Source of the DNA: Trichothermofontia sichuanensis B231
GTDB lineage: Bacteria > Cyanobacteriota > Cyanobacteriia > B231
NCBI RefSeq assembly: GCF_026240635.1
Contig: NZ_CP110848.1
Span: forward strand, 932,501-996,500
DNA length: 64,000 nt
Direction of reading: 5' to 3'
The notes below the pieces were generated by a model. The model was not told the DNA's origin and made no database searches. It was given only the letters and a program-made list of their open reading frames with translations. Below are positions 1 through 64,000 of this stretch, one piece after another (positions within the stretch are counted from its first letter, which is position 1; every line of letters starts with the position of its first letter). The translations under genes were made by a program, and so were the position numbers.

Positions 1-802
1 AGCCGATTTGATTGTGGTGACCGATTTGGAGGACTTCGCCGTCCAGCAGACCTATTGCCGGGGCCAACTCGTTGCGGAACAAGGGCGTTCTTGTCTGCCG
101 TTTATTCCCGCAACGCCGATTAATCACTTTGCCGCCCAGCCGATTACCCTAGACGCCCTACGGATTCCTGCCCGTGGCCCGATTGTACGGGTAGGCTCTC
201 CTGAGTTTATGGTGGGGGCGCTACGCGCCCCCACCATAAACTCAACGTTTGCGATCGTTTATTTGTAGTTCCTGATACTGTTTACCCCAAAATCCTAGAA
301 GAGCCTACGGGTAATTGAAGTCGTTGATGGTTAACTGGTCACCCACGCCCGTGAACAGACAGCCCTGATCCAGGGAGATGAAGTCGTGGCTGATCGCGAC
401 CGGGATATTCTCAAACTGACGGTGGTGAACCGTTATCAGGCAGCCCCGCCCGCGATCGCCCTGATCCACGGCTTCGGCCTACAACGGGGCGCGATCGCCG
501 CCAGTATTGCCCACGATTCCCACAATATCGTGGCGGTAGGGACTAATGATGCTGACCTGTGTGCCGCCGTTAATGTGGTCATTCAGTGTCAGGGGGGGAT
601 GGCCGTTGTCGCGGGCGATCTGGATGCCCAAGCCAAACAATTGGGGCCGCCTTTGGACGCACCTTTTATGACCCTTTCTTTTATGGCTTTATTAGTGATT
701 CCGGAACTGAAACTGAGCGATCGGGGTCTTTTTAATAGTCAGGATTTCGAGTTTGTGTCTCTCTTTGTATCGGACTTCCCGGAGAAAAGCGGCGAAATTT
801 GA
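1..802 (+). pseudogene. ade: adenine deaminase (C-terminal part), disrupted
   Basis: Remnant of an AdeC-type adenine deaminase (adenine to hypoxanthine); the gene starts upstream of the window. The 5' piece reads ADLIVVTDLEDF...; the 3' piece contains the family's C-terminal GFGLQRGAIAASIAHDSHNI, NDADLCAAVN, PFMTLSFMALLVIPELKLSD and FEFVSLFV segments. Both pieces are in the same frame but are separated by a 112-bp element plus an 8-bp target duplication, which adds in-frame stops at 266-268 and 296-298. A further TAA at 332-334 stands where CAA (Gln) is expected (VVDG-stop-LVTHA), and about 25 residues that family members carry after the VVAGD segment seem to be missing. Three independent lesions make it a pseudogene. 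The deletion is inferred from memory of the family. Confidence 0.88.
186..313. mobile_element. MITE, GGCTCT family, copy 1 (element 194-305)
   Basis: A 112-bp element starts GGCTCTCCTGAG and ends CTAGAAGAGCC. It is flanked by a perfect 8-bp direct repeat TACGGGTA (186-193 and 306-313). Inside is a perfect 16-bp inverted repeat (206-221 and 225-240) with the 3-nt loop TAC, giving a very strong hairpin. There is no coding capacity. It interrupts the adenine deaminase gene. Two further copies lie at 8827-8934 and 61294-61405. The 8-bp duplication and the end sequence fit mobilisation by a DDE transposase, perhaps ISL3-like; that family assignment is a guess. Confidence 0.9.
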
Positions 803-913
803 AGGTTTTTTGAGTTTAGTGCCAACCTAGACACGATCGCGTATGCTGAAGCCTTAGTCTAGGGCATCCTAGGAATAGAAACGCACAATTACCCGTACCC
901 ATGAGCGACTCCC

Positions 914-1711
914 ATGAACCTCAGCTTCTACGACAGCCTGCAACAGTTTGCTGTCAGCCAAACCCACCTCCCCCTCAACCGCCGTGAGACGCGAGTACGC
1001 CTGAAGTTGCATCAGGTGATCTGTGCCCTCAGCGGCCAAGACGCCTTGGCGAATTTACAAGCGCTGGGCGAGCAACCCGATGAGCAAGCCTTCTGGCAAA
1101 CCTGGACAGCCGCCTTTGACGATCGCTTCCTGGATGCCAACGGCTGTCCCAAAGCCGATATTTCTGAAATGCTGGAAGCCGCGATCGCCCTCTGGGAATT
1201 TCTGCCCACCGATCCCGATGCAGCCCTGGCCGAACTGCTCCGGTATCAACCGATGGGCTATGCTGCTGGCCCCACCAACCTGGAAGACTTGGACGAGGAT
1301 TTCGATAGCGAGGACGATGAACCTACCCCCGGCCTACTGGTCTTTGATCAGACCGTGTTAACTAATGCCTTAGCGGAAGCAGCCCTGAGTGAATCTACCC
1401 AACAAGCCATTATCCGGATGCTCTACATTGCCAGTGAGGAAGCGCCGGGTGATGAAGAACCGATCTTTATCATCCACTATGAACTTTTGTGGTGCATCTT
1501 AAGTGGCGTGCTGAGCGATCCCAACCTTGCTCCCCAGTGTTTCCAGGTGTTTATTGACCACATTTCGCCTGATGGTCACCTCAAGGCCCAAATTGAGGCC
1601 ACCTGTACCCTACCGCAACTGTGTCAGGCCGTGACCAGCCCAACCCTAACCGAACGGGATGCCTCGGTGATCGATCGCCTGGAAACTCTCCTCCGCTATA
1701 CCCGCACCTGA
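914..1711 (+). CDS. conserved hypothetical protein
   Basis: A 265-residue acidic, soluble protein with no signal peptide or membrane segment. I do not recognise a named domain. The central part carries an Asp/Glu-rich linker (LEDLDEDFDSEDDE) between two mostly helical halves, which suggests a two-domain intracellular protein. HIP1 sites and codon use match the neighbours. A nearby ATG at 902 is in another frame and soon stops, so the ATG at 914 is preferred. It stands alone between the adenine deaminase pseudogene and nifX; nothing nearby indicates its role. Confidence 0.7.
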   Translation: MNLSFYDSLQQFAVSQTHLPLNRRETRVRLKLHQVICALSGQDALANLQALGEQPDEQAFWQTWTAAFDDRFLDANGCPKADISEMLEAAIALWEFLPTDPDAALAELLRYQPMGYAAGPTNLEDLDEDFDSEDDEPTPGLLVFDQTVLTNALAEAALSESTQQAIIRMLYIASEEAPGDEEPIFIIHYELLWCILSGVLSDPNLAPQCFQVFIDHISPDGHLKAQIEATCTLPQLCQAVTSPTLTERDASVIDRLETLLRYTRT

Positions 1712-1891
1712 AGCCAACCGCCCCCCACATCCCAGCTTGATCACATCCCAGCTTGATCAGAAGTGTACGTTTCGATGCAGTCTTAACCAGCGATCGTCAG
1801 CTATAAGGTTAGCTATCTACCCGCAGCGGGACGATTTGTCTGTGTCTTCGTCTGGCGATCGTCTATCCTAGCCGAGTGAAGGGGTTAAGCG

Positions 1892-2425
1892 GTGAAAGTT
1901 GCCTTTGCCACGCAAGATCTGGTGCATATCAATGCCCACTTTGGTTGGGCCAGTCGGCTTGTCATCTATGAGGTATCGGCACGGGGCTATCGCTGGTTAG
2001 AGACGTTTGAGTTTCCTAGTTATCCAACCAGTTATCCAACGGCTTCAGATCATGCTGATTCCCTGGCCACTAAAATAGCCGCGATCGCTGATTGTGCGCT
2101 GGTCTATGTGGCGGATATCCGCGATCAAGCGGTTAGACGCTTGCCCCAACCCCAAATCACCCCTATTCAAGCCGTGTCTGAGTTGGAAAAAGTAACGGAT
2201 GCCCTCGATCGTCTCTGCATGGTCCTCCAGGGTACCCCGCCGCCGTGGTTATCCCAATCACAGCAGCGGCGTCACCACCGCTCATCGCCTCAGGAAGCCT
2301 GGGTCGGTCGGGAACTCTCTGCCCGCGGGTGCAGCCCTCACCCTAAATCGCTCTCCCAGAGCGGGAGAGGGACTGGAAAATCCGGCTCCCCTTCTCCCTA
2401 CTTGGGAGAAGGGGTTGGGGGATGA
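1892..2425 (+). CDS. nifX: NifX-like iron-molybdenum cofactor-binding protein with repeat-derived tail
   Basis: The first ~125 residues match the NifX/dinitrogenase cofactor carrier family: MKVAFATQDLVHINAHFGWA at the start, CALVYVADI in the middle and GTPPPWL at the usual C-terminal end. NifX binds FeMo-cofactor precursors and passes them between NifB, NifEN and apo-nitrogenase. It begins with GTG. After PPPWL the reading frame continues about 50 residues into a dispersed repeat (from about 2331), so the last third (KSLSQSGRGTGKSG...) is repeat-coded and probably not functional. No other nif gene is in the window, so it may serve another role or be an orphan. The family call is good; the function here is unproven. 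Confidence 0.78.
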   Translation: MKVAFATQDLVHINAHFGWASRLVIYEVSARGYRWLETFEFPSYPTSYPTASDHADSLATKIAAIADCALVYVADIRDQAVRRLPQPQITPIQAVSELEKVTDALDRLCMVLQGTPPPWLSQSQQRRHHRSSPQEAWVGRELSARGCSPHPKSLSQSGRGTGKSGSPSPYLGEGVGG

Positions 2426-2490
2426 GGGCTACCACTAGGATTAAGATCCAAACCTTAATTGTGTACTCAGTAAATTAGGTAAAAGCTGTA
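2331..2490 (-). repeat. composite dispersed repeat (family A right end plus CTCTCCC core)
   Basis: It contains the CTCTCCCAGAGCGGGAGAG hairpin, a second hairpin around CTTCTCCC/GGGAGAAG, then the family A end TTAGGTAAAAGCTGTA in reverse orientation. Similar blocks lie at 21286-21455, 22581-22727, 23585-23757, 42914-43059 and 47869-48123. The left part codes the C-terminal tail of the NifX-like protein. Confidence 0.7.
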
Positions 2491-2554
2491 ATCATTTCAT
2501 TAACTGGGTTTCAGTAATAGCTCCTTGAGAAACCCCTAAGCAAGGTTAAGTCGT

Positions 2555-3709
2555 ATGTGGCCCCATCTTCGTGCAAAAAAACTAATAAAAATTGTTAACA
2601 CTTGCTTTTCTAAACCAGTCACAAAATTTGCATTTTTCACGTGTCAGTGCACTCGTTTTATTAATTATTTCCCTCCAGATTTTACAACAGATTTTAGAAA
2701 AGGCTTATCCACTACTTTTGAATATGTGCCTGCAAATGCCAAGGTTTTTGATCCTGATTTGATAATCATAAGCAATCATAGCGCAGATCAGAGCAGCGCC
2801 ATTTGGAAGCTGCGCAGTCGTGCCCGATCAGATACTTTAATACTGAGCTGGTTATGGGATAACCACACGACGCCAGTGGAAAATCTAAAAACGAGCATGG
2901 CGGCTGACTTCGTATTTCCATCTCATAAATATGCCTCTGGTTATCTTGTGACACCAGTATCCTGTTTAGCCAGCCATGTTCCGTCTTGTTGTGCCCAGTG
3001 GACTAAGGCGGAAGCTACCGAGTTTGTCGAACGCTTTGCCTTGACTCAGCGGCGTGATCAACTTCTGGTGAATTATGTTGATTATCCGTTTTCGCCCCGA
3101 TCGCAAGTCCTCCATGCTCTTAAGCATAATGTCCCAGAAGCCGATGTGCGCTTAATGCTGGCTGATGACCGATCGCGGTACTTTTCCAAGTCCAGATCTG
3201 ATCGTTATCAGGAGTGGCTGGAACACAAGGCTACCCTAATTTTACCCCTGGATCGGGATGTGTCTACGCGGGTGTTTGATGCTCTGCTGGCGGGTCAAGT
3301 TTTGGTGGTACCTGAAACAGTGGCTGATTTTGATGGTCTGTTTCCCCGTTCGTTGCAATCTCAGTTAGGTATTGTTCGCATTCCAGACCTTGAGTTGGCC
3401 ACTATTCGCGACGCGGCGGCTAAGGCGATACAGATTTTTGATGAACAGGGGCTTGATGGTGCGATCGCTCGCTATCGCTATGCGCTGGAGAATCACATGC
3501 TCGTGAATCGCATTGGTCTCATCCTACAGACTTTGAAAGGTATTGCCGATGGCCAGTTCACCGTGAAATTTGACCGCGATCAAAACCGACCGTATGGTTT
3601 ATGGCTCCAGCCACTTCTAACTTCTCCTGCCCATGCCAAACAACCGCCAGTCAGGCAAAATTCTAGACAAGCGCTGGTCAAGAAAAAGAGCTTTGCAACT
3701 GGCGGGTGA
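2555..3709 (+). CDS. probable glycosyltransferase-like protein
   Basis: A 384-residue protein. Its C-terminal half (EHKATLILPLDRDVSTRVFD, ALLAGQVLVVPETV) resembles the donor-binding part of GT-B glycosyltransferases and CgeB/exostosin-like proteins, where a stretch of this kind chooses the nucleotide sugar. The N-terminal half has DLIIISNHSADQ and no clear membrane span. The first 200 bases are clearly richer in A+T than the neighbours and lack HIP1, hinting at acquisition by transfer. The last 32 bases overlap the end of the convergent moaB gene. The substrate is unknown, and the assignment rests on overall pattern rather than a decisive motif. Confidence 0.55.
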   Translation: MWPHLRAKKLIKIVNTCFSKPVTKFAFFTCQCTRFINYFPPDFTTDFRKGLSTTFEYVPANAKVFDPDLIIISNHSADQSSAIWKLRSRARSDTLILSWLWDNHTTPVENLKTSMAADFVFPSHKYASGYLVTPVSCLASHVPSCCAQWTKAEATEFVERFALTQRRDQLLVNYVDYPFSPRSQVLHALKHNVPEADVRLMLADDRSRYFSKSRSDRYQEWLEHKATLILPLDRDVSTRVFDALLAGQVLVVPETVADFDGLFPRSLQSQLGIVRIPDLELATIRDAAAKAIQIFDEQGLDGAIARYRYALENHMLVNRIGLILQTLKGIADGQFTVKFDRDQNRPYGLWLQPLLTSPAHAKQPPVRQNSRQALVKKKSFATGG

Positions 3710-4190
3710 GGTGAACGAGTTCTGGCAAAATGAGTGACTGCATGGCCAACCGCACGGCATTACTGGAGCCTGGCAGGGCAAAAAGGAGCTTACCCCGGTA
3801 GGTACCCGCGATCGCCCGTGAAGCCATTGCCCGTGAGCCAATTTCCTGGTAACTCAGCCAGCGAAATAATTCGCCAAACCCCGGTAGGGTCTTATCTAAT
3901 AGGGGCACAATGGCATCGTAGGTGGTATCCCTGGGTGCAACCCCCGTCCCCCCATTGGTAATGATCACATCGAGATCGGCCTGTTGGGCTAGCTGAGTTA
4001 AGTGCTGCACCAAACAGGGTGGCTCGTCAGGCAACAGGGTATAGAAGCCCACTTGATGACCTGCCTCAATCAGGCATTGCTGAATGAGTTGACCGCTGCG
4101 ATCGTCCGCAATCGTGCGTGTATCACTCAACGTAATCACTGCACACACGATAGATGGGGGATTGCCCGGATCGGGATGAGGCAGGACCAT
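3678..4190 (-). CDS. moaB: MoaB/Mog family molybdenum cofactor biosynthesis protein
   Basis: A 170-residue member of the MoaB/MogA molybdopterin-binding family, which adenylylates molybdopterin before molybdenum insertion. Visible motifs are the N-terminal TLSDTR, the substrate-loop signature TNGGTGVAPRDTTYDAI and the C-terminal LPGSSNAVRLAM. Length fits the family. It lies 15 bp downstream of psb28 on the same strand, so the two are probably co-transcribed, although no functional link is known. The 3' end overlaps the convergent glycosyltransferase-like gene. Confidence 0.92.
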   Translation of the reverse strand: MVLPHPDPGNPPSIVCAVITLSDTRTIADDRSGQLIQQCLIEAGHQVGFYTLLPDEPPCLVQHLTQLAQQADLDVIITNGGTGVAPRDTTYDAIVPLLDKTLPGFGELFRWLSYQEIGSRAMASRAIAGTYRGKLLFALPGSSNAVRLAMQSLILPELVHLTRQLQSSFS

Positions 4191-4205
4191 CGAGCCTGAG
4201 ACCTC

Positions 4206-4550
4206 CTAGGCGTTTTCGTTGCGCTGTAATCCGAGGCCATGTTCCTCGGCATAGCGATTCATGAACCGGATAAACCGATCCCACTCTGCCGGCGATCGCA
4301 TGATGTAGCGGGCTTCGATCGCTTCCGGTTGGCCGTTGATGAACTTTGCATTCACTTCGCGGGAAACAAGTTCGCCTTCCTCGTCAATCAGGTACATCCC
4401 TGTGATCTCATCGGTGCGATCCTGGCGCAGGGCATCGGGGTTCTGGAAATAAAAGGTCGCAGTTCCAGTGCTGCCATCACGCGATCGCGTTAACCGTACA
4501 TCGGGAATCACACTCTCGGTAACCCCTTGGGAGAATTGAATTTCAGCCAT
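4206..4550 (-). CDS. psb28: photosystem II assembly protein Psb28
   Basis: A 114-residue soluble protein closely matching Psb28 (Psb13/Ycf79): [12 protein letters not shown] at the start, [21 protein letters not shown], and [20 protein letters not shown] near the end. Psb28 binds the cytoplasmic face of the CP47/RC47 assembly intermediate of photosystem II and assists its biogenesis and that of chlorophyll proteins. There is no transmembrane segment or signal peptide, as expected. It is the first gene of a probable psb28-moaB transcription unit. Confidence 0.95.
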
Positions 4551-4917
4551 AGAATCCTAAAATTAATCTGCACTTAAATCTTCTTAACACACTCAGCGTA
4601 CCATTTTCTATGTCTGCCCGGTTAGTGGCCTGTGGTGGCCATGCGATCGCTGTCGGGGGCATTGGCCCATCGTTGGCGGCGGCAAGTCCCGATCCGCTTG
4701 TAGCCTGGAGACTGGGGGAAGACCCTGGAACTAGGCGTGCCCTCAAAACAGATCCGGCCCTGTTGCCCCTGGCTCCGTTAGCAGCAACCACCGAGCCAGA
4801 GGCTTTGTTGCAACAGGTAGCAGCCCAGGTTGGTCAGATAGAATCAGATCAACGTTGCATTTGGGTAAGGTCACGGATTGGGAGTGTTGGTTAGGGAAGG
4901 TTTAAGCAAGGTGTCTT
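4551..4917. other. intergenic region between divergent psb28 and ABC permease
   Basis: This 367-bp stretch should hold the promoters of psb28 (leftward) and the permease pair (rightward). A plus-strand open frame of 94 codons (4610-4894) exists. Its product, rich in Ala and Gly at the start, matches nothing I recognise, and a minus-strand frame overlaps it. I see no dispersed repeat here. Confidence 0.4.
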
Positions 4918-6018
4918 ATGCAGCGGATTTTGGCCCAGTGTCGCAAGGAGTTAGCGCAATTTCGTCGCGATCGCCTGACGGTGGCGTTGGCGTTAATCCT
5001 GCCAGTTGCAACGTTGCTGATCTTTGGCTATGCCATTCGGCTGGAGTCAAAGCATATTCCCCTGGCTATTCAGGATTGGGACCAGAGTTGGCTGAGTCGC
5101 GCCTATATTGAACGATTATTTGCCACGAATCAGTTTGTCCCCGTCCGTCATTCCGCTAATGAAGATGCGATCGCCGTCGTCGATCGCGGCCAAGCCAAGG
5201 CAATGGTTGTGATTCCACCCGACTTTTCCCGCCGGGTAGACGCCAAACTCCCCAGTCCTGTCCAGGTATTGATCGATGGCAGTGATGTCAACAATGCCCG
5301 CGTAATTCGCAACAGTATCCGGGCCACGACGAATTATTTCATGCGGGTCAATGGCCTGTTACCAGGGAGTGAGCGGGTGGTGGCACGGGTGCGGCTGTGG
5401 TTTAATCCAGGACGACGCGAGTCATTATTCATCGTGCCCGGAGTCTATGCTGTGGTGCTGGCGGTGTTCCCAGCCCTGCTGGCCGCGATCGCGATGGTCC
5501 GGGAAAAGGAGCAAGGGACAATCTTACAGGTCTATGCCTCGGATCTAGAGGCAGCCGAATGGCTCTTGGGGAAAGGGTTGGCCTATTTCCTGGTGGGACA
5601 GTTAGAATCAGGGCTGGTCTTAACCTGTGCAGTGGGGTTGTTTGGGTTACGCCTCGTGGGCGATCCCACGCCGCTGTTGGTGGGGAATACGGTCTTTGTC
5701 TCGGCCAGTGTCCTATTTGGATTGCTAGTGGGCAGTCGGGCAAGTAACCAGGGGGCAGCCGTGCAGGCCGTTGCCCTGATCAGCTTTCTGACGGCGATTT
5801 TGCTGTCAGGCTTTATCTATCCGCTGAATAATATTCCCTTTCCCCTCTCCCTGATTTCCTGGCTTGTTCCAGCCCGCTATTTTATGGACATTACCCGTGA
5901 TGCCTTTGTGCGGGGAACGGGATGGGCGGGGGTGTGGCCGTCGGAGATGGCGTTAATCGGGTTAGCATTGCTGTTTTTGCGGGCGGCGTTGCTGGCCACA
6001 CAACGAATGCAGTTATAG
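4918..6018 (+). CDS. ABC-2 type transporter permease (YhhJ/YbhS-like), first of pair
   Basis: A 366-residue inner-membrane permease of the ABC-2 exporter type. An N-terminal span (ALALILPVATLLIFGYAI, about residues 23-42) is followed by a ~130-residue extracytoplasmic domain containing the typical VLIDGSDVNNARVIRN segment. Five to six C-terminal spans include the conserved MVREKEQGT motif and the late RYFMDITRDAFVRG segment. Such permeases work as heterodimers with an ATPase and usually a HlyD-type adaptor to export drugs or polymers. The second permease follows at once, but no ATP-binding or adaptor gene is adjacent. Confidence 0.9.
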   Translation: MQRILAQCRKELAQFRRDRLTVALALILPVATLLIFGYAIRLESKHIPLAIQDWDQSWLSRAYIERLFATNQFVPVRHSANEDAIAVVDRGQAKAMVVIPPDFSRRVDAKLPSPVQVLIDGSDVNNARVIRNSIRATTNYFMRVNGLLPGSERVVARVRLWFNPGRRESLFIVPGVYAVVLAVFPALLAAIAMVREKEQGTILQVYASDLEAAEWLLGKGLAYFLVGQLESGLVLTCAVGLFGLRLVGDPTPLLVGNTVFVSASVLFGLLVGSRASNQGAAVQAVALISFLTAILLSGFIYPLNNIPFPLSLISWLVPARYFMDITRDAFVRGTGWAGVWPSEMALIGLALLFLRAALLATQRMQL

Positions 6019-6074
6019 GATTAGGGTGTATGGGCAAGGAGGAGTCTCGCCTCCAGCAATGGGGAGACAGGGTA

Positions 6075-7178
6075 ATGGGCAGTCGGCTGGTAGCGTTAGC
6101 CCTCAAGGAAGTCCGACAAATTTTACGCAATAAGCAATTATTATTTCTGCTGGTCTTTCCGCCAACTATTCAATTACTCCTGTATGGTTTTGCCTTGAAC
6201 CCAGACGTGAAATACCTGGATCTGGGAGTGGTCGACTATGCCCAGACGATGACCAGTCGCGAGTTGGTGGCATCGCTGACCAACAATCACTTGTTTGTTC
6301 GCCATCCGGATAGTGGCAGTCAGGCAGCCTTGGGAGAGCAGGTTCGACGGGGAGAAGTGACAGCGGGAGTGGTGATTCCGCCCGATTGGCAACAGCAATT
6401 GCAGCGCGGAGAAACCGCAGAAGTGCAAGTTTTAATCGATGGGGTGAATGCGAATACTGCCGGTATTGCTAACGGTTATATCAATCAAATTATTCAGTAT
6501 TTCAGTCGCAATCTAGAACCCATATCTCCTCCCCCCCCTATTCAACCGCAGGTGCATTTTCTGTATAACCCTGGCTTGCTGAGTAGCTGGTTTTTCGTGC
6601 CAGGGATGATTGGGGTTGTGTTAACTTTAACCAGTTCCCTGGTCTCCTCGGCAGCCTTAGTACGGGAGAAGGATACGGGAACGCTGGAGCAGTTGTTGAT
6701 GACCCCGGCTTCAGCGGGAGAAATTTTACTGGCGAAGATCATTCCCCTATTTGTCTTGCTCATGGGGGATGTTATGCTGGCGCTGTTGGTGGCGGATCTG
6801 GTTTTTGCGGTCCCCTTGCGAGGTAGCTTGATCCTGTTTTTAGCCCTTTCCGGACTCTATATTTTTGTGGGTATTGGGGTGGGAATGATGCTGGCGACGA
6901 TCGCCCGTAACCAACAGCAAGTTGTGCTGATTTCCTTCTTTGTCAATATGCCGCTGATTCAGCTATCCGGCGCGATCGCCCCGGTGGAAAGTATGCCGCT
7001 GCTAATTCGGTACCTCTCCTGGCTGAATCCCCTACGCCATTACATTACGATCGTCCGCAGTATTCTCCTGCGCGGTGTGGGTTTAGAGGTTCTATGGCCC
7101 CACGTGGTGGCGTTGTTGGTCTTTGTGGTGGTGTTGCTCAGTGTGAGTAGCCATCGTTTTCGCCGTCAGTTGAGCTAG
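6075..7178 (+). CDS. ABC-2 type transporter permease, second of pair
   Basis: Same family and topology as the preceding gene. It has an N-terminal span after KEVRQILRNKQLLFLLVFPP, a periplasmic domain with VLIDGVNANTAGIANGYINQ, then the cytoplasmic VREKDTGTLEQLLMTPA motif and C-terminal spans ending LNPLRHYITIVRSILLRGVG. The start at 6075 is preferred because GGGGAGA lies about 7 nt upstream and the product begins at the usual family position; in-frame ATG 6030 is the alternative. The gap to the first permease is short, so both belong to one operon and probably form a heterodimer. The missing ATPase must be encoded elsewhere. Confidence 0.88.
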   Translation: MGSRLVALALKEVRQILRNKQLLFLLVFPPTIQLLLYGFALNPDVKYLDLGVVDYAQTMTSRELVASLTNNHLFVRHPDSGSQAALGEQVRRGEVTAGVVIPPDWQQQLQRGETAEVQVLIDGVNANTAGIANGYINQIIQYFSRNLEPISPPPPIQPQVHFLYNPGLLSSWFFVPGMIGVVLTLTSSLVSSAALVREKDTGTLEQLLMTPASAGEILLAKIIPLFVLLMGDVMLALLVADLVFAVPLRGSLILFLALSGLYIFVGIGVGMMLATIARNQQQVVLISFFVNMPLIQLSGAIAPVESMPLLIRYLSWLNPLRHYITIVRSILLRGVGLEVLWPHVVALLVFVVVLLSVSSHRFRRQLS

Positions 7179-7201
7179 CCACTTCCTGCGCGATCGTCAA
7201 C

Positions 7202-7987
7202 CTAGGGTCGGGTCGCGATCACGATATCCTGAAAGCTGGGCGTGGACGATCGGCCACACCAGGAACCGTAGTGAATGGGGTCTAATAAAATCAGACCGGT
7301 GCGTTGGTAAAGTTGGCGTACATAGTCCTCAGCGTAGGCGACGGCTGCTTCTGGATGGGTCGCATCCGCAGCCCAGCAGCGATCGTCAATCACATGATCA
7401 AATTTGAACTTACTTTGACCGCTGGACATGAGCACGATCGCCTCTGGATTACGCAAGAAATAGGTAATCAAGCAGCGTCCTCCTGATTTTAAGGTACGAC
7501 AGACTTCAGCCAAATAATTGGCCATCGCATCCGGTAACAGGTGGGTAAAAATTGAGGTGAGAAAAATAAAATCAAAGGTGGCATCCGCAAAGGGAAAGCG
7601 ATAATCCTGAGGTTGAATCGTCCCCGTGGGATTATAGAAACTGTTATAGACATTGACGTGCTGAAAGTGAAAGTTGGGAAAACGACGACTAATCTGGGCC
7701 TGACACCAAGCAATTCCCACCGGATTAATATCAAATCCCCAGTATTCACCCTGGCGATCGAGGTAATGGGTGAGGGGAACCGCCATCCGTCCCGTGCCAC
7801 AGCCCACGTCTAATACTCGATGATCCGGTTTTAACCCACCCAATTCGATAAAGTGCTGGCGGAAATGTTGACCAATTTTATGGAAATCGCCTCCACCCAC
7901 GGTATAGCCCTCTCCCTGGGGGGGGGTCAGAAACCATCGCCGAAATAACGGGCTATGGGCTAGTAAGCGGTTGGCCTGGATGAGCAT
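7202..7987 (-). CDS. class I SAM-dependent methyltransferase
   Basis: The product carries the methyltransferase motif I VLDVGCGTGRMAVPL, the acidic strand-2 end YWGFDINP, a post-motif FDFIFLTSIFTHLLPD and a strand-5 region TLKSGGRCLITYF, all of the type-11 methyltransferase fold. Start chosen at MLIQANRLL because the 20 residues upstream in the longer frame look non-native. It converges with the ABC permease operon. Substrate unknown; the SIFTHL block is typical of small-molecule or sugar methyltransferases. Confidence 0.85.
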   Translation of the reverse strand: MLIQANRLLAHSPLFRRWFLTPPQGEGYTVGGGDFHKIGQHFRQHFIELGGLKPDHRVLDVGCGTGRMAVPLTHYLDRQGEYWGFDINPVGIAWCQAQISRRFPNFHFQHVNVYNSFYNPTGTIQPQDYRFPFADATFDFIFLTSIFTHLLPDAMANYLAEVCRTLKSGGRCLITYFLRNPEAIVLMSSGQSKFKFDHVIDDRCWAADATHPEAAVAYAEDYVRQLYQRTGLILLDPIHYGSWCGRSSTPSFQDIVIATRP

Positions 7988-8208
7988 AAGACGGAGATCT
8001 AATCGGATACACGAATCAGTATGGCGTACAGACGCGCCCCGCACCAACCTACTTGTGGTGGCGAATGACCATATGGCACGATCGCCAGTTTCCAGCGAGA
8101 TACTTCTGAATTTCTGCGTGGTTCCTATCTGCCTAGCCCCCCTAACTTAAGCAGAGTCTCGACAAAGGCGATATCATACAGAAGGAAACGTTAAGTTGTG
8201 TAAAGACT

Positions 8209-8817
8209 TTGGCTACCGCTTACGAGATCAAGAGTCGTCCCAGCCAACCAGCGGCATGGCATAAGCTCAGTTCGCTCTGGCACGGCGGTGAGGAGGTTGT
8301 CCAAGCCGGGTTACCCCACTCTCAACTCGCGCCCGCATGGCAAATTCTCTTGCTAGGGGATGGTTCGCCCACCCGCCATTTACGGCTGTTAACGGGGGAA
8401 CCGATCGAAGTGGATGTGATTGATATGTCGGCGATCGGCATGAGTCATGATCAGGCCCCTAGCCTCATTGAGGCCGTGCCGGGTCCTCGCCTGCGTCGTC
8501 AAGTCTGGTTACGCACTGCTTCGGGGCAACGGCTGGCCTATGCCACCTCCTGGTGGGACGCGAGCCAGGTTGATGAGTATTTGCAAAATCGATCGCTCCC
8601 GATTTGGGATAATCTCTCCCGCCTGCACTCGGAACTCTATCGCGATATCCAGGGTATTCACTATGGCCATTCCCCCAGTCTCGAAGCGGCCTTTGCCGAA
8701 GCCGGCCCTTTCTGGGGACGGCATTATCTGTTCTGGCACAGTGGCCAACCCTTGACGCTGATCTATGAAGTCTTTTCCCCCTATTTACGGAAGTATTTGG
8801 GACCTATGCAGGGTTAG
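8209..8817 (+). CDS. chorismate lyase (Ycf21/DUF98 type)
   Basis: A 202-residue protein of the cyanobacterial chorismate--pyruvate lyase family, which makes 4-hydroxybenzoate, the ring precursor of plastoquinone. Recognisable blocks are SPTRHLRLLTGEPIEVDVID, RRQVWLRTASGQRLAYATSW and LPIWDNLSRLHSELYRDI, followed by FWGRHYLFWHSGQPLTLIYE and EVFSPYLRKYLG. It uses a TTG start; no in-frame ATG lies upstream before a stop, and the nearest SD-like GAAGGA is rather far. A MITE of the GGCTCT family begins 10 bp after the stop codon. Confidence 0.85.
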   Translation: MATAYEIKSRPSQPAAWHKLSSLWHGGEEVVQAGLPHSQLAPAWQILLLGDGSPTRHLRLLTGEPIEVDVIDMSAIGMSHDQAPSLIEAVPGPRLRRQVWLRTASGQRLAYATSWWDASQVDEYLQNRSLPIWDNLSRLHSELYRDIQGIHYGHSPSLEAAFAEAGPFWGRHYLFWHSGQPLTLIYEVFSPYLRKYLGPMQG

Positions 8818-8818
8818 G

Positions 8819-8942
8819 AAAGAGAAGGCTCTCCTGCGTTTATGGTGGGGGCGCTACGCGCTCCCACCATAAACTTAACATTTCAAATCTTGGGTTTGTA
8901 GTTGTCCGGTTTACACCTAAATATCGGAAAAGCCAAAGAGGA
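8819..8942. mobile_element. MITE, GGCTCT family, copy 2 (element 8827-8934)
   Basis: A 108-bp relative of the element at 194-305. It begins GGCTCTCCTGCG and shares the internal hairpin TTTATGGTGGGGGCGC / GCGCTCCCACCATAAA with one mismatch in the stem. It ends less perfectly (GGAAAAGCC). Flanking octamers AAAGAGAA and AAAGAGGA differ at one position, so this looks like an older insertion. It sits directly behind the chorismate lyase gene. Confidence 0.82.
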
Positions 8943-9020
8943 AAGAAAAGAAGGGGGCTTGGGGGAGGTGAGCCGGTAAGTCTGTACACTAAAGCAAGTC
9001 CTCCCACCTAGGTTAATGAC

Positions 9021-9131
9021 ATGGAGACGACTTCCTCCCTTGATGTGATGATGGGTATCGTGGCGATCGTCATCGTGCTGGGGGGCCTTTTCCTTCTCCT
9101 CAGTGGGGTGAGCGGGATTGGCCGTTCGTAG
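9021..9131 (+). CDS. 36-residue single-span membrane peptide
   Basis: A short frame METTSSLDVMMGIVAIVIVL followed by GGLFLLLSGVSGIGRS. One hydrophobic helix of about 20 residues has a short polar N-terminus and a basic C-terminus (R35). Size and topology resemble the many small subunits of photosystems, cytochrome b6f and NDH-1 in cyanobacteria. It does not match those I can recall (PsbX, PsbY, PsbJ, Psb30, PetM, PetN, PsaM). It lies between a MITE and a conserved gene on the same strand. The call rests on the intact frame and the clean helix only. Confidence 0.45.
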   Translation: METTSSLDVMMGIVAIVIVLGGLFLLLSGVSGIGRS

Positions 9132-9234
9132 AACAATGCGATCGTCCCGTCATACAATCCAATTACAAGACCCAATTACAAGACGGTCTATCCGACTGTA
9201 CGCTGGCCCACTTACCCTCTGGTGCTGATCGACG

Positions 9235-9702
9235 ATGACACTGGCAACTGCTTACTCCTCTGCCCCTGACCTCACCGCTGATGACTACGTGGTGATCGGC
9301 CTTGCGACCTGTTTCATTCGCCAAGAGGGTGAAATCCACCCGGTTCAAGTCGCTGAACCTATTCCCTCTGCGGCCCTGGAAGCCATCGTCAAAGGCATTC
9401 CCACCTCGTACCAAATGGCCTACGGGACCCGCTTGGGGACCATCCTGCTGGATGAAACTAATGCCCAATTACCGCCGGATTTCCCCGCCACGGCCCAATT
9501 CTGTGACGACTTCCACGAACGCACGATCGCTGCCGCCCGCACCTATAAACGGCGTCCCGAAAGCCAATCCCTGATCCCGATCGGCAGTCTCCGCCAGGAT
9601 ATGAACTACTCCCTCGAACGGAAGCGTATCCTCAACTCGGAGCGTATCGTCCGCACGGAGGACAACGTGAAACAACACGCCTATACGCACCAGGTTCTCT
9701 AA
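9235..9702 (+). CDS. conserved cyanobacterial hypothetical protein
   Basis: A 155-residue soluble protein with blocks DDYVVIGLATCFIRQEGEIH, VAEPIPSAALEAIVKGIPTS and YTHQVL at the C-terminus. It has the feel of a protein family restricted to cyanobacteria, but I know no function. There is no signal peptide, membrane span or metal-binding motif. The downstream VOC gene starts about 30 bp later on the same strand, so they may share a transcript. Confidence 0.72.
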   Translation: MTLATAYSSAPDLTADDYVVIGLATCFIRQEGEIHPVQVAEPIPSAALEAIVKGIPTSYQMAYGTRLGTILLDETNAQLPPDFPATAQFCDDFHERTIAAARTYKRRPESQSLIPIGSLRQDMNYSLERKRILNSERIVRTEDNVKQHAYTHQVL

Positions 9703-9732
9703 ACTATCCCCCGGTTGCTCGTGTCTAAACCC

Positions 9733-10099
9733 ATGCAGCTAACCCAATGTTTACACGTAGCCCTGCTGGTTAGTGACCTGGTGCAGGCTGAACACTTTTA
9801 TGGTGAAGTTTTAGGATTGCCCAAAGTCGATCGCTCCCTGAACTTTCCGGGTTGCTGGTATCAATTAGGCGATATCCAGATTCACTTGATCACGACCGAA
9901 CACCCCCTGCCCCCCCTGGCCAACTCAGACAAATGGGGTCGTAATCCCCACATTGCCTTTGCCGTTGCTGATCTGGAGGCGGCGAAAGCAGTCCTCTTAC
10001 ATACAGGCGGGTGCACCGGTGCAAATGAGTGCGTCGGGTCGCCCTGCCCTGTTTACCCAGGACCCGGACGGCAATATCCTTGAACTCAGCCAAGGTTAG
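9733..10099 (+). pseudogene. VOC (glyoxalase/dioxygenase) family protein, frameshifted
   Basis: The N-terminal part reads LTQCLHVALLVSDLVQAEHF and continues YGEVLGLPKVDRSL, a classic vicinal-oxygen-chelate fold with a metal-binding His in the first strand; HIAFAVADLEAA opens the second module. After LLHTG the frame leaves the expected sequence; shifting by one base restores VQMSASGRPALFTQDPDGNI and LELSQG then TAG, the canonical end with its metal-ligand Glu. The shift lies in the G-rich stretch near 10004-10012, consistent with one extra G. It could be a true mutation or a sequencing error. Start taken at ATG 9733; TTG 9715 and GTG 9721 are alternatives. Confidence 0.8.
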
Positions 10100-10508
10100 G
10101 CGGCGGCTCGATATCGTCCACAGGATTACCTGTTCAAACACTCAGCCTGGGAATAGAGGCTGAAACTCTCGCTAAACAACGGGACGACGCCCTGGGAAAA
10201 GCGATTAATGGTGGCTGTCTCCAAACCTCCACATCCCGAACAAGCTCTGGCAGACGCAGATTGGTAATGAATCGTTGCAACAGCTCTGGCAGGGTTGTAA
10301 CTTTGCTTAACATTTTTCAGGCAGATGGACGGGGGAGATGCGGAGCGATCGGGTTAATGCCTGGGGATTTAGCTGCGCCTGACATGGCCTGTAGTCCTCG
10401 TCAGTGAAGGTTAGTGGGAGATTTGGAGGAGAATCCCTTGGAACTGCCGGGGACCGGCGTCATCAGCATTCACGAAATGGCGCTTTTGGGAAAATCTCGA
10501 AAGACAAC
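10100..10508. other. gene-poor region upstream of psbA
   Basis: Apart from the doubtful leftward ORF, I see no gene, no dispersed repeat and no obvious terminator before the psbA promoter. The AT-rich part just before 10509 is probably part of the upstream regulatory region of psbA. Confidence 0.4.
10134..10313 (-). CDS. possible small ORF (59 residues), uncertain
   Basis: A leftward ATG frame begins MLSKVTTLPELLQRFITNLR and continues LPELVRDVEVWRQ before becoming Arg/Ser-rich. The first 30 residues look protein-like (amphipathic helix); the remainder does not. It could be the N-terminal remnant of a larger lost gene. I recognise no family. Confidence 0.2.
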   Translation of the reverse strand: MLSKVTTLPELLQRFITNLRLPELVRDVEVWRQPPLIAFPRASSRCLARVSASIPRLSV

Positions 10509-10560
10509 TTTACAAACTTAAACTTAGCGTATAGTATTTTCTCAGGTAGCCAAAGCTACC
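10509..10560 (+). promoter_or_regulatory. psbA promoter and 5' UTR stem-loop
   Basis: A -35-like TTTACA (10509-10514) is followed after 17 bp by TAGTAT (10532-10537); overlapping TATAGT at 10530 is an alternative -10. Just downstream, where transcription should start, GGTAGC-CAAA-GCTACC (10545-10560) forms a 6-bp stem with a 4-nt loop. A weak GGAG lies at 10583-10586 before the ATG. A stem-loop at this place could influence psbA mRNA stability or light-dependent translation; that is inference. Confidence 0.6.
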
Positions 10561-10597
10561 CAAGGAAATTTTGCTCTTATTCGGAGTTACATACGCA

Positions 10598-11680
10598 ATG
10601 ACTACAACCCTCCAACGGCGCGAGAGCGCCAGCGCGTGGGAGCGTTTTTGCGAATGGGTAACGAGCACCGACAACCGCCTCTATATTGGCTGGTTTGGCG
10701 TGCTGATGATCCCGACGCTGCTGACGGCGACGACCTGTTTCATCATCGCCTTCATTGCTGCTCCCCCCGTCGATATCGACGGTATCCGTGAACCCGTTGC
10801 CGGTTCCTTGCTCTATGGCAACAACATCATCTCCGGTGCGGTGGTTCCGTCCTCGAACGCGATCGGCCTGCACTTCTACCCGATTTGGGAAGCTGCCTCT
10901 CTGGATGAGTGGCTCTACAACGGTGGTCCGTACCAACTGATCATCTTCCACTTCCTGATCGGTTGCTTCTGCTACATGGGCCGTCAGTGGGAACTGAGCT
11001 ACCGGCTGGGGATGCGTCCCTGGATTTGCGTAGCCTACTCGGCTCCGTTGGCGTCTGCCACCGCCGTGTTCCTAATCTACCCGCTGGGTCAAGGTTCCTT
11101 CTCCGATGGGATGCCCTTGGGGATCAGCGGCACCTTCAACTTCATGTTCGTGTTCCAAGCGGAGCACAATATTCTGATGCATCCGTTCCACATGTTGGGT
11201 GTGGCGGGTGTGTTTGGCGGTTCGCTGTTCTGCGCCATGCACGGTTCCTTGGTGACTTCGAGCTTGGTGCGTGAGACGACGGAAACCGAATCGTTGAACT
11301 ACGGATACAAGTTTGGACAAGAGGAAGAGACCTACAACATTGTGGCGGCGCACGGTTACTTTGGTCGGTTGATCTTCCAATATGCGAGCTTCAACAACAG
11401 CCGCTCGTTGCACTTTTTCCTGGCGTTGTGGCCGGTGGTGTGCATTTGGTTTACGGCGTTGGGGATTAGCACGATGGCGTTCAACCTGAACGGGTTCAAC
11501 TTCAACCAGAGTGTGTTGGATTCGCAGGGTCGAGTGATCAACACGTGGGCGGACGTGCTGAACCGTGCGAACCTGGGTTTTGAGGTGATGCACGAGCGGA
11601 ATGCGCACAACTTCCCGCTGGATTTGGCGAGTGTGGAGTCGGCTCCGGTGGCGCTGATGGCTCCGAGCATCAATGGCTAA
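10598..11680 (+). CDS. psbA: photosystem II reaction centre protein D1
   Basis: Complete 360-residue D1 thylakoid membrane protein with five spans. Key residues are all present: Tyr161 (YZ), Asp170, Glu189, His332, Glu333, His337, Asp342 and Ala344 around the Mn4CaO5 cluster, His190 beside YZ, His198 to the P680 chlorophyll, His215 and His272 to the non-haem iron, and Ser264 at the QB site. Residue 130 is Gln, the low-light/standard D1 type, whereas the high-light type has Glu. A 16-residue C-terminal extension ([16 protein letters not shown]) follows Ala344 and is removed by CtpA. Start is the ATG giving [10 protein letters not shown]. Codon use is strongly biased, as for a highly expressed gene. 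Other psbA copies are expected elsewhere. Confidence 0.98.
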
Positions 11681-11723
11681 GGCTAACCAAACTAGCTAGT
11701 CACGCTTAGCTCGTAACGATATT

Positions 11724-11753
11724 AAAAGCGCTCCCGGCAGGGGGCGCTTTTTC
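11724..11753 (+). terminator. Rho-independent terminator of psbA
   Basis: AAAAGCGCTCCC-GGCA-GGGGGCGCTTTTT forms a GC-rich stem of about eight pairs followed by a run of T, about 45 bp after the psbA stop codon. Confidence 0.85.
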
Positions 11754-11819
11754 CCTTGGTAGGCGGAATTGGGTGGGGGAACATGGCAGTGGCTGCTGAA
11801 GCTGTTTTAAGTCTGTTTT

Positions 11820-11886
11820 TATAGTCGCTGAAACAGCCCCCTCACCCCCAACCCCTCTCCCCCTGTGGGAGAGGGGCTTAGACATC
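11820..11886 (+). repeat. dispersed repeat family B, truncated copy
   Basis: It begins TATAGTCGCTGAAACAGC, continues through the CCTCACCCCCAACCCCTCTCCC core and ends TTAGACATC. The same order of blocks occurs in the copy at 28317-28419. Its right part supplies the stop codon of the PepSY-type pseudogene. Confidence 0.75.
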
Positions 11887-12196
11887 CTCCAGCTTGACAC
11901 TGCTAGCCTGACCGCCCTGAGCCGCGTCCGCCGCTTGCTGAGCCTGTTGGGGCGTGATTTTTGCCAGACTTTGGTAGTGGGCGCGTTCGCGAGCTTCCTG
12001 TGCTTGGTCCACGTCATCCTCCTGCTCAGAACTTTCGTAGACCTCCCGGTTCGCCATTTGGACAACGCGCGCGGGTACCTGGCAGAGCGGTTGCAGCCGA
12101 CATTTGGCGCTGTGCACTGGCTGCCAAGGCTACACCCCCTGTGGCGATCGCTGAAAGTAGACCGACAGTGAGAACCGTTTTAACTGAGGGTTTCAT
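11878..12196 (-). pseudogene. secreted PepSY-type protein, frameshifted and truncated
   Basis: The start MKPSVKTVLTVGLLSAIATG plus GVALAASAQ is a typical signal peptide. After LPGTRAR the frame must shift by one base, within a CGCGCGCG run near 12065-12072, to continue VVQMANREVYESSEQEDDVD and QAQEARERAHYQSLAKITPQQ. The end, KITPQQAQQAADAAQGGQ then ASSVKLE, is the first half of a PepSY domain, a periplasmic protease-inhibitor-like module. It is cut off where a family B repeat begins; the last codons (GAT GTC TAA) belong to the repeat. Frameshift and truncation together argue for a dead gene. Confidence 0.68.
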
Positions 12197-12432
12197 GGGA
12201 TTTCCTCGGTTGGATTTTGATGTTTCGCTAGGGGAGACAGGCTCTAAGGTAGGCTGCAATTGTCAAGAACTCGTCAAGGCAGAAACCTTGATGGGACATT
12301 TGCAATCACTGGCAGCATCCGTTGTCTGCGGGGTCACCCCCCAACGCTTTTTGCCCCCAACGCTTTTTGGAATCCTGTGAGGAGGGGGTAGGTGCTTCGA
12401 TATAATACCTTCAGGATTTTTTAAACAGCATT

Positions 12433-13617
12433 GTGAAAACCTTAACGCTTCTCGGCTCTACTGGCTCGATCGGAACCCAAACCCTGGATATCGTCACCCA
12501 CCATCCTGAGCAGTTCCGAGTGATCGGTCTGACTGCGGGTAGTAATGTCGCTTTGTTCGCCCAACAAGTGCGCCAGTTTCGCCCGGAAATTGTGGCTCTC
12601 CGGGATACCAACCAACTCGCTGACCTGAAGGCAGCGATCGCCGATGTCGATCCCCAGCCGATCATCTTGGGCGGTGAAGCTGGGATTGTCGAAGTGGCCC
12701 GTTATGGAGACGCCGAGAGTGTGGTGACAGGCATTGTTGGTTGTGCGGGGTTACTGCCGACGATCGCCGCCATTGAAGCCGGGAAAGACATCGCCCTAGC
12801 CAACAAGGAAACCCTGATCGCTGGGGGACCAGTTGTATTGCCCCTCGTGCAAAAACATGGGGTAAAGTTATTACCCGCCGACTCAGAGCATTCTGCTATT
12901 TTTCAATGTTTGCAAGGGGTGCCGGAACAGGGTCTCCGTCGCATTTGGTTGACTGCTTCGGGGGGAGCCTTCCGGGATTTACCGGTTGAGAAATTAGCAA
13001 CCGTAACTGTTGCTGATGCGCTGAAACATCCGAACTGGAGTATGGGTCGCAAAATCACGATCGACTCAGCCACCCTCATGAATAAGGGGTTAGAAGTCAT
13101 CGAAGCCCACTTCCTGTTTGGCCTGGACTACGACCAGATTGAGATTATTATCCATCCCCAGAGCATCATTCATTCGTTGATCGAGCTTCAGGATACCTCC
13201 GTCTTGGCCCAACTGGGCTGGCCCGATATGCGTCTGCCGCTGCTCTATGCCCTCTCCTATCCCGATCGTATCGCCACCAATTGGGAACCCCTCAACCTGG
13301 TCAAAGCTGGGGACCTCACCTTCCGCGAACCCGATCACGATAAATATCCCTGTATGCAATTGGCCTATGCCGCTGGCCGGGCAGGGGGGTCAATGCCAGC
13401 GGTGCTCAATGCTGCCAATGAACAGGCCGTTGCCCTCTTTCTGGAGGAAAAGATTCGTTTTCTGGATATTCCCCGTTTGATTGAACAAACCTGCGATCGC
13501 CACCAGGTCGACAACCGCGCCGACCCCTCCCTGGATGACATTCTCGCTGCGGATCAGTGGGCACGTCAAGCCGTTGCCGAAGCCACCCAAACCCTTAGCC
13601 TTGCCGGAACGTGCTAG
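12433..13617 (+). CDS. dxr: 1-deoxy-D-xylulose 5-phosphate reductoisomerase
   Basis: A 394-residue Dxr/IspC enzyme that converts DXP to MEP with NADPH and a divalent metal, the committing step of the MEP isoprenoid pathway that feeds carotenoid, phytol and plastoquinone side chains. Visible are the NADPH site [13 protein letters not shown] at residues 7-19, [11 protein letters not shown], the metal-binding [43 protein letters not shown] in part and the [10 protein letters not shown] region. Start is GTG giving [11 protein letters not shown]. It converges with the kinase-like gene 8 bp away. Confidence 0.97.
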
Positions 13618-13625
13618 GGTACCTA

Positions 13626-14285
13626 TTAGGGATTGCCTAGCTGGGAGAGGAGTCGTCCCCAACGGCGAAAAAGGCGATACCCCTTACGCACCCCGTTGAG
13701 CAACCAGTTGGGAATGCGCAATCGCAACGGGGCAATCACCGGCAAATACAGGCAATAATAGGCTCGTTTGAGGTCCTCCCAAGCGGCGCAATCGTCTGGA
13801 TGGAGGAAATCAGAAATGTCTACCACCAGACCCCGTCCCTCACACATCATCACATTGCGACCATGCACATCATGGGGATTCAGTCCCCGGCTGCGGGCAT
13901 AGGCCAGAGCCGCATCAATATCGCGAATCACCTGGGGTGGAATTCGGATACCTAAGCGCACACAGTCATAGAGGGTCACCCCCCGCAGCCGCCGTAACAC
14001 CAGAAAATTATCGCGTGCATATAGGCACGCCGAAAACGCTGGATGGTCCCCTAGGCGTCGATAGACCTCCACCTCCTCCTCAAACCCCGGTCGATCAGGT
14101 GCATAGACCTTCACCACCCAATCCGGGGTATCGGGATGGGCAAACACCGCCGCATAGTTGCCCGCTCCCACGAGTTTCCAGGGGGGCGGCACCTGATGAA
14201 CCACGATCGGGTCATGGGGATCGAGACTTTCTAGTCGCAAGTTAGGCAGGAGATCCTGATCAATCCGATCAATCAGTGACTGCAT
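13626..14285 (-). CDS. protein kinase-like (RIO/ABC1-type) protein
   Basis: A 219-residue small kinase-fold protein. A glycine loop equivalent (LVGAGNYAAVF) is followed by the lysine strand DWVVKVY, the helix GFEEEVEVYRRL, the catalytic-loop-like GLNPHDVHGRNVMM and a metal-binding VVDISDF in place of DFG. The C-terminal lobe is short and ends in basic helices. Start is taken at MQSLIDRID, as the longer frame upstream is Arg/Cys-rich and unlikely. Such short bacterial kinase-like proteins may phosphorylate proteins or small molecules; substrate unknown. It converges with dxr. Confidence 0.72.
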   Translation of the reverse strand: MQSLIDRIDQDLLPNLRLESLDPHDPIVVHQVPPPWKLVGAGNYAAVFAHPDTPDWVVKVYAPDRPGFEEEVEVYRRLGDHPAFSACLYARDNFLVLRRLRGVTLYDCVRLGIRIPPQVIRDIDAALAYARSRGLNPHDVHGRNVMMCEGRGLVVDISDFLHPDDCAAWEDLKRAYYCLYLPVIAPLRLRIPNWLLNGVRKGYRLFRRWGRLLSQLGNP

Positions 14286-14498
14286 CAATGACAGCCGTCG
14301 AGAGACGGGCAAACAGGTGACACTCAGAGCGAGGCATGAACGCCTTAGACGCATGAACGCCTTAGAATAAAGATTAAACTGATTAAACTTTGTTCATCTA
14401 AAAACACGGTTGCGTTTCCTAGCAACATTGCCGTTTGTTTGCATTGTCGGCATTGCCGTCACCCCCAGCCCTCTCTGCCTCTGGATCGTGCTTGCCTG

Positions 14499-16550
14499 AT
14501 GAGTATTTCCGCTTCCATTCTGGAAGATCTGGTGCGAGTGCAACCCCATCTGCGCACTCAGATTTACTTTAAGTCGTCGCTGATTGCCCTGTCCCACGCG
14601 ATCGAAGATCAGGTATTGGCTGGCTCCGTACCCCCCTTAGTGATCGCGAGCTTCCAGCAGGAGCGCTTTTACCGTCAGGAGGCCCACCGCTACCGCCGGA
14701 TTGCCGATCGCACCGATCAGGTCTATGTACTGGCCGCACCAGAAACTGAATTCGCCAATGGGTCTGAGTACTACGAACGCATTGCCTTTGACCCGGAAGA
14801 TGGGTTGCGTGATGAGTGGCACCTGATCGTCATTAGCCAGCAGTACGCCAGTTGCCTCGTCTGCCGTGAGCATTTTGCCCCCAGTGCGCAAACCGCCGGG
14901 TTTGACCAACTGGCCACGATGGACCAAATTCGGCGCTTTGAAGGCATCTGGACCTTCGATCGCCAGGTTTGTAGGCAGGCTGCTGAGCTGCTGTTTGAGC
15001 GCATCCTGCACTATCGCCCAGAGTTACAGGCCAAGATCCACCAGGCGCGATCGGAAATCCTCGCTGCCCTACCCCACCTGATCGAAGTCGTCCAACCCGG
15101 CCCCTTCGCCGATCGCCTGGTGACCTACCTCCAGGCTGGTCAATATAAACTCTTAAAAGCCTATCGTTCGATCGCCGCCCAGGAACGCAAGGAGCGGCTC
15201 GTCAACTCCATCTCCACCGCCGTGCGGCAATCCCTCAACCCAGAAGAGATCCTGAACATTGCCGTGCAAGAACTGGGCCAAGTCCTGCAGGTCAACCGCT
15301 GTCTGTTCTATCGCTGCCGGGAAACCGATGCCAGTGCCACCATCCAATACGAATTTTTAGGGGCAAACGTGCCTTCCCTGTCTGGGTATGAGTGGCCACT
15401 CCAGGGCAATCCCCTGTTTCAAACGGTCGTTAACCAGCGGGAGCGCCTCTACGTGAATAACACCCGCACCGATCCCCGCATTACCCGCACGGCTACATCC
15501 CCGCCCACTCCGTCTGCCAAATCCCGGCGCGGCAAGCGCAAACCGGCGCCACCCCCCTCACCCCTTGCTCTTTCCCTGGCCGATCTGGTCGAACACTGGC
15601 AAATTGAGGCATGGCTAATGGTGCCTGTCCTGTACCGGGGGCGGCTGTTGGGCATGATTGAACTGCATGGCAGTGCTGAGCAAGGACGCAATTGGCGCGA
15701 GGATGATTTAGCTCTGGTGGAGGCGATCGCGGCGCAAGTTGGGGTGGCCCTGATTCAGGCCGAAGCCTACGCTAATTTGGAAGAGTTGAACCAACAACTC
15801 GAAGCCCTAGAGCGGACCCGCAGTAACCTCATTGCCATTACGGGCCATGAGCTACGTACCCCCCTATCCACCATTCAGGTGTGCCTGGAAAGTCTGGCCA
15901 GTGAACCCGATATGCCGGCTGAACTGCGGCAAGTCATGCTCCACTCCGCCCTTGCCGATGCCGAGCGGCTGCGGGAACTCGTCCAAGATTTTTTAACCCT
16001 GTCCCGGCTCGAAAGTGGTCGGGTGGAGTGGCATCCAGAACCCTTACCCTTAGTAGAGTGCGTGGATCTCGTCGTCAGTGGGATGCGTACCCGCCATCGC
16101 CAGGAACGGTTGCCCCAAATTACCACGCAGGTCAATCCCGACTTACCCCTGGTCGAAGCCGATGGGGAATGGTTAGTGGAGGTTTTAGCGAAACTGCTGG
16201 ACAATGCCTGCAAATTTACGGAACCGGAAGGCCAAGTGGAGATTATTGCCCGCTCCCACGGGGACACCATGCTAGAGGTGACGATCGCCGACACTGGACG
16301 GGGCATTGAACCCGATCGCTTGGAAACTGTGTTTGAGCGCTTCTACCAGGAGGAAGGGGCACTGCGGCGGACCACCGGCGGGACCGGTTTAGGCTTAGCG
16401 ATCTGTCGGCAGATTGTGACGCGCTTAGGGGGAAAGATCTGGGCTGAGTCCGCCGGACGCAATCAGGGGAGCCGATTCCATTTCACCCTCCCGATCGCCA
16501 AACGAACCCCACTCCTGACCACCCGATCCGACCCCGAGCATACCCCCTGA
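14499..16550 (+). CDS. sensor histidine kinase (DICT-like, GAF, HisKA, HATPase)
   Basis: A 683-residue soluble kinase. An N-terminal sensory region of about 220 residues resembles the DICT domain found beside light- or stress-sensing kinases. A GAF domain (about 235-430) follows, interrupted by a Pro/Lys/Arg-rich insert (PPTPSAKSRRGKRKPAPPP). HisKA carries phospho-acceptor His450 in GHELRTPLS, and HATPase_c has the N box LLDNACKF, G1 DTGRGIEPD and G2 GGTGLGLAI. No membrane span is visible. Start at MSISASILEDLV is preferred over the Cys/His-rich upstream frame. A response regulator follows 186 bp downstream and is the likely partner. The DICT call is less certain than the kinase call. Confidence 0.9.
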   Translation: MSISASILEDLVRVQPHLRTQIYFKSSLIALSHAIEDQVLAGSVPPLVIASFQQERFYRQEAHRYRRIADRTDQVYVLAAPETEFANGSEYYERIAFDPEDGLRDEWHLIVISQQYASCLVCREHFAPSAQTAGFDQLATMDQIRRFEGIWTFDRQVCRQAAELLFERILHYRPELQAKIHQARSEILAALPHLIEVVQPGPFADRLVTYLQAGQYKLLKAYRSIAAQERKERLVNSISTAVRQSLNPEEILNIAVQELGQVLQVNRCLFYRCRETDASATIQYEFLGANVPSLSGYEWPLQGNPLFQTVVNQRERLYVNNTRTDPRITRTATSPPTPSAKSRRGKRKPAPPPSPLALSLADLVEHWQIEAWLMVPVLYRGRLLGMIELHGSAEQGRNWREDDLALVEAIAAQVGVALIQAEAYANLEELNQQLEALERTRSNLIAITGHELRTPLSTIQVCLESLASEPDMPAELRQVMLHSALADAERLRELVQDFLTLSRLESGRVEWHPEPLPLVECVDLVVSGMRTRHRQERLPQITTQVNPDLPLVEADGEWLVEVLAKLLDNACKFTEPEGQVEIIARSHGDTMLEVTIADTGRGIEPDRLETVFERFYQEEGALRRTTGGTGLGLAICRQIVTRLGGKIWAESAGRNQGSRFHFTLPIAKRTPLLTTRSDPEHTP

Positions 16551-16736
16551 GTCACCAGACAGGAGCAGGAGGCTATCCCAATTTGCCCGAAAAGCATCCG
16601 GGGAAGGTCTTGGCACTCTAGAATGAGCAGGTAGGCAGGGAATGATCGTAGAGTTTGGCCCACTGGTGACCCTCAGGCCACAGGTGCGCCGACCCGTAAG
16701 GTTGACCGGGAATCGTGTCGTTAGCTCAATGACAGC

Positions 16737-17663
16737 ATGGAGACAATCAATCCAGTCCATAACAATATCAGTCCTAAGCTCATGAACCAGGAGCGTTCCC
16801 AAAAACCCAAAATGTTGGTCGTCGATGACGAACCCGATAATCTGGACTTGCTATACCGTACCTTTCGGCGGGATTTTCAAGTCTTTAGGGCCGATAGCGG
16901 CACTCAGGCCCTAGAGATCCTGGCCCAGGAAGGAGAAGTCGCAGTGATTATCTCCGATCAACGGATGCCCCAGATGAAGGGGACTGAGTTCCTCAGCCGC
17001 ACAGTGCCCCAGTTTCCCAATACGATGCGCATCATCTTAACTGGATTTACTGATGTCGAGGATCTGGTTGCAGCGATCAACTCCGGCCAAGTTTATAAAT
17101 ATATCACCAAACCGTGGGATCCCAATGAATTAAAGGCCGTAGTCCAACGGGCCACGGAAACCTATGCTGTTCTGCAGCAACGCTTGGATGAACTCCAGCG
17201 GGCTGAGAAGCAGGCGGCCTTGCTCGCCACGATCGTCGAACTTTCCCAGACAATGGTGGATATGGCAACCACCTTGCAGGCGATCGCCAGTGCCTTTGGC
17301 AAGAGCTTTCAAGCCGATGGCTGTGTCCTTTGTGTCCTCGGAACCGATACCCCGATCGCAGACTACGGATGCTATGGCCTTGCCAGCACAGCCGATTGGC
17401 TACCCCAAGATCCCCTGTTTGCCGAAACCCTTGCCACGGGTCAGGTTACAGGTTGCTTTAACATTGCTGCCGAAGCCGATCTCGCCCATCTACCCACTTA
17501 CCAATCCCTGGGGATTCAGGCCCATGTCCTTTGCCCGGTCGTCCACCGTGGGCAAAATCGGGCCGTCCTCTCCCTGCAATGGCAACAGGCCCACATTCTC
17601 AGCAAGGGTGAACTGGCGATGCTCTATCTCTGTGCCCAGCAAGTGGTACTGGCTTTAACCTGA
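16737..17663 (+). CDS. response regulator with GAF output domain
   Basis: A 308-residue protein. The receiver domain is complete: acidic pair in MLVVDDEPDN, phospho-acceptor Asp in VIISDQRMP, switch Thr in RIILTGFTD and Lys in YKYITKPWDP. It is of the RpfG/HyDG-like subclass often joined to signalling outputs. A coiled linker (VLQQRLDELQRAEKQAALLA) leads to a GAF domain rather than a DNA-binding domain, so it probably acts by protein contact or ligand sensing. It probably works with the preceding kinase. ATG 16782 (MNQERSQ) is an alternative start. Confidence 0.88.
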   Translation: METINPVHNNISPKLMNQERSQKPKMLVVDDEPDNLDLLYRTFRRDFQVFRADSGTQALEILAQEGEVAVIISDQRMPQMKGTEFLSRTVPQFPNTMRIILTGFTDVEDLVAAINSGQVYKYITKPWDPNELKAVVQRATETYAVLQQRLDELQRAEKQAALLATIVELSQTMVDMATTLQAIASAFGKSFQADGCVLCVLGTDTPIADYGCYGLASTADWLPQDPLFAETLATGQVTGCFNIAAEADLAHLPTYQSLGIQAHVLCPVVHRGQNRAVLSLQWQQAHILSKGELAMLYLCAQQVVLALT

Positions 17664-17852
17664 GGCGTTTCTAGAGGGAACAGGGCAGGGACGCGGCGAT
17701 CGGTGCTGAGTTCAAAAGCCAAAAGGCAAAAGGCAAGACAGCCTTCTGTTCCCAGTTCCCTATCCCCTCATCCCTTGAGCCAATGCGCCCTTCCCAAAAC
17801 GTTGCAAGGTCGCTAGACTAATCCTAATTTTTGACGCATAGCGAGGTCCGGT

Positions 17853-18494
17853 TTGGGAATTGAGTTGCGCAGTTATGTCTACATCGATAGCCTACAAGCC
17901 CAACATGCCGCCTACCTGGGGACAGTCGCCCAGGGTTTTTTGCCTCTACCCGGCGATGCCTCGCTCTGGATTGAAATTTCACCCGGCGTTGAGATCAATC
18001 GCATTACCGATGTCGCCCTAAAAGCAACCGCCGTTCGACCGGGTGTACAGGTCGTTGAACGGCTCTATGGCTTGCTTGAAATCCACTCCAGCCGCCAGGG
18101 GGAAACGCGCACAGCCGGGAAAGCGATTCTTGATGCCTTGGGTGTGCGCCAGCAGGATTGCCTCAAGCCCCAAATCGTGTCCAGCCAGATTATCCGCAAC
18201 CTAGATCCCCACCACACCCAACTCATCAACCGCGTGCGACGGGGGCAGATGCTCCTGTCCGGTCAAACCCTCTACATCATGGAAGTTACCCCAGCCGCCT
18301 ATGCTGCCCTAGCTGCCAATGAGGCCGAGAAAGCCGCCCTGATCAATATCCTCAGCGTGCAAGCCGTCGGTAGCTTTGGCCGCTTATACCTGGGGGGAGA
18401 GGAACGGGATATTATTGCCGCCGCCCAGGCCGTGACAACGGTGCTGGCACACCTGCCTGGGCGAGATAACCCAGTGACGATCCGGATGGAGTAG
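17853..18494 (+). CDS. ccmP: carboxysome shell protein CcmP (tandem BMC domains)
   Basis: A 213-residue tandem-domain shell protein, the size of CcmP of Synechococcus PCC 7942, and matching it across the length. Domain 1 has [40 protein letters not shown] and [17 protein letters not shown]; domain 2 has [49 protein letters not shown] and [15 protein letters not shown]. CcmP trimers stack into a gated chamber in the beta-carboxysome shell, thought to pass larger metabolites such as RuBP and 3-PGA. TTG is the start: it gives the conserved MGIELR, with GAGG about 7 nt upstream. It stands outside the main ccm operon, as is usual for ccmP. Confidence 0.95.
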
Positions 18495-18629
18495 ACGCGA
18501 GACCCCCTCGCCTGCGCTCTGCCTAGACGAGGGCGGTAGAGAATGGGGGCCGCATTCGAGGCCAAACTGCCCCGATGCGGGAATTTAGCCAGGTGACTTG
18601 CTCATGGTTGAACTTGGAAGGGCCAAACT

Positions 18630-18736
18630 TATGGTCAATCCAAATAAGAACGATAGAGTTTTTCACTCCCCTCTCCCGCTCTGGGAGAGGGGCTGGGGGT
18701 GAGGGTGTTGTTTCAGCCTAAATTGCAATGACCATA
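18630..18736 (-). repeat. dispersed repeat family B, full copy
   Basis: Starts TATGGTCAATCCAAATAAG and ends CCTAAATTGCAATGACCATA, giving imperfect inverted ends (TATGGTCA perfect). The core contains CTCCCGCTCTGGGAG. It lies between the convergent ends of ccmP and the TpsB gene. Confidence 0.82.
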
Positions 18737-18764
18737 TCCCCCACCCTCCCGCCCTGAACCCTCA

Positions 18765-20924
18765 CTAAAATGGTCGGTAGATTACGCTGAAGTACAGACC
18801 GTCATCCTGAAGATTATTGCCCTGATCGTCCAGGTTGACCAGGGGTAGGCCATAGTCCAACCGGAGATTGAGACGGGGCAAGGGTTCCCAGAGCACCCCC
18901 AGCCCTAGCCCAGCCAGAAAACGTTGACTGGGCAGCGGATTCGGGTTGTCGTTATGGTTCCAGACTGATCCCAGATCTAGAAAGGGGGCCAGTTGCAGAA
19001 TGGATGCCCCCACGGCGTTACGTCCCAGCGTAATTCGATCTTCGATCGAAAACTTAAACCCGTTATCTCCCGCCCGCACGTTCTGGCGATAGCCCCGCAG
19101 GGATTGGGGACCTCCAATAATAAATTGCTGAGAGGGTAATAAGGGATCGGTGGTCAGTTGCAAATCGCCCTGGACAATCAGTAAGTGATCTTGGCCCAGC
19201 AATTGCACCCGTTGAACTTGCCCCAACCAGCTCAAAAACCGACTATCAGGGGTCGGAGAATCGTTAACCGTCGCATCGAACAGACCCGTACCCAAGTTAA
19301 ACTGCGATCGCAAAGCCCAGGCCCCGCTCGGATCCCGCTTAATATAGTCTTGGCCAAAGCGGAACACACGGGTACGGGTAACCCCATCGGCACTCGGCCC
19401 CTCGCCAAACCCAAAGCCATCACCATCTAGGAAGGTGCGACCATCCTGGTACTCAAATCCCAGGGAAAGGGCCAACTCCTGGCGGGGCGTCCGGACGAGG
19501 GGTTGCCGAAAGTTCAGTTCATACAGTTCAGACTCACCTTCGATATTGAAGACGTTGAATGGTTCCTGGGTAATCTCGTTGCGGTTGATGACAGTGCGCA
19601 GACGCAGGGTCCCATCGAGGGCATTCAGGGGCATCTGGTAGAACACATCAACGGTATTGGAGCCGCCCGTGAAGGAGCGATCAAAGGCAGCGGCAAGGGT
19701 ATCCCCATTCCCCGTCAGATTGATATGTTGCAGGTTAATGCCAAACTCCTCCGCCCCAACACTGGGGGGAGAATAGTTATCCACCGACAGTTGGCCACCA
19801 AAGGCTTTAGCTTCAGTCACCCGCACGATCAGGATACTCTGGCCAATCCCGGTACCCGGACGCAGACTGGCTTCCACATTCTCGAACAAGGGATTCAGCT
19901 TGAGCAGGCGCAGTTGATCCTCTAGCTTCGTGGGATTAAGGGGCGTTGATGCCCCCAAGCGAATGCGACGACGCACATACGCTGGATTGAGGCGTTGGGT
20001 CCCCTCCACCTGAATTTCTTCCAACCTGCCTTCAACAACCTGAATCCGCACGACTCCATCCCGAATTTCCTGATTGGCCAGGATCGCCCGCGAGGTAATG
20101 TACCCCTCATTGAGATAAAGCTGGGTAATTTCGTCGGCAACCCGCTGGAGCTCTTCGAGGGTGAGGAACTTGCCCTCGTAGGGTTGGGTAATCGCATTGA
20201 GGCGATCGTCACTAAAAACCGTACTCCCGATGACCTGAATATCCTTAATCAAGACCGAGGGGCCTGGCTGACTGGGTTCAGGTTGGGAGGGCGGCGATTC
20301 GGGGGGAGGCGGTGACAGGGGGAGCGCCTCTGGCGGTGAAGTGGCCGGCGGTAAAGGCTGGGGAAAGGCGGGACCAGGGGGAATGAGATCCTGCGGAGCA
20401 GGACGAGCCTGGACCAGGGTGGCATCGGCACTGCTCGCATCGGATCGCTGGGGAAACGTCGCCGGGGAGGCGATCGCCGGAGCCGCGATCGCTGACGGCG
20501 GCGGGGCAGGGGTGGGTGTGGTCCGGGCAGAAGGAGCGGTTGTATAGACAGGGACGACTATCGGCGTTGCCGCAGGAGTAATCGCTGCATCCGTGTCCAG
20601 TCCCATTGGTGTGGTGTCTGGCGCACTCGTGGGGACTGCCTCGTCACTTAGGATTTTGCGAGGCAGGACCGTGGGGGAGGTGGGCGGCTCTGGTTTTGAC
20701 TGGGGCAGCGACACCGGCAACGGGGCCGGGGCGGGCAGAATATCTTGCATCGCCGGTCGGGCTTGGGCCAATTCTAGTGTGAGTTCCGCTCGTGGGAGAG
20801 TTGCCATCACCCTGACAGGAGGAGGGGCCGCGATCGCCGCCACACTGGGCCAGCCCAACCACAGGGCCATTCCCGGAAGCAGCAGCCACGGGGGGGAAGG
20901 TTGCAGGGCACGATCGCTCACCAT
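18765..20924 (-). CDS. TpsB/ShlB/FhaC-family outer-membrane transporter
   Basis: A 719-residue Omp85-superfamily porin of two-partner secretion. After a signal peptide (PPWLLLPGMALWLGWPSVAA) comes a ~200-residue Pro/Ala/Thr-rich spacer, longer than usual. POTRA 1 (VLIKDIQVIGSTVFSDDRLN, then LTLEELQRVADEITQLYLNE, GYITSRAI) and POTRA 2 (VRIQVVEGRLEEIQVEGTQR, RRRIRLG) follow. The C-terminal 16-strand barrel includes FIIGGPQSLRGYRQN, the VRGY/LRGY-like lid-lock motif of FhaC, and ends in an aromatic (YRPF). Such proteins export large TpsA adhesins; no TpsA gene is adjacent. GAGAG lies upstream of the chosen ATG. Confidence 0.92.
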   Translation of the reverse strand: MVSDRALQPSPPWLLLPGMALWLGWPSVAAIAAPPPVRVMATLPRAELTLELAQARPAMQDILPAPAPLPVSLPQSKPEPPTSPTVLPRKILSDEAVPTSAPDTTPMGLDTDAAITPAATPIVVPVYTTAPSARTTPTPAPPPSAIAAPAIASPATFPQRSDASSADATLVQARPAPQDLIPPGPAFPQPLPPATSPPEALPLSPPPPESPPSQPEPSQPGPSVLIKDIQVIGSTVFSDDRLNAITQPYEGKFLTLEELQRVADEITQLYLNEGYITSRAILANQEIRDGVVRIQVVEGRLEEIQVEGTQRLNPAYVRRRIRLGASTPLNPTKLEDQLRLLKLNPLFENVEASLRPGTGIGQSILIVRVTEAKAFGGQLSVDNYSPPSVGAEEFGINLQHINLTGNGDTLAAAFDRSFTGGSNTVDVFYQMPLNALDGTLRLRTVINRNEITQEPFNVFNIEGESELYELNFRQPLVRTPRQELALSLGFEYQDGRTFLDGDGFGFGEGPSADGVTRTRVFRFGQDYIKRDPSGAWALRSQFNLGTGLFDATVNDSPTPDSRFLSWLGQVQRVQLLGQDHLLIVQGDLQLTTDPLLPSQQFIIGGPQSLRGYRQNVRAGDNGFKFSIEDRITLGRNAVGASILQLAPFLDLGSVWNHNDNPNPLPSQRFLAGLGLGVLWEPLPRLNLRLDYGLPLVNLDDQGNNLQDDGLYFSVIYRPF

Positions 20925-21285
20925 AGAACAACTCTCTCACTTAGATTAGGTACATTGATGGGAGGCATTCATAGCCACTAACAATCCAAAACCGAATCAG
21001 GCCGCATCCCGCATGGCAACGGAGTCAACAGCGCCAATTGGTAGGCAAGCAGAGTGTGATCGCCCACAGATTGACTCCGACAGTGAATCTGTTCCAGACG
21101 ATTGGCCCCCTGCCCAGATAGCGCTTTTCCAGCAACAACGCCTCCCTGTCCGGCGTTTTTCCGGCGTTTTTAGGGAGGGGGGTAGATTCTAACCATGACA
21201 CAGTCGCCCCCAGTCTAGCCTGATTACCAAGGATTAGCACAACCCCTATCCCCATTTTTGGCAGTATTGCTCAAAACCTTGATCA
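20925..21285. other. intergenic region between divergent tpsB and DUF928 genes (left part)
   Basis: No gene seen. A short near-duplication TCCGGCGTTTTTCCGGCGTTT around 21149-21170 and a Gly/Val-coding leftward frame without family resemblance are the only visible structures. It should contain the tpsB promoter. Confidence 0.4.
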
Positions 21286-21455
21286 ATACCATCTTTACCT
21301 AATTGACTCAGTACACCATTAAGGTTTGGATCTGGAGCCGACGGGCAGCCCTGATTCCCCAATCCCTTCTCTCAAACGGGGTGAGGGTCGCCCCAGGGGA
21401 ATACCCCCAGCCTACCCCAGTAAATCTGTACTTGATGATTGCGGTAAAGGCTGTA
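21286..21455 (+). mobile_element. MITE-like repeat family A (TACAGCCTTTACC ends)
   Basis: A 170-bp block from TACCATCTTTACCTAATT to GGTAAAGGCTGTA. The ends are inverted repeats (10 of 13 bases). It shares AAGGTTTGGATC, the CTTCTC...GGGTGAGG core and CTGTACTTGATGATT with the copy at 23585-23757. Confidence 0.78.
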
Positions 21456-21613
21456 CCTTGATCAAAGGGTACTCAAAGAATGTTATCACTCAGGTCTCCA
21501 ACCCTCGACAGATTCTGCGTTTTTCGATTAAGCTCTAGGGTAGGTTATCCCTACCGTAGGTGTTGGGTATGGATAGACAACTCCCTTGCTGTCGTCGCAT
21601 TTTGAACTTGCAC

Positions 21614-22453
21614 ATGCTTCGTCCCACGGCTAGCATCCTTGTCGGTTTCAGTGCGTTGCTGTTAAGTACACCCGGTTTAGCTCAATTGGCCCTCTTTCCA
21701 AGTCAGCCCTCATCCCTTCGGCAACCTTCCCCGACAACTCACCCGAACCCCCGGACCGCCGCGCTGCCCATTAGCTCCTTCCAAACGCCGAAGCGGGGGA
21801 TGCCGGGACGACGAGCCGGTGGCGGGACGCGTGGGGATGACTGCATTCAGGGGAGCGTGCCGTTCCTGCTGGCACTGTTGCCCAGAACCAACCTAGGGTT
21901 GACCACCTACGCCTATCCGAGTTTTTTCTGGTACGTTCCCCAAACCACGGCCCAGCAAGCTGAGTTTCAACTTTTCCAGGTTAACACTGATACCCAGGAC
22001 TCCCAACTGCTGTATCAAACGACAGTCCCGATTACCGGAGGTAACCAGATTGCCAGTCTGACCCTGCCACAGACTGATGTTCCTCCCCTGGCGATCGGTC
22101 AGGATTATCAGTGGTCGCTGGCCATGATCTGTGATCCGGCCAACCGCGATCGCGACCTGCGGGTTGAGGGTTGGATACAGCGCGTTACGGACAATTGGGC
22201 ATCTAAAGAGGGGTTGGCCGTCAATCCCTACGATCGCATTACGCACTATGCGGAACAGGGCATCTGGTTTGATGCCTTGGCTACCCTTCATGATTTACGT
22301 TGTCAGCGCCCCCAGGATGAAATCCTCGCTGCCAGTTGGGAGAATTTTCTGGGTTCAGTCGGATTACAGCCCGTGGCCCAGCGTCCCTTTAGCCAACCCT
22401 GTCATTTAACCGCTCTAGACGGGGCGACGAAACTGGCCTCTCCGGTGCAGTGA
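21614..22453 (+). CDS. secreted DUF928 domain protein
   Basis: A 279-residue periplasmic/secreted protein. A signal peptide (LRPTASILVGFSALLLSTPG, cleavage near LAQ) is followed by the DUF928 signature PGRRAGGGTRGDDC, LGLTTYAYPSFFWYVPQTTA, a beta-rich middle and the later ILAASWENFLGSVGL. The function of DUF928 is unknown; it is common in cyanobacteria near secretion and CHASE2/CHAT genes. Start at MLRPTAS is preferred for the signal peptide; ATG 21569 and TTG 21560 lie upstream in frame. The neighbouring divergent TpsB transporter may be functionally linked; that is a guess. Confidence 0.85.
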   Translation: MLRPTASILVGFSALLLSTPGLAQLALFPSQPSSLRQPSPTTHPNPRTAALPISSFQTPKRGMPGRRAGGGTRGDDCIQGSVPFLLALLPRTNLGLTTYAYPSFFWYVPQTTAQQAEFQLFQVNTDTQDSQLLYQTTVPITGGNQIASLTLPQTDVPPLAIGQDYQWSLAMICDPANRDRDLRVEGWIQRVTDNWASKEGLAVNPYDRITHYAEQGIWFDALATLHDLRCQRPQDEILAASWENFLGSVGLQPVAQRPFSQPCHLTALDGATKLASPVQ

Positions 22454-22470
22454 TCGTTGCTCATCCCTGT

Positions 22471-22540
22471 TATTGTTTGCATTGTATTGTTTGCATTGTA
22501 TTGTTTGCATTGTATTGTTTGCATTGTATTGTTTGCATTG
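22471..22540. repeat. five perfect tandem copies of a 14-bp unit
   Basis: TATTGTTTGCATTG is repeated five times without error (22471-22484, 22485-22498 and so on), followed by a partial TTTG. Perfect identity suggests recent slippage; copy number is likely variable between strains. Confidence 0.95.
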
Positions 22541-22580
22541 TTTGTGCCGCATCCCCACAGGCGCAGCGTTCTGTCCGCCT

Positions 22581-22727
22581 GTCCCCTACCAACGGGGTGT
22601 AGGCTGAGGGGCGATAAATTGGCTCCCCTCCTCCCAGCTTGGGAGCAGGGGTTGGGGGATGAGGGCCGCCGCTTGGATCCAGATCCAAGCCTTAACGGTG
22701 TACTAAGTCAATTAGGTAAAGGCCGTA
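22581..22727 (-). repeat. MITE-like repeat family A, reverse copy
   Basis: The right end reads AATTAGGTAAAGGCCGTA, the reverse complement of the family A left end with one change. The core GGGGTTGGGGGATGAGGG and ATCCAGATCCAAGCCTTAA matches other copies. The left limit is not sharp. It forms most of the ruvC upstream region. Confidence 0.72.
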
Positions 22728-22767
22728 ACAGTGCTGCTTCACCTGGAACCAGACCAGGCATAAGGGC

Positions 22768-23262
22768 ATGAAACAGCGAATTCTGGGCATTGATCCGGGG
22801 TTGGCAACTTTGGGGTTTGGCATTATTGAGGGCAACCCGGAAACACTACCAAATTTGTTGGATTTTGGCGTCATTACCACACCCGCTAAGCAAGAGATCG
22901 GCGATCGCCTCTGTGTTTTATACAACGATTTGAAAACCCTTATTCAACATTGGCAACCAGATTTTGTCGCGATCGAAAAGTTCTTTTTTTATCGCATGGG
23001 GAACACGATTTTGATTGCGCAAGCACGGGGAGTGATTATGCTAGTTCTGGCGCAACATCAGGTTCCCTATGTGGAGTTTACCCCGGCCCAAGTTAAGCAA
23101 GCCCTAACGGGTTATGGCAGCGCCCAAAAATACGAAGTCCAAGAAGCCGTTGCCCAGGAACTAGGTCTAGAAACAATCCCAAAACCCGACGATGCTGCCG
23201 ACGCCCTCGCCCTCGCCCTAAGCGCTTGGTTTCAAGGTCAACAGGAATCATCCGCTAGATGA
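22768..23262 (+). CDS. ruvC: Holliday junction resolvase RuvC
   Basis: A 164-residue endonuclease that cuts Holliday junctions as part of RuvABC recombination and repair. The four acidic metal ligands are visible: Asp9 in [14 protein letters not shown], Glu70 in FVAIEKFFF, and Asp142 and Asp145 in [13 protein letters not shown]. The junction-contact segment [17 protein letters not shown] is also typical. Start ATG gives [11 protein letters not shown]. Complete and in usual size. Upstream DNA is largely repeat sequence. Confidence 0.97.
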
Positions 23263-23407
23263 TACCGAAGCATCAAATTGGCAATTTTAGCAATAACCTT
23301 GAAAACACCCTCGATGCGAAAATACAATTCAAAAGTATACTCTACAGCATTTCCCAATCTGCTAAGATGCGATTATCGACGTGAATAGGCTTAATGGTAA
23401 TGCTCAT
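23238..23407 (-). pseudogene. possible frameshifted small ORF overlapping ruvC 3' end
   Basis: Leftward, ATG gives MSITIKPIHVDNRILADW, then a stop. One base out of frame it continues NAVEYTFELYFRIEGVFKVI and [17 protein letters not shown] before TGA. The two halves join well after a one-base shift near 23358, and the result looks like a small globular protein. I recognise no family. It may be real decay, a sequencing error or chance. Confidence 0.3.
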
Positions 23408-23584
23408 GCGTACCTCATGATCTTCAGAAGTGCTGTCGCTAACCAACTGCGGTTAATTTGCATTTTTTGACATTTTGTGGAGATTCCTTGAGAAATTCAG
23501 CAAAAGTTTAACCTTATTTTTGCAGGGCGTGTAGATTAGGATGCAATTGCTATAAACAATAGACATCTGGCTTCGTGGGCATGA
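23408..23584. other. AT-rich intergenic stretch before family A element
   Basis: No gene or repeat recognised. The A+T content is higher than in the surroundings. It is separated from the RND operon by the family A element. Confidence 0.4.
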
Positions 23585-23757
23585 TACAGCCTTTACCTAA
23601 TTTACTGAGTACACAGTTAAGGTTTGGATCTCGATCCGACCGGCAGCCTTCATTTCCCAACCCCTTCTCTCCACTTGGGAGAAGGAAACCCTCACCAGCG
23701 GGCTGTACCCATCCTACCCAGATAAAACTGTACTTTATGATTGAGGTAAAGGCTGTA
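23585..23757 (+). mobile_element. MITE-like repeat family A, best-preserved copy
   Basis: A 173-bp element bounded by TACAGCCTTTACC and GGTAAAGGCTGTA, a perfect 13-bp inverted repeat, each ending in TA. This is compatible with TA target duplication as in IS630/Tc1-mariner derived MITEs. No coding capacity. The final A is the first base of the HlyD-family start codon, so the element forms the complete leader of the efflux operon. Confidence 0.85.
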
Positions 23758-25091
23758 TGGCTCGTATAGTAAAAATAATAAAAACACTGGCCACAAGACC
23801 CCAGTCGTGCTTACTGCTGGGAAGTGTTCTTTCCCTCTCCCTGTTGACCAGTGGTTGTGGTGGCAAGACCCAGGCCGGAGCGCCACCCCCGATTCCCGTC
23901 AAGCTTCAGGCGGTCAAGGCGGGCACTGTGACCGATACTTCGGAATTTGTGGGCACGCTGGAGTCGCAACGGCGGGTGATTCTGCGACCAGAGGCCAATG
24001 GCCGGATTGTTAAAGTGTTTGCGGCCCAGGGGGATGTGGTTACCGCCGGTAGTCCGATCCTGCAACTGCGACCGGAGCAAACGACGGCCCGGGTACAGGA
24101 GAGTATGGCGGCGGTCTATGCCCAACGGGCCGCGATGCAGAGTGCAGAGGCCGAGGTGCGGGTAGCCGAGGCGGAGGTGGCCCGTGCCCGGGCCGAGGTC
24201 AAACGTCAGGAGGCTGCTTTCCAGGGCAGCCAGGCGGACCTGGAACTGGCGGAAATTAACTTCAAGCGGGCAGAGACCCTGGTGGGGCAGGGGGTGGAGC
24301 CGCAGCAATCCCTGGATAACCGCAGTCGGGAGCGGGATAATGCGATCGCGGCTCGGGATGCTGCTGCCGAGGCCCTGGATGCGGCCCGCCAATCCCTCCA
24401 GGCGGCAGAGGCGCGTCTGCGATCGGCCCGAACTGCGGTGGAGCGAGCGGCTGCCGATGTGGCCCGTGCTGAGGCGGGGGTTGTGGTGCAGGCAGAGAAT
24501 CTAGCTTTTACGCGGGTGGTGTCGCCGATCGCGGGCATGGTGGGCGATCTCTTAGTTAAGGAAGGTGATTTCGTCAATGTCGGCCAGGAACTCACCCGGA
24601 TTGTGCAAAATGGTGGCGCAATGGATTTACGGATTAACGTTCCTGTTGAGCGTCAGGCCCAATTGCGTCTGGGGATTCCGGTTGAAATGCTTGATCAAGC
24701 AGGGAAAGTGATGACCCAGGGCACGATTAGCTTCATCAATCCCACGGTGAATACGGCCTCCCAAGCGGTTCTGGCAACGGTAACCTTCTCGAACCAGGAT
24801 GGGCAACTGCGGGATGGCCAATATGTGCGGGCACGGGTGATCTGGAGCCAACGTCCGGGTCTGCTGGTGCCGACCACGGCGGTTTCACGGGTGGCGGGTC
24901 AGGAATTTGTCTTTGTCGCGGAGAAAGCAACTAATCAAAACCCAATGGTGGTGCGGCAAACGCCCGTCAAGCTAGGGGCTATCCAGGGTACGGATTTCCA
25001 CGTGCTGGAGGGTATCCAACCGGGGGATGAGATTGCGGTCTCCAATATCCTGCGGCTGCGCAATAATGCCCCCATTCAGCCAGAGTCCTAG
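23757..25091 (+). CDS. RND efflux periplasmic adaptor (HlyD/AcrA family)
   Basis: A 444-residue membrane-fusion protein. It has an N-terminal signal with a possible lipobox (LLTSGC, Cys34), as in AcrA. The lipoyl half-motif EANGRIVKVFAAQGDVVTAG is followed by a long alpha-hairpin coiled coil rich in Ala/Glu/Arg (about residues 110-260), the second lipoyl half VVSPIAGMVGDLLVKEGDFV NVG, then the beta-barrel and membrane-proximal domains. It bridges the inner-membrane pump, encoded 12 bp downstream, and an outer-membrane channel, probably TolC. The ATG lies exactly at the edge of a MITE. Confidence 0.93.
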   Translation: MARIVKIIKTLATRPQSCLLLGSVLSLSLLTSGCGGKTQAGAPPPIPVKLQAVKAGTVTDTSEFVGTLESQRRVILRPEANGRIVKVFAAQGDVVTAGSPILQLRPEQTTARVQESMAAVYAQRAAMQSAEAEVRVAEAEVARARAEVKRQEAAFQGSQADLELAEINFKRAETLVGQGVEPQQSLDNRSRERDNAIAARDAAAEALDAARQSLQAAEARLRSARTAVERAAADVARAEAGVVVQAENLAFTRVVSPIAGMVGDLLVKEGDFVNVGQELTRIVQNGGAMDLRINVPVERQAQLRLGIPVEMLDQAGKVMTQGTISFINPTVNTASQAVLATVTFSNQDGQLRDGQYVRARVIWSQRPGLLVPTTAVSRVAGQEFVFVAEKATNQNPMVVRQTPVKLGAIQGTDFHVLEGIQPGDEIAVSNILRLRNNAPIQPES

Positions 25092-25103
25092 GAGCGGCAC
25101 CCA

Positions 25104-28100
25104 ATGGCTATTTTTTCGATCGCCGATCCCTTCATTAAGCGACCGGTCCTCTCCACGGTTTGCACACTCTTAATTCTGCTGGCTGGGGGCATTGCCATTC
25201 CGCTTTTGCCTATTAATAGCTTGCCCGATATTGCCCCGATCACCGTGCGGACTTCAGCGGCTTACATCGGGGCCGATGCTGAAACCATTGAGAATACGGT
25301 CACCTCCACGCTGGAGCGCGGGATCAATGGTGTTGAGAACATGGAGTACATCTCCTCAACCAGTACCAACACTGGGGGGAGTAGTATTGCCACTTCCTTT
25401 GGCGTTTCCACCGACAAGAACATTAACCAGGTCAATGTCCAGAACCGGCTTGCGAGCGTGATTCCTAGCCTGCCGGCGGCGGTGCAGCAATTGGGGGTGT
25501 CTTCGCGGCTGGTTTCGACCAGCATTCTCATGGTCTATGGCTTCTACGGGGAGGAAGGCTCTGGTTTAGACAATCTGTTTATCAGTAATTATCTGGATCT
25601 GTTTGTCTTGGACGAATTGCAACGCCTGCCGGGGGTGGGGGATATCTCGATCCTGGGGGAGCGTAAATATGCCATGCGCCTCTGGTTGGACCCCGATGCC
25701 CTCGCCAGTCGGCAATTGACGGCCACTGATGTGGCTAATGCTCTGCGATCGCAGAATATCCAGGTGGGGGCGGGGTCGATCGGCAGTGAACCTGCGCCAG
25801 TGGGCCAAGCCTTTGATCTGTCTTTGCGAGTGCAGGGACGGCTGGCGGCAGTTGCGGATTTTGAAAACTTAGTATTGAAATCCGAGACCGATGGCACCCT
25901 GGTCAGACTCAAGGACGTTGGTCGGGTAGAACTGGGGGCAGAAGGTTACAACACCCGGGTGAATCTGGGCGGGCAATCGGCGGTGGGTTTGGCTATCTAT
26001 CAGCTACCGGGCAGTAACGCCCTGGATACGGCGGCAGCCGTCAAGGAAAAGCTAGCGGAGCTGGAAAAGGCGTTCCCCCCTGGCATGAAGTATGTGTCGG
26101 CTTTCGATGTCACCGATTTCATTTCTGGCTCGATCCGCAACGTGGTGAGCACCCTTTTCCAGGCGATTTGCCTGGTAGTGTTGATTATTTTCATCTTTTT
26201 GCAGGACTGGCGAACCACGCTGGTGCCGGCGATCGCCATTCCTGTCGCCCTGATTGGGGCAATGGCGATGGCCTTGGCGTTTGGGTTTTCGTTGAATAAC
26301 CTGACTCTGTTTGGCTTAATTCTGGCCTCCGGGTTAGTCGTAGACGATGCGATCGTGATTGTGGAAGCGATCACCACCAAGCTGGAGGAAGGGTTATCCC
26401 CCAGGGAAGCGGCCCTGGCCTGTATGAATGAACTAACAGGGGCGGTGATTTCCACCTCGTTGGTCCTGATTGCGGTCTTTGTGCCAGTGGCGTTTTTCCC
26501 TGGTTCAGTGGGGATTATTTATCAGCAATTCGCGATGACGATCGCCTTTACTGTCTTGTTTTCTACCTTTAACGCAATTACCTTTACCCCCACCCTCTCA
26601 GCTTTGATCCTGCGTCCGCCCCAGCCGAGGCGTGGCCCGCTGGGGGCTTTCTTCCGGGGATTTAATTCCGGCCTGGCGGGTACCACTGCTCGCTATGCCG
26701 AGGTGGTCCGGGCGCTGATCCGTCGCCGCTGGCTGATTATGGGCGGGTTTGCAGCGGGCCTGGTCTTAACCGCCTGGGTTTATGGCAGTATCCCAACCGG
26801 GTTTGTGCCAGAGGCAGATCAGGGTCTCTTGATTGGCATTATTCAGGCGCCTGATGGGGTTTCGGTGCAGTATACCGATCGCGTGGGCCGGGAGGTGGAT
26901 GCAGCGTTGGCGGAGGAAACTGATATTGAAACCCGATTGGTGGTGGCCGGGTTTGGCCTGGGTGGCAGTGCGCCCAACCAAGGCACTTTTTTTGCTCGCC
27001 TCAAGGATTGGTCGGAGCGGCCCCGGGCGGCGCAATCGGTCCAGGCGATTCTGGAGCGGCTCAATCAACGGTTTGCCCAAAACCAGGAGGCCTTGATCGT
27101 TGCCCAGAATGTGCCGGCCTTGCCTGGATTTGGCAGTGCCGGGGGGTTTGAGTTGCAGCTTCAGGACCGGAGTGGCGGACGCTTCAGCCTGGATGAATTC
27201 TTCAGTGTGGCCCAGCAAATTATCGCCAGGGCCAACCAGGACCCGGCCATGACACGGGTGTTTACCCAATTTAGTGTGGGTACCCCCCAATTGGAGATTC
27301 GCCTCGATCGCGATCGGCTGGAAGCGATGAATGTGGACTTTGCCCAAGCCACAGGGGTGCTGGCGGCCTATGTGGGGAGCCAGTACGTGAATGACTTCAC
27401 CTTTGGCCAACGCAGCTATCGCGTCTATATCCAGGCTGACGCCGACCATCGCAATGATCCTAGGGATCTGGACAAGCTGTACGTGCGATCGCGCACGGGC
27501 GACCTGGTGCGCTTTAGTGAAGTCGCCCAGATAGAACCGATCACGGGGCCACAAATTATTAACCGTTTTAACCTCTACCGGGCGATCCGGATTCAGGGGC
27601 AAGCCGCACCGGGCTTCAGTTCCGGGCAGGCGATCGCGGCGATGGAGCGCATCATTGCCGAGGTAGCACCGCCGGGGATTGGCTACGAGTGGAGCGGTCT
27701 TTCACGGGAGGAAAAGGCGGCAGGGGGTCAGGCCGCTGTGATCTTTGCCCTGGGGCTGGTGGTGGTGTTCCTAGTGCTGGCGGCCCAATACGAAAACTAT
27801 ATCGATCCCCTGATTATTATGTTGACCGTCCCCTTGGCCATCCTAGGGGCCATGACCTTTGTTGGGTTGCGGGGCATGGCCAATGACATCTATGTTCAGG
27901 TGGCCTTGGTGATGCTGATCGGGTTGGCGAGTAAGAATGCCATTCTGATCGTGGAATTTGCCAACCAGGCCCGTCAGGAGGGATTGAGTATCGTTGAAGC
28001 CGCCGTGCAGGCGGCCAAGGAACGTTTCCGCCCCATTTTGATGACAGCCATTTCTAGCCTTTTTGGCTTCTTCCCCTTGGTGGTGGCCTCTGGAGTAGGG

Positions 28101-28307
28101 TCCGCCAACCAGCGATCGGTAGGGACAGCAGTCTTTGGTGGCTTACTAGTGGCCACAGTCTTAAGTTTCCTGGTAGTTCCCGTGCTGTACGTAGTCATCA
28201 AAAGGTTGACCGATCGTTTTATCTTCGGCAAAACTGAGGAACCTGCGACCCTGCCTAAGCCGCCGCTACCCCCGATTGAGGGGAAAGGCGTGAGGAAAGA
28301 GAAGTGA
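25104..28307 (+). CDS. RND multidrug efflux transporter (AcrB/HAE1 type)
   Basis: A 1067-residue inner-membrane proton-driven pump. Topology is the HAE-1 pattern: one N-terminal span, a large periplasmic porter loop, six spans, a second loop and five spans. Proton-relay residues are visible: Asp414-Asp415 in ASGLVVDDAIVIVEA and Lys944 in LIGLASKNAILIVEFANQAR. The family signature GMANDIYVQVALVMLIGLAS is close to the consensus. It probably exports drugs or hydrophobic compounds with the preceding adaptor. The C-terminal tail is Pro/Lys-rich. A family B repeat follows the stop by 10 bp. Confidence 0.96.
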   Translation: MAIFSIADPFIKRPVLSTVCTLLILLAGGIAIPLLPINSLPDIAPITVRTSAAYIGADAETIENTVTSTLERGINGVENMEYISSTSTNTGGSSIATSFGVSTDKNINQVNVQNRLASVIPSLPAAVQQLGVSSRLVSTSILMVYGFYGEEGSGLDNLFISNYLDLFVLDELQRLPGVGDISILGERKYAMRLWLDPDALASRQLTATDVANALRSQNIQVGAGSIGSEPAPVGQAFDLSLRVQGRLAAVADFENLVLKSETDGTLVRLKDVGRVELGAEGYNTRVNLGGQSAVGLAIYQLPGSNALDTAAAVKEKLAELEKAFPPGMKYVSAFDVTDFISGSIRNVVSTLFQAICLVVLIIFIFLQDWRTTLVPAIAIPVALIGAMAMALAFGFSLNNLTLFGLILASGLVVDDAIVIVEAITTKLEEGLSPREAALACMNELTGAVISTSLVLIAVFVPVAFFPGSVGIIYQQFAMTIAFTVLFSTFNAITFTPTLSALILRPPQPRRGPLGAFFRGFNSGLAGTTARYAEVVRALIRRRWLIMGGFAAGLVLTAWVYGSIPTGFVPEADQGLLIGIIQAPDGVSVQYTDRVGREVDAALAEETDIETRLVVAGFGLGGSAPNQGTFFARLKDWSERPRAAQSVQAILERLNQRFAQNQEALIVAQNVPALPGFGSAGGFELQLQDRSGGRFSLDEFFSVAQQIIARANQDPAMTRVFTQFSVGTPQLEIRLDRDRLEAMNVDFAQATGVLAAYVGSQYVNDFTFGQRSYRVYIQADADHRNDPRDLDKLYVRSRTGDLVRFSEVAQIEPITGPQIINRFNLYRAIRIQGQAAPGFSSGQAIAAMERIIAEVAPPGIGYEWSGLSREEKAAGGQAAVIFALGLVVVFLVLAAQYENYIDPLIIMLTVPLAILGAMTFVGLRGMANDIYVQVALVMLIGLASKNAILIVEFANQARQEGLSIVEAAVQAAKERFRPILMTAISSLFGFFPLVVASGVGSANQRSVGTAVFGGLLVATVLSFLVVPVLYVVIKRLTDRFIFGKTEEPATLPKPPLPPIEGKGVRKEK

Positions 28308-28316
28308 GGAGTGAGT

Positions 28317-28419
28317 TATTGTCATTGCAATTTAGACTGAAATAGCCCCCTCACCCCCAACCCCTCTCCCACAAGGGGAGAGGGACTTAGACATCTCTTT
28401 CTAATCTGCAATAACTATA
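28317..28419 (+). repeat. dispersed repeat family B with well-kept inverted ends
   Basis: Left end TATTGTCATTGCAATTTAG; right end CTAATCTGCAATAACTATA. Compared as inverted repeats, 16 of 19 bases agree. The core has CTCTCCCACAAGGGGAGAG. It separates the convergent RND operon and cytosine deaminase gene. Confidence 0.82.
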
Positions 28420-28484
28420 TTTTCATTCACTTCTCACTTCTCTATTCTCACTTCTCTATTCTCAGACCTAAGACGCACGGTGAG

Positions 28485-29807
28485 CTAAACACGGGATAGC
28501 CACTGCGATCGCGGCGGGGTTGTTTCCACCAGGGGTTTTCCTTGGGCGATGACATGGGTGACCGTCGCCCGACGACGCAGGGCATCGTAGGGACTTTCGG
28601 CATCGAGGACGATCAGGTTGGCGGGTTTACCTACGGCAATCCCGTAGCGGTCTTCAAGGTTCAGGGTACGGGCACCGTTGACAGTAATCATGTCGTAGCA
28701 GGCATTAATTTCGGCCAAGCCTGTCATCTGGCTGGCGTGGATCGCCATGTGGGCCACTTCCAGCATATTGCCCGTGCCTAGGGAGTACCAGGGGTCCTGG
28801 ATGCAGTCATGGCCGAGGCTGACGTTGAGGCCGTGTTGCCAAAGTTCTTTGATGCGGGTGAGGCCCCGACGTTTGGGGTAGGTATCTGTGCGGCCCTGGA
28901 GGGTAATGTTGATCAGGGGATTAGCAATAAAGTTGAGGTTCGTGCGTTGCAGAATCCCCATGAGCTTAAGTGCATAGGCGTTGTTGTAGGACCCAAAGGC
29001 GGTGGTATGGCTGGCACTCACCCGTGCCCCAAGACCCGTGCGCAGGGTTAAGGCCGCCACAACTTCGAGAAACCGGGATTGGTCATCATCAATTTCGTCA
29101 CAGTGGATATCAATCAGCCGATCGTAGGTCTGGGCCAGCTCAAAAATGCGCTGGAGCGATCGCACCCCATCCTCCCGCGTCAGTTCATAGTGGGGGATGC
29201 CTCCGACCCCATCCGCTCCTAACCGCAACGCTTCCTCCATCTGCTGTTCCGTCTGGGCATCGCCATAGATCCCATCCTGGGGAAAGGCAACCACCTGGAG
29301 CGTGAGCCAGTCCCGCACCTGTTCCCGAACAGCAAGTAACCCCTTGAGGGCCGTTAAACTTGGCTCACTCACGTCGGCATGACTGCGGACAAAGAGGACT
29401 CCCTGGGCTGCCATCTGTTTTAGCACCGCGATCGCCCGCGCTTCCACATCTGCCTGGGTTAACGCTTGCTTCCGTTCACGCCAGATTTCGATCCCTTCAA
29501 ACAGGGTGCCACTCTGGTTCCAACGCGGTTCCCCCGCCGTCAGGGCCGAATCCAGATGAATATGGGATTCCACAAACGGAGGACTGACCCACTGGCCATT
29601 GAGAACAATCTCCTGGCTAGCGATCAGATCCAGATGGGGCGCGATCGCCACAATCCGGTTGCCTTCGATACCAATATCGACACGATCAACTTCACTATCA
29701 ACTTCACTGGAATCATCAACTTCACTGGAATCAGGGTGTCCAGGGAAACCCGCAGCGCCCCGCTGGCTGACCAACCGTCCCTGTCGCAGGATCAGATCTA
29801 AAGCCAT
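28485..29807 (-). CDS. codA: cytosine deaminase (amidohydrolase family)
   Basis: A 440-residue metal-dependent amidohydrolase. The metal ligands and catalytic positions fit CodA: SHIHLDSAL, HCDEIDDDQSRF, SASHTTAFGSYN and LGHDCIQDPWYSLG. It hydrolyses cytosine to uracil for pyrimidine salvage, although some relatives act on other N-heterocycles such as isoguanine. An acidic micro-repeat, DSSEVDDSSEVDSEVD, near the N-terminus is coded by tandem copies of TCAACTTCACT-type DNA and looks like an expansion in a surface loop. It lies 36 bp downstream of mcdB on the same strand. Confidence 0.88.
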   Translation of the reverse strand: MALDLILRQGRLVSQRGAAGFPGHPDSSEVDDSSEVDSEVDRVDIGIEGNRIVAIAPHLDLIASQEIVLNGQWVSPPFVESHIHLDSALTAGEPRWNQSGTLFEGIEIWRERKQALTQADVEARAIAVLKQMAAQGVLFVRSHADVSEPSLTALKGLLAVREQVRDWLTLQVVAFPQDGIYGDAQTEQQMEEALRLGADGVGGIPHYELTREDGVRSLQRIFELAQTYDRLIDIHCDEIDDDQSRFLEVVAALTLRTGLGARVSASHTTAFGSYNNAYALKLMGILQRTNLNFIANPLINITLQGRTDTYPKRRGLTRIKELWQHGLNVSLGHDCIQDPWYSLGTGNMLEVAHMAIHASQMTGLAEINACYDMITVNGARTLNLEDRYGIAVGKPANLIVLDAESPYDALRRRATVTHVIAQGKPLVETTPPRSQWLSRV

Positions 29808-29843
29808 GTGAATTCAGATTTTTGAATGGATTATTTGAATGGG

Positions 29844-30587
29844 TTAATCCACCCAACCAATGTCAGCATCGGACAGGCGTCCGGGTTGGTTACTGCTTTG
29901 AGGGCTGGATTGATGAGACTGAATACTGTCTGAGCGCACCGCATAAGCAGGTAAAGGCTTGGGGATATCCCACGGGCGAGCCGCAGCAGGGCGAACCGCA
30001 ATCTCTCGGCCAGAGACCCTAGCCGGTGCAGGCGGCTGTTTTAGCTGCGCGATTTCTGCCTCTAGTTGGGTGTTGGAAGCCGACAGTTGCAAAATCAGCG
30101 CCTTAGCCTCTGCTAATTCCTTCTCAATTTGTTGGTTTTTTTGGTGTTCCCGTTGGCATTCTTGTTGAGATGCTTTTTGGCTCGCCTGCGCCTGGGCCAA
30201 GTCCTGCGCCAATTGCTGGATCCGCATCTCAGCCTGTTGGGATTGAGCCGCTAGCTCGGCCTGAAGCGTGGCAACCTGGGCACGCAACTGCTCAACCTCT
30301 GCTTGGGAAGCCGCCAGGGTTTGGGTTAAGTCGGCGATCGTCGCTGCCAAATCTGCCTTGGTGGCTATACCGCGCCGCGATCGGGAAGCAGCCAAGCTCG
30401 ATACAGCCCTTGTCTCTGCCTCGGTCATCACTGCCTCGGTCATAGCCGCCTCGGTCATCACTGCCTCGGATGACTGACCAGCGGTCGGAGCAGCCGTTGC
30501 GGGAGCAACAGCCGCGGCTGGAGGAGGAACTGCTGGGTCTGGTTGAGCTTCCTGGCGCAATAAATCTCCAAGTCGTTTCCTGGCCAT
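29844..30587 (-). CDS. mcdB: McdB-like coiled-coil partner of ParA-type ATPase
   Basis: A 247-residue protein. A basic N-terminus (MARKRLGDLLRQEAQ) leads to a disordered Pro/Ala/Thr region with a TEA-M repeat, then a long Gln/Ala/Glu-rich coiled coil (about 85-190), a second disordered part and the end LSDADIGWVD with a tryptophan near the C-terminus. This order (charged N-terminus, Gln-rich coiled coil, C-terminal invariant Trp) is what is described for type 2 McdB, the carboxysome adaptor that recruits McdA. Start is chosen because GGAGG lies about 8 nt upstream in the last codons of the ATPase gene; a longer ATG at 30605 exists. Rapidly evolving proteins like this cannot be assigned by motif alone. 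Confidence 0.62.
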   Translation of the reverse strand: MARKRLGDLLRQEAQPDPAVPPPAAAVAPATAAPTAGQSSEAVMTEAAMTEAVMTEAETRAVSSLAASRSRRGIATKADLAATIADLTQTLAASQAEVEQLRAQVATLQAELAAQSQQAEMRIQQLAQDLAQAQASQKASQQECQREHQKNQQIEKELAEAKALILQLSASNTQLEAEIAQLKQPPAPARVSGREIAVRPAAARPWDIPKPLPAYAVRSDSIQSHQSSPQSSNQPGRLSDADIGWVD

Positions 30588-30592
30588 GCGTG

Positions 30593-31249
30593 CTATTTCC
30601 TCCAATCCTGCTGGATTTCCTCGGCTACCAGACGGTAATCACTGGCGGCGATGTAGGCATTGCGACCGCGCCAGTGACTAATAGGAACACCTTCGAGAGC
30701 GGCGCGTTCGTGGGCTTTGTATTCCCGCACGATCGTGCGACATGCCGGAATACCCAATTCAAACAGGGTTTGTTGGGCGTCTTCCGCTTCAGCCAGACTG
30801 CGAGTATCGACGCGGGTCAGAAGAACCCGATGGACAACCCCTGCCGGTTTAACCGTTTCCCGTACAGTTCCAATCAGTGCCGTCAGATCCATCGGTGCAG
30901 GCGGCGTTGGTAGGATCAAATAATCCGCCACAGGGACCACCGCCGCCAGTGCTTGTGACCCCAGGGCAGGTGGAGTATCAACGATGATTAACTCATACTC
31001 CTTCACCTGGCGCAGCTTTTGGAGCAGGGCGGGGTTAGTTTCCTGAGCCAGATCAAACCCCACGCTATGGCCTCCCTGCTTAACCCACCAGGAAAAACTA
31101 CCCTGGCTATCAGCATCAACCGCCAGGACCTTGTAAATCTCGGCAAAAATCCCAGCCAGGGCCATTGCCGTTGTAGTTTTGCCAACACCTCCCTTCCCAT
31201 TCGCAATCACCAGAATGGTGGGCTGGGCTGGCAAGGGCATTGACTTCAC
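30593..31249 (-). CDS. mcdA: ParA/McdA-type positioning ATPase
   Basis: A ParA/MinD-family ATPase of about 218 residues. The deviant Walker A box ANGKGGVGKTTTA retains the signature lysine; Walker A' is VLAVDADSQGSFSWW and Walker B is LIIVDTPPAL. The short length and absence of an N-terminal DNA-binding domain fit McdA/orphan ParA proteins that move on the nucleoid. With the downstream coiled-coil gene, a type 2 carboxysome-positioning pair is likely. Start at GTG 31249 is preferred because AAGGAG lies about 7 nt upstream; ATG 31255 and 31240 are close alternatives. A role in plasmid or chromosome partition remains possible. Confidence 0.72.
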   Translation of the reverse strand: MKSMPLPAQPTILVIANGKGGVGKTTTAMALAGIFAEIYKVLAVDADSQGSFSWWVKQGGHSVGFDLAQETNPALLQKLRQVKEYELIIVDTPPALGSQALAAVVPVADYLILPTPPAPMDLTALIGTVRETVKPAGVVHRVLLTRVDTRSLAEAEDAQQTLFELGIPACRTIVREYKAHERAALEGVPISHWRGRNAYIAASDYRLVAEEIQQDWRK

Positions 31250-31322
31250 GGGCATTCTCCTTATGAGAATTGCAGGCACAGACGGCACAGAGTGGGAGAC
31301 AATTTGCCCCCCTCGCTTGAGG

Positions 31323-32606
31323 TTACAGAGTTAGGGATTGGGGTTGGGTTTCAATCAGGTTGGCCAAATCCTGGAGGAACGCCGCCGCATGAGCACCGTA
31401 GATAATCCGGTGATCACAGGTAAGGTTGACCTGCATTTGCCGCTTGACCCCCAACATCCCATCGGCAGTTGCTACCACCTGCGGACGAGAAGCCCCGATC
31501 GCCAAAATTGCGCCTTGACCACTCGGCAGAATCGCATCAAAGCGATCGACCCCAAACATCCCCAAATTACTGATCGTAAAACCGCCCGTAGAATACTCCT
31601 CCGGTTTCAGTTGCTTAGTCCGGCCCCGCTCCACCAGATCTTTCCACACACGGGAAAGAGAATAGATATCGAGTTGATCCGCCGATCGCAGCACTGGGGT
31701 AATCAACCCCCCATCCGCCATTGCCACCGCCATTGCGATATTGATCTCATTGCGGTACTGAATCCCCTGCTCCGTATAGTAGGCATAGAGGAGGGGATGC
31801 TTTTGCAGGGTTACGGCCACCGCCTTTGCCAACAGGGCACTCATGGTGACCCCCTTAGACTTTACCTGCTGATAGAGGTGATCCAGCGCATCGGTGGTAA
31901 TGGTATAGCCCACGTGGAAAGTCGGTACCTGCAAGCTGGTGAGCATATTGCGCACCACCGCCATTTGCAGGGTATTGAGGGGCACTAAGGACCCCGGTGA
32001 AGCCGGGGCCGGGGCTGGGATCGTGGGCGACGGGGGAGTGGCAACGGGAGCTACAACCGGAGCCGCCACTGTGGCCACCGCAGGCGTCGGCATCCGGCCT
32101 ACCGCTGCCTCTACATCCTGGGCCACAATCCGACCGTGGGGACCACTGCCCTGGAGGGTACTCAGATCCAGATTCAATTCCTTCGCTAACTTACGAGCGC
32201 GGGGAGAAGCCATCACCCGACCTGAGCGATGACGGCCATTACTACCATTCGCAGCAACCGCAGCCACTGCCGTTGCCACTGGGTTGGGGGCTGGCACGAC
32301 GGCAGTGGCTGGAGCAGATGAACTCGAACCTGGACGGGCTTTTTGCTGGGCCTGCTCAATTTCAGCCTGGGTTTCCGCCACTAGGGCGATCGGGGCACCC
32401 ACCGGCGCCGACTCACCCGCCGGGACCAGAATCGTTGCCAAGTAGCCCTCATAGAAGGACTCCACGTCCATGTCAGCCTTATCAGACTCAACAACGACAA
32501 CCGTTTCGCCCTTACTGACCTTATCACCGGGGGATTTTACCCAACTCACAATTTTGCCTTCAGTCATGGTGGAACTGAGGGCAGGCATAAAGACTTCGTG
32601 AATCAT
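31323..32606 (-). CDS. pdhC: pyruvate dehydrogenase E2, dihydrolipoamide acetyltransferase
   Basis: A 427-residue E2 core subunit. One lipoyl domain (residues 1-75) has the lipoylated Lys43 in VESDKADMDVES; Ala/Pro-rich linkers surround the E1/E3-binding domain (MASPRARKLAKELNLDLSTL to GPHGRIVAQDV); the catalytic acetyltransferase domain ends with the active-site DHRIIYGAHAA. It transfers acetyl groups from E1 to CoA to make acetyl-CoA for fatty acids. As usual in cyanobacteria, the E1 and E3 genes are not beside it. The YlqD-like gene lies 9 bp upstream and is probably co-transcribed. Confidence 0.95.
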   Translation of the reverse strand: MIHEVFMPALSSTMTEGKIVSWVKSPGDKVSKGETVVVVESDKADMDVESFYEGYLATILVPAGESAPVGAPIALVAETQAEIEQAQQKARPGSSSSAPATAVVPAPNPVATAVAAVAANGSNGRHRSGRVMASPRARKLAKELNLDLSTLQGSGPHGRIVAQDVEAAVGRMPTPAVATVAAPVVAPVATPPSPTIPAPAPASPGSLVPLNTLQMAVVRNMLTSLQVPTFHVGYTITTDALDHLYQQVKSKGVTMSALLAKAVAVTLQKHPLLYAYYTEQGIQYRNEINIAMAVAMADGGLITPVLRSADQLDIYSLSRVWKDLVERGRTKQLKPEEYSTGGFTISNLGMFGVDRFDAILPSGQGAILAIGASRPQVVATADGMLGVKRQMQVNLTCDHRIIYGAHAAAFLQDLANLIETQPQSLTL

Positions 32607-32615
32607 ACACTTCCC

Positions 32616-33065
32616 CTAAACGTTGCCGCGAATGTCCTCGACAACCCCATCCCGCAACAGGATTTCCACCTGCATTTTCTGGATTAGGTTATCACCCTTT
32701 TGAACCCGGAAAAAGCTATCAATTTGACCCTGGTTGACTTCTTGCTCTAATTCCAGCATTTGCACCTGTTGCAACTGCTGGAGAATCTGGTTCTTTTGTT
32801 CGAGCAGTTCACTCTTTTTCTGGTTGACCTGGATCTGAATGTTATCCACCTGCTGCATGACCTTGGGGCTAGTGGGCTGCATACTTTGTTTTTGCACCTC
32901 AACCACCATCCGTTGCCCCTGCATCTCTAGCTGTTGCAGCTGATCATCGATCTGGTTGATCTGGCTCTGGAGTTGTTGTTGGGCTTCCTCTTTCCAACGT
33001 GGGGTCACGACCGCCTTGACGATGACCGGGCGTTTGAGGAGCAGTTGTGCATTAGAAACGTCCAT
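32616..33065 (-). CDS. YlqD family coiled-coil protein
   Basis: A 149-residue protein with N-terminal strand LLLKRPVIVKAVVTPRWKEE, then a very Gln/Glu/Leu-rich coiled coil (LQSQINQIDDQLQQLEMQGQ and beyond), and a C-terminal beta part (QVEILLRDGVVEDIRGN). This is the plan of the YlqD/PF11068 family, of unknown function. Start at MDVSNAQLLL is preferred over the frame 13 codons longer. It is adjacent to pdhC with a 9-bp gap. Confidence 0.8.
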   Translation of the reverse strand: MDVSNAQLLLKRPVIVKAVVTPRWKEEAQQQLQSQINQIDDQLQQLEMQGQRMVVEVQKQSMQPTSPKVMQQVDNIQIQVNQKKSELLEQKNQILQQLQQVQMLELEQEVNQGQIDSFFRVQKGDNLIQKMQVEILLRDGVVEDIRGNV

Positions 33066-33197
33066 AGCTGAATCTTTGTTGGGCTTTGCATGGGTAAGGG
33101 TCACGAAGTGATGCTACTGATCGCTTCCGACTGGGGTCTCCCGACGATCGCCCACCATTGGGGAATCCCCGTTCCGGGTTCAAGGTGGGTACAGTCG

Positions 33198-35183
33198 TCA
33201 GGATTGGAACATCCCGTCAATCATAGCGCGGTACCGTTCCATTACAACCGGACGCCGAATTTTTAGAGTTTGGGTTAGCATACCATTCTCGATCGTGAAG
33301 GGTTCCAGAATCAACCGGAAGGGACCAATGCGATCATCAGGCCGGTAACCTGGACGATCCTGTACCCGTGCAACCAACTCCCGCCGGAACAGATCCTGGA
33401 TCAGTTTGCTGTCGAGGGTAACGACTTGGCTCCCTGCCGTCGGCGCGACCTCTGACTCGGCATTAGGCAATGCCAGGGTGAGATTCTGACTAGCGGCCCA
33501 CTGGCTGAGGGCATCCAAGTTTGGCACAATCAGGGCACCCAGGCTGCGCTGATCCTGGCCCACCAACATCATCTGATCAATGTAGGGACTACGGGTACAG
33601 GCATCTTCGATCGGCTGCGGTTCAATGTTTTCGCCATTGAGCAGGACGATCGTGTCCTTGGCCCGTCCGGTCAGGACAATATCATTCTGGGCCGTGACCC
33701 AACCCAGATCGCCGGTATCAAACCAGCCATCCGGATCGATCGCCTTGGCCGTTGCCGCCGGGTTATTGTAATAGCCCTGCATGACCTGGGGACCCCTGGC
33801 CAAGACTAACCCTTGCTGGCCCGGCAGCAGGGGCTGACGACTTTCCGGATCAACGATTTTGATTTCCGTTCCTGGTAAGGGCGTGCCCGATGAACCGCGC
33901 AGGTTGCGCTCCAGCCGCCGCACGGTTAACACTGGGGCCGTTTCCGTCAGCCCATAGCCTACCAAAATTGTAATCCCCACCATCTCAAAGAACAGATCAA
34001 TATGGGGGGGTAACGAGCCTCCCCCACTAATGACCGCCCGCAGTTCGCCCCCCAAGCCCGTGCGAATTGGCCGAAACACCAGGCGATCGGCGAGGGCATG
34101 AACGGGCCACCAGAGGAGCGATCGCACCCGCGCCCATTGCCGTTGGCTTGCTGGCGGTGGCGTTGGGGTCAGGGTCAAGCCCTGGGCAAGGCGACGGGCT
34201 TCCACATGGTGCTGGCTACCCCTGAGCAGGGCGTGGATCAGCTTTTGCTTACCAGCGGGTTGCTCCCGGAATTGGCGTTGAATCCCTTCGTAGATGGAAT
34301 CCCACAGGCGGGGAACCGCTACCATGTAGTTGGGTTTGCGGCTGCGAATGTCCTGCTTAATATGGCGCAGGTTGGTGTAGATCTGGGTGCAGCCCTGGGA
34401 CAGGAGAAAATACTCAACCGTGCGCTCGTAGGCGTGCCAGGAGGGCAAAATGCTCAGAACGCGATCGCCGGGTTGGGGTTGAATGACAACGCCAAAGAGG
34501 TTCACCTGGTGGAGTAAATTGCGGTGGCTGAGCATGACGCCTTTGGGCTTGCCGGTGGTGCCGGAGGTGTAGATCAGGGTGGCCAATTGCTCTGGAGCGC
34601 GGGGGACCGGTTGCAATTCTTTGCCTTGCCCCTGGGCCAACAATTGGGGAAAGTTCACCACTGGACAGTCTCCTGATGAAACTGACGGGGGATCTTCATC
34701 AGAAAGCAGGACAATGAATTGAATGGGCAGGTCCTGCAGCCGCTCTTCTAAGCGATTTAACAAGGCTCGGTGTTCGACAATCAGCGCTGTCGCCCCACTG
34801 TCAGCCAGCATATAAATCAATTCTTCGCGCTCGGCCTGGGAACTGCGGACGACGTTAACTGCTCCCGCTGTCATACACCCCTGATCCGCAATGAACCAGC
34901 GGGGACTGTTATCGGCATAGAACCCAATGTGATCGCCTGCCTTCAGACCCAGGGTTTGCAACCCGATGGCAAACTGTCGGATCTGCTCAGCCAGTTCAGC
35001 ATAGGTGAGGCTGACCGCAGGCTGGGCGTGGGGATCTTGCAGGGCAACAACTTGGCCAAATTTCCGGGCGGCGATCGGCCAGATTTCCGGAATCGCCTGG
35101 ATGGTTGAGTAATCGACGACTTGCCGCAGGTAATCCCGTTCGCGGGCGGACAGGGGCAGATCGGCGGGGAGATAAGCTGACAT
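33198..35183 (-). CDS. aas: long-chain acyl-[ACP]/acyl-CoA synthetase
   Basis: A 661-residue AMP-forming ligase. P-loop/AMP motif LATLIYTSGTTGKPKGVMLS, the GYGLTETAPVLTVRR motif, the FDTGDLGWV hinge Asp and the TGRAKDTIVLLNGENIEP motif define the class. Length and sequence resemble cyanobacterial Aas (Slr1609), which reactivates free fatty acids released from membranes by joining them to acyl carrier protein. The central insertion (SQHHVEARRLAQGLTLTPTP) is also found in these enzymes. No signal peptide; probably associates with membranes peripherally. Confidence 0.92.
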   Translation of the reverse strand: MSAYLPADLPLSARERDYLRQVVDYSTIQAIPEIWPIAARKFGQVVALQDPHAQPAVSLTYAELAEQIRQFAIGLQTLGLKAGDHIGFYADNSPRWFIADQGCMTAGAVNVVRSSQAEREELIYMLADSGATALIVEHRALLNRLEERLQDLPIQFIVLLSDEDPPSVSSGDCPVVNFPQLLAQGQGKELQPVPRAPEQLATLIYTSGTTGKPKGVMLSHRNLLHQVNLFGVVIQPQPGDRVLSILPSWHAYERTVEYFLLSQGCTQIYTNLRHIKQDIRSRKPNYMVAVPRLWDSIYEGIQRQFREQPAGKQKLIHALLRGSQHHVEARRLAQGLTLTPTPPPASQRQWARVRSLLWWPVHALADRLVFRPIRTGLGGELRAVISGGGSLPPHIDLFFEMVGITILVGYGLTETAPVLTVRRLERNLRGSSGTPLPGTEIKIVDPESRQPLLPGQQGLVLARGPQVMQGYYNNPAATAKAIDPDGWFDTGDLGWVTAQNDIVLTGRAKDTIVLLNGENIEPQPIEDACTRSPYIDQMMLVGQDQRSLGALIVPNLDALSQWAASQNLTLALPNAESEVAPTAGSQVVTLDSKLIQDLFRRELVARVQDRPGYRPDDRIGPFRLILEPFTIENGMLTQTLKIRRPVVMERYRAMIDGMFQS

Positions 35184-35536
35184 GGCGGCTCTTGCTTCGC
35201 TAGACGGCTGCTACGTTCAGTATCCCTAACTCTAGCGGGGATACAACGTTCACAGAGACAGTTTTCCAATTGGACGCAATCCGCCGGCGCAGTCGCAAGC
35301 GTCTGAACGCTATTGTTTGCTGCCCTGCTAGACACTTGCCAATTCCTGGACTCCCAACCCCTGCGATTGTCTCAGCCTCATGGGTGAGTGACGGCAGCAA
35401 TCGCCCCTGGCTAAAAGCACTATGCTAAAAGCACTATACTGAGGACGATGCGCCCGCCTGAAGGTGGAACTGGATGGGGGTTCAATCTGGGGGGTTATGG
35501 CGTGTCAATATCGCGTGTCAAGCAGGCATAGCCATT
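35184..35536. promoter_or_regulatory. intergenic region with duplicated -10-like element
   Basis: Between divergent aas and the small conserved gene. A perfect 14-bp tandem repeat GCTAAAAGCACTAT (35410-35423 and 35424-35437) places TATGCT and TATACT, both -10-like hexamers, 14 bp apart. No further gene is seen. Confidence 0.45.
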
Positions 35537-35854
35537 GTGAAATATTTTTTCCTCTCCGAAGGCTGGGTTTTGGGGCGTGTGTGGGAATTTGGGGGCCTCT
35601 GGAATGAAGCCGCTTGGCAGCGGCCCCCCGACATTCAGCGACTCAATCTCTACATTCGCCAAGACGGCGAAACCCTCTGGTTATACCGGGCAGAAGATGC
35701 CGTCCTGATGGTAGAAGTGCTGCCCGATCCCCAGCGCCTGGCAGAGGCCGCCAACTCCCCTACGATCAGTAATGTGGTTCTCAAACGCCTGATTACAGCA
35801 GATCAGGCGATCGAACACTTGGCCGCTGCTATGAACCCTGCCCCCCCCCATTGA
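35537..35854 (+). CDS. conserved cyanobacterial hypothetical protein
   Basis: From the GTG giving MKYFFLSEGWVLGRVWEFGG, the product has 105 residues: LWNEAAWQRPPDIQRLNLYI and LWLYRAEDAVLMVEV are blocks I associate with a small, widely conserved cyanobacterial family without known function. The frame is open further upstream, but the added residues look unrelated. It is soluble, with no signal peptide. The last 26 bases overlap the convergent tolC gene. Confidence 0.75.
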   Translation: MKYFFLSEGWVLGRVWEFGGLWNEAAWQRPPDIQRLNLYIRQDGETLWLYRAEDAVLMVEVLPDPQRLAEAANSPTISNVVLKRLITADQAIEHLAAAMNPAPPH

Positions 35855-37928
35855 TCGGGGTACCCCGACCCTCATTGTTGATCGTTTGGGACTCAGCGAT
35901 CGGTAAACTAAGCGCCCGTTCCAGGGTTGCCAGCGATCGGTTGTAGTTGATCACCGCTTGCAAGAGGTTGCCGCGCGCATTGGTCAAGTCCGTTTCCGAA
36001 TTAATTACCTCTGTTTGGGTCCCGACCCCAGCCTGGAACCGCAGACGGGCCAAGCGTAAAGCCTCTTCCGCTTGATTCACTGCTAGTTTGGCCGTGTCGA
36101 TATTTTCAAAATTAGACAGCAAGCTGGAGTAGGCTCGCTCTACTTCCAGGCGAATCTGATTGCGGGTATCGGCAAAGCCCACTTCAGCGATTTCTGCTTC
36201 GATCGCCCGCTGTCTGGCCCTAGCCCGTGCTGCTCCGCCATTATACAACCGCCAGTCTAGCCGGATGCCAACCGTATTACCATCCGTCAGGCCAATGCCA
36301 TCATCCAGATTCTTGAGGATATCGTAGTCAGCAAAGACACCAATTTGGGGTAGGGTAGCCGCCAGTTCTGCTCGGCGCTGCTGACGGCGCAATTCGCGTT
36401 CCGCTAAGCGCTGCTCCAGGCTAGGGCGGTTTTCATACGCCTGGATAATCGTTTCCTCTAGGGGGAGTTGCCAAGTACCCGCCACTTCCACACGGCTATT
36501 GGTGATCAGGTTCACGGTTTGGGGCACGTTTAACCTTTGGGAGAGTTGACGCCGCGCTACCTGCTGCTGGGCCAGACGATTTGTTAGGTTTTGTTTTTCG
36601 TTGGCCAATTGCACTTCTGCCCGCAGGACATCGAAGCGGGTACCGACCCCCGCTTCAAATTGCAGTTGAGCATCCCGCAAACTTTGTTGCGCACTTTTAA
36701 CCGCCGCCTCAGCGATCTGCACCTGGGCATCAGCTTCCTGCAAGTCAAAATAGCTATTGCTCACATCCAGAATGATGGCATCGGTTTGCCGTTGGACCTC
36801 CAGTTCGCTGATCCGAACCTGCTGCCGTGCCGCCCGGATATTGGCCAGCCGCCGTCCAGAGGTAAACACTGCCCAATCAATGCCCACCCGTCCGGTAAAC
36901 GTACGGGTCACAGTATCCGCCTTCCCTAACAGGGCGTTTAAGGGACTGGGATTACGTGCTCGGATACGGTTGGTTCGCTCCACACTGGAGGAGTCTACCC
37001 GTTGCAGAACACTTTGTAAGTTAATGTTGGGATGCCATGCGGCCTGAGCTTCGCGCAGTTGGGCACGGCTGCGATCGAGACGAAGTTGGGCATCCTGCAA
37101 GGTCAGGTTGTTACGCAGGGCCTGCTCCACCGCCTGCCTCAGATTAATCGGTTGGGTGAGTTGAATCTGCACCTCCGCTGGTTTATTGGGTAGATAGAGG
37201 CGATCGGGATTGGGGTTCAGTTCGGGTAACGGTCCCTGACTAGCGGTCGGCTCATTGACGGAAACGGCTTTGGGATTAATTGCCTCAGCCCGTTCACGCA
37301 ACACCTGGGCCGGAGCATTCTCCGTTTGGGCCTCTTGTAGTTCGCGGGCCTCTGGCAGTTCCGTTTGCAGCACGGCAGTTGGGGCCGCTTCGGCAACGTG
37401 GGCTGAAGTACGGGCCGGGGTTGCCGCTTCTAGATCCGGCGGGGTCATTTCTGGAATAACCGCCTCGGCCTCCACCGTTGCATCTTTTGGCTCAATCACT
37501 TCCGCCTTACCGTCAACCGGTGCAACTTGAAGATCCCCAACTTCAGTCTGCACACCTCCTGGTTCGTCGCCCACCTGAACGGGGGGGTTAGGGGCGAGGG
37601 TGGGATCATTGGCCCCCGCAGCCGCGATCGTGCCTAAGGTCAAGGCATCCGCGAAGCGGGGTAGCGTAGGATCCAGGAAGGGGGTAATCAGGGTAGTGGG
37701 AGGATTGCTTGGGGTTAGTTTGGCAGCGGTGAGGAATTGGACTGACCCTGAGGTCACAGGAGCAAACGGGGCTGGTTGCCCCAGGGCAACCGCTTGTCCA
37801 TCAGTTGGCTGTGACGGGGGAACAGTCTCGTGCACGGTTCTTGAGGGATTGCCCCAAGCCGCTGCCGAGGACATCCCCAGCGTAATGGCCGTCCCCACAC
37901 CCACTGTTAATAGCTGAAACGTTTGCAT
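35829..37928 (-). CDS. TolC family outer-membrane efflux protein
   Basis: A 699-residue outer-membrane channel. A signal peptide is followed by a ~230-residue low-complexity region rich in Pro/Ala/Glu/Thr, then two OEP (TolC) repeats: LRQAVEQALRNNLTLQDAQL starts the first, FDVLRAEVQLANEKQNLTNR lies at its end, and the second has GVGTQTEVINSETDLTNAR. Such trimers span the outer membrane and periplasm and dock to HlyD/AcrA adaptors. It stands alone, which is usual for cyanobacterial TolC, so it could serve the RND pump at 23.7-28.3 kb and other exporters. GGGAG lies at good spacing before the ATG. Confidence 0.93.
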   Translation of the reverse strand: MQTFQLLTVGVGTAITLGMSSAAAWGNPSRTVHETVPPSQPTDGQAVALGQPAPFAPVTSGSVQFLTAAKLTPSNPPTTLITPFLDPTLPRFADALTLGTIAAAGANDPTLAPNPPVQVGDEPGGVQTEVGDLQVAPVDGKAEVIEPKDATVEAEAVIPEMTPPDLEAATPARTSAHVAEAAPTAVLQTELPEARELQEAQTENAPAQVLRERAEAINPKAVSVNEPTASQGPLPELNPNPDRLYLPNKPAEVQIQLTQPINLRQAVEQALRNNLTLQDAQLRLDRSRAQLREAQAAWHPNINLQSVLQRVDSSSVERTNRIRARNPSPLNALLGKADTVTRTFTGRVGIDWAVFTSGRRLANIRAARQQVRISELEVQRQTDAIILDVSNSYFDLQEADAQVQIAEAAVKSAQQSLRDAQLQFEAGVGTRFDVLRAEVQLANEKQNLTNRLAQQQVARRQLSQRLNVPQTVNLITNSRVEVAGTWQLPLEETIIQAYENRPSLEQRLAERELRRQQRRAELAATLPQIGVFADYDILKNLDDGIGLTDGNTVGIRLDWRLYNGGAARARARQRAIEAEIAEVGFADTRNQIRLEVERAYSSLLSNFENIDTAKLAVNQAEEALRLARLRFQAGVGTQTEVINSETDLTNARGNLLQAVINYNRSLATLERALSLPIAESQTINNEGRGTPINGGGQGS

Positions 37929-38129
37929 AAAGCTCCCACTTCATTCCAGGTCATCTATGCGCTACTGGTGCCACGCCTTCGCCCTAGAAACACATTTGGC
38001 TCAAAACACCAGTATTCATCACTGTTGGTGGCCCCACTTCAGGAGGGTTAGCACGATAGCTGCTGATATTAAGCAACCTTAAGAAGAATACTGGTTTGTC
38101 TACCACTTGCCAATAACCCATTAGCTGTA
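37929..38129. other. intergenic region upstream of tolC
   Basis: No gene or known repeat seen; it should contain the tolC promoter (leftward). Confidence 0.4.
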
Positions 38130-38282
38130 GCTGATTGACTGACAAAACCTGAACAGCCCTCACCCCTGCCCCTCTCCCGCTCTGGGAGAGGGATAAACTC
38201 TGGGAGAGGGATAAAGTCCCTTCGCCCCTGGTGGGAGAAGGCATTTAGGCGTGAGGATAGGGCAGTGAGCAGTGAGGGCAAC
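38130..38282. repeat. dispersed repeat, long form (paired with 55106-55276)
   Basis: It runs from CTGATTGACTGACAAAACCTG through the CCTCTCCCGCTCTGGGAGAG core to GGCGTGAGGATAGGGCAGTG and AGCAGTGAGGGCAAC. The block at 55106-55276 has the same left and right parts but a different centre. Here AACTCTGGGAGAGGGATAAA is locally duplicated. Further right, 38295-38335 holds repeated CCCTGTT units. Confidence 0.78.
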
Positions 38283-38554
38283 TGAGCGACTATCCCTGTC
38301 CTCTGTTCCCTGTTCCCTGTCCCCTGTTCCCTTGTAAGGGGCACTGCGTGCAGGATGTGCGGGAGAATGGTGTCTGCGGCTGTCTGGGACTAGGGACACT
38401 CCCGTACCGATAATGAGAATGGCAGGGTGGCGGCGATTCCTGGGCCTGAGATCATTGGGGGCGGGCGAGGCTCCCCAGCCTGAACCATACCCATGTGAGT
38501 ATTGAAAGTGTGGGCATTGAAAGCACGTATACAGGTTAGTTAACGGTCAAGATC

Positions 38555-39493
38555 ATGCGGATTTTAATCATGGGGGGGACCCGCTTTATTGGGGTTTACC
38601 TGAGCAAGTTACTGGTTGAGCGCGGCCATGAGGTGGTGCTGTTTAATCGGGGGAACCGTCCGGCCCCGGTGGCAGGGTTGCGGCAAATCCAGGGCGATCG
38701 CACTGATGCGGCCCAACTTCAGACCGCCTTAGCTGGGGAAAGCTTTGAGGTCATTTACGACAACAATGGTCGCGAACTGAGAGATACCCAGCCCCTGGTT
38801 GAGCTGTTCCACGGTAAGGTCCAGCATTTTGTTTACATGAGTTCAGCCGGGGTTTATTTAGCCGCGGACCAGATGCCCCACGTGGAGGGGGATGCGATCG
38901 ATCCCAACAGTCGCCATCGGGGCAAATACGAAACCGAAGCCTACCTCCAGGCCCAGGGCCTCCCGTTTACGGCCATTCGCCCCACCTATATCTATGGTCC
39001 CCAAAATTACAATGACCTGGAAGCCTGGTTTTTCGATCGCATCGTCCGCGATCGACCAATCCCCATCCCCGGTAACGGTCAGCACTTGACCCAATGGGGT
39101 CACTGTTACGATCTCGCCCAGGCAATGGTGGCGGTGTTAGGGAACCCCAAGGCCATTGGACAGGTCTATAACGTGTCCGGCGATCGCTATGTTACCTTTG
39201 ATGGCTTAGCACGGGCCTGCGCGATCGCGGCGGGTAAACCGGTAGACAGTTTGCGGCTGGTTCACTACGACCCGAAACAGTTTAACTTTGGCAAGCGGAA
39301 AGCCTTTCCCATGCGTGTCCAACACTTTTTTACCTCGGTTCAGAAAGCCAGGACTGAGCTAAACTGGCATCCCCAGTTTGATCTCATTTCCGGGCTACGT
39401 GATTCGTTCGAGCATGACTATCTCGCTTCGGGACGGGACCAAGCGGCGATCGACTTCTCTGTCGATGATGAGATCTTGCAGCAGATTGGCTAA
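38555..39493 (+). CDS. NAD-dependent epimerase/dehydratase, CSP41-like
   Basis: A 312-residue atypical short-chain dehydrogenase. The dinucleotide motif is MRILIMGGTRFIGVYLSKLL (GGTRFIG in place of GxxGxxG); VYMSSAGVYL provides the serine/tyrosine region, and RPTYIYGPQNYNDLEAWFFD is typical of the CSP41/RNA-binding branch. Chloroplast CSP41a/b bind and stabilise plastid transcripts and ribosomes; the cyanobacterial ortholog's role is less clear. No signal peptide. ATG is the start of the Rossmann strand. Confidence 0.85.
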   Translation: MRILIMGGTRFIGVYLSKLLVERGHEVVLFNRGNRPAPVAGLRQIQGDRTDAAQLQTALAGESFEVIYDNNGRELRDTQPLVELFHGKVQHFVYMSSAGVYLAADQMPHVEGDAIDPNSRHRGKYETEAYLQAQGLPFTAIRPTYIYGPQNYNDLEAWFFDRIVRDRPIPIPGNGQHLTQWGHCYDLAQAMVAVLGNPKAIGQVYNVSGDRYVTFDGLARACAIAAGKPVDSLRLVHYDPKQFNFGKRKAFPMRVQHFFTSVQKARTELNWHPQFDLISGLRDSFEHDYLASGRDQAAIDFSVDDEILQQIG

Positions 39494-39651
39494 AACCGCT
39501 GGTGGGGTTGACAGGGTGACTCTGACTACTGGCCTGGCTAACGATTGGCTTCACTAACCTGAGAGGGAAAGCCACGAACATCGCATGACAGGCCGGCTGG
39601 CAGCCGTTAAGATAGGGCGCAATCTGATGCCCCATGCGAGCGGGCAGCATC

Positions 39652-39685
39652 CCCTATGCACCATCGCATAGGGTTCCTGCAGGAA
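39652..39685 (+). promoter_or_regulatory. two adjacent palindromes in the leader of the GHL10 gene
   Basis: CCCTATGC-ACCATC-GCATAGGG (39652-39673) is a perfect 8-bp stem with a 6-nt loop; the next 12 bases, TTCCTGCAGGAA (39674-39685), are a perfect palindrome. Both lie 28-61 bp before the ATG and could be an operator or an RNA structure. Confidence 0.5.
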
Positions 39686-39712
39686 AGTCGCGCTTGGGAG
39701 ACCGTTGTAGAC

Positions 39713-41203
39713 ATGACCTATCCACACCCAACCCTATCCCCTAGCTACGGATGGCGCACCTACCTCAGCAGCCTGCTGGTGATTGCCAGCCTAGTTGGCC
39801 CAGGGTTTCTGCTGAGTGCCCAGGCTCGGAGCGGCGGGACCTGTGTGTTGCCCAGTGCCAGTATTACGGAAAAGGAGCAGTTGCGACAGGCGGCCCTCCA
39901 GGGGGGGCGGGAGGCTCAGAAACGCTATGAGGACCTTTTACGACAGCACGCGCGTCAGTTACAGCAGTGCCGTGAGCGCACCTGGCCGAAACAGCAAGCC
40001 CTTTGGCTGCGGCTCTATCCCTGTGACGCCCAACCGGGGCAATTGGAAGCCCTGCTGGATGAGGTGGTTAACAAGGGCTACAACCAGGTCTATGTAGAAG
40101 CGTTTTACGATGGCCAAGTTCTGCTGCCCCTGAATGAAAATCGCACCGCTTGGCCCTCGGTGATCCGTAACCCTCAGCAAGGGGATGTGGATTTATTGGC
40201 CCAAGCTATTCATAAGGGGCGACAGCGGGGCCTGAAGGTTTATGCCTGGGTCTTCACGATAAATTTTGGCTATTCCTATGGCCAGCGGCCCGATCGCCAG
40301 CAGGTTCTAGCCCGCAATGGCCAGGGTCAGGTCAGCCTGCAACTGCCGGATAATACGGATCAGGCCTTCGTTGATCCCTACCATCCCCAGGCCCGTCAGG
40401 ACTATACCCAGATGCTGCAAGCCGTGCTCCGACGGCGACCAGATGGCATTTTGTTTGACTATATCCGCTATCCCCGTGGGACAGGTGGAGCCTCGATCGC
40501 CACCCGGGTACAAGATCTCTGGGTCTATGGCGAAGCTTCCCAGGCGGCTCTGATCCAACGAGGCCAAAATAACCAGGGCCGGGAACTGATCCAGCAGTTC
40601 CTGCGCAAAGGCTACATCACCGAGGGAGAAATTGCCGCTGCCCGGACCCGCTTCCCCCAGGAGCCAACTCCCCTGTGGCCAGGGCGCGACATTAGCCAGG
40701 CCAAAGCCCTAACTCCGCCTACCCAAGCCCAACTGCAACGAGATCTCTGGATTTTAAGTGTTTCCCACGCCGCCCAAGGCGTAGTGGATTTCCTAACAAT
40801 GGCAGCTCAGATGGCCCAGCAGCACGGGATTCCGGCTGGGGCTGTCTTTTTCCCTGGGGGGAATCAGGTAATCGGCCAAGGGTTTGACTCCCGCCTGCAA
40901 CCCTGGGATCAGTTTCCGGCCCACCTGGAATGGCACCCGATGTCCTACTCAGCCTGCGGCAGTAGTAGCTGTGTGGTTGAAGAAGTTCGCCGGGTCCTCA
41001 GCCTGACGCCGCCAGGAACGCTGGTCCGGCCTGCCCTTGCGGGTAGTTGGGGTGGCCCATCCCAAGGCAACCGACCGAGCCTGGAGGTACAAATGCAGGC
41101 CCTCCAACAGAGTCTTCCCCAGCTAGAGGCCGTCAGTCATTTTGCTTATTCCTGGCAGGAACCGGAATCCGATCGCCGTCGCCGGTTTTGCCGTGTATCT
41201 TAA
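39713..41203 (+). CDS. secreted glycoside hydrolase-like protein (GHL10/DUF187 family)
   Basis: A 496-residue exported protein. The signal peptide is YLSSLLVIASLVGPGFLLSA. The catalytic-barrel part has NKGYNQVYVEAFYDGQVLLP, GLKVYAWVFTINFGYSYG, FVDPYHPQARQDYTQMLQAV and DGILFDYIRYPRG, the order seen in GHL10/YngK-type hydrolases, with likely acidic catalytic residues in VEAFYDG and LFDYIRYP. These proteins are thought to act on envelope or extracellular glycans; the substrate is unknown. Start at MTYPHPTLS gives the clean signal; ATG 39656 is in frame upstream. The DUF1400 pair follows. Confidence 0.85.
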   Translation: MTYPHPTLSPSYGWRTYLSSLLVIASLVGPGFLLSAQARSGGTCVLPSASITEKEQLRQAALQGGREAQKRYEDLLRQHARQLQQCRERTWPKQQALWLRLYPCDAQPGQLEALLDEVVNKGYNQVYVEAFYDGQVLLPLNENRTAWPSVIRNPQQGDVDLLAQAIHKGRQRGLKVYAWVFTINFGYSYGQRPDRQQVLARNGQGQVSLQLPDNTDQAFVDPYHPQARQDYTQMLQAVLRRRPDGILFDYIRYPRGTGGASIATRVQDLWVYGEASQAALIQRGQNNQGRELIQQFLRKGYITEGEIAAARTRFPQEPTPLWPGRDISQAKALTPPTQAQLQRDLWILSVSHAAQGVVDFLTMAAQMAQQHGIPAGAVFFPGGNQVIGQGFDSRLQPWDQFPAHLEWHPMSYSACGSSSCVVEEVRRVLSLTPPGTLVRPALAGSWGGPSQGNRPSLEVQMQALQQSLPQLEAVSHFAYSWQEPESDRRRRFCRVS

Positions 41204-41297
41204 GATGGCAATAGATTGCAATCCTGTGCAATTCTCTGACGCAGATGGGAGCCGAACCGCGACCTGCTGTAATGTTAGGAAAGGTTTTTTGGGAGTT

Positions 41298-42050
41298 ATG
41301 GCTGTGAAGAGGCTGTTGACACGTTTATTCCCATCCTTAATCTTGGGTGTGGGTGCTAGTCTGGTTTGTCTAACAACTAGGGCGGAAGCCATTGATCAGG
41401 TGCGGCTTCAGTTCCGCGATCGCACCGCCACGGTTTCGATCGGCGAACTGCGCAGCTTCGTGCGGGGCAGTGCTGCGCCCCAACAATTACTGGACTTTTT
41501 CCAAGCAACTGGACAACGGGCTGAGGCCGTGCGGAACTTGCTAGGGGATCAGATTACGTTGGGCACTCGCCCTGAACGGTTTTTAGAGACTTCGACGGGA
41601 CAGTTTGTCCTGTTGCAACTCGATCGCCTGATTGCGGGTTCCGATAGCCGCACCCAGTTGGAGGCTTTGCGTACCACGGTGCAAAGAACGCTCAGCAACG
41701 ACAATCGCTTATCGATTCTGGAATTGTTAGAAAACTACCCTGAGTCCACGGTGACCGTTGATCTCAATGGTTTGGAATCGATTTACAACCGTATTAGTGG
41801 CTTTATCAACCGTGTCGAACCAGCCCTAGAAGCTGTGAAGAGTTTCCTGCGGGATTTAATTTGTGACTGTCCTCAGAACAACTCTTCGGTACTGCCGCCA
41901 CCGGCCCACCTAAGTGCACAGGCCACTACCGGTAAACCGCGTGTATGCGTCAACCAGGCCGGTGAACTTGTCCCCTTGCAAACGGCGCACGCACCGATCA
42001 CGGCTGCTGTTAGCGCAGCGGTAATGCCCATCGATCACCGTCAGCCATAA
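41298..42050 (+). CDS. secreted stand-alone DUF1400 protein, copy 1
   Basis: A 250-residue protein with signal peptide (LLTRLFPSLILGVGASLVCL, cleavage near AEA). The mature part is DUF1400-like: VRLQFRDRTATVSIGELRSF, then LGDQITL, FVLLQLDRLI, a SILELLENYPESTVTVDLNG block and a Cys pair (LICDC). In cyanobacteria DUF1400 usually precedes an alpha/beta hydrolase domain; here the hydrolase is absent and a short low-complexity tail follows. The start is the ATG with GGGAG just upstream; the longer frame overlaps the preceding gene. A divergent paralog follows within 25 bp. Confidence 0.78.
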   Translation: MAVKRLLTRLFPSLILGVGASLVCLTTRAEAIDQVRLQFRDRTATVSIGELRSFVRGSAAPQQLLDFFQATGQRAEAVRNLLGDQITLGTRPERFLETSTGQFVLLQLDRLIAGSDSRTQLEALRTTVQRTLSNDNRLSILELLENYPESTVTVDLNGLESIYNRISGFINRVEPALEAVKSFLRDLICDCPQNNSSVLPPPAHLSAQATTGKPRVCVNQAGELVPLQTAHAPITAAVSAAVMPIDHRQP

Positions 42051-42070
42051 CACCATTGCACAGGGATATC

Positions 42071-42712
42071 ATGTTTTTACAAGACTGTTTAGGAGTGAAG
42101 CGGTGGTTCACCCCCTCCCGCTGGCTAGGGTCGCTGCTGGCGGTGGGCATCCTGGAGATAGGCGCAACTGTGCTGATGGCCAGTTCATCGGCAACCGCGG
42201 CTGAGCGCGTTGTGTTTACCTATGGTCCGATCCGACAGGCCGTCACGATTCAGGAGCTAGAGACCCTGGCAGAAACGGGGCAAGCGACCGGTGGCCTACG
42301 GTTTTTACTCAGGGTTGCCGGGGTTGCGCCGGAGTCGGCTCAGCAGGTCCTTACCCATGAGGTAGGTGCTAGTTTATTGTTTTTGGATCGGGCACTCAAC
42401 TCGGTACCGGGCGAATACCTCCTGTTCCAGATGGGCTACATTTTCCACACTCCCGCACGAGTGGACAACATCCAAGCCCTGCGATCGGCCCTAGTGCTAT
42501 CTGCTGTGGACAACAACAGCGTCAGTCTGCTGCGGTTTTTCCAAAACTATCCCACCCAAGACCTGATGGTCGACGGTGTACAGCTAGCCCGGACAGCGCG
42601 GGAAATCAGTAGCTTCGTGGCCCGTGTGGGGGAAAAGGCGGAGGTGCCGCTGGCGGCAGTGCGTAACTTCCTGGACGGGATCATCTGCGAATGTGAATCC
42701 GCCTCCCCCTAG
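42071..42712 (+). CDS. secreted stand-alone DUF1400 protein, copy 2
   Basis: A 213-residue paralog of the preceding gene. The signal peptide (LGSLLAVGILEIGATVLMAS, then ATAAE) is followed by RVVFTYGPIRQAVTIQELET, LETLAETGQATGGLRFLLRV, a region with VDNIQALRSALVLSAVDNNS and LLRFFQNYPTQDLMVDG, and the same terminal Cys pair (IICEC). It too lacks the hydrolase domain. Probably co-transcribed with copy 1 and perhaps with the GHL10 gene, suggesting an envelope-related role. Confidence 0.78.
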   Translation: MFLQDCLGVKRWFTPSRWLGSLLAVGILEIGATVLMASSSATAAERVVFTYGPIRQAVTIQELETLAETGQATGGLRFLLRVAGVAPESAQQVLTHEVGASLLFLDRALNSVPGEYLLFQMGYIFHTPARVDNIQALRSALVLSAVDNNSVSLLRFFQNYPTQDLMVDGVQLARTAREISSFVARVGEKAEVPLAAVRNFLDGIICECESASP

Positions 42713-42807
42713 CCATTGCTGGCTTGCGAGGGCCATTGCCATCTGCCCACGTTGAATTGTCTATAGGGGTGGGTTTGAACCTGCCCCCTCTGTTTCCTCA
42801 TTGTGTT

Positions 42808-42913
42808 TATAGTCATTGCCATTTAGGCTGAAACAGCCCCCCACCCCCAGCCTCTCTCCCAGAGCGGGAGAGAGGCGTGAAAAGCTGTATCGTTCTTATT
42901 TGGATTGACCCTA
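42808..42913 (+). repeat. dispersed repeat family B
   Basis: From TATAGTCATTGCCATTTAGG, through CTCTCCCAGAGCGGGAGAG, to CTGTATCGTTCTTATTTGG and ATTGACC. It abuts a family A block directly, so the two elements are nested or joined. Confidence 0.8.
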
Positions 42914-43059
42914 CCGTTTTACCTGGGTAGGCTGGGTGCAGCCGACGGGTGAGGGTTTCCTTCGCCCCATTTGGGAACAGGGGTTGGGGGATGCGGGCTG
43001 CCGGTCGGATCCCAATCCAAACCTTAACGGTGTACTGAGTCAATTAGGTAAAGGCTGTA
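42914..43059 (-). repeat. MITE-like repeat family A, reverse copy
   Basis: The right end AATTAGGTAAAGGCTGTA is the reverse complement of the family A left end; inside, ATCCCAATCCAAACCTTAA matches other copies. The left end is truncated at the family B junction. It occupies part of the purN upstream region. Confidence 0.78.
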
Positions 43060-43219
43060 TCCTGCCTTTGTCTGCCAAACAGGCCACCTGCCCATCCCAG
43101 AACTGACAAGATCGATGACAAGATTGAGACAAGATTGATCCCATCCCTTGCCAATGGGGTTGAGCGTGCTAGGCTGAGCGTCAACTTTGCTGTTGTGGAC
43201 TGCTGGTACTGACGGATTT

Positions 43220-43900
43220 ATGGATGTGTCCTCCTCTTTTGATACAACCCCTAGTGATACAACCCCTAGCTTGGTTTCCCCGCCTCTCGTCCCTTTGAGC
43301 CATGCCACTTCTGCTCGCACCAGTCCAGCCCGTTTGGGGGTAATGGCCTCTGGCAGTGGGACTAATTTTGAGGCGATTATGGCGGCGATCGCGGCGGCGG
43401 AACTCCATGCTGAAGTGCCAGTCCTGATTTACAACAATCCGAAGGCCACCGTTAGAGAGCGGGCGGCACGGTGGGGAGTACCGGCAGTTTTATTAAATCA
43501 TCGTGAATTTCCTAGTCGTGAAAGTCTGGAGGAGGCGATCGTCACCACCTTTAAGGCTCAGGGGGTGGAATGGGTGGTGATGGCCGGGTGGATGCGGATT
43601 ATTACCCAGGTATTGCTCGATGCCTTCCCTGATTGCGTCCTCAATATCCATCCCAGCTTGTTACCCAGTTTCCCAGGGGTGCGGGCGGTGGAGCAAGCGC
43701 TAGCGGCTGGGGTCAAGGTGACGGGGTGTACGGTCCATCGTGCCTGTTTAGCCGTGGATAGCGGTCCGATTCTAATCCAGGCAGCAGTCCCAGTTTTACC
43801 CGACGATACCCCCGAACGCCTTCATGCCCGAATTCAGATCCAGGAACACCGCATCCTGCCCCAGGCGATCGCGCTAGTCACTGGCCAGATTCGCCCCTAA
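43220..43900 (+). CDS. purN: phosphoribosylglycinamide formyltransferase
   Basis: A 226-residue GART enzyme that formylates GAR with 10-formyl-THF in purine synthesis. LGVMASGSGTNFEAIM forms the phosphate loop; the catalytic Asn and His are in LNIHPSLLPSFPG; the catalytic Asp is in VTGCTVHRACLAVDSGPIL. About 45 residues precede the domain and contain a repeated DTTPS coded by a perfect tandem GATACAACCCCTAG (43241-43269), so the N-terminal extension is probably disordered. TTG 43187 is a less likely start. Confidence 0.95.
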   Translation: MDVSSSFDTTPSDTTPSLVSPPLVPLSHATSARTSPARLGVMASGSGTNFEAIMAAIAAAELHAEVPVLIYNNPKATVRERAARWGVPAVLLNHREFPSRESLEEAIVTTFKAQGVEWVVMAGWMRIITQVLLDAFPDCVLNIHPSLLPSFPGVRAVEQALAAGVKVTGCTVHRACLAVDSGPILIQAAVPVLPDDTPERLHARIQIQEHRILPQAIALVTGQIRP

Positions 43901-44052
43901 AGTACAAGCCTGAGCCGCTATGCCGCTTCCCCCATCCCGACCACAATTCATGCCACACTGAGGGGGGATCGTCTAAGCTAGCTATCAACAGCCTTGCGCT
44001 AACCTTAACTCTCAATTACTCTCAATCTTTTCTATCGGATAACTCCTGAGCC

Positions 44053-44925
44053 GTGTCTAAGCGAACTTCCTTCTTGTCATTGTTGCTAGCCTGGGGCCTT
44101 TGGGGCGTTGGCCAACCCGCCCTAGCGCAAGCCCTCGTGCCCGTTACGCCGACCCTCGATCCCACCCAATTGGAGCAACATGGGCTGGGTCTGGCGCGAG
44201 AGGCGGCCCAACTTGCCCAGTTTCAGCAGATTGAATTGGCCCTCCCCCGCGCCCAGTTGGCTGCCCAACTGGTGCCCCAAAATGCCCAGGTCTTGGCCCT
44301 ATTAGGGAGTTTGTATATTCAATCCCAAGCCTTGGATAAAGGGATTGCTACCCTGCATGAGGCTCAGAAGTTGGAACCTAAGGAAACCTCTGTCCTGTTT
44401 GCCCTAGGGTCTGCCTATTTCCAAAAAGGGGATTATCAAAATTCGGTGAAATACCTGCGCCAGGGCCTCACTCTCCGCCCAGAGTTGGCAGGAGCCTGGT
44501 TTGATCTGGGCAATGCATATTACAAAATGAAGCGCTTTAGGGAGGCCATTGAGCAGTATGAAACGGCTGTCCAGAAAGATGACAAATTCTGGCCTGCGAT
44601 TAATAATATCGGCCTCATTTTGTATGAACAAAATAACATAGAGGGGGCGATCGCAAAGTGGCAGCAGGCTATTGCTCTAGACAGTAAGGCGGCAGAACCC
44701 CGCTTAGCCCTAGCGGTTGCTTTTTACGCCAAAGGCGATCGGGAGAAAGGGATTGCCTTGGGGGAAGCAGCGCTCAAAATGGATGGTCGCTATGGAAACC
44801 CTGACTTTCTCATTGAGAATCTTTGGGGAGATCGGTTGATGGAGGATACCCGCAAGTTCCTGGCTAGTCCACGGATTCAAGCCACGATCGCCCAAAGCGC
44901 AGTGATTGAGATGACGACTCCCTAG
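44053..44925 (+). CDS. exported TPR-repeat protein
   Basis: A 290-residue protein with GTG start, a signal peptide (FLSLLLAWGLWGVGQPALAQ) and about five to six tetratricopeptide repeats from residue 60 to 260; clear units include AGAWFDLGNAYYKMKRFREA and PAINNIGLILYEQNNIEGAI. TPR arrays serve as protein-docking scaffolds; here in the periplasm or on the thylakoid lumen side. The partner is unknown. Complete and monocistronic as far as visible. Confidence 0.82.
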   Translation: MSKRTSFLSLLLAWGLWGVGQPALAQALVPVTPTLDPTQLEQHGLGLAREAAQLAQFQQIELALPRAQLAAQLVPQNAQVLALLGSLYIQSQALDKGIATLHEAQKLEPKETSVLFALGSAYFQKGDYQNSVKYLRQGLTLRPELAGAWFDLGNAYYKMKRFREAIEQYETAVQKDDKFWPAINNIGLILYEQNNIEGAIAKWQQAIALDSKAAEPRLALAVAFYAKGDREKGIALGEAALKMDGRYGNPDFLIENLWGDRLMEDTRKFLASPRIQATIAQSAVIEMTTP

Positions 44926-44994
44926 TTCGGCTTCTCCCCACAGGGGCGAAGGGGAGCCAGATTTGCCAGTCCCTCTCCCGCTCTGTTCTTAAGA

Positions 44995-45101
44995 TATAGT
45001 CATTGCAATTTAGGCTGAAACAGCACCCTCACCCCCCACGCCTCTCCCAGAGCGGGAGACAGGAGCTAAAAATTGCATCGTTCTTATTTGAATTAACCAT
45101 A
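44995..45101 (+). repeat. dispersed repeat family B
   Basis: From TATAGTCATTGCAATTTAGG, via CTCTCCCAGAGCGGGAGA, to TTCTTATTTGAATTAACCATA. Just left, 44938-44990 holds a related CTTCTCCC...GGGGAGCC fragment. Together they fill the gap before mtnA. Confidence 0.82.
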
Positions 45102-45173
45102 CAAGGGTGAGGGAACGCAAAACTGTCCTTTATGATTGGGGGACGGTATCTCAGTTGTGCAGTCGAGATGACA

Positions 45174-46250
45174 ATGTTACTTTCCCACCAGATTTATCCT
45201 GTGATTTGGCAGGACCCCCATGTCTTGCTGGTTGATCAAACCCGACTTCCCCATGAGTATGCGGTGGTTGAGGTGAGCCGTTTAGAGGATATGGCTCACG
45301 CCATTAAGACGATGATTGTTCGAGGTGCCCCGGCGATCGGGGTAGCAGCAGCCTATGGGATGTATTTGGGGGCACGGGAGATTGAAACGAATGATCGCGA
45401 GACGTTTCTGGTGGCTCTAGAAGCGGTGGCTTGCACACTGGAGACCACGCGTCCGACAGCGGTGAATTTGTTCTGGGCAATTGCCCGGATGTTGAAAACC
45501 GCTCGCCAAACGCTGGGGTCGGTGGACACTCTCAAGCAGGTGTTATTGGAAACAGCCCAAGCGATCCAAGCGGAAGACTTGCAGACCTGTCAGGCGATCG
45601 GAGCGGCGGGCTTAGCGGTGTTGCCCAAAGATCCGGTCCAGTTGCGCCTGTTGACCCACTGTAATGCGGGGGCACTGGCGACAGCGGGCTATGGGACAGC
45701 ACTGGGGGTGGTGCGATCGGCATGGCAGGCGGGACGGCTGGCACGGGTCTATGCCGATGAAACGCGGCCCCGCTTGCAAGGTGCCCGTCTAACCACGTGG
45801 GAGTGTGTCCATGAGGGGATTCCCGTCACCTTGATTACGGATAATATGGCTGCCCACTGTATGCAAAAGGGTCTGATTGATGCGGTGGTGGTTGGGGCCG
45901 ATCGCATTGCTGCCAATGGGGATACGGCGAATAAAATTGGCACCTACGCCGTGGCCCTAGCGGCTAAGGCCCATAACATCCCCTTTTTTGTGGCTGCGCC
46001 TGTCTCGACGATTGATTTTGCATTAATCGAAGGTAGCCAGATCCCGATCGAAGAACGGGATGCAGAGGAAGTCTCACGAATCGGTGACCTGCCGATCTGT
46101 CCGCCCGGTGTTGAGTTCTATAATCCTGCGTTTGACGTGACGCCTGCCCAGTTGATTACGGCTATTATTACCGAGCACGGGGCCTTTCACCCGAATGAGC
46201 TAAAAGCCCAACTGCATGACCTGAAGGGGTTGGGGTCAGAACGCGCCTAG
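45174..46250 (+). CDS. mtnA: S-methyl-5-thioribose-1-phosphate isomerase
   Basis: A 358-residue MtnA enzyme of the methionine salvage pathway, converting MTR-1-P to MTRu-1-P; the fold is shared with eIF2B. Family blocks are [16 protein letters not shown], the catalytic Cys in [29 protein letters not shown], the catalytic Asp in [20 protein letters not shown] and [10 protein letters not shown]. Start at [12 protein letters not shown] is the family-like beginning; ATGs at 45132 and 45168 are in frame upstream. The 3' end overlaps by 4 bp the convergent pentapeptide-HNH gene. Confidence 0.95.
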
Positions 46251-47443
46251 AGGGAATAAACCTCTGGCCAAACGGGCATTGACTCCCGCTGCCACTGGCA
46301 TTTCTCCAGATGAGTAGCCAGTGCCTCCGCACTAGGACGGATCTCCAGATTACTGGGGAAATTGACCTTACGGCCATTGAGCCTTCCGTAGATCGTCTGG
46401 ACCAACCACGGGGCAATGAGTACCGAGGAGGTACAGGGATCGATCGCCAGCAAATGCAAGTCAAACAGGACATGTAAGTCTGCCCGTAGCAGCAGACAAT
46501 TAGTGGGGTGATTGGTCTTCTCGCCAGCATAGGGAAGGATATAGGCCACCTCCAATACCTGCACTGCCGTACAACCTGAGACCACACAGCGTTGTTGATA
46601 GGCATCCAACAGTTTCTGGCGCAGTTGAGTATGCCCTTTACGCAACAGTAACGATCGCAAAATCCGCCCCCGGCCCTCCTCCTGATTATTGGGTTGGAAC
46701 AGGTTAATGGCATCAGCCTGGAGGAACGCTGTCCACTCAGCCTCTATAGTTAACTCCTCTGCCGCCTTTGGGGCAAGCGGGCGGGCGACTGCCGGTACAA
46801 CGATCGTGGCCTCAGCCGCAACCGCAGGCACCTCACCAGTTACCACCCCATTGGTGACTGGCGGTAATTCAGACAAGACCTCCTCATCGGACATGGGTAA
46901 GTAAATGGAGGGCTTGCGCACCCGTGCCAACAGCTGGTCACGATCGGCCTCACTGGGTAAAATGGCATCGGTTAAGTCTGCTTCCTCTAACTCGGCCCCA
47001 GTCAGGTCCGCCGCTTGCAAGATGGCTCCCCGCAAATCCGCCCTCTTCAGATTGGTTCCTCTAAGACTTGCCCCCGTCAAGTCTGCGGCCCGCAAATCAG
47101 CCCCACACAGGGATGCCTCATCGAGGATGGCATAGCTCAGATCCGCCGTGTTTAAGCTAGCGCCGCAGAACATCCCCCGCGTACAATCCGCCCGGTAAAG
47201 TTGAGCAGCCCGCAAATCAGCCCCAATCAAATTGACTCGCTGCAAATTGGCCTGGGTGAGATTGGTTTGCCACAACTCCGCCCCGATCAGTTGGGCCTGG
47301 GTTAGGTTGGCCCGTTCTAGCTGTGCCCCACGCAGATCAATAAACTCCAGACTGGCACCGGCTAGGTCAGCCCGCAGCAGCTCAACCTGTTGAAAATCGC
47401 GCTGACCTCGACGATAGCGCCGGAGTAGTTCTCTCACTTTCAT
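46247..47443 (-). CDS. pentapeptide-repeat protein fused to HNH nuclease-like domain
   Basis: A 398-residue fusion. Residues about 18-170 are pentapeptide repeats of the A(D/N)Lxx kind ([20 protein letters not shown] and on), which form a right-handed beta-helix. A linker rich in Pro/Val/Ala follows, then a C-terminal HNH_2-type domain: [37 protein letters not shown] and [12 protein letters not shown]. In this family the first histidine normally stands in an AHI context; here it is Tyr (VAYILPY), while the Asn and second His remain. The nuclease may be inactive or altered. Start at [13 protein letters not shown]; the longer frame adds 31 unlikely residues. Confidence 0.82.
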
Positions 47444-47747
47444 CGATGCATTCCCCCTTCCCAGTGAACCTGTGCTGCCCTCGACACTAGCCAGACTCAA
47501 AGACTGTGATACCCCATGTGGCCTGATCATGGCCATTTCAAGGGGGTCATTTATTCTTATTCAGGCAAAATAGTCTTGATCCGGGTATTTCTCCCCTCTC
47601 CTCGCCGGTGAAGTTACCAATGGCGAGAAGATTCCAATTGTCGATAATTCTCAAAATGATTCGGTTTTTCTGGGTTTATGCGAAACACATGTAGCGTCTC
47701 CACCAGTAATGCTCAAAATTCTCCACCAGTAATGCTCAAAATCATTC
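47444..47747. other. intergenic region with short tandem duplication
   Basis: No gene seen. CTCCACCAGTAATGCTCAAAAT occurs twice in direct repeat within 47697-47742, and a related ATTCTCAAAATGATT lies shortly before. Confidence 0.55.
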
Positions 47748-47854
47748 TATAGTCATTGCAATTTAGGCTAAAACAGCACCCTCACCCCCAGCCCCTGTCC
47801 CAGAGCGGGAGAGGGGAGTGAAAAACTGTATCGCTCTTATTGGGATTGACCATA
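47748..47854 (+). repeat. dispersed repeat family B
   Basis: From TATAGTCATTGCAATTTAGG to TTGGGATTGACCATA, 107 bp, with the CCAGAGCGGGAGAGGGGAGTG core. Confidence 0.85.
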
Positions 47855-47868
47855 AATTTGATCACTAC

Positions 47869-48123
47869 TGACAGCCTTTACCTAATTTACTCAGGACACA
47901 TTTAAGAGGACACATTTAAGGCTTGGATCTCGATTCGACCGGCAATCCTCATTCCCCAACCCCTGCTCCCAAACGAGGTGAGCCGCAAATTGTTGGCGTA
48001 ATTTGTCGCTTCAAGCACCTCATTCCCCAACCCCTGCTCCCAAACGAGGTGAGGGTCGCACCAGAGGTATACCCCCCTCCTACCCAGGTAAAACTGTACT
48101 TTATGATTGAGGTAAAGGCTGTA
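47869..48123 (+). mobile_element. MITE-like repeat family A with internal duplication
   Basis: Left end TGACAGCCTTTACCTAATTT, right end ATTGAGGTAAAGGCTGTA. It is longer than other copies because a segment starting CCTCATTCCCCAACCCCTGC appears twice (near 47947 and 48019), with GACACATTTAAG also doubled near 47895-47920. It ends 105 bp before the methyltransferase gene. Confidence 0.82.
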
Positions 48124-48227
48124 CGGGCCGTAGGTGTGTTTATCCTCGGTCTTGAAACGTCCTGGTAGCCAGTCAGGATCGCGTTAGACTGGGGGACGGT
48201 CTGAAACCGAATCGGGGAAGTCGATGT

Positions 48228-49025
48228 ATGGATCAATTAGCACGGGAGCGAGCCTTTCACGATGCCTGGGCGGCAGCGATCGTCGTTGATGGTATTCGCG
48301 TCCAGGACTATTTTGAAGCCTGCACGGCTCCCGAAAACCGCTTTATCCTCAAACACCTGGGTCCGCTTGCGGGAAAATCGCTACTGGATCTGGGCTGTGG
48401 TGCCGGTGAAAATAGTGTGTACTTTGCCCAACAGGGGGCACACTGTGTCGCAGCAGATTACTCCCCTGGCATGGTTGAAGTGGCCCTCAAGTTAGCAGCC
48501 GCTCATCACATCCACATCGAAGGTCGGGTTATGAATGCAATGGCGATCGACGTTCCCGATGCCCAGTTTGACATTGTCTACGTGGCTAATCTGCTGCACC
48601 ACCTACCTGATCCCCAGCAGGCCATTTGTGAAATGCATCGCGTCCTGAAACCGGGCGGTAAATTGTGTTTTTGGGAGCCGTTAAAACATAACCCTGTGAT
48701 TAACGTCTATCGCCGGATCGCCACCAAGGTTCGCACCGAAGATGAGCAACCTTTAGATATTCAGATTGTAGATTTTGTGCGATCGCGGTTTAGCGATACC
48801 CAATATGATACCTTCTGGCTGGCAACCCTCTGGATTTTCCTCCAGTTTTACCTGATTGAATGGGTCAACCCCAACGAAGAGCGCTATTGGAAAAAAATCA
48901 TTGTTGAACATCAACGTCTGGCCAAGACTTATACACGATTGGAAAAGTACGATCGCTGGCTCAAGCGCTATCTGCCCTGGGCCAAACGGTATGCCTGGAA
49001 CCTCGCGGTTGTTGCGACTAAATAG
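48228..49025 (+). CDS. class I SAM-dependent methyltransferase
   Basis: A 265-residue enzyme with motif I LLDLGCGAGENSVYFA, motif II-like VAADYSPGMVEVAL, IVYVANLLHHLPDPQQAICE and the LKPGGKLCFWEPL segment. The C-terminal part contains a hydrophobic stretch (ATLWIFLQFYLIEW) and a basic end, suggesting membrane proximity and a lipid or quinone-like substrate; that is inference. ATG start. It is alone on its strand, preceded by a repeat cluster. Confidence 0.87.
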   Translation: MDQLARERAFHDAWAAAIVVDGIRVQDYFEACTAPENRFILKHLGPLAGKSLLDLGCGAGENSVYFAQQGAHCVAADYSPGMVEVALKLAAAHHIHIEGRVMNAMAIDVPDAQFDIVYVANLLHHLPDPQQAICEMHRVLKPGGKLCFWEPLKHNPVINVYRRIATKVRTEDEQPLDIQIVDFVRSRFSDTQYDTFWLATLWIFLQFYLIEWVNPNEERYWKKIIVEHQRLAKTYTRLEKYDRWLKRYLPWAKRYAWNLAVVATK

Positions 49026-49273
49026 CCGGGTTGACTGACCCATCTTTTGCCCTCATCCCTAAATCCCTTCCCCCACCAAGGGCAAAGGGACCTTAACCCG
49101 AAACCCTGGCCCTCACCTCTCTCTCAGTGCAGGAGGGTGAGGGCGATCGCAGATTCCTGAGTTAGGCTTAGACATTCCCCCGTGAATCGATTACCGTAGA
49201 CAGCGACGTTCTAGTCAGTCTCTTTTGCAGCCCTTAACGACTAGCAACTGATCACTTCCCCTGATTGTGGGTG
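49026..49273. other. intergenic region before the pilus-type cluster
   Basis: Contains a fragment of the widespread CCCTCATCCCTAAATCCCTTC repeat near 49050-49140. No gene seen. Confidence 0.4.
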
Positions 49274-49711
49274 ATGCTTATGCGCCAGTTTCTATGGTTT
49301 CGATCGGCTCTCTTGGCCCTAGGGTGCCTGACCAGTCTCGGAAGCTTAGCGGCCCAGGCCGAGGTTAAGTTTGAAGTGGTGACGCCTGGAGTTCTGGAGG
49401 TGGTTTCAGGCCAGGGTAATGTACTACGCACAGCCATACCGGCCACACTCAAAATCCACACGGATACCCCCCTCCGACTGCGGCTCGAACCACCCTCATT
49501 GGTGTCAGGGGCTTCCCCCGAAGCCGCTGATACCCGCAAACGTGCCACCGTGAAATTTAACGAAAGACTGGTAGCCAGTGATGATCCAGACCCACAACTC
49601 CGGCTGCCCCAAGGTACCAGCGAATTAGTGGTTGAGATGGCGATCGAGCGCCCCAGCCTCTTTCATGCCGGGTCTTACCTTTATCAGATTAATCTTTTTA
49701 CTATTCCCTGA
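49274..49711 (+). CDS. small secreted protein upstream of pilus genes
   Basis: A 145-residue exported protein with signal peptide (LWFRSALLALGCLTSLGSLA, cut near AQA). The mature part is beta-rich (VKFEVVTPGVLEVVSGQGNV ... LRLRLEPPSLVSGASP) and ends HAGSYLYQINLFTIP, a pattern like the last strand of spore-coat-U/fimbrial subunits (xAGxYxYxVxLT). It may be a minor pilin or tip protein of the following chaperone-usher-type cluster. ATG 49280 (MRQFLWF) is an equally good start. Confidence 0.65.
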   Translation: MLMRQFLWFRSALLALGCLTSLGSLAAQAEVKFEVVTPGVLEVVSGQGNVLRTAIPATLKIHTDTPLRLRLEPPSLVSGASPEAADTRKRATVKFNERLVASDDPDPQLRLPQGTSELVVEMAIERPSLFHAGSYLYQINLFTIP

Positions 49712-49747
49712 ACAGCGACAAAAACGATCGCGCCGCCTAAAAAGCTA

Positions 49748-49773
49748 GACACGATACATGCAATTATCGTGTC
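49748..49773. other. 9-bp perfect stem-loop after the small secreted gene
   Basis: GACACGATA-CATGCAAT-TATCGTGTC, 37 bp after the stop codon. There is no T-run behind it, so it is not a classical terminator; it may protect the mRNA end or be an operator. Confidence 0.55.
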
Positions 49774-50347
49774 AAACGCTGATCATGCTGGGATTAGAGC
49801 AATGACAAGGAAACGAGTGGCCATGATTAGCCAGCGATTATCCGCATGAAGAATTGTAAATAGGTGACAGGTTACCTTCACCCATGTTAGGCTAGAGTGC
49901 GAATAGGGGGCCTATTTAACAGCCTTAAGCCCGGTAAGCCTTGATAAGCCTAGTTGTGATGACTAGCTTGGATTAAAGGTGTGAAAGCGCCAATGATTTA
50001 GTGCTAGTGATCTTTGGATCTGATCTAAGGATCTTTTAGGGATCTTTGCTCTATGTTTAGCCCCTTTTGGTTACGAAAACTCATCCTGAGATAGATTTCG
50101 CACCATCAGGCTTGCATTAGAATTTAGCTCAAGATCCTGAGCTAAGCTTTGCTAGAGTCTAATTAGCTATTTCCGGCTAAGCAGTGTGATTCTAGTTCGA
50201 TAGAGGATAACAGGGTTTCGAGATTCTGGCAAGGGTTCTTTCCCTTAATTTTTTCAGGCCGCTGTGATTCTATTTGCTATTTTTCTATTTGCTATTTGCT
50301 CAACTATTTGCTCAACAACGTTGAAACAGTGTTGAAGGAGAGCTGTT
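49774..50347. promoter_or_regulatory. long AT-rich leader/promoter region of pilin gene
   Basis: More than 550 bp without a gene. It is rich in GGATCTTT/AGATC motifs (49990-50060) and CTAAGC/AGCTAA runs, and has a triple GCTATTTGCT-like repeat just before the pilin gene (50271-50310). The length suggests regulated expression of the pilus cluster. Confidence 0.4.
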
Positions 50348-50835
50348 ATGCTGCATCGGATTCTTGGTATTTGGCCTTAGTTGCGATCGGAAGTGTTGCC
50401 TTTAGCTCCACCGTGAAGGCACAACCGTTCGCGGTGCCATTTCAAGGGACAATCGAAGCCAATTGTACTGCCGGATCAACTACCCCAGGCACATTAACTG
50501 CATTAGGTACTGGAACAGGGTTCAACACGAATACACCGGGAGAAATTACCCTGACGTGTAATGGGTCTGCAAACTACAGTATTGACAATGTTGTCCTGGT
50601 ATCTACTGCTAACCCTCCTGGGATCGCTGAGCCTAGTACTGGCGTTACCAAGTCAGCAACAGTCTACAATTCCACAAACGGCAGTCAGGCTGATTGGAAT
50701 GGAACGCCCCAACAGCAAGGTACAGTGGACGCTGGTCAGAATAATCTAGAGGTACAAATGACTGTGACTTGGCCTCAGGCATTGCCAGCTGCCACGTACA
50801 ACTATGAAGTTCGTTTTACTGTCGCCAATCCCTAG
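50348..50835 (+). CDS. spore-coat-U/fimbrial-type major subunit, apparent frameshift in signal peptide
   Basis: Mature part begins at about QPFAVPFQGTIEANCTAGST and ends QALPAATYNYEVRFTVANP, typical of SCPU/CU-pilus subunits with two conserved Cys (EANC, LTCNG) and a C-terminal donor-strand-like end. The best ribosome site, GAAGGAGAG, stands 5 nt before ATG 50348, which reads MLHRILGIWP then stop. The pilin frame is one base away. Restoring one T in ATTTGG (near 50376) would give MLHRILGILALVAIGSVAFS, a perfect signal peptide. As it stands only weak upstream TTG/GTG starts are in frame. It is either mutated, regulated or a sequencing error. Confidence 0.72.
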
Positions 50836-51004
50836 TTAGTTAGGTTGGGTCAAAGCCAGGACAGCTCCAATTGCCGCGGATAAGTGTCGTAAGTGTCGGA
50901 GGGGAGATCTGTTGCATGGATTTGACCCAATTACCCAATGGAATGAATCAAGGGGATGGCAGCCCATTCGCCTGGAATATTGTGAGAGAGAGCGTTGGAT
51001 CGGT

Positions 51005-51044
51005 ATGGCATTGAATTTTTCGTCATGGCATTGAATTTTTCGTC
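51005..51044 (+). repeat. 20-bp tandem duplication over the chaperone start codon
   Basis: ATGGCATTGAATTTTTCGTC occurs twice in direct succession (51005-51024 and 51025-51044). Both copies begin with ATG but in different frames; the first gives a nine-codon peptide ending TGA at 51032-51034. Confidence 0.95.
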
Positions 51045-51894
51045 GCTGCTAAGGCGTCCATTTGTCTACCTGTTTATGGGTGCCTTGATGGAGAGTGTTT
51101 TGGCATGGCCTCGGATGGCACTCGGTCAAATGCAGGTGTCGCCTCTGCTCATTGAAACTCAGGCGAGGCGAGGGCAGGCGCAGGGCGTTGTGAGTGTTAC
51201 TAACGTCAGTGATAGCCTCTTGCGGGCAAGGGTTTATGCGGAACCGTTTACCTATACGGATACGGGTCTACAATTGCTCGCACCAGGGACAACGGCAGGG
51301 GATCTTACTCCCTACCTTCAGTTTTCTCCCACCGAATTAACGGTGCCCCCTGGAGCAACCCGCCGGATTCGTTTAATGACTCGTTTCCCGCCCAGTGTAC
51401 CCAGTGGCGAGTATCGAGCCATGATTTTCGCGGAAACGCTCTCTGACCCTAGTGAAGTGGCGATTCCCGATCGCTCTGCTGAGGGAGAGGCTGCTGGACC
51501 TGTAATGACAATCAAGGTTCGGATCGGCTCAGCCTTTTATGTGCGGCAAGGAGAGGCCACTAGCCATTTGAAAGTAGTGGGTGCCATTTGGAATCCTGTT
51601 TCCCGGAATCTCCAATTGCGCCTGGAAAACACCGGTACGGCATCAGAGCAAGTTGGTGTGGAGTGGCAACTTAAACAAGGGGAAAGTCTGATTAGCAAGG
51701 GTTCTTTACCCCCCTCTACCGTTGTTGCCCAGAGCCAACGTCACCTGCAACTGAGGCCAGCGAACCCTGATACGACGTCCTTACCTGCTGGGGATTACCA
51801 ACTGGTGGGGGAAGTCTTTTGGGTGGAAGCCGATCGGCCCCAACGGCTACCCTTTAATCTGACGGTGACGATTCCTAGCTATAGCTCACCCTAA
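51025..51894 (+). CDS. periplasmic pilus chaperone (PapD-like)
   Basis: A 289-residue exported protein. The signal region is PFVYLFMGALMESVLAWP; the mature chain starts near GQMQVSPLLIETQARRGQAQ and shows two Ig-like domains, with FSPTELTVPPGATRRIRLMT (the conserved Arg-containing G1/F1 area) and SGEYRAMIFAE of PapD-like chaperones, then a second domain LQLRLENTGTASEQVGVEW. Such chaperones complete the fold of pilins and deliver them to the usher. The start codon lies in a duplicated segment, so an out-of-frame upstream ATG may compete for initiation. Confidence 0.78.
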   Translation: MALNFSSLLRRPFVYLFMGALMESVLAWPRMALGQMQVSPLLIETQARRGQAQGVVSVTNVSDSLLRARVYAEPFTYTDTGLQLLAPGTTAGDLTPYLQFSPTELTVPPGATRRIRLMTRFPPSVPSGEYRAMIFAETLSDPSEVAIPDRSAEGEAAGPVMTIKVRIGSAFYVRQGEATSHLKVVGAIWNPVSRNLQLRLENTGTASEQVGVEWQLKQGESLISKGSLPPSTVVAQSQRHLQLRPANPDTTSLPAGDYQLVGEVFWVEADRPQRLPFNLTVTIPSYSSP

Positions 51895-52265
51895 CCCAAT
51901 TGTCTGGTTATTTTTCAGGAGGGCAGTTAACATAGAGGTAATTCTGAGTGATTGAGAGCAACAACACGCTGACCTTGAGCGATCGTGGTCTAGTGCAGCC
52001 CACCATGAATGATGTAAGGGAATGATGTAAGGTCTGTAGTAGTGGCTCTAGCCTGCAACGACTAAAGTCGTTACTACGAACAGGGCTAAAGTTTATGTTT
52101 GCTGTACTAGCCAGATCCTTTGGGGGTCAGATACATCAGGTTAATCTACTAACATTAATCTACTGACAGGTTCCAAGTAAAACTAAATACCCGCAAGCAG
52201 CACAAACGCCGAATTTTGCTAAGTAGCAAGGTTCATTTGATGATTTGATGTGAGGAGAGATCGTT
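51895..52265. other. intergenic region with small cyanobacterial palindrome
   Basis: AACGACTAAAGTCGTT (52057-52072) followed by ACTACGAAC is a short hairpin that I associate with dispersed repeats in many cyanobacterial genomes. GGAATGATGTAA is doubled near 52006-52030. No gene seen. Confidence 0.5.
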
Positions 52266-53105
52266 GTGAGAAGATGGAGCTGCTTCCTGGCCCTGTGCAT
52301 GGGCTATCCGTTTGGGTTGGCAATGGAAGCAACCGCCCAACCAACCCTATTGGGGAACCCTCTATCCCCGGCGCACCCGCCTGTGCCAACGGCGGTTGAA
52401 CTACCCTCGCTAACGGCAGATAGGGTGGCTGAAACGCCGGTTATACCGCCTACCAAACCGCCGTCGCGTGAGCAGTTTAGCACGTTTCCCGTAGGTGTCA
52501 ACTTAGGTTCCCGTAATAGGGTTCCCAGCACCTTTGTGCGGGGGGTAGAAGTCAAAAATGAAGTGGTGGATTTTGGGCAATGGTTGTTGCCATTTGACGT
52601 TGTGGTTACCGCGTTACAGTTGCGGGTAACCCCCTTAGAAGATGGGCAATTAGAACTCCGATCGCCCGGTTTGGTCGTGCGCCTCAATCCTAATGAACTG
52701 GCGATCGATCCGGAACTGGGTCAGGTTATGTCGATCCAGGAGATTCAAGATCGCTTTGGGGTGCCCAGCGAATTTGATGTCAATGAATATGCGATCGTCT
52801 TCAACCCACCCTGGTTAGGGATGGGGGGGCGAGGGGGGCCTCGTCCTGGCGACCAGCCCATTGAGTTGGAGGGTCTCGCAGAAGTCACTGCCGCCCCCTT
52901 TACCCTTGGCACCGTCAGTCAAGAGGCGGCTATCAGTGGTACGCGATGGGAGTCGGATTTTCCGCCTGATTCCACCGATTATCGCGGCAATTTGCGGGCT
53001 GTGGGAACCCTGCTCGGCGGAAGCTGGTTTGTGCGCACCCAGCAAACCGAATTAGATAACACCGCCACTTGGAAACTCAGTGAGTTCCAGTACTTTCGTC
53101 CTTGA
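52266..53105 (+). CDS. usher-like protein, N-terminal part, ended by in-frame TGA
   Basis: A 279-residue exported piece: signal peptide (CFLALCMGYPFGLAMEATAQ), a Pro-rich linker, then LPFDVVVTALQLRVTPLEDG and GLVVRLNPNELAIDPELGQV, the N-terminal module found ahead of cyanobacterial fimbrial ushers. It stops at TGA 53103-53105. The frame continues without another stop into the next gene (ATTDYIVATQPRFWVNSEQE), and the flanking residues read smoothly. I infer one original gene of about 915 codons split by a single nonsense change, for example CGA to TGA. Confidence 0.72.
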   Translation: MRRWSCFLALCMGYPFGLAMEATAQPTLLGNPLSPAHPPVPTAVELPSLTADRVAETPVIPPTKPPSREQFSTFPVGVNLGSRNRVPSTFVRGVEVKNEVVDFGQWLLPFDVVVTALQLRVTPLEDGQLELRSPGLVVRLNPNELAIDPELGQVMSIQEIQDRFGVPSEFDVNEYAIVFNPPWLGMGGRGGPRPGDQPIELEGLAEVTAAPFTLGTVSQEAAISGTRWESDFPPDSTDYRGNLRAVGTLLGGSWFVRTQQTELDNTATWKLSEFQYFRP

Positions 53106-53123
53106 GCCACAACTGACTATATT

Positions 53124-55013
53124 GTGGCCACCCAACCCCGCTTTTGGGTTAATTCTGAGCAAGAACAGTACTGGGGTGTGACCACAATTCAACGCTGGGG
53201 CTTTACCCCACCACCCGCGCTTGCCTCAGGAGGTGGGTTTAGTCCCAGTCAACGGTTGCAGGCAAATGTGATCGACCGCACGATCGGGGGGGAAGCCGCC
53301 CCCGGTACCCTCGTGCAATTGATCCAGGGATTCCGCGGTAATGTGATTGCAGAAACGATCGTTGATGCCTCCGGGATTTATCGCTTTGATAACATTCCCA
53401 CCGGACGGGGAGGGAGTAATCACTATCGCGTCCTGCTATACCCAGAGGGTCGGCTCACCGCCACCCCCCAGGAGAAAGAAGCCCGATTCCTCACGGTAGT
53501 AGGTCAATTACCCCATCGGGCCTCGGCCCTGATTGTCTCCGCCGGAGCCAATCGGAGCCTGACCCAACCGGATGATTTCTTGGGAGAATTCACCGAATTT
53601 CAGGGCGGTATTGCCTATCGTCACGGGGTTTCTGAATCCTTAACAGTGGGGTTAGGGACCGTCTATCAGGAAACACCCAGGGTTTTAGGAGAACTCTTTT
53701 ATCAACCCAATAATTTGCCACTACAGGCTTCGATTTCTGCCCTTTCTAACAAAGATCATGATAATGTCAATATCAATAGCAGTATTTCCATTCAACCCTT
53801 TTCAGGATTGAGTTTAAATTTCAGTAGTGATTATTATTCCGAGCGCTTTAATCTGAATTGGCAAGTACGCCCCAACCTGAGTTTGGTAGCTGATGCCGAT
53901 AGCCGCACGGATCTCGTGAACGCAGGCATCCAATTCTCCGTCAGTAGCCCTGACTTTTTTACTTTGGCCCGATTAACTGCTAATACCGACAACCAATGGC
54001 GCTGGAATTGGGATACCCGTTTCCAACGATTTAAGCTAGGTACCTATGGCAATCCGACTGCCTCCAGTTCACGCCTCAGTTATAACCTATCGAATGCCAA
54101 TCCCAGCCGTGTTAACTTAGATATTGGGCATTCCCTATCCATCGATTATGCCACCAACGATTATTCTGACGATCATAATTACCTGGCCACGATCGGCTGG
54201 CGCTACCGCTCGCCAAAACAACTGACTGATGGGCGTTATCTGTGGGATGTGGGCCTAGAGTATGGGACTGGTTCCCAGGGGGATGGAGTAATTGCTTCGG
54301 CCTCAACCGGCATTGTACCGGGGCTGGCCCTACGCGCTAGATATCAACAGATTTCACCCACCTCCAACGAGGATAGTTTTCGGATTGAAGTTGCGCCGAT
54401 TTTAAACTTCCAACAGGGGATTCACCCGGATGATACCCGCTTTACCGATTTGCGTAATCTAGGGGGTCTCTTAATCCAACCCTTCTTAGATGAGAATAGT
54501 AATGGCGATCGCGATCCGGGCGAGAAACTGTATCTAGATAATCCTGAATTACTCATTGTGTTGAACAACAAACCTGTGAATACCTTCCGTCCGGAAACCC
54601 GCCGCAATGGCGTCTATGTGTGCCTCTCACCCGACACCTATCGCCTCGATCTTGATCCAGCAGGCTATCCCCTAGATTGGAAGCCCGTGGAAACCGCCTA
54701 TGCCGTCAAAGTAGTTCCCGGTAGCTATATCCCTGTGCAAATTCCACTCATCCGGTCCTATAGCGTGACCAGCGTTTTGACGGATAGTGCAGGGGCGGCG
54801 ATCGGCGGCGCTAGGGTCGAAGCGGTTCCCACCGGCGGCGGATTAAGGAGACTGTCGGTGACCAATGGAGCCGGGGTATTCTTCCTGGAGAACCTAAGCC
54901 AAGGCACCTATGACCTCCTGGTTAATGGCAAGCCGGCCCAACCCAACACCTTCACGATCACCCCCGAAACTCCCGCCTTTCAAGAGTTAAACATACGTCC
55001 AGCCACGCCGTAG
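53124..55013 (+). CDS. usher-like outer-membrane protein, C-terminal part
   Basis: A 629-residue frame. A carboxypeptidase-regulatory/SdrD-like module (VIDRTIGGEAAPGTLVQLIQ to GIYRFDNIPTGRG) precedes a long beta-barrel with alternating strands (FQGGIAYRHGVSESLTVGLG, LSLNFSSDYYSERFNLNW) as in fimbrial ushers. A further Ca-binding-like DENSNGDRDPGEK segment and a C-terminal Ig-like module (SVTSVLTDSAGAAIGGARVE) follow. It is in the same frame as the preceding ORF, 18 bp after its TGA, and begins with GTG lacking a ribosome site or signal peptide. Alone it could not be exported, so it is probably the downstream half of a broken usher. Confidence 0.75.
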   Translation: MATQPRFWVNSEQEQYWGVTTIQRWGFTPPPALASGGGFSPSQRLQANVIDRTIGGEAAPGTLVQLIQGFRGNVIAETIVDASGIYRFDNIPTGRGGSNHYRVLLYPEGRLTATPQEKEARFLTVVGQLPHRASALIVSAGANRSLTQPDDFLGEFTEFQGGIAYRHGVSESLTVGLGTVYQETPRVLGELFYQPNNLPLQASISALSNKDHDNVNINSSISIQPFSGLSLNFSSDYYSERFNLNWQVRPNLSLVADADSRTDLVNAGIQFSVSSPDFFTLARLTANTDNQWRWNWDTRFQRFKLGTYGNPTASSSRLSYNLSNANPSRVNLDIGHSLSIDYATNDYSDDHNYLATIGWRYRSPKQLTDGRYLWDVGLEYGTGSQGDGVIASASTGIVPGLALRARYQQISPTSNEDSFRIEVAPILNFQQGIHPDDTRFTDLRNLGGLLIQPFLDENSNGDRDPGEKLYLDNPELLIVLNNKPVNTFRPETRRNGVYVCLSPDTYRLDLDPAGYPLDWKPVETAYAVKVVPGSYIPVQIPLIRSYSVTSVLTDSAGAAIGGARVEAVPTGGGLRRLSVTNGAGVFFLENLSQGTYDLLVNGKPAQPNTFTITPETPAFQELNIRPATP

Positions 55014-55105
55014 ATGGGCTGCTGAAACTAATTGGTTATCGGTTGGTGTCGAACCTGCAAAACCCAACACCCGCTCACCTTTCCTTTGTTAGGCTGATTT
55101 GTTAG

Positions 55106-55276
55106 GCTGATTAACTGACAAAACTCGGACTGCCCTCACCTCCACCCCTCCCCCGCTCTGGGAGAGGGGAGTGAAAAATTGTATCGTGCTTATTTGGATT
55201 GACCATAAAGTCCCTTCGCCCCTTGTCGGAGAAGACATTGAGGCGTGAGGATAGAGCAGTGAGCAGTGAGGGCAAC
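55106..55276. repeat. dispersed repeat, long form (paired with 38130-38282), with family B tail
   Basis: Outer parts GCTGATTAACTGACAAAACTC and GAGGCGTGAGGATAGAGCAG match 38130-38282; the centre instead carries the family B right half (GTGAAAAATTGTATCGTGCT to GACCATA). Confidence 0.78.
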
Positions 55277-55300
55277 AGAATTCTGGACAGGGGATGAGCA

Positions 55301-55561
55301 ATGGCCAAAAACAAAGGTACTGAATCCTCAGCAATTACCGTAGGTATTAACCTGGGCTGGAAAGTCTGGTTAGCTCTGCTCATTGCCTATTGGTTGCTAC
55401 TGCAATTACCTCTACGTCTGAGTTTAGTCCTGAGCTTGTTGGGAGGCGTATGTAGTGGCCTGATTGCGGCTTGGTGGCAGTCTAGCGAAACGAGTCAGCC
55501 GAATCGTTCAGCACCCGCAACCCCGCCCACCGGCACCAACACTCCGAAGAAAAAACCGTAA
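55301..55561 (+). CDS. small membrane protein, hypothetical
   Basis: An 86-residue protein with two predicted spans (VWLALLIAYWLLLQLPL and LSLVLSLLGGVCSGLIAAWW) and a Ser/Pro/Thr-rich basic tail ending KKKP. GGGGA lies before the ATG. Codon use fits the genome. It resembles small cyanobacterial membrane proteins of unknown role. It directly follows a repeat. Confidence 0.62.
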   Translation: MAKNKGTESSAITVGINLGWKVWLALLIAYWLLLQLPLRLSLVLSLLGGVCSGLIAAWWQSSETSQPNRSAPATPPTGTNTPKKKP

Positions 55562-55969
55562 CGTTCTCCCCTCGCTGAGGATATCCCCCCGTAAACTCCC
55601 TAGCTTAATCGCCCGATTGCCCCGGATCGCCGGGGGTACCCTGAGACTAAGGAGTGTCAAAAAGCGTTATTCAGTGGTTCTGAAGCCGAAGCTGTCCTCT
55701 ATCCTAGAAGTGTGTATCCCCGCGATCGGGGTGCATAAGGGAGCATCCCAGTTCGGCAACAAGGCAGCCCTCATCCCCCCCTCATCCCCCAACCCCTTCT
55801 CCCCACTTGGGAGAAGGGGAGGCGGATTTGCCAGTTCCTCGCCCGTTCTGGGAGAGGGATTTAGGGTGAGGTTAGTAAAAGTGGGATGCTCCTATACATA
55901 ATGGCTCCTCTCCCTGGTTGCAAACGCCCTTGTTAACGCTATTGATTCGGAATTTATTAGGGAAGATCT
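55562..55969. other. intergenic region with dispersed repeat (55770-55878)
   Basis: The right half holds CCCTCATCCCCCAACCCCTT, the CTCCCCACTTGGGAG hairpin, TTTGCCAGTTCCTCGCCCG and TTCTGGGAGAGGGATTTAGG, the same block as in the nifX tail. The left half shows nothing I recognise. Confidence 0.6.
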
Positions 55970-57232
55970 ATGGTTGCCTCTGCTTCGACCCCTATGCGTT
56001 GGTCCAGTGCCCTATCCACGCGTCCCTCCCTGGAGGCGGCGATCGCGGAGGTGGCGACGCGGGCCAAGCAGGATCTGGCAGGCGCTAGCCTTGATTTAGG
56101 CATTCTCTTCATTTCTGCTGCCTTCACTAGCGAATTCCCGCGGGTCCTCCCCCTGTTACACGACTACCTGGACCTCCCCGCCCTGATCGGCTGTGCGGGT
56201 GGGGGTATCATTGGTCGGGCCACGACGGGCAAAACCCAAGAGATTGAGTCTGCCCCGGCCCTTGCCCTCACCCTGGCCCATCTGCCGGGGGTCAAAGTTA
56301 AGACTTTCCATATTGAGGCAGCGGCACTGCCCGACCTCGACAGTCCACCCAATACCTGGGTCGATTTAACGGGGATTGATCCTGCCGATCGCCCCCAATT
56401 CATTCTCCTGGCTGATCCCGGTTCGGCGCGGGTGACTGATTTACTGCAAGGGTTGGACTTTGCTTATCCCCAGTCGGTGAAGTTGGGGGGGTTAGCCAGT
56501 GGCGGGGGCATGATGGTCGAGGGCAGCGGCTTATTTTGCGATCGTCGCCTGTATAGCGAAGGCACCGTGGGGGTTGCCCTCAGTGGTGCGATCCAGGTTG
56601 ATGCGATCGTGGCTCAGGGCTGTCGTCCGATCGGCCACCTGTACCGAGTGACCGAGGGACGGCGCAATATCCTGCTCGAAGTACAAGGGCTGGATGAAAC
56701 GGGTGAGCAGGCAGTCACGGCGGCGCAGTCACCCCTAGCCGCCCTGCAATCGGTGGTGCAAGGGTTGAACGAAGCCGATCGCCAATTGGCCCAGCATTCC
56801 CTTTTTATTGGGGTAGCCCGCAATGAATTTCAAACCACCCTGGAGCATGGGGATTTTCTCATTCGGAATCTGCTGGGGGTTGATCCGCGGGTGGGGGCGA
56901 TCGCCATCGGCGATCGGGTACGCCCTGGTCAACGGATTCAGTTTCACCTGCGGGATGCGCATACTTCAGCGGAGGATCTGGAAGTCCTGTTGCAACGCTA
57001 TCAACGCACGCAGCAAAGCCACAGTCAGCCGGTCGGTGCCCTGATGTTTGCGTGTCTGGGCCGGGGTGAAGGGCTGTATCAACAACCTAACTTTGACTCG
57101 CAACTGTTCCGGCGTTACTTAGGTGATGTTCCCCTAAGCGGCTTCTTCTGCAATGGCGAGATCGGCCCGATCGGGGATAGTACCTTCCTGCATGGTTATA
57201 CCTCCGTCTTTGGTATTTTTCGTGAACCCTAG
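55970..57232 (+). CDS. FIST domain signalling protein
   Basis: A 420-residue soluble protein. The N-terminal FIST_N domain has LGILFISAAFTSEFPRVLPL and LIGCAGGGIIGRATTGKTQE; the C-terminal FIST_C domain has GVDPRVGAIAIGDRVRPGQR, QFHLRDAHTSAEDLE and the closing FNCGEIGP-like FFCNGEIGPIGDSTFLHGYT. FIST proteins are thought to bind small ligands such as amino acids and act in signal transduction. No kinase is adjacent. The next gene begins 3 bp after its stop, so they are translationally close. Confidence 0.9.
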   Translation: MVASASTPMRWSSALSTRPSLEAAIAEVATRAKQDLAGASLDLGILFISAAFTSEFPRVLPLLHDYLDLPALIGCAGGGIIGRATTGKTQEIESAPALALTLAHLPGVKVKTFHIEAAALPDLDSPPNTWVDLTGIDPADRPQFILLADPGSARVTDLLQGLDFAYPQSVKLGGLASGGGMMVEGSGLFCDRRLYSEGTVGVALSGAIQVDAIVAQGCRPIGHLYRVTEGRRNILLEVQGLDETGEQAVTAAQSPLAALQSVVQGLNEADRQLAQHSLFIGVARNEFQTTLEHGDFLIRNLLGVDPRVGAIAIGDRVRPGQRIQFHLRDAHTSAEDLEVLLQRYQRTQQSHSQPVGALMFACLGRGEGLYQQPNFDSQLFRRYLGDVPLSGFFCNGEIGPIGDSTFLHGYTSVFGIFREP

Positions 57233-57235
57233 CCT

Positions 57236-57718
57236 ATGACGCGCGATCGCTCCACGCCCCCACAGGCCAATCGACCTCCTGCGGGCCCTACCGCACGGCG
57301 CCAGCTCCCCTCGGCCTCGCTGGGCTTTCTGGTCCTGACCTATAGCGTGTTGGGATGGACGATCGCGGATTTTGGACAACCGGGCTGGTTATGGTGGCTC
57401 TTCTCAATCCTGCTGGGCCTTGGCCTATCGCTTCTCCTCAGCCTCCCCCTCTCCTACTGGCGTGTACCCATGCGCTGGTTTCAGTTAGAGATTGTCTCCT
57501 TTCTCTCTGTATTTGTGGGAGCCTTTACCGTTGTCTTGCTCCTCGCCTGGATTCATGTTTTGATGGTTGTCCTGCTGCTATTATCGGCCATGACCCTAGC
57601 TCGCCTGGATTTACTCACCGCCCACTTTCCCCGCTGGCAGTCGTGCCTCATTTTGGCAGCAGCATCGCAAATTGGGTTGGCATCCGGCTGGATACTCCAC
57701 TGGCTGATGCTGATTTAA
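57236..57718 (+). CDS. hypothetical integral membrane protein
   Basis: A 160-residue protein with a basic, Pro-rich N-terminus and about four membrane spans: SLGFLVLTYSVLGWTIA, WLWWLFSILLGLGLSLLLSL, FLSVFVGAFTVVLLLAWIHV and a C-terminal one. The ATG follows the FIST stop codon by 3 bp, suggesting co-expression. The 3' end overlaps convergent potC by 4 bp. No family recognised. Confidence 0.75.
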   Translation: MTRDRSTPPQANRPPAGPTARRQLPSASLGFLVLTYSVLGWTIADFGQPGWLWWLFSILLGLGLSLLLSLPLSYWRVPMRWFQLEIVSFLSVFVGAFTVVLLLAWIHVLMVVLLLLSAMTLARLDLLTAHFPRWQSCLILAAASQIGLASGWILHWLMLI

Positions 57719-58551
57719 CGAATCCCCCTTTGCTCACTCTGCAAGCGAATATACTCAGCCACAAAGGCAATCACCCCTGACGCCAAAATTAAGAGTACAC
57801 TCAAGGCATTGATATCAGGTTTCACCCCTGTCCGAATCCGGCTGAAAATTTCCATCGGTAACGTGACAGCACCCCCCCCCGCCGTGAAGCTGGCAATCAA
57901 AAAATCATCCATACTCAACACAAACGCCAGCAAGCAACCAGAGACGATCGCAGGGGTTAACTGGGGCAACAACACCCGCAGGAACGATTGCAGCGGGGTT
58001 GCCCCCAGATCCTGGGCCGCTTCCTCTAGGTGCGGATCGAGGCCCGTCAACCGGGTGGAAATGACAATGCCGATATAAGCCAAACAAAACACAATATGGG
58101 CGCTGATGATTGTCCCCAGGCTCAGGGGCAAACTGATCACCGCCAGGAAGACTAGGGTAGATACGGCGATCGTAATATCCGGCACAATCAGCGGCAGGTA
58201 AGTAATGCCCAAATATATCCCTTTGCCCGGAAACCGATACCGGGCTAACCCCACTGCCATCAGGGTGCCAATCACCGCCGAAATCAACACGGCGGTGCAG
58301 GCAACCACCAGACTGGTGCCCAAAGCATTGAGAATCCGGGCATCATTGAACAGACGGCGGTACCAATCGAGGGTAAACCCAGTCCAGTTGGCCGTAAAGC
58401 GCGATTCATTAAAGCTATAAACCCCCAACACCAGGATAGGGATGTACATAAACCCAAACATCAGGCCCGTAAACAGCAGTGGCCAGGGCAAGCGTTGCCA
58501 TAGGGCTGGGCGAGATGCTATCCGGGCAGCATGGCGACGGGCACGGGCCAT
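57715..58551 (-). CDS. potC: ABC transporter permease, spermidine/putrescine type
   Basis: A 278-residue inner-membrane permease with six spans. It has the IPILVLGVYSFNESRFTANW start typical of PotC and the EAA loop LDPHLEEAAQDLGATPLQSF, which binds the ATPase PotA. It imports polyamines in PotABCD; some related systems carry other cations or iron. GGAGG lies 8 nt before ATG 58551, so the 11-codon longer frame is rejected. PotA, PotB and PotD are not nearby, so this is an isolated subunit gene. Confidence 0.88.
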   Translation of the reverse strand: MARARRHAARIASRPALWQRLPWPLLFTGLMFGFMYIPILVLGVYSFNESRFTANWTGFTLDWYRRLFNDARILNALGTSLVVACTAVLISAVIGTLMAVGLARYRFPGKGIYLGITYLPLIVPDITIAVSTLVFLAVISLPLSLGTIISAHIVFCLAYIGIVISTRLTGLDPHLEEAAQDLGATPLQSFLRVLLPQLTPAIVSGCLLAFVLSMDDFLIASFTAGGGAVTLPMEIFSRIRTGVKPDINALSVLLILASGVIAFVAEYIRLQSEQRGIR

Positions 58552-58646
58552 GACGGGAACCTCCATTGGCGTTTTAACGGGCACGGGTTAGGGGGTGAAT
58601 TCAGCCGTGTTTTGGCGACTGGACGCCGGGGGACCCCCGTCCATCC

Positions 58647-59597
58647 CTAAACTGGCTTCTGCGCAATCAGGGTGCGATGGCGCGGATCGCTGGCGACCGT
58701 AATCCGGTGGCGGAAGCCAACGGTTTCGAGCAAACCCTCCAGATCCAGTGTGTAGTATTCATCGCTCCAGGGTTCGGTACTTTTCATCAACGTGAACAGG
58801 ACCGGGGGCAGGTTTTGAATAACGGGGGATTGGGGATTGTTATCCACGATCGCGAGGTAACCGCCCGATCGCAACAGCCGCAACCCCTCCTGAAGAATCG
58901 CCTGGGTAGCCGCTTGGGGCAACTCATGGGTGAGGAATTGCAGCGTAATCAGATCAAAGCTGGCATCCGGCAGGCCTGTATTTTCCGCCTGGGCGTGGAG
59001 CCAGGCCGCAATTTCACCCTGGGTATCCCGCACCTTGGCTACCGCCAGCATATAGGGGGATAGATCCAGGCCGACGGTGCGCACAGGGGCCGTTTGATGC
59101 TGGGCATAAAACCGATGGAGCGCCAGGGTAGAAATGCCGATCGAACACCCGACATCCAGAATATCGCGAACCTCCGCCGGACCATGCGCCGCCAATACCT
59201 GGTGAAAGCTCGATCGCAGCCGTTCTTGCGCCGCCTGCCAGGTCAGCGATTCCTGGGGCCACACCCGCAATGCCATTGCATAGGTGGCCGGTTCCGCCTC
59301 AAAAGCCGCCTCCCAACACAGGTTACCGCGATCGTAGGCGTGGAAAGGGACCTGGTAATAGTCGGGATAGGTCACATCCGGGTTGGTCACCTGGGGCAAT
59401 AGGGAGGGGGCTGCGGAGGCAGCCAGGGTCTGGTAAGTTTGCTGCCAAGCAATGCCATGCTTTTCTGCCGTATTGATCAGGACCCGACGAGCCTGCTGCT
59501 TCATCAGCGCATACAGAGGCTTGGTCTGAATCAACACATTCACCAACCGGGATAAGAAATCCCCGCCTGCCCAGTCCGGTTTTGTCTTTGTATGCAT
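58647..59597 (-). CDS. class I SAM-dependent methyltransferase
   Basis: A 316-residue protein. An N-terminal helical part of about 130 residues precedes the methyltransferase fold: DILDVGCSIGISTLALHRFY (motif I), TVGLDLSPYMLAVAK, FDLITLQFLTHELPQAA and LLRSGGYLAIVDNNPQS. The N-terminal part (VPFHAYDRGNLCWEAAFEAE) resembles proteins of photosynthetic organisms of unknown substrate. It lies about 95 bp upstream of potC on the same strand. Confidence 0.85.
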   Translation of the reverse strand: MHTKTKPDWAGGDFLSRLVNVLIQTKPLYALMKQQARRVLINTAEKHGIAWQQTYQTLAASAAPSLLPQVTNPDVTYPDYYQVPFHAYDRGNLCWEAAFEAEPATYAMALRVWPQESLTWQAAQERLRSSFHQVLAAHGPAEVRDILDVGCSIGISTLALHRFYAQHQTAPVRTVGLDLSPYMLAVAKVRDTQGEIAAWLHAQAENTGLPDASFDLITLQFLTHELPQAATQAILQEGLRLLRSGGYLAIVDNNPQSPVIQNLPPVLFTLMKSTEPWSDEYYTLDLEGLLETVGFRHRITVASDPRHRTLIAQKPV

Positions 59598-60121
59598 ATA
59601 GTCGCAAATAGTAATGAAGCCACTGTTTGCTTATTGTGACATCCCTGGTCACCCCTGGTGCTATGGGCCTTGTGGATGAGCGGCGGGTTAGCTGAGCTGG
59701 GTCTGCCTGTCCACTCATCCCTGGCTGTCAAGTCGCATTTCCCGGCCTAGCGATCGTGGAATCCCCAAATTGCAACAAAGCGTAATCTCTTCTACGGTAA
59801 GGACTGAAATCAGCAACAACGCCTAAGCTTCAGCGGTTAGCTGTTGGGTGCCGGGTGGCTCTAGTGTATTCATTCTAGGCGAGTTGTCTTTTGATTGCGA
59901 GACGGATGGGGCCAGGGGAAACATTACTGCAGGGCCTGGCTAAATTGCAATCAACGTGCACTGCGATCGTGTGGCTAACTTCTACCCACGTTTCAACCCA
60001 TCTTAACCCTTAATCTTAACCCTTAAGTTTAACGCTTTGCTTCACCCTTGATCTTAACTGATCAACACTAATCAACGGTTAGTGAGTACCTTAACTTACC
60101 CAGTTTTGAGGAGGGATTGGG
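59598..60121. promoter_or_regulatory. divergent intergenic region upstream of GT4 gene
   Basis: More than 500 bp between divergent genes. The right part (60000-60090) is an array of loosely repeated CTTAACCCTTAA/TTAATCTTAACC and TGATCAAC-ACTAATCAACGGTTAGTGAG motifs, which could bind a regulator. GAGGAGG gives a strong ribosome site for the next gene. Confidence 0.45.
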
Positions 60122-61201
60122 ATGCGAATTGCTCAAATTGCGCCGTTATGGGAACGGGTACCCCCCCCAGCCTATGGCGGTACGGAATTAGTGGTGAGTT
60201 TATTATCGGATGAATTAGTGCGTCGGGGCCATGAGGTAACGCTGTTTGCCACGGGTGATTCCCAAACCCTGGCTCGTTTAGAACCGGGCTGTGCTGAGGC
60301 ATTGCGCCCCCAGGGAATCCTGCCCCCCCAATATGCGGTTTATGAGCAGATGCAACTCAGTAAGGTTTTTCAACAGGCAGGGGAATTTGACTTAATTCAT
60401 TCCCACGTAGATTATCCAGCTTTACCCTATGCCAGCCTGACGAAGACCCCAGTCGTTCACACGATCCACGGTATTTTTACCCCTCTGACGGAAAAGATTT
60501 TTGCCCAACATCGCACCCAAAATTTCGTCAGCATTTCCCATTCGCAACGCCGTCCTGATTTGAATCTCAATTATGTAGCCACAGTCTATAACGCGATCGC
60601 CACTGATCGCTTTGAATTCTATCCCCAGCCGGATGACCCCCCCTATCTTGCTTTCCTGGGGCGCATGTCGATCGAGAAGGGACCCCACCTGGCGATCACG
60701 ATCGCCAAACAGGTGGGGCTGCCGCTGAAAATGGCGGGCAAGATTGACTTTGAAAACCAGGCATTTTTTGAACGGGAGGTGGCTCCCCACATTGATGGCC
60801 ACCAGATTCAATTTTTAGGGGAAGCCGACCATGCGATGAAAAACGAACTGATGGGTCGTGCCCTGGCAACCCTGTTCCCGATTACCTGGCGTGAACCCTT
60901 TGGTTTGGTGATGGCAGAATCAATGGCCTGTGGGACGCCAGTGATTGCCATGGCGTTGGGTTCGGCTCCTGAGGTGATTGCCCACGGTCAGAGTGGGTTC
61001 CTCTGCCAGAGCGTTGAGGACTGTGTTAATGCTGTGAAACAGGTAGCCCAGCTTGATCGGGCGGCCTGTCGTGCCCATGTTGAAGCTCACTTCCATGTCG
61101 ATCGCATGGTGGATGGCTATGAAGCTGTCTATCAAGCCGTGCTGCGGGAACGCTTCGCCCACAATGGTCATCTCCATGCCCCCCTCCGCCTTGCTAGCTA
61201 A
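60122..61201 (+). CDS. glycosyltransferase family 4
   Basis: A 359-residue GT-B enzyme. The acceptor domain begins MRIAQIAPLWERVPPPAYGG with TELVVSLLSDELVRRGHEVT; the donor domain shows YLAFLGRMSIEKGPHLAI and the nucleotide-sugar site EPFGLVMAESMACGTPVIAM and GSAPEVIAHGQSGFL. Retaining sugar transfer from a nucleotide sugar is expected; the acceptor is unknown. GAGGAGGG gives an excellent ribosome site. A second, truncated glycosyltransferase-like gene and a debranching-type gene follow. Confidence 0.92.
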   Translation: MRIAQIAPLWERVPPPAYGGTELVVSLLSDELVRRGHEVTLFATGDSQTLARLEPGCAEALRPQGILPPQYAVYEQMQLSKVFQQAGEFDLIHSHVDYPALPYASLTKTPVVHTIHGIFTPLTEKIFAQHRTQNFVSISHSQRRPDLNLNYVATVYNAIATDRFEFYPQPDDPPYLAFLGRMSIEKGPHLAITIAKQVGLPLKMAGKIDFENQAFFEREVAPHIDGHQIQFLGEADHAMKNELMGRALATLFPITWREPFGLVMAESMACGTPVIAMALGSAPEVIAHGQSGFLCQSVEDCVNAVKQVAQLDRAACRAHVEAHFHVDRMVDGYEAVYQAVLRERFAHNGHLHAPLRLAS

Positions 61202-61263
61202 TCAGGGGGTGCCTTACCGCTGACCTAGCGCATTAGCGGGTGAACCAGTCCGCAGGCCGCAGA

Positions 61264-61280
61264 CCGGGGAACTGCCCCGG
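61264..61280 (+). terminator. GC-rich hairpin after the GT4 gene
   Basis: CCGGGG-AACTG-CCCCGG, 63 bp after the stop codon. There is no T-run, so attenuation or mRNA-end protection is as likely as termination. Confidence 0.4.
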
Positions 61281-61285
61281 CAGCC

Positions 61286-61413
61286 AACACGCAGGCTCTT
61301 CTGGCTTGATGGTGAGAGCGCTACACGCTCCTACCATAAACTCAACATTTCAAATCGTGTGTTTGTAGTTGCTTATACAGTTTACGCCCAACTCTCAGAA
61401 GAGCCAACACGCA
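61286..61413. mobile_element. MITE, GGCTCT family, copy 3 (element 61294-61405)
   Basis: A 112-bp element, the same length as copy 1, with a perfect 10-bp terminal inverted repeat (GGCTCTTCTG / CAGAAGAGCC) and a perfect 8-bp target duplication AACACGCA on both sides (61286-61293 and 61406-61413). The internal hairpin is degenerate but recognisable (ATGGTGAGAGCGCTACACGC and CTCCTACCAT). It is inserted just upstream of the ribosome site (AGGAGG) of the next gene. Confidence 0.92.
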
Positions 61414-61430
61414 TTAGGAGGAAATGGTCT

Positions 61431-62159
61431 ATGACAGTCGCCCAGCAACCGTCGGTTACGTTCCTGGCCCTTGCCTATCCCCCTAACGCCAGCGATCGGG
61501 AGGGGCATTTCGTCCAATCCTTGGCTATGGCCCTGGGGCATCAGGGTTGGCAGGTTGATTGGGTCACCACCGAGGCTACGCCGGATCCGCAGGTAGCGAC
61601 TCGCTTAGCCCCCACCTGTCAACTCCTGTTAGTGTCCCCAGACCGGGGCACTGGAGAGCCGTTGTCGGCCCGATCGCTCCGGCAGGCAGCCCAGGCAATT
61701 CTGGCCCAGCAAAGTCAGCGGGGGTTGATCAGCCCCCTGTTCCACAGCTTTGACGATACCTCCGCCTTGATCGGGCAACACTTTAAGGAGAACTATGGCT
61801 GGCGCTGGTTACATACGCCCGCCCCTGGTCAAGCAGTCACAGGAGCTGTCAGTGCCTGGATGCACACTGGCCCCGAACCTGACCAGTGGTTACTCTGGCA
61901 GGACATGGCAACTGGGGTCTCTGAGAGGGGGACCGATGAAGTCAGTCGCCAACGACAACGACACTATGGTTTATCTAACCCGGTTCGCTCCAGTTGGCAG
62001 GCGATCGCGACCCATTTGAGCAATATCTACCGCCAACACTTGGCAGCCTATGTGGGAGCCAGTAATCTAGAAATTCCAGCGGTGCTAACTCTGCCAGCCT
62101 TGCCCGAACGCCTGACCCGCCCCGCGCAAAAACGCGAACCAATTCTGGCCAATGCCTGA
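61431..62159 (+). CDS. truncated glycosyltransferase-like protein (acceptor domain only)
   Basis: A 242-residue protein. VTFLALAYPPNASDREGHFV, QSLAMALGHQGWQVDWVTTE and ISPLFHSFDDTSALIGQHFK recall the N-terminal Rossmann half of GT4 enzymes. The donor-binding C-terminal half with its E-x7-E motif is missing; the end is instead a helical tail (ATHLSNIYRQHLAAYVGAS). Start ATG has TAGGAGGAAATGGTCT upstream. It may be a decayed glycosyltransferase or a regulatory partner of the neighbouring enzymes. The GT relation is inferred from pattern only. Confidence 0.6.
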   Translation: MTVAQQPSVTFLALAYPPNASDREGHFVQSLAMALGHQGWQVDWVTTEATPDPQVATRLAPTCQLLLVSPDRGTGEPLSARSLRQAAQAILAQQSQRGLISPLFHSFDDTSALIGQHFKENYGWRWLHTPAPGQAVTGAVSAWMHTGPEPDQWLLWQDMATGVSERGTDEVSRQRQRHYGLSNPVRSSWQAIATHLSNIYRQHLAAYVGASNLEIPAVLTLPALPERLTRPAQKREPILANA

Positions 62160-62189
62160 GTCTTTGGGCGCGATCGTGAAAAGAGAATT

Positions 62190-62335
62190 TATAGTCATTG
62201 CAATTTAGCCTGAAACAGCACCCTCACCTCCAACCCCTCTCCCAGAGGGGGAGAGGGGAGTGAAAAACTGTATCGTTCTTATATCGTTCTTATTTAGGTA
62301 TCGTTCTTATATCGTTCTTATTTAGATTAACCATA
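62190..62335 (+). repeat. dispersed repeat family B with internal expansion
   Basis: From TATAGTCATTGCAATTTAGC to TTTAGATTAACCATA. The TATCGTTCTTAT unit near the right end occurs four times (62270-62322), making this copy about 40 bp longer than others. Confidence 0.85.
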
Positions 62336-62443
62336 AAACTGATTTTGGCCAGTGCCTGAGTCTGTTAGATCGATCGTGAAGATCGGAAAATCCGAATCTT
62401 GTGATCTGAAGTGCTAAAGTGATCCTTCCCTGAGTCAGTGCCT

Positions 62444-64000
62444 ATGAATAATCCGGCTGCTGCCTTTGATCCGCTAACCCCAACCTCGGCAGAGGAGATG
62501 GCTACGTCAAAAGCTGATGCGCCTACCCCTGGCTCATCCTCACCGGCGGCAGCCGCTTCTGCTCCAGATGCCCCGGTACCAGTTCTGGAGTTGGGGGATG
62601 GGCGCACGTTTACACCCGCGCCGACCGCATCTGACACGGAATGGCCCTGTACACGGGGACGGCGGCAACAGACGACCCTAACTCTCAAGGACAACGATAT
62701 TTTCCTGATCACGGACCCGTTGGGCAATATCACCTGTTTTGACCGTGAGGATGAAGCTCGCCTGGGTCTGTTTTGCCGGGATACGCGTTTTCTCAGTCGG
62801 TTGGAGTTGCAATTTGAGCGCCAACCCCTGGTCTTGCTGAGTAGTTCGGCTCAGCGGGGGTTTGCCCTATCGGCCCAGTGTGCGAATCCAGGGACGCCGC
62901 AGATTCCACCAGAAACGGTCAGTATCCAGCGGGAGCTGGTCTTGCAGGGAGGGGTGTTGGAGGAGTTGACCCTGACCAATTATGGCCAGCAGCCGGTGAG
63001 CTTTGAACTGAGTTTGACGTTTGATGCCGATTTTGCTGACCTGTTTGAAATTCGCGGCTGGGTACGGCAACGGACCGGCCTACGGATGCGATCGCTGACC
63101 TCATCCCCGCCGTCTCCCCCCTCGGAAAGTACGCCGCCGTCTCCCCTGCCCACTCCCCCCCAGGCATTAGTCCTGGCCTACCGAGGGGTGGATGGCGTGT
63201 TTATGGAATCCCGGATTGCGTTCTATCGCCGTCAGCCCGATCGGCTAGAGGGGTACACGGCAATCTGGCACTTGTGCTTGCCCCCGCACGGCACCGAGGT
63301 GTTGGGCTATCGGCTGCAACCCGTTGTGGACAATCAACCCGCTTCCTCAGTCAGCATCCCCGCCACCCTAACCCAGGCCCTTGCCGCAGAAACGATGGTC
63401 ATGCAGCAGTGGCAGGACTGCACCACCCATTTTCAAACGGACGATCGCCCCTTGCAACAAATCCTCGATCGCGCCACCCAGGATATTTATCTGTTGCAAC
63501 AAACCTTTCCCTTGGGTAAGGCCACGGGTCAGACCGGGCGGGCGCTATCGGCAGGGATCCCTTGGTTTTCTACCCTGTTTGGCCGCGATGCCCTGATTGC
63601 GGCGATGCAAACCCTCATTCTCAATCCTGAGATTGCCCGCCAGACGTTGACCGTGCTGGCAGCCTACCAGGGACAGGCGGTTAACGAATGGCGCGATGAG
63701 GAACCAGGCAAAATTCTGCACGAGTTGCGCCGGGGGGAAATGGCCCGCTGTGGCGAAATTCCCCATGATCCCTACTATGGCACCGTTGATGCCACCCCCC
63801 TGTGGTTGATGCTCTATGCCGACTACTATGCCTGGACCGGCGATCGCGCCTTTGTGGAGCAGTACTGGCCCCAGGCGGAAGCAGCGATGGCCTGGATCGA
63901 TCGCAATTGCGCCGCCTCGGGGGGGTACCTGACCTATGAACGCAAGTCCGCCGGGGGACTGCGGAATCAGGGTTGGAAGGACTCAGAAGACTGTATCGTC
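62444..64000 (+). CDS. amylo-alpha-1,6-glucosidase-type enzyme (5' part)
   Basis: An open frame of 519 codons that runs off the window. After a ~60-residue Ala/Pro/Ser-rich N-terminus, the GDE N-terminal domain begins at LKDNDIFLITDPLGNITCFD and GLFCRDTRFLSRLELQF. The (alpha/alpha)6 catalytic domain starts at IPWFSTLFGRDALIAAMQTL and continues with EIPHDPYYGTVDATPLWLML and GWKDSEDCIV, the acidic Asp in GRDAL and KDSED being typical of the GH133/glycogen-debranching-type family. It should act on alpha-1,6 branch glucose or related glucosides. Context with two GT-like genes suggests a glycan or compatible-solute cluster. Confidence 0.9.
   Translation, partial: MNNPAAAFDPLTPTSAEEMATSKADAPTPGSSSPAAAASAPDAPVPVLELGDGRTFTPAPTASDTEWPCTRGRRQQTTLTLKDNDIFLITDPLGNITCFDREDEARLGLFCRDTRFLSRLELQFERQPLVLLSSSAQRGFALSAQCANPGTPQIPPETVSIQRELVLQGGVLEELTLTNYGQQPVSFELSLTFDADFADLFEIRGWVRQRTGLRMRSLTSSPPSPPSESTPPSPLPTPPQALVLAYRGVDGVFMESRIAFYRRQPDRLEGYTAIWHLCLPPHGTEVLGYRLQPVVDNQPASSVSIPATLTQALAAETMVMQQWQDCTTHFQTDDRPLQQILDRATQDIYLLQQTFPLGKATGQTGRALSAGIPWFSTLFGRDALIAAMQTLILNPEIARQTLTVLAAYQGQAVNEWRDEEPGKILHELRRGEMARCGEIPHDPYYGTVDATPLWLMLYADYYAWTGDRAFVEQYWPQAEAAMAWIDRNCAASGGYLTYERKSAGGLRNQGWKDSEDCIV

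What the first reader, a model, noticed from the sequence alone, without database searches (positions are those of the whole stretch)
23585..23757. MITE-like element forms the entire leader of the RND efflux operon
The 13-bp inverted end GGTAAAGGCTGTA runs directly into the ATG of the HlyD-type gene, its last base being the A of the start codon. Any 5' untranslated sequence and probably the promoter must therefore come from the element. Insertion of mobile DNA ahead of efflux genes is a known route to altered expression.
Basis: partly seen in the sequence, partly recalled or inferred. Interest (0 to 1): 0.55.

Follow-up and report, generated by a model that had tools for sequence, protein, structure and literature searches.

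The report
Mobile repeat abutting efflux gene start
A small mobile DNA repeat that occurs well over a hundred times in this hot-spring cyanobacterium has landed exactly on the start codon of an efflux-pump gene, rebuilding that codon and becoming the last 172 letters before it, but more non-coding DNA remains upstream and probably still holds the promoter.

Summary
Window 23585-23757 is a full 173-bp copy of a high-copy MITE in Trichothermofontia sichuanensis B231 (194 exact 13-mer ends genome-wide, reversed-pattern control 0), and its last base is the A of the adaptor gene's ATG. It is IS630/Tc1-mariner-like: TA is the target duplication (three clean empty sites) and its ends resemble resident DDE_3 elements. 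The native site therefore already read TATGGCTCG: the start codon pre-existed and was rebuilt. "Entire leader, probably promoter" does not follow: 322 bp of other non-coding DNA lie between ruvC and the element, including an older 95-bp MITE and a candidate native extended -10 (23548-23556). Shown: the element supplies the whole ribosome-binding region. Inferred: transcription starts upstream and reads through. Effect on expression unknown; folding predicts a covered start region, but also without the left repeat and, less, in the empty site. Two other genes (egtC, an MBL-fold gene) firmly and a 2OG-Fe(II) oxygenase possibly share the register, no more than chance allows if only firm cases count (p 0.21). 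Elsewhere ends 0-29 nt before starts are rare (3) against after stops (44). Precedent: Correia elements of Neisseria. New family, known kind.

The parts
22768..23262 (+). ruvC, upstream co-directional gene
   Evidence: Pfam RuvC 6.3e-39
23263..23584 (+). 322 bp of further intergenic DNA between ruvC and the MITE; no match in the 58 other genomes searched
23342..23436 (+). older, decayed IS630-like MITE of about 95 bp (second mobile element in the same leader)
   Evidence: 84% over 95 bp to a TA-flanked copy at G000:C1:2776618-2776711; ends with TACAGC and GTAC spaced as in the resident DDE_3 element, read by eye
23548..23556 (+). TGCTATAAA, candidate native extended -10 promoter, 28 bp upstream of the element
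   Evidence: motif match only; one site, shuffle P 0.0155
23585..23757 (+). MITE copy (173 bp counting both TAs); IS630/Tc1-mariner-like
23585..23586 (+). left TA target duplication
23587..23613 (+). left terminal inverted repeat, CAGCCTTTACC...GTACA
23646..23685 (+). inner 40-bp hairpin module that matches repeats in other cyanobacteria
   Evidence: query positions about 62-101 in most listed matches; 23 of 58 other genomes had some match to the element
23729..23755 (+). right terminal inverted repeat; holds Shine-Dalgarno-like GAGGT (23743-23747) and AAAGG
23756..23757 (+). right TA target duplication; its A is the A of the start codon
23757..25091 (+). RND efflux periplasmic adaptor (HlyD/AcrA type) lipoprotein gene
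   Evidence: TIGR01730 186 bits, cut-off 94.9; HlyD_3 56.2 bits, cut-off 22.2
25104..28307 (+). RND permease (AcrB type), second gene, 12-bp gap
   Evidence: ACR_tran E 0; TIGR00915 1205 bits, cut-off 940
23581..23769 (+). 62-codon open frame that starts 4 nt before the element, runs through it and ends 13 nt inside hlyD; 5 codons in the empty site
   Evidence: 18 of 61 copies are open in this frame, so probably incidental

Best explanation
The segment is one copy of a T. sichuanensis MITE moved by an IS630/Tc1-mariner-type transposase. It inserted at the TA of a native ...GGGCATGA-TA-TGGCTCG... start site. Because the target TA is duplicated, the start codon was rebuilt (A from the right-hand TA, TG from the gene), the protein is unchanged, and the native leader was pushed 171 bases away from the gene. 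[Shown: family, TA duplication in this family, register. Follows: the ATG pre-existed.] The operon is most likely still transcribed from DNA upstream of the element (perhaps from the extended -10 at 23548-23556) or by readthrough from ruvC. [Inferred.] The element thus forms the gene-proximal leader rather than the promoter: it puts a Shine-Dalgarno-like stretch (GAGGTAAAGG) in place of the native one, within a leader whose two repeats can pair with each other and cover it. Whether expression falls, rises or is unchanged is open; mild damping is my guess. [Inferred from folding, weakly.]
For: Exact repeats and register. High-copy family, controls 0. TA..TA ends in 61 of 75 two-ended copies and TA at 275 of 295 ends. 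Of 94 joined flank pairs, three give clean empty sites with a single TA in other repeats (4041963-4042235, 251976-252199, 3424912-3425319). Ends share TACAGCCTTTMCC-N11-GTACA with a resident DDE_3 element (sequence, found; spacing read by eye; DDE_3 as the IS630 domain is recalled). Joined flanks at hlyD give ...GGGCATGATATGGCTCG with the ATG in place. Longest anti-SD match 5 nt with the element, 3 nt in the empty site; 69 of 359 genes have 5 or more. Region -15..-5 is 0.13 unpaired for each of five RNA starts tried from 23335 to 23585, gene median 0.44, 5th percentile 0.15 (n=120). Fold z -4.0 from 23563.
Against: No transcription data and no orthologous empty site (native leader matched 0 of 58 other genomes). 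The candidate -10 was picked after looking; other upstream hits are within chance. TATGAT in the right end leaves room for a weak promoter; a start at 23748 would open the SD region (0.78). Against damping by the repeat pair: the region stays mostly paired for starts that skip the left repeat wholly or in part (0.14-0.26 for five starts, 23600-23720), and the empty site is also low (0.19); only AUG falls, 0.50 to 0.27 (gene median 0.52, 5th percentile 0.02). From 23620 the fold is not unusual (z -1.3). Repeat pairing exists in any MITE, so it is no evidence of a regulatory role.
Confidence: 0.68

Rival explanations
1. The element brings its own outward promoter near its right end (TATGAT, 23736-23741), which now drives the operon with a leader of about 10 nt, as the first reader proposed and as is reported for Correia elements and proposed for MITEAba12.
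For: TATGAT is in the right-end consensus; precedents in PMC2649163 and PMC6382973 (passages); a start near 23748 frees the SD region in folding.
Against: No consensus hit in the element that would transcribe the whole gene; right ends not enriched facing gene starts (12 R of 35 within 100 nt); apart from exact landings, ends lie near stops far more often than near starts (44 against 3 within 30 nt).
Confidence: 0.2
2. Neutral landing: one of well over a hundred insertions that happened to hit a TATG start, with no effect on expression worth selecting. (Compatible with the first part of the best explanation.)
For: 37% of ATG genes have T at -1 (123 of 333); exact-start landings among the 8 ends within 30 nt of a start, expected share 0.205: 3 firm p 0.21, 4 p 0.06, 5 p 0.012. 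The empty site folds about as closed at -15..-5 (0.19 against 0.13).
Against: Ends 0-29 nt before starts are strongly avoided compared with after stops (3 against 44, p 8e-12), so position near a start matters; the element replaces the entire ribosome-binding region.
Confidence: 0.45
3. The start is wrong and the gene begins elsewhere, so the register is an accident.
For: A TTG at codon 30 exists.
Against: TTG would remove most of the lipoprotein signal (lipobox LTSGC); 4 of 15 homologue loci printed show a similar short lipoprotein leader (L036, L037, L044, L049), 4 others carry a longer N terminus, and 7 were printed on the wrong strand and say nothing; an upstream start is barred by the in-frame TGA.
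Confidence: 0.04

Closest known systems
Correia repeat enclosed elements (CREE) of Neisseria
   Same: Small MITE-like repeats in more than 100 copies; [quoted passage not shown] meningitidis, transcribed as part of the mRNA.
   Different: Unrelated sequence and host; CREE promoters, IHF site and RNase III cleavage are reported there, none shown here; 76 CREE of one strain lie 5' of genes, whereas here ends close to starts are rare.
ISY100 and other IS630/Tc1-mariner elements
   Same: TA target, duplicated on insertion; 24-bp inverted repeats in ISY100 (PMC2170065, passages).
   Different: No transposase inside; the resident DDE_3 copies differ between the shared end motifs, and 6 of 12 matched pieces contain stops.
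MITEAba12 (Acinetobacter)
   Same: MITE ends joined to host genes at the start (first four residues from the element), outward promoter proposed (PMC6382973, passages).
   Different: Here only the A of the ATG comes from the duplicated target; no codon is added.
Nezha and other cyanobacterial MITEs
   Same: Cyanobacterial MITE (title seen in the reference list of PMC10969869; the paper itself not seen).
   Different: Sequence relation not tested.

Membership tests
MITE of IS630/Tc1-mariner type | Short, multi-copy, no room for a transposase gene | tested here: met
   94 paired copies of 113-439 bp, mostly 168-173 and 223-224; 157 left ends in this genome
MITE of IS630/Tc1-mariner type | Terminal inverted repeats | tested here: met
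   13/13 exact incl. TA, 30-nt arms at 80%
MITE of IS630/Tc1-mariner type | TA target site, duplicated on insertion | tested here: met
   Single TA in empty sites for three of 94 joined flank pairs; the other spanning hits that were printed (60 of 83 printed) were nested, gapped or self matches; 275 of 295 ends keep TA
MITE of IS630/Tc1-mariner type | Ends matched by an autonomous partner | tested here: inconclusive
   A resident DDE_3 element shares TACAGCCTTTMCC and GTACA at the same spacing but not the 11 bases between; 6 of 12 DDE_3 pieces contain stops
MITE of IS630/Tc1-mariner type | Observed transposition | not testable with these tools
   needs strains or an assay
Correia element (CREE) | CREE terminal sequences and Neisseria host | tested here: not met
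   CREE ends given as CCGGTACGG / TCAGGACAA in PMC2649163 are not the ends here; host is a cyanobacterium. It works like a CREE at this gene but is not one.
Correia element (CREE) | Not defining but shared: final A of the element is the A of the ATG | tested here: met
   precedent text
Promoter-donating mobile element | Outward promoter active toward the gene | tested here: inconclusive
   No consensus hit that would transcribe the whole gene; no RNA data

The most novel reading that the evidence does not exclude
The ends of this MITE act as a portable translation-start cassette: both ends close with ...AGGTAAAGGCTGTA, so a landing on a TATG start both preserves the ATG and installs a Shine-Dalgarno-like stretch at workable distance. 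That would be why, in a genome where ends 0-29 nt before a start are almost absent, this adaptor, egtC and an MBL-fold gene (and perhaps a 2OG-Fe(II) oxygenase) tolerate it exactly there. In the most decayed of these (L191) the repeat has drifted to TGGAGGGAGGGGCTGTATG, losing the repeat but keeping a purine-rich stretch; its start is uncertain. Genes with such leaders could share a common translational control.
Probability: 0.16. Interest if true: 0.55.

Novelty: new member of a known kind. Interest (0 to 1): 0.36.

Why it matters
It shows a precise, checkable way in which a TA-targeting element can enter a gene's 5' region without changing the protein: duplication of the target rebuilds the ATG while the entire ribosome-binding region is replaced. 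More than one gene in this genome has the arrangement, so it can be tested as a class. For the pump operon itself the effect on expression is unknown.

Tried and rejected
Relatives with an empty site: 59 genomes, the own one and 58 of the same class; best adaptor match elsewhere 49% identity; no match to the native 322 bp in the 58. The one genome-contig scan gave at best 37%; plasmids, megablast only, gave none.

Autonomous parent: DDE_3 search of the own genome and end patterns around the hits; no copy with identical ends among those. Family elsewhere: left-end pattern in 1 of 386 phylum genomes, the own one; one partial copy, 88% over 97 bp at a contig end, in G038.

Longer target duplications: 5-10-bp direct repeats beside L083, L085 and window 21287 (seen) were dropped as the three clean empty sites show TA only.

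Coding role of the element: 18 of 61 copies open in one frame against 3.5 by shuffling, and 19 of 61 against 2.3 in one frame of the other strand; put down to shared ancestry.

Exact-start landings: five by my gene calls. 2044566 is doubtful, because a second in-frame ATG with GGGGAGA before it lies 18 nt further. L191 is uncertain, because its ORF can also start at a GTG inside the element or at the next ATG, and its codon score is low, 22. With a gene-score threshold of 40 the count is 4, L191 out and the doubtful one in. Three are firm: 956257, 1646622, 2073273.

Samples and dropped rows: site listings stopped at about 100 of 147, 156 and 194, so the copies fetched are a sample. 123 detected spans became 75 after removing overlaps and opposite-strand doubles; ends kept with <=8 mismatches of 30; background genes complete, score >=30, ATG, at least 60 nt from any end. 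Gene calls are my own codon-score heuristic; a first version misplaced the hlyD start. Four ends overlap gene 3' ends and are not in the 44. The start/stop contrast holds at thresholds 20, 40, 60: 3 v 44, 3 v 36, 2 v 28. One search read minus-strand loci wrongly and was redone. Literature searches were used as listings only (for 61, one listed paper, PMC2170065, was then read in passages; for 49 and 62, PMC6382973).

Full report
What it is. The window lies at 932501-996500 of a 4,436,989-bp single-contig genome. That length equals the one published for the thermophilic cyanobacterium Trichothermofontia sichuanensis PKUAC-SCTB231 (PMC10172474, passages); the match of length is my basis for the name. 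Positions 23585-23757 are bounded by TACAGCCTTTACC and GGTAAAGGCTGTA. The last base is the A of the ATG of a 444-aa RND adaptor gene, followed after 12 bp by an AcrB-type permease. The next long ORF downstream is on the other strand (28485-29807), so this looks like a two-gene operon.

The family. The 24-base left end occurs 147 times and the 27-base right end 156 times (<=3 mismatches), and the exact 13-mer 194 times, each with 0 hits for the reversed control. From 589 kb held (the window and stretches around listed copies) I identified 295 ends and 94 paired copies, with main sizes 168-173 and 223-224 bp. The 173 and 224 classes average 89% (n=7) and 91% (n=29) identity to their consensus. 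A left-end pattern hit 1 of 386 phylum genomes, the own one; a 97-bp relative at 88% lies at a contig end of G038.

Mechanism of insertion. Of 295 ends 275 keep TA. When the flanks of the 94 paired copies are joined with one TA, three insertions match uninterrupted copies of other repeats cleanly across the junction, so TA is duplicated; the other spanning hits that were printed (60 of 83 hits printed) were nested, gapped or self matches. Flank bases favour TCT after the TA (T at +1 in 122, C at +2 in 106, T at +3 in 133 of 295). A resident DDE_3 element (L123) begins TACAGCCTTTCCC with GTACA at the same spacing as in the MITE (spacing read by eye); 6 of 12 DDE_3 pieces contain stops. A different TA-flanked MITE (TAGTCATTGCAA...TTGGATTGACCA) is nested in L096, L115 and L117. 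I therefore file the element as an IS630/Tc1-mariner-type MITE whose active transposase was not identified. ISY100 of Synechocystis is the studied model of TA duplication (PMC2170065, passages).

Consequence at hlyD. With TA duplicated, the native site read GGGCATGA-TA-TGGCTCG, so the ATG existed before; net gain 171 bp. The in-frame TGA inside the element and the lipoprotein signal after the ATG leave no better start (homologues, of which 4 of 15 show a like signal, 4 a longer N terminus and 7 were printed on the wrong strand).

Is it the entire leader? No. Between ruvC and the element lie 322 bp, of which about 95 (23342-23436) are an older IS630-like MITE, 84% identical to a TA-flanked copy at 2776618-2776711. 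The 322 bp matched none of 58 other genomes. The sigma-70 scan gave 3 hits against 1.3 +/- 1.1 expected: one upstream, one on the other strand, and one with its -10 inside hlyD. TGCTATAAA at 23548-23556 would fit a start about 22 nt before the native ATG (inference). A weak promoter in the right end (TATGAT, 23736-23741) cannot be excluded.

What it probably does. The element replaces the native ribosome-binding region: best anti-SD match 5 nt (GAGGT or AAAGG) against 3 nt in the empty site, where 69 of 359 genes reach 5 or more. If RNA starts at or upstream of the element, the two repeats pair and the -15..-5 region is 0.13 unpaired, below the 5th percentile (0.15) of 120 genes. But the region is also mostly paired for starts within the element that skip the left repeat wholly or in part (0.14-0.26, 23600-23720) and opens only for starts at 23735 (0.48) or 23748 (0.78); the empty site gives 0.19. 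AUG goes from 0.50 to 0.27. Fold z is -4.0 from 23563 and -1.3 from 23620. So, if transcription starts upstream, the leader is longer and more structured; damping is a weak prediction. A 62-codon frame (23581-23769) crosses the element and overlaps the hlyD start; it could couple translation but is probably incidental.

Other genes. Of 295 ends (two per complete copy), 148 face a gene start and 147 a gene end by my gene calls. Ends within 0-29 nt: 3 before starts, 44 after stops (p 8e-12). Five further ends coincide with the A of an ATG: this gene, an MBL-fold gene (L091) and egtC (L178; profile match from residue 1, 318.9 bits, cut-off 218.65), neither of the latter two with an ATG, GTG or TTG in the open codons upstream; a 2OG-Fe(II) oxygenase (L191) with other possible starts; and a doubtful one (2044566). 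Against an expected 20.5% from the TA content before 333 genes, 3 of 8 gives p 0.21, 4 of 8 0.06, 5 of 8 0.012. Of 16 exact GGTAAAGGCTGTATG sites 2 open a long reading frame (444 and 262 codons); the other 14 open 63 codons or fewer, so most ATG-forming landings mean nothing.

Known or new. The same register is in print for a Correia element, and a Correia element lies between the native promoter and the mtrCDE efflux operon of meningococcus (PMC2649163, passages and section 6); MITEAba12 adds codons to host genes (PMC6382973, passages). I found no mention of this repeat, on limited searching: 6 papers hold the genus name with 'genome' (listing), the describing paper has 0 occurrences of 'transpos' or 'insertion sequence' in its main text, and none of the 8 papers shown of 5,053 holds the genus name. 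Verdict: a new repeat family of a known kind in a neat but precedented position.

Noticed in passing
window 21287-21455, 47870-48123 (+); ends at 2490, 22727, 43059 (- strand): Further copies of the same MITE in the window, three of them truncated or interrupted; the one ending at 22727 lies just upstream of ruvC.
   Followed up: partly
window 23342-23436; G000:C1:2776618-2776711 (L306): A second, shorter IS630-like MITE of about 95 bp, one decayed copy in the same leader and one TA-flanked copy elsewhere.
   Followed up: partly
L096, L115, L117, L116, L095, L102: A third TA-flanked MITE (TAGTCATTGCAA...TTGGATTGACCA) nested in or abutting copies of the first.
   Followed up: partly
G000 4041963 region; window near 205, 8838 and 61306: Another high-copy palindromic repeat (GTTTATGGTGGGAGCGC...CCCACCATAAAC), matched in 20 of the held stretches in the printed part.
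   Followed up: no
window 23646-23685: A 40-bp hairpin module inside the MITE matches repeats in other cyanobacteria; 23 of 58 other genomes had some match to the element, mostly here, which suggests that the MITE holds a widespread repeat.
   Followed up: no
ends in 589 kb of held sequence: MITE ends lie 0-29 nt after stop codons far more often (44) than before starts (3, exact landings apart); convergent gene pairs are the commonest setting (23 of 53 fully flanked copies).
   Followed up: partly
G000:C1:2971794, 2925741, 2989794 and others: Resident DDE_3 transposase pieces contain in-frame stops in 6 of 12 matches, so the current mover of the MITE is unclear.
   Followed up: no
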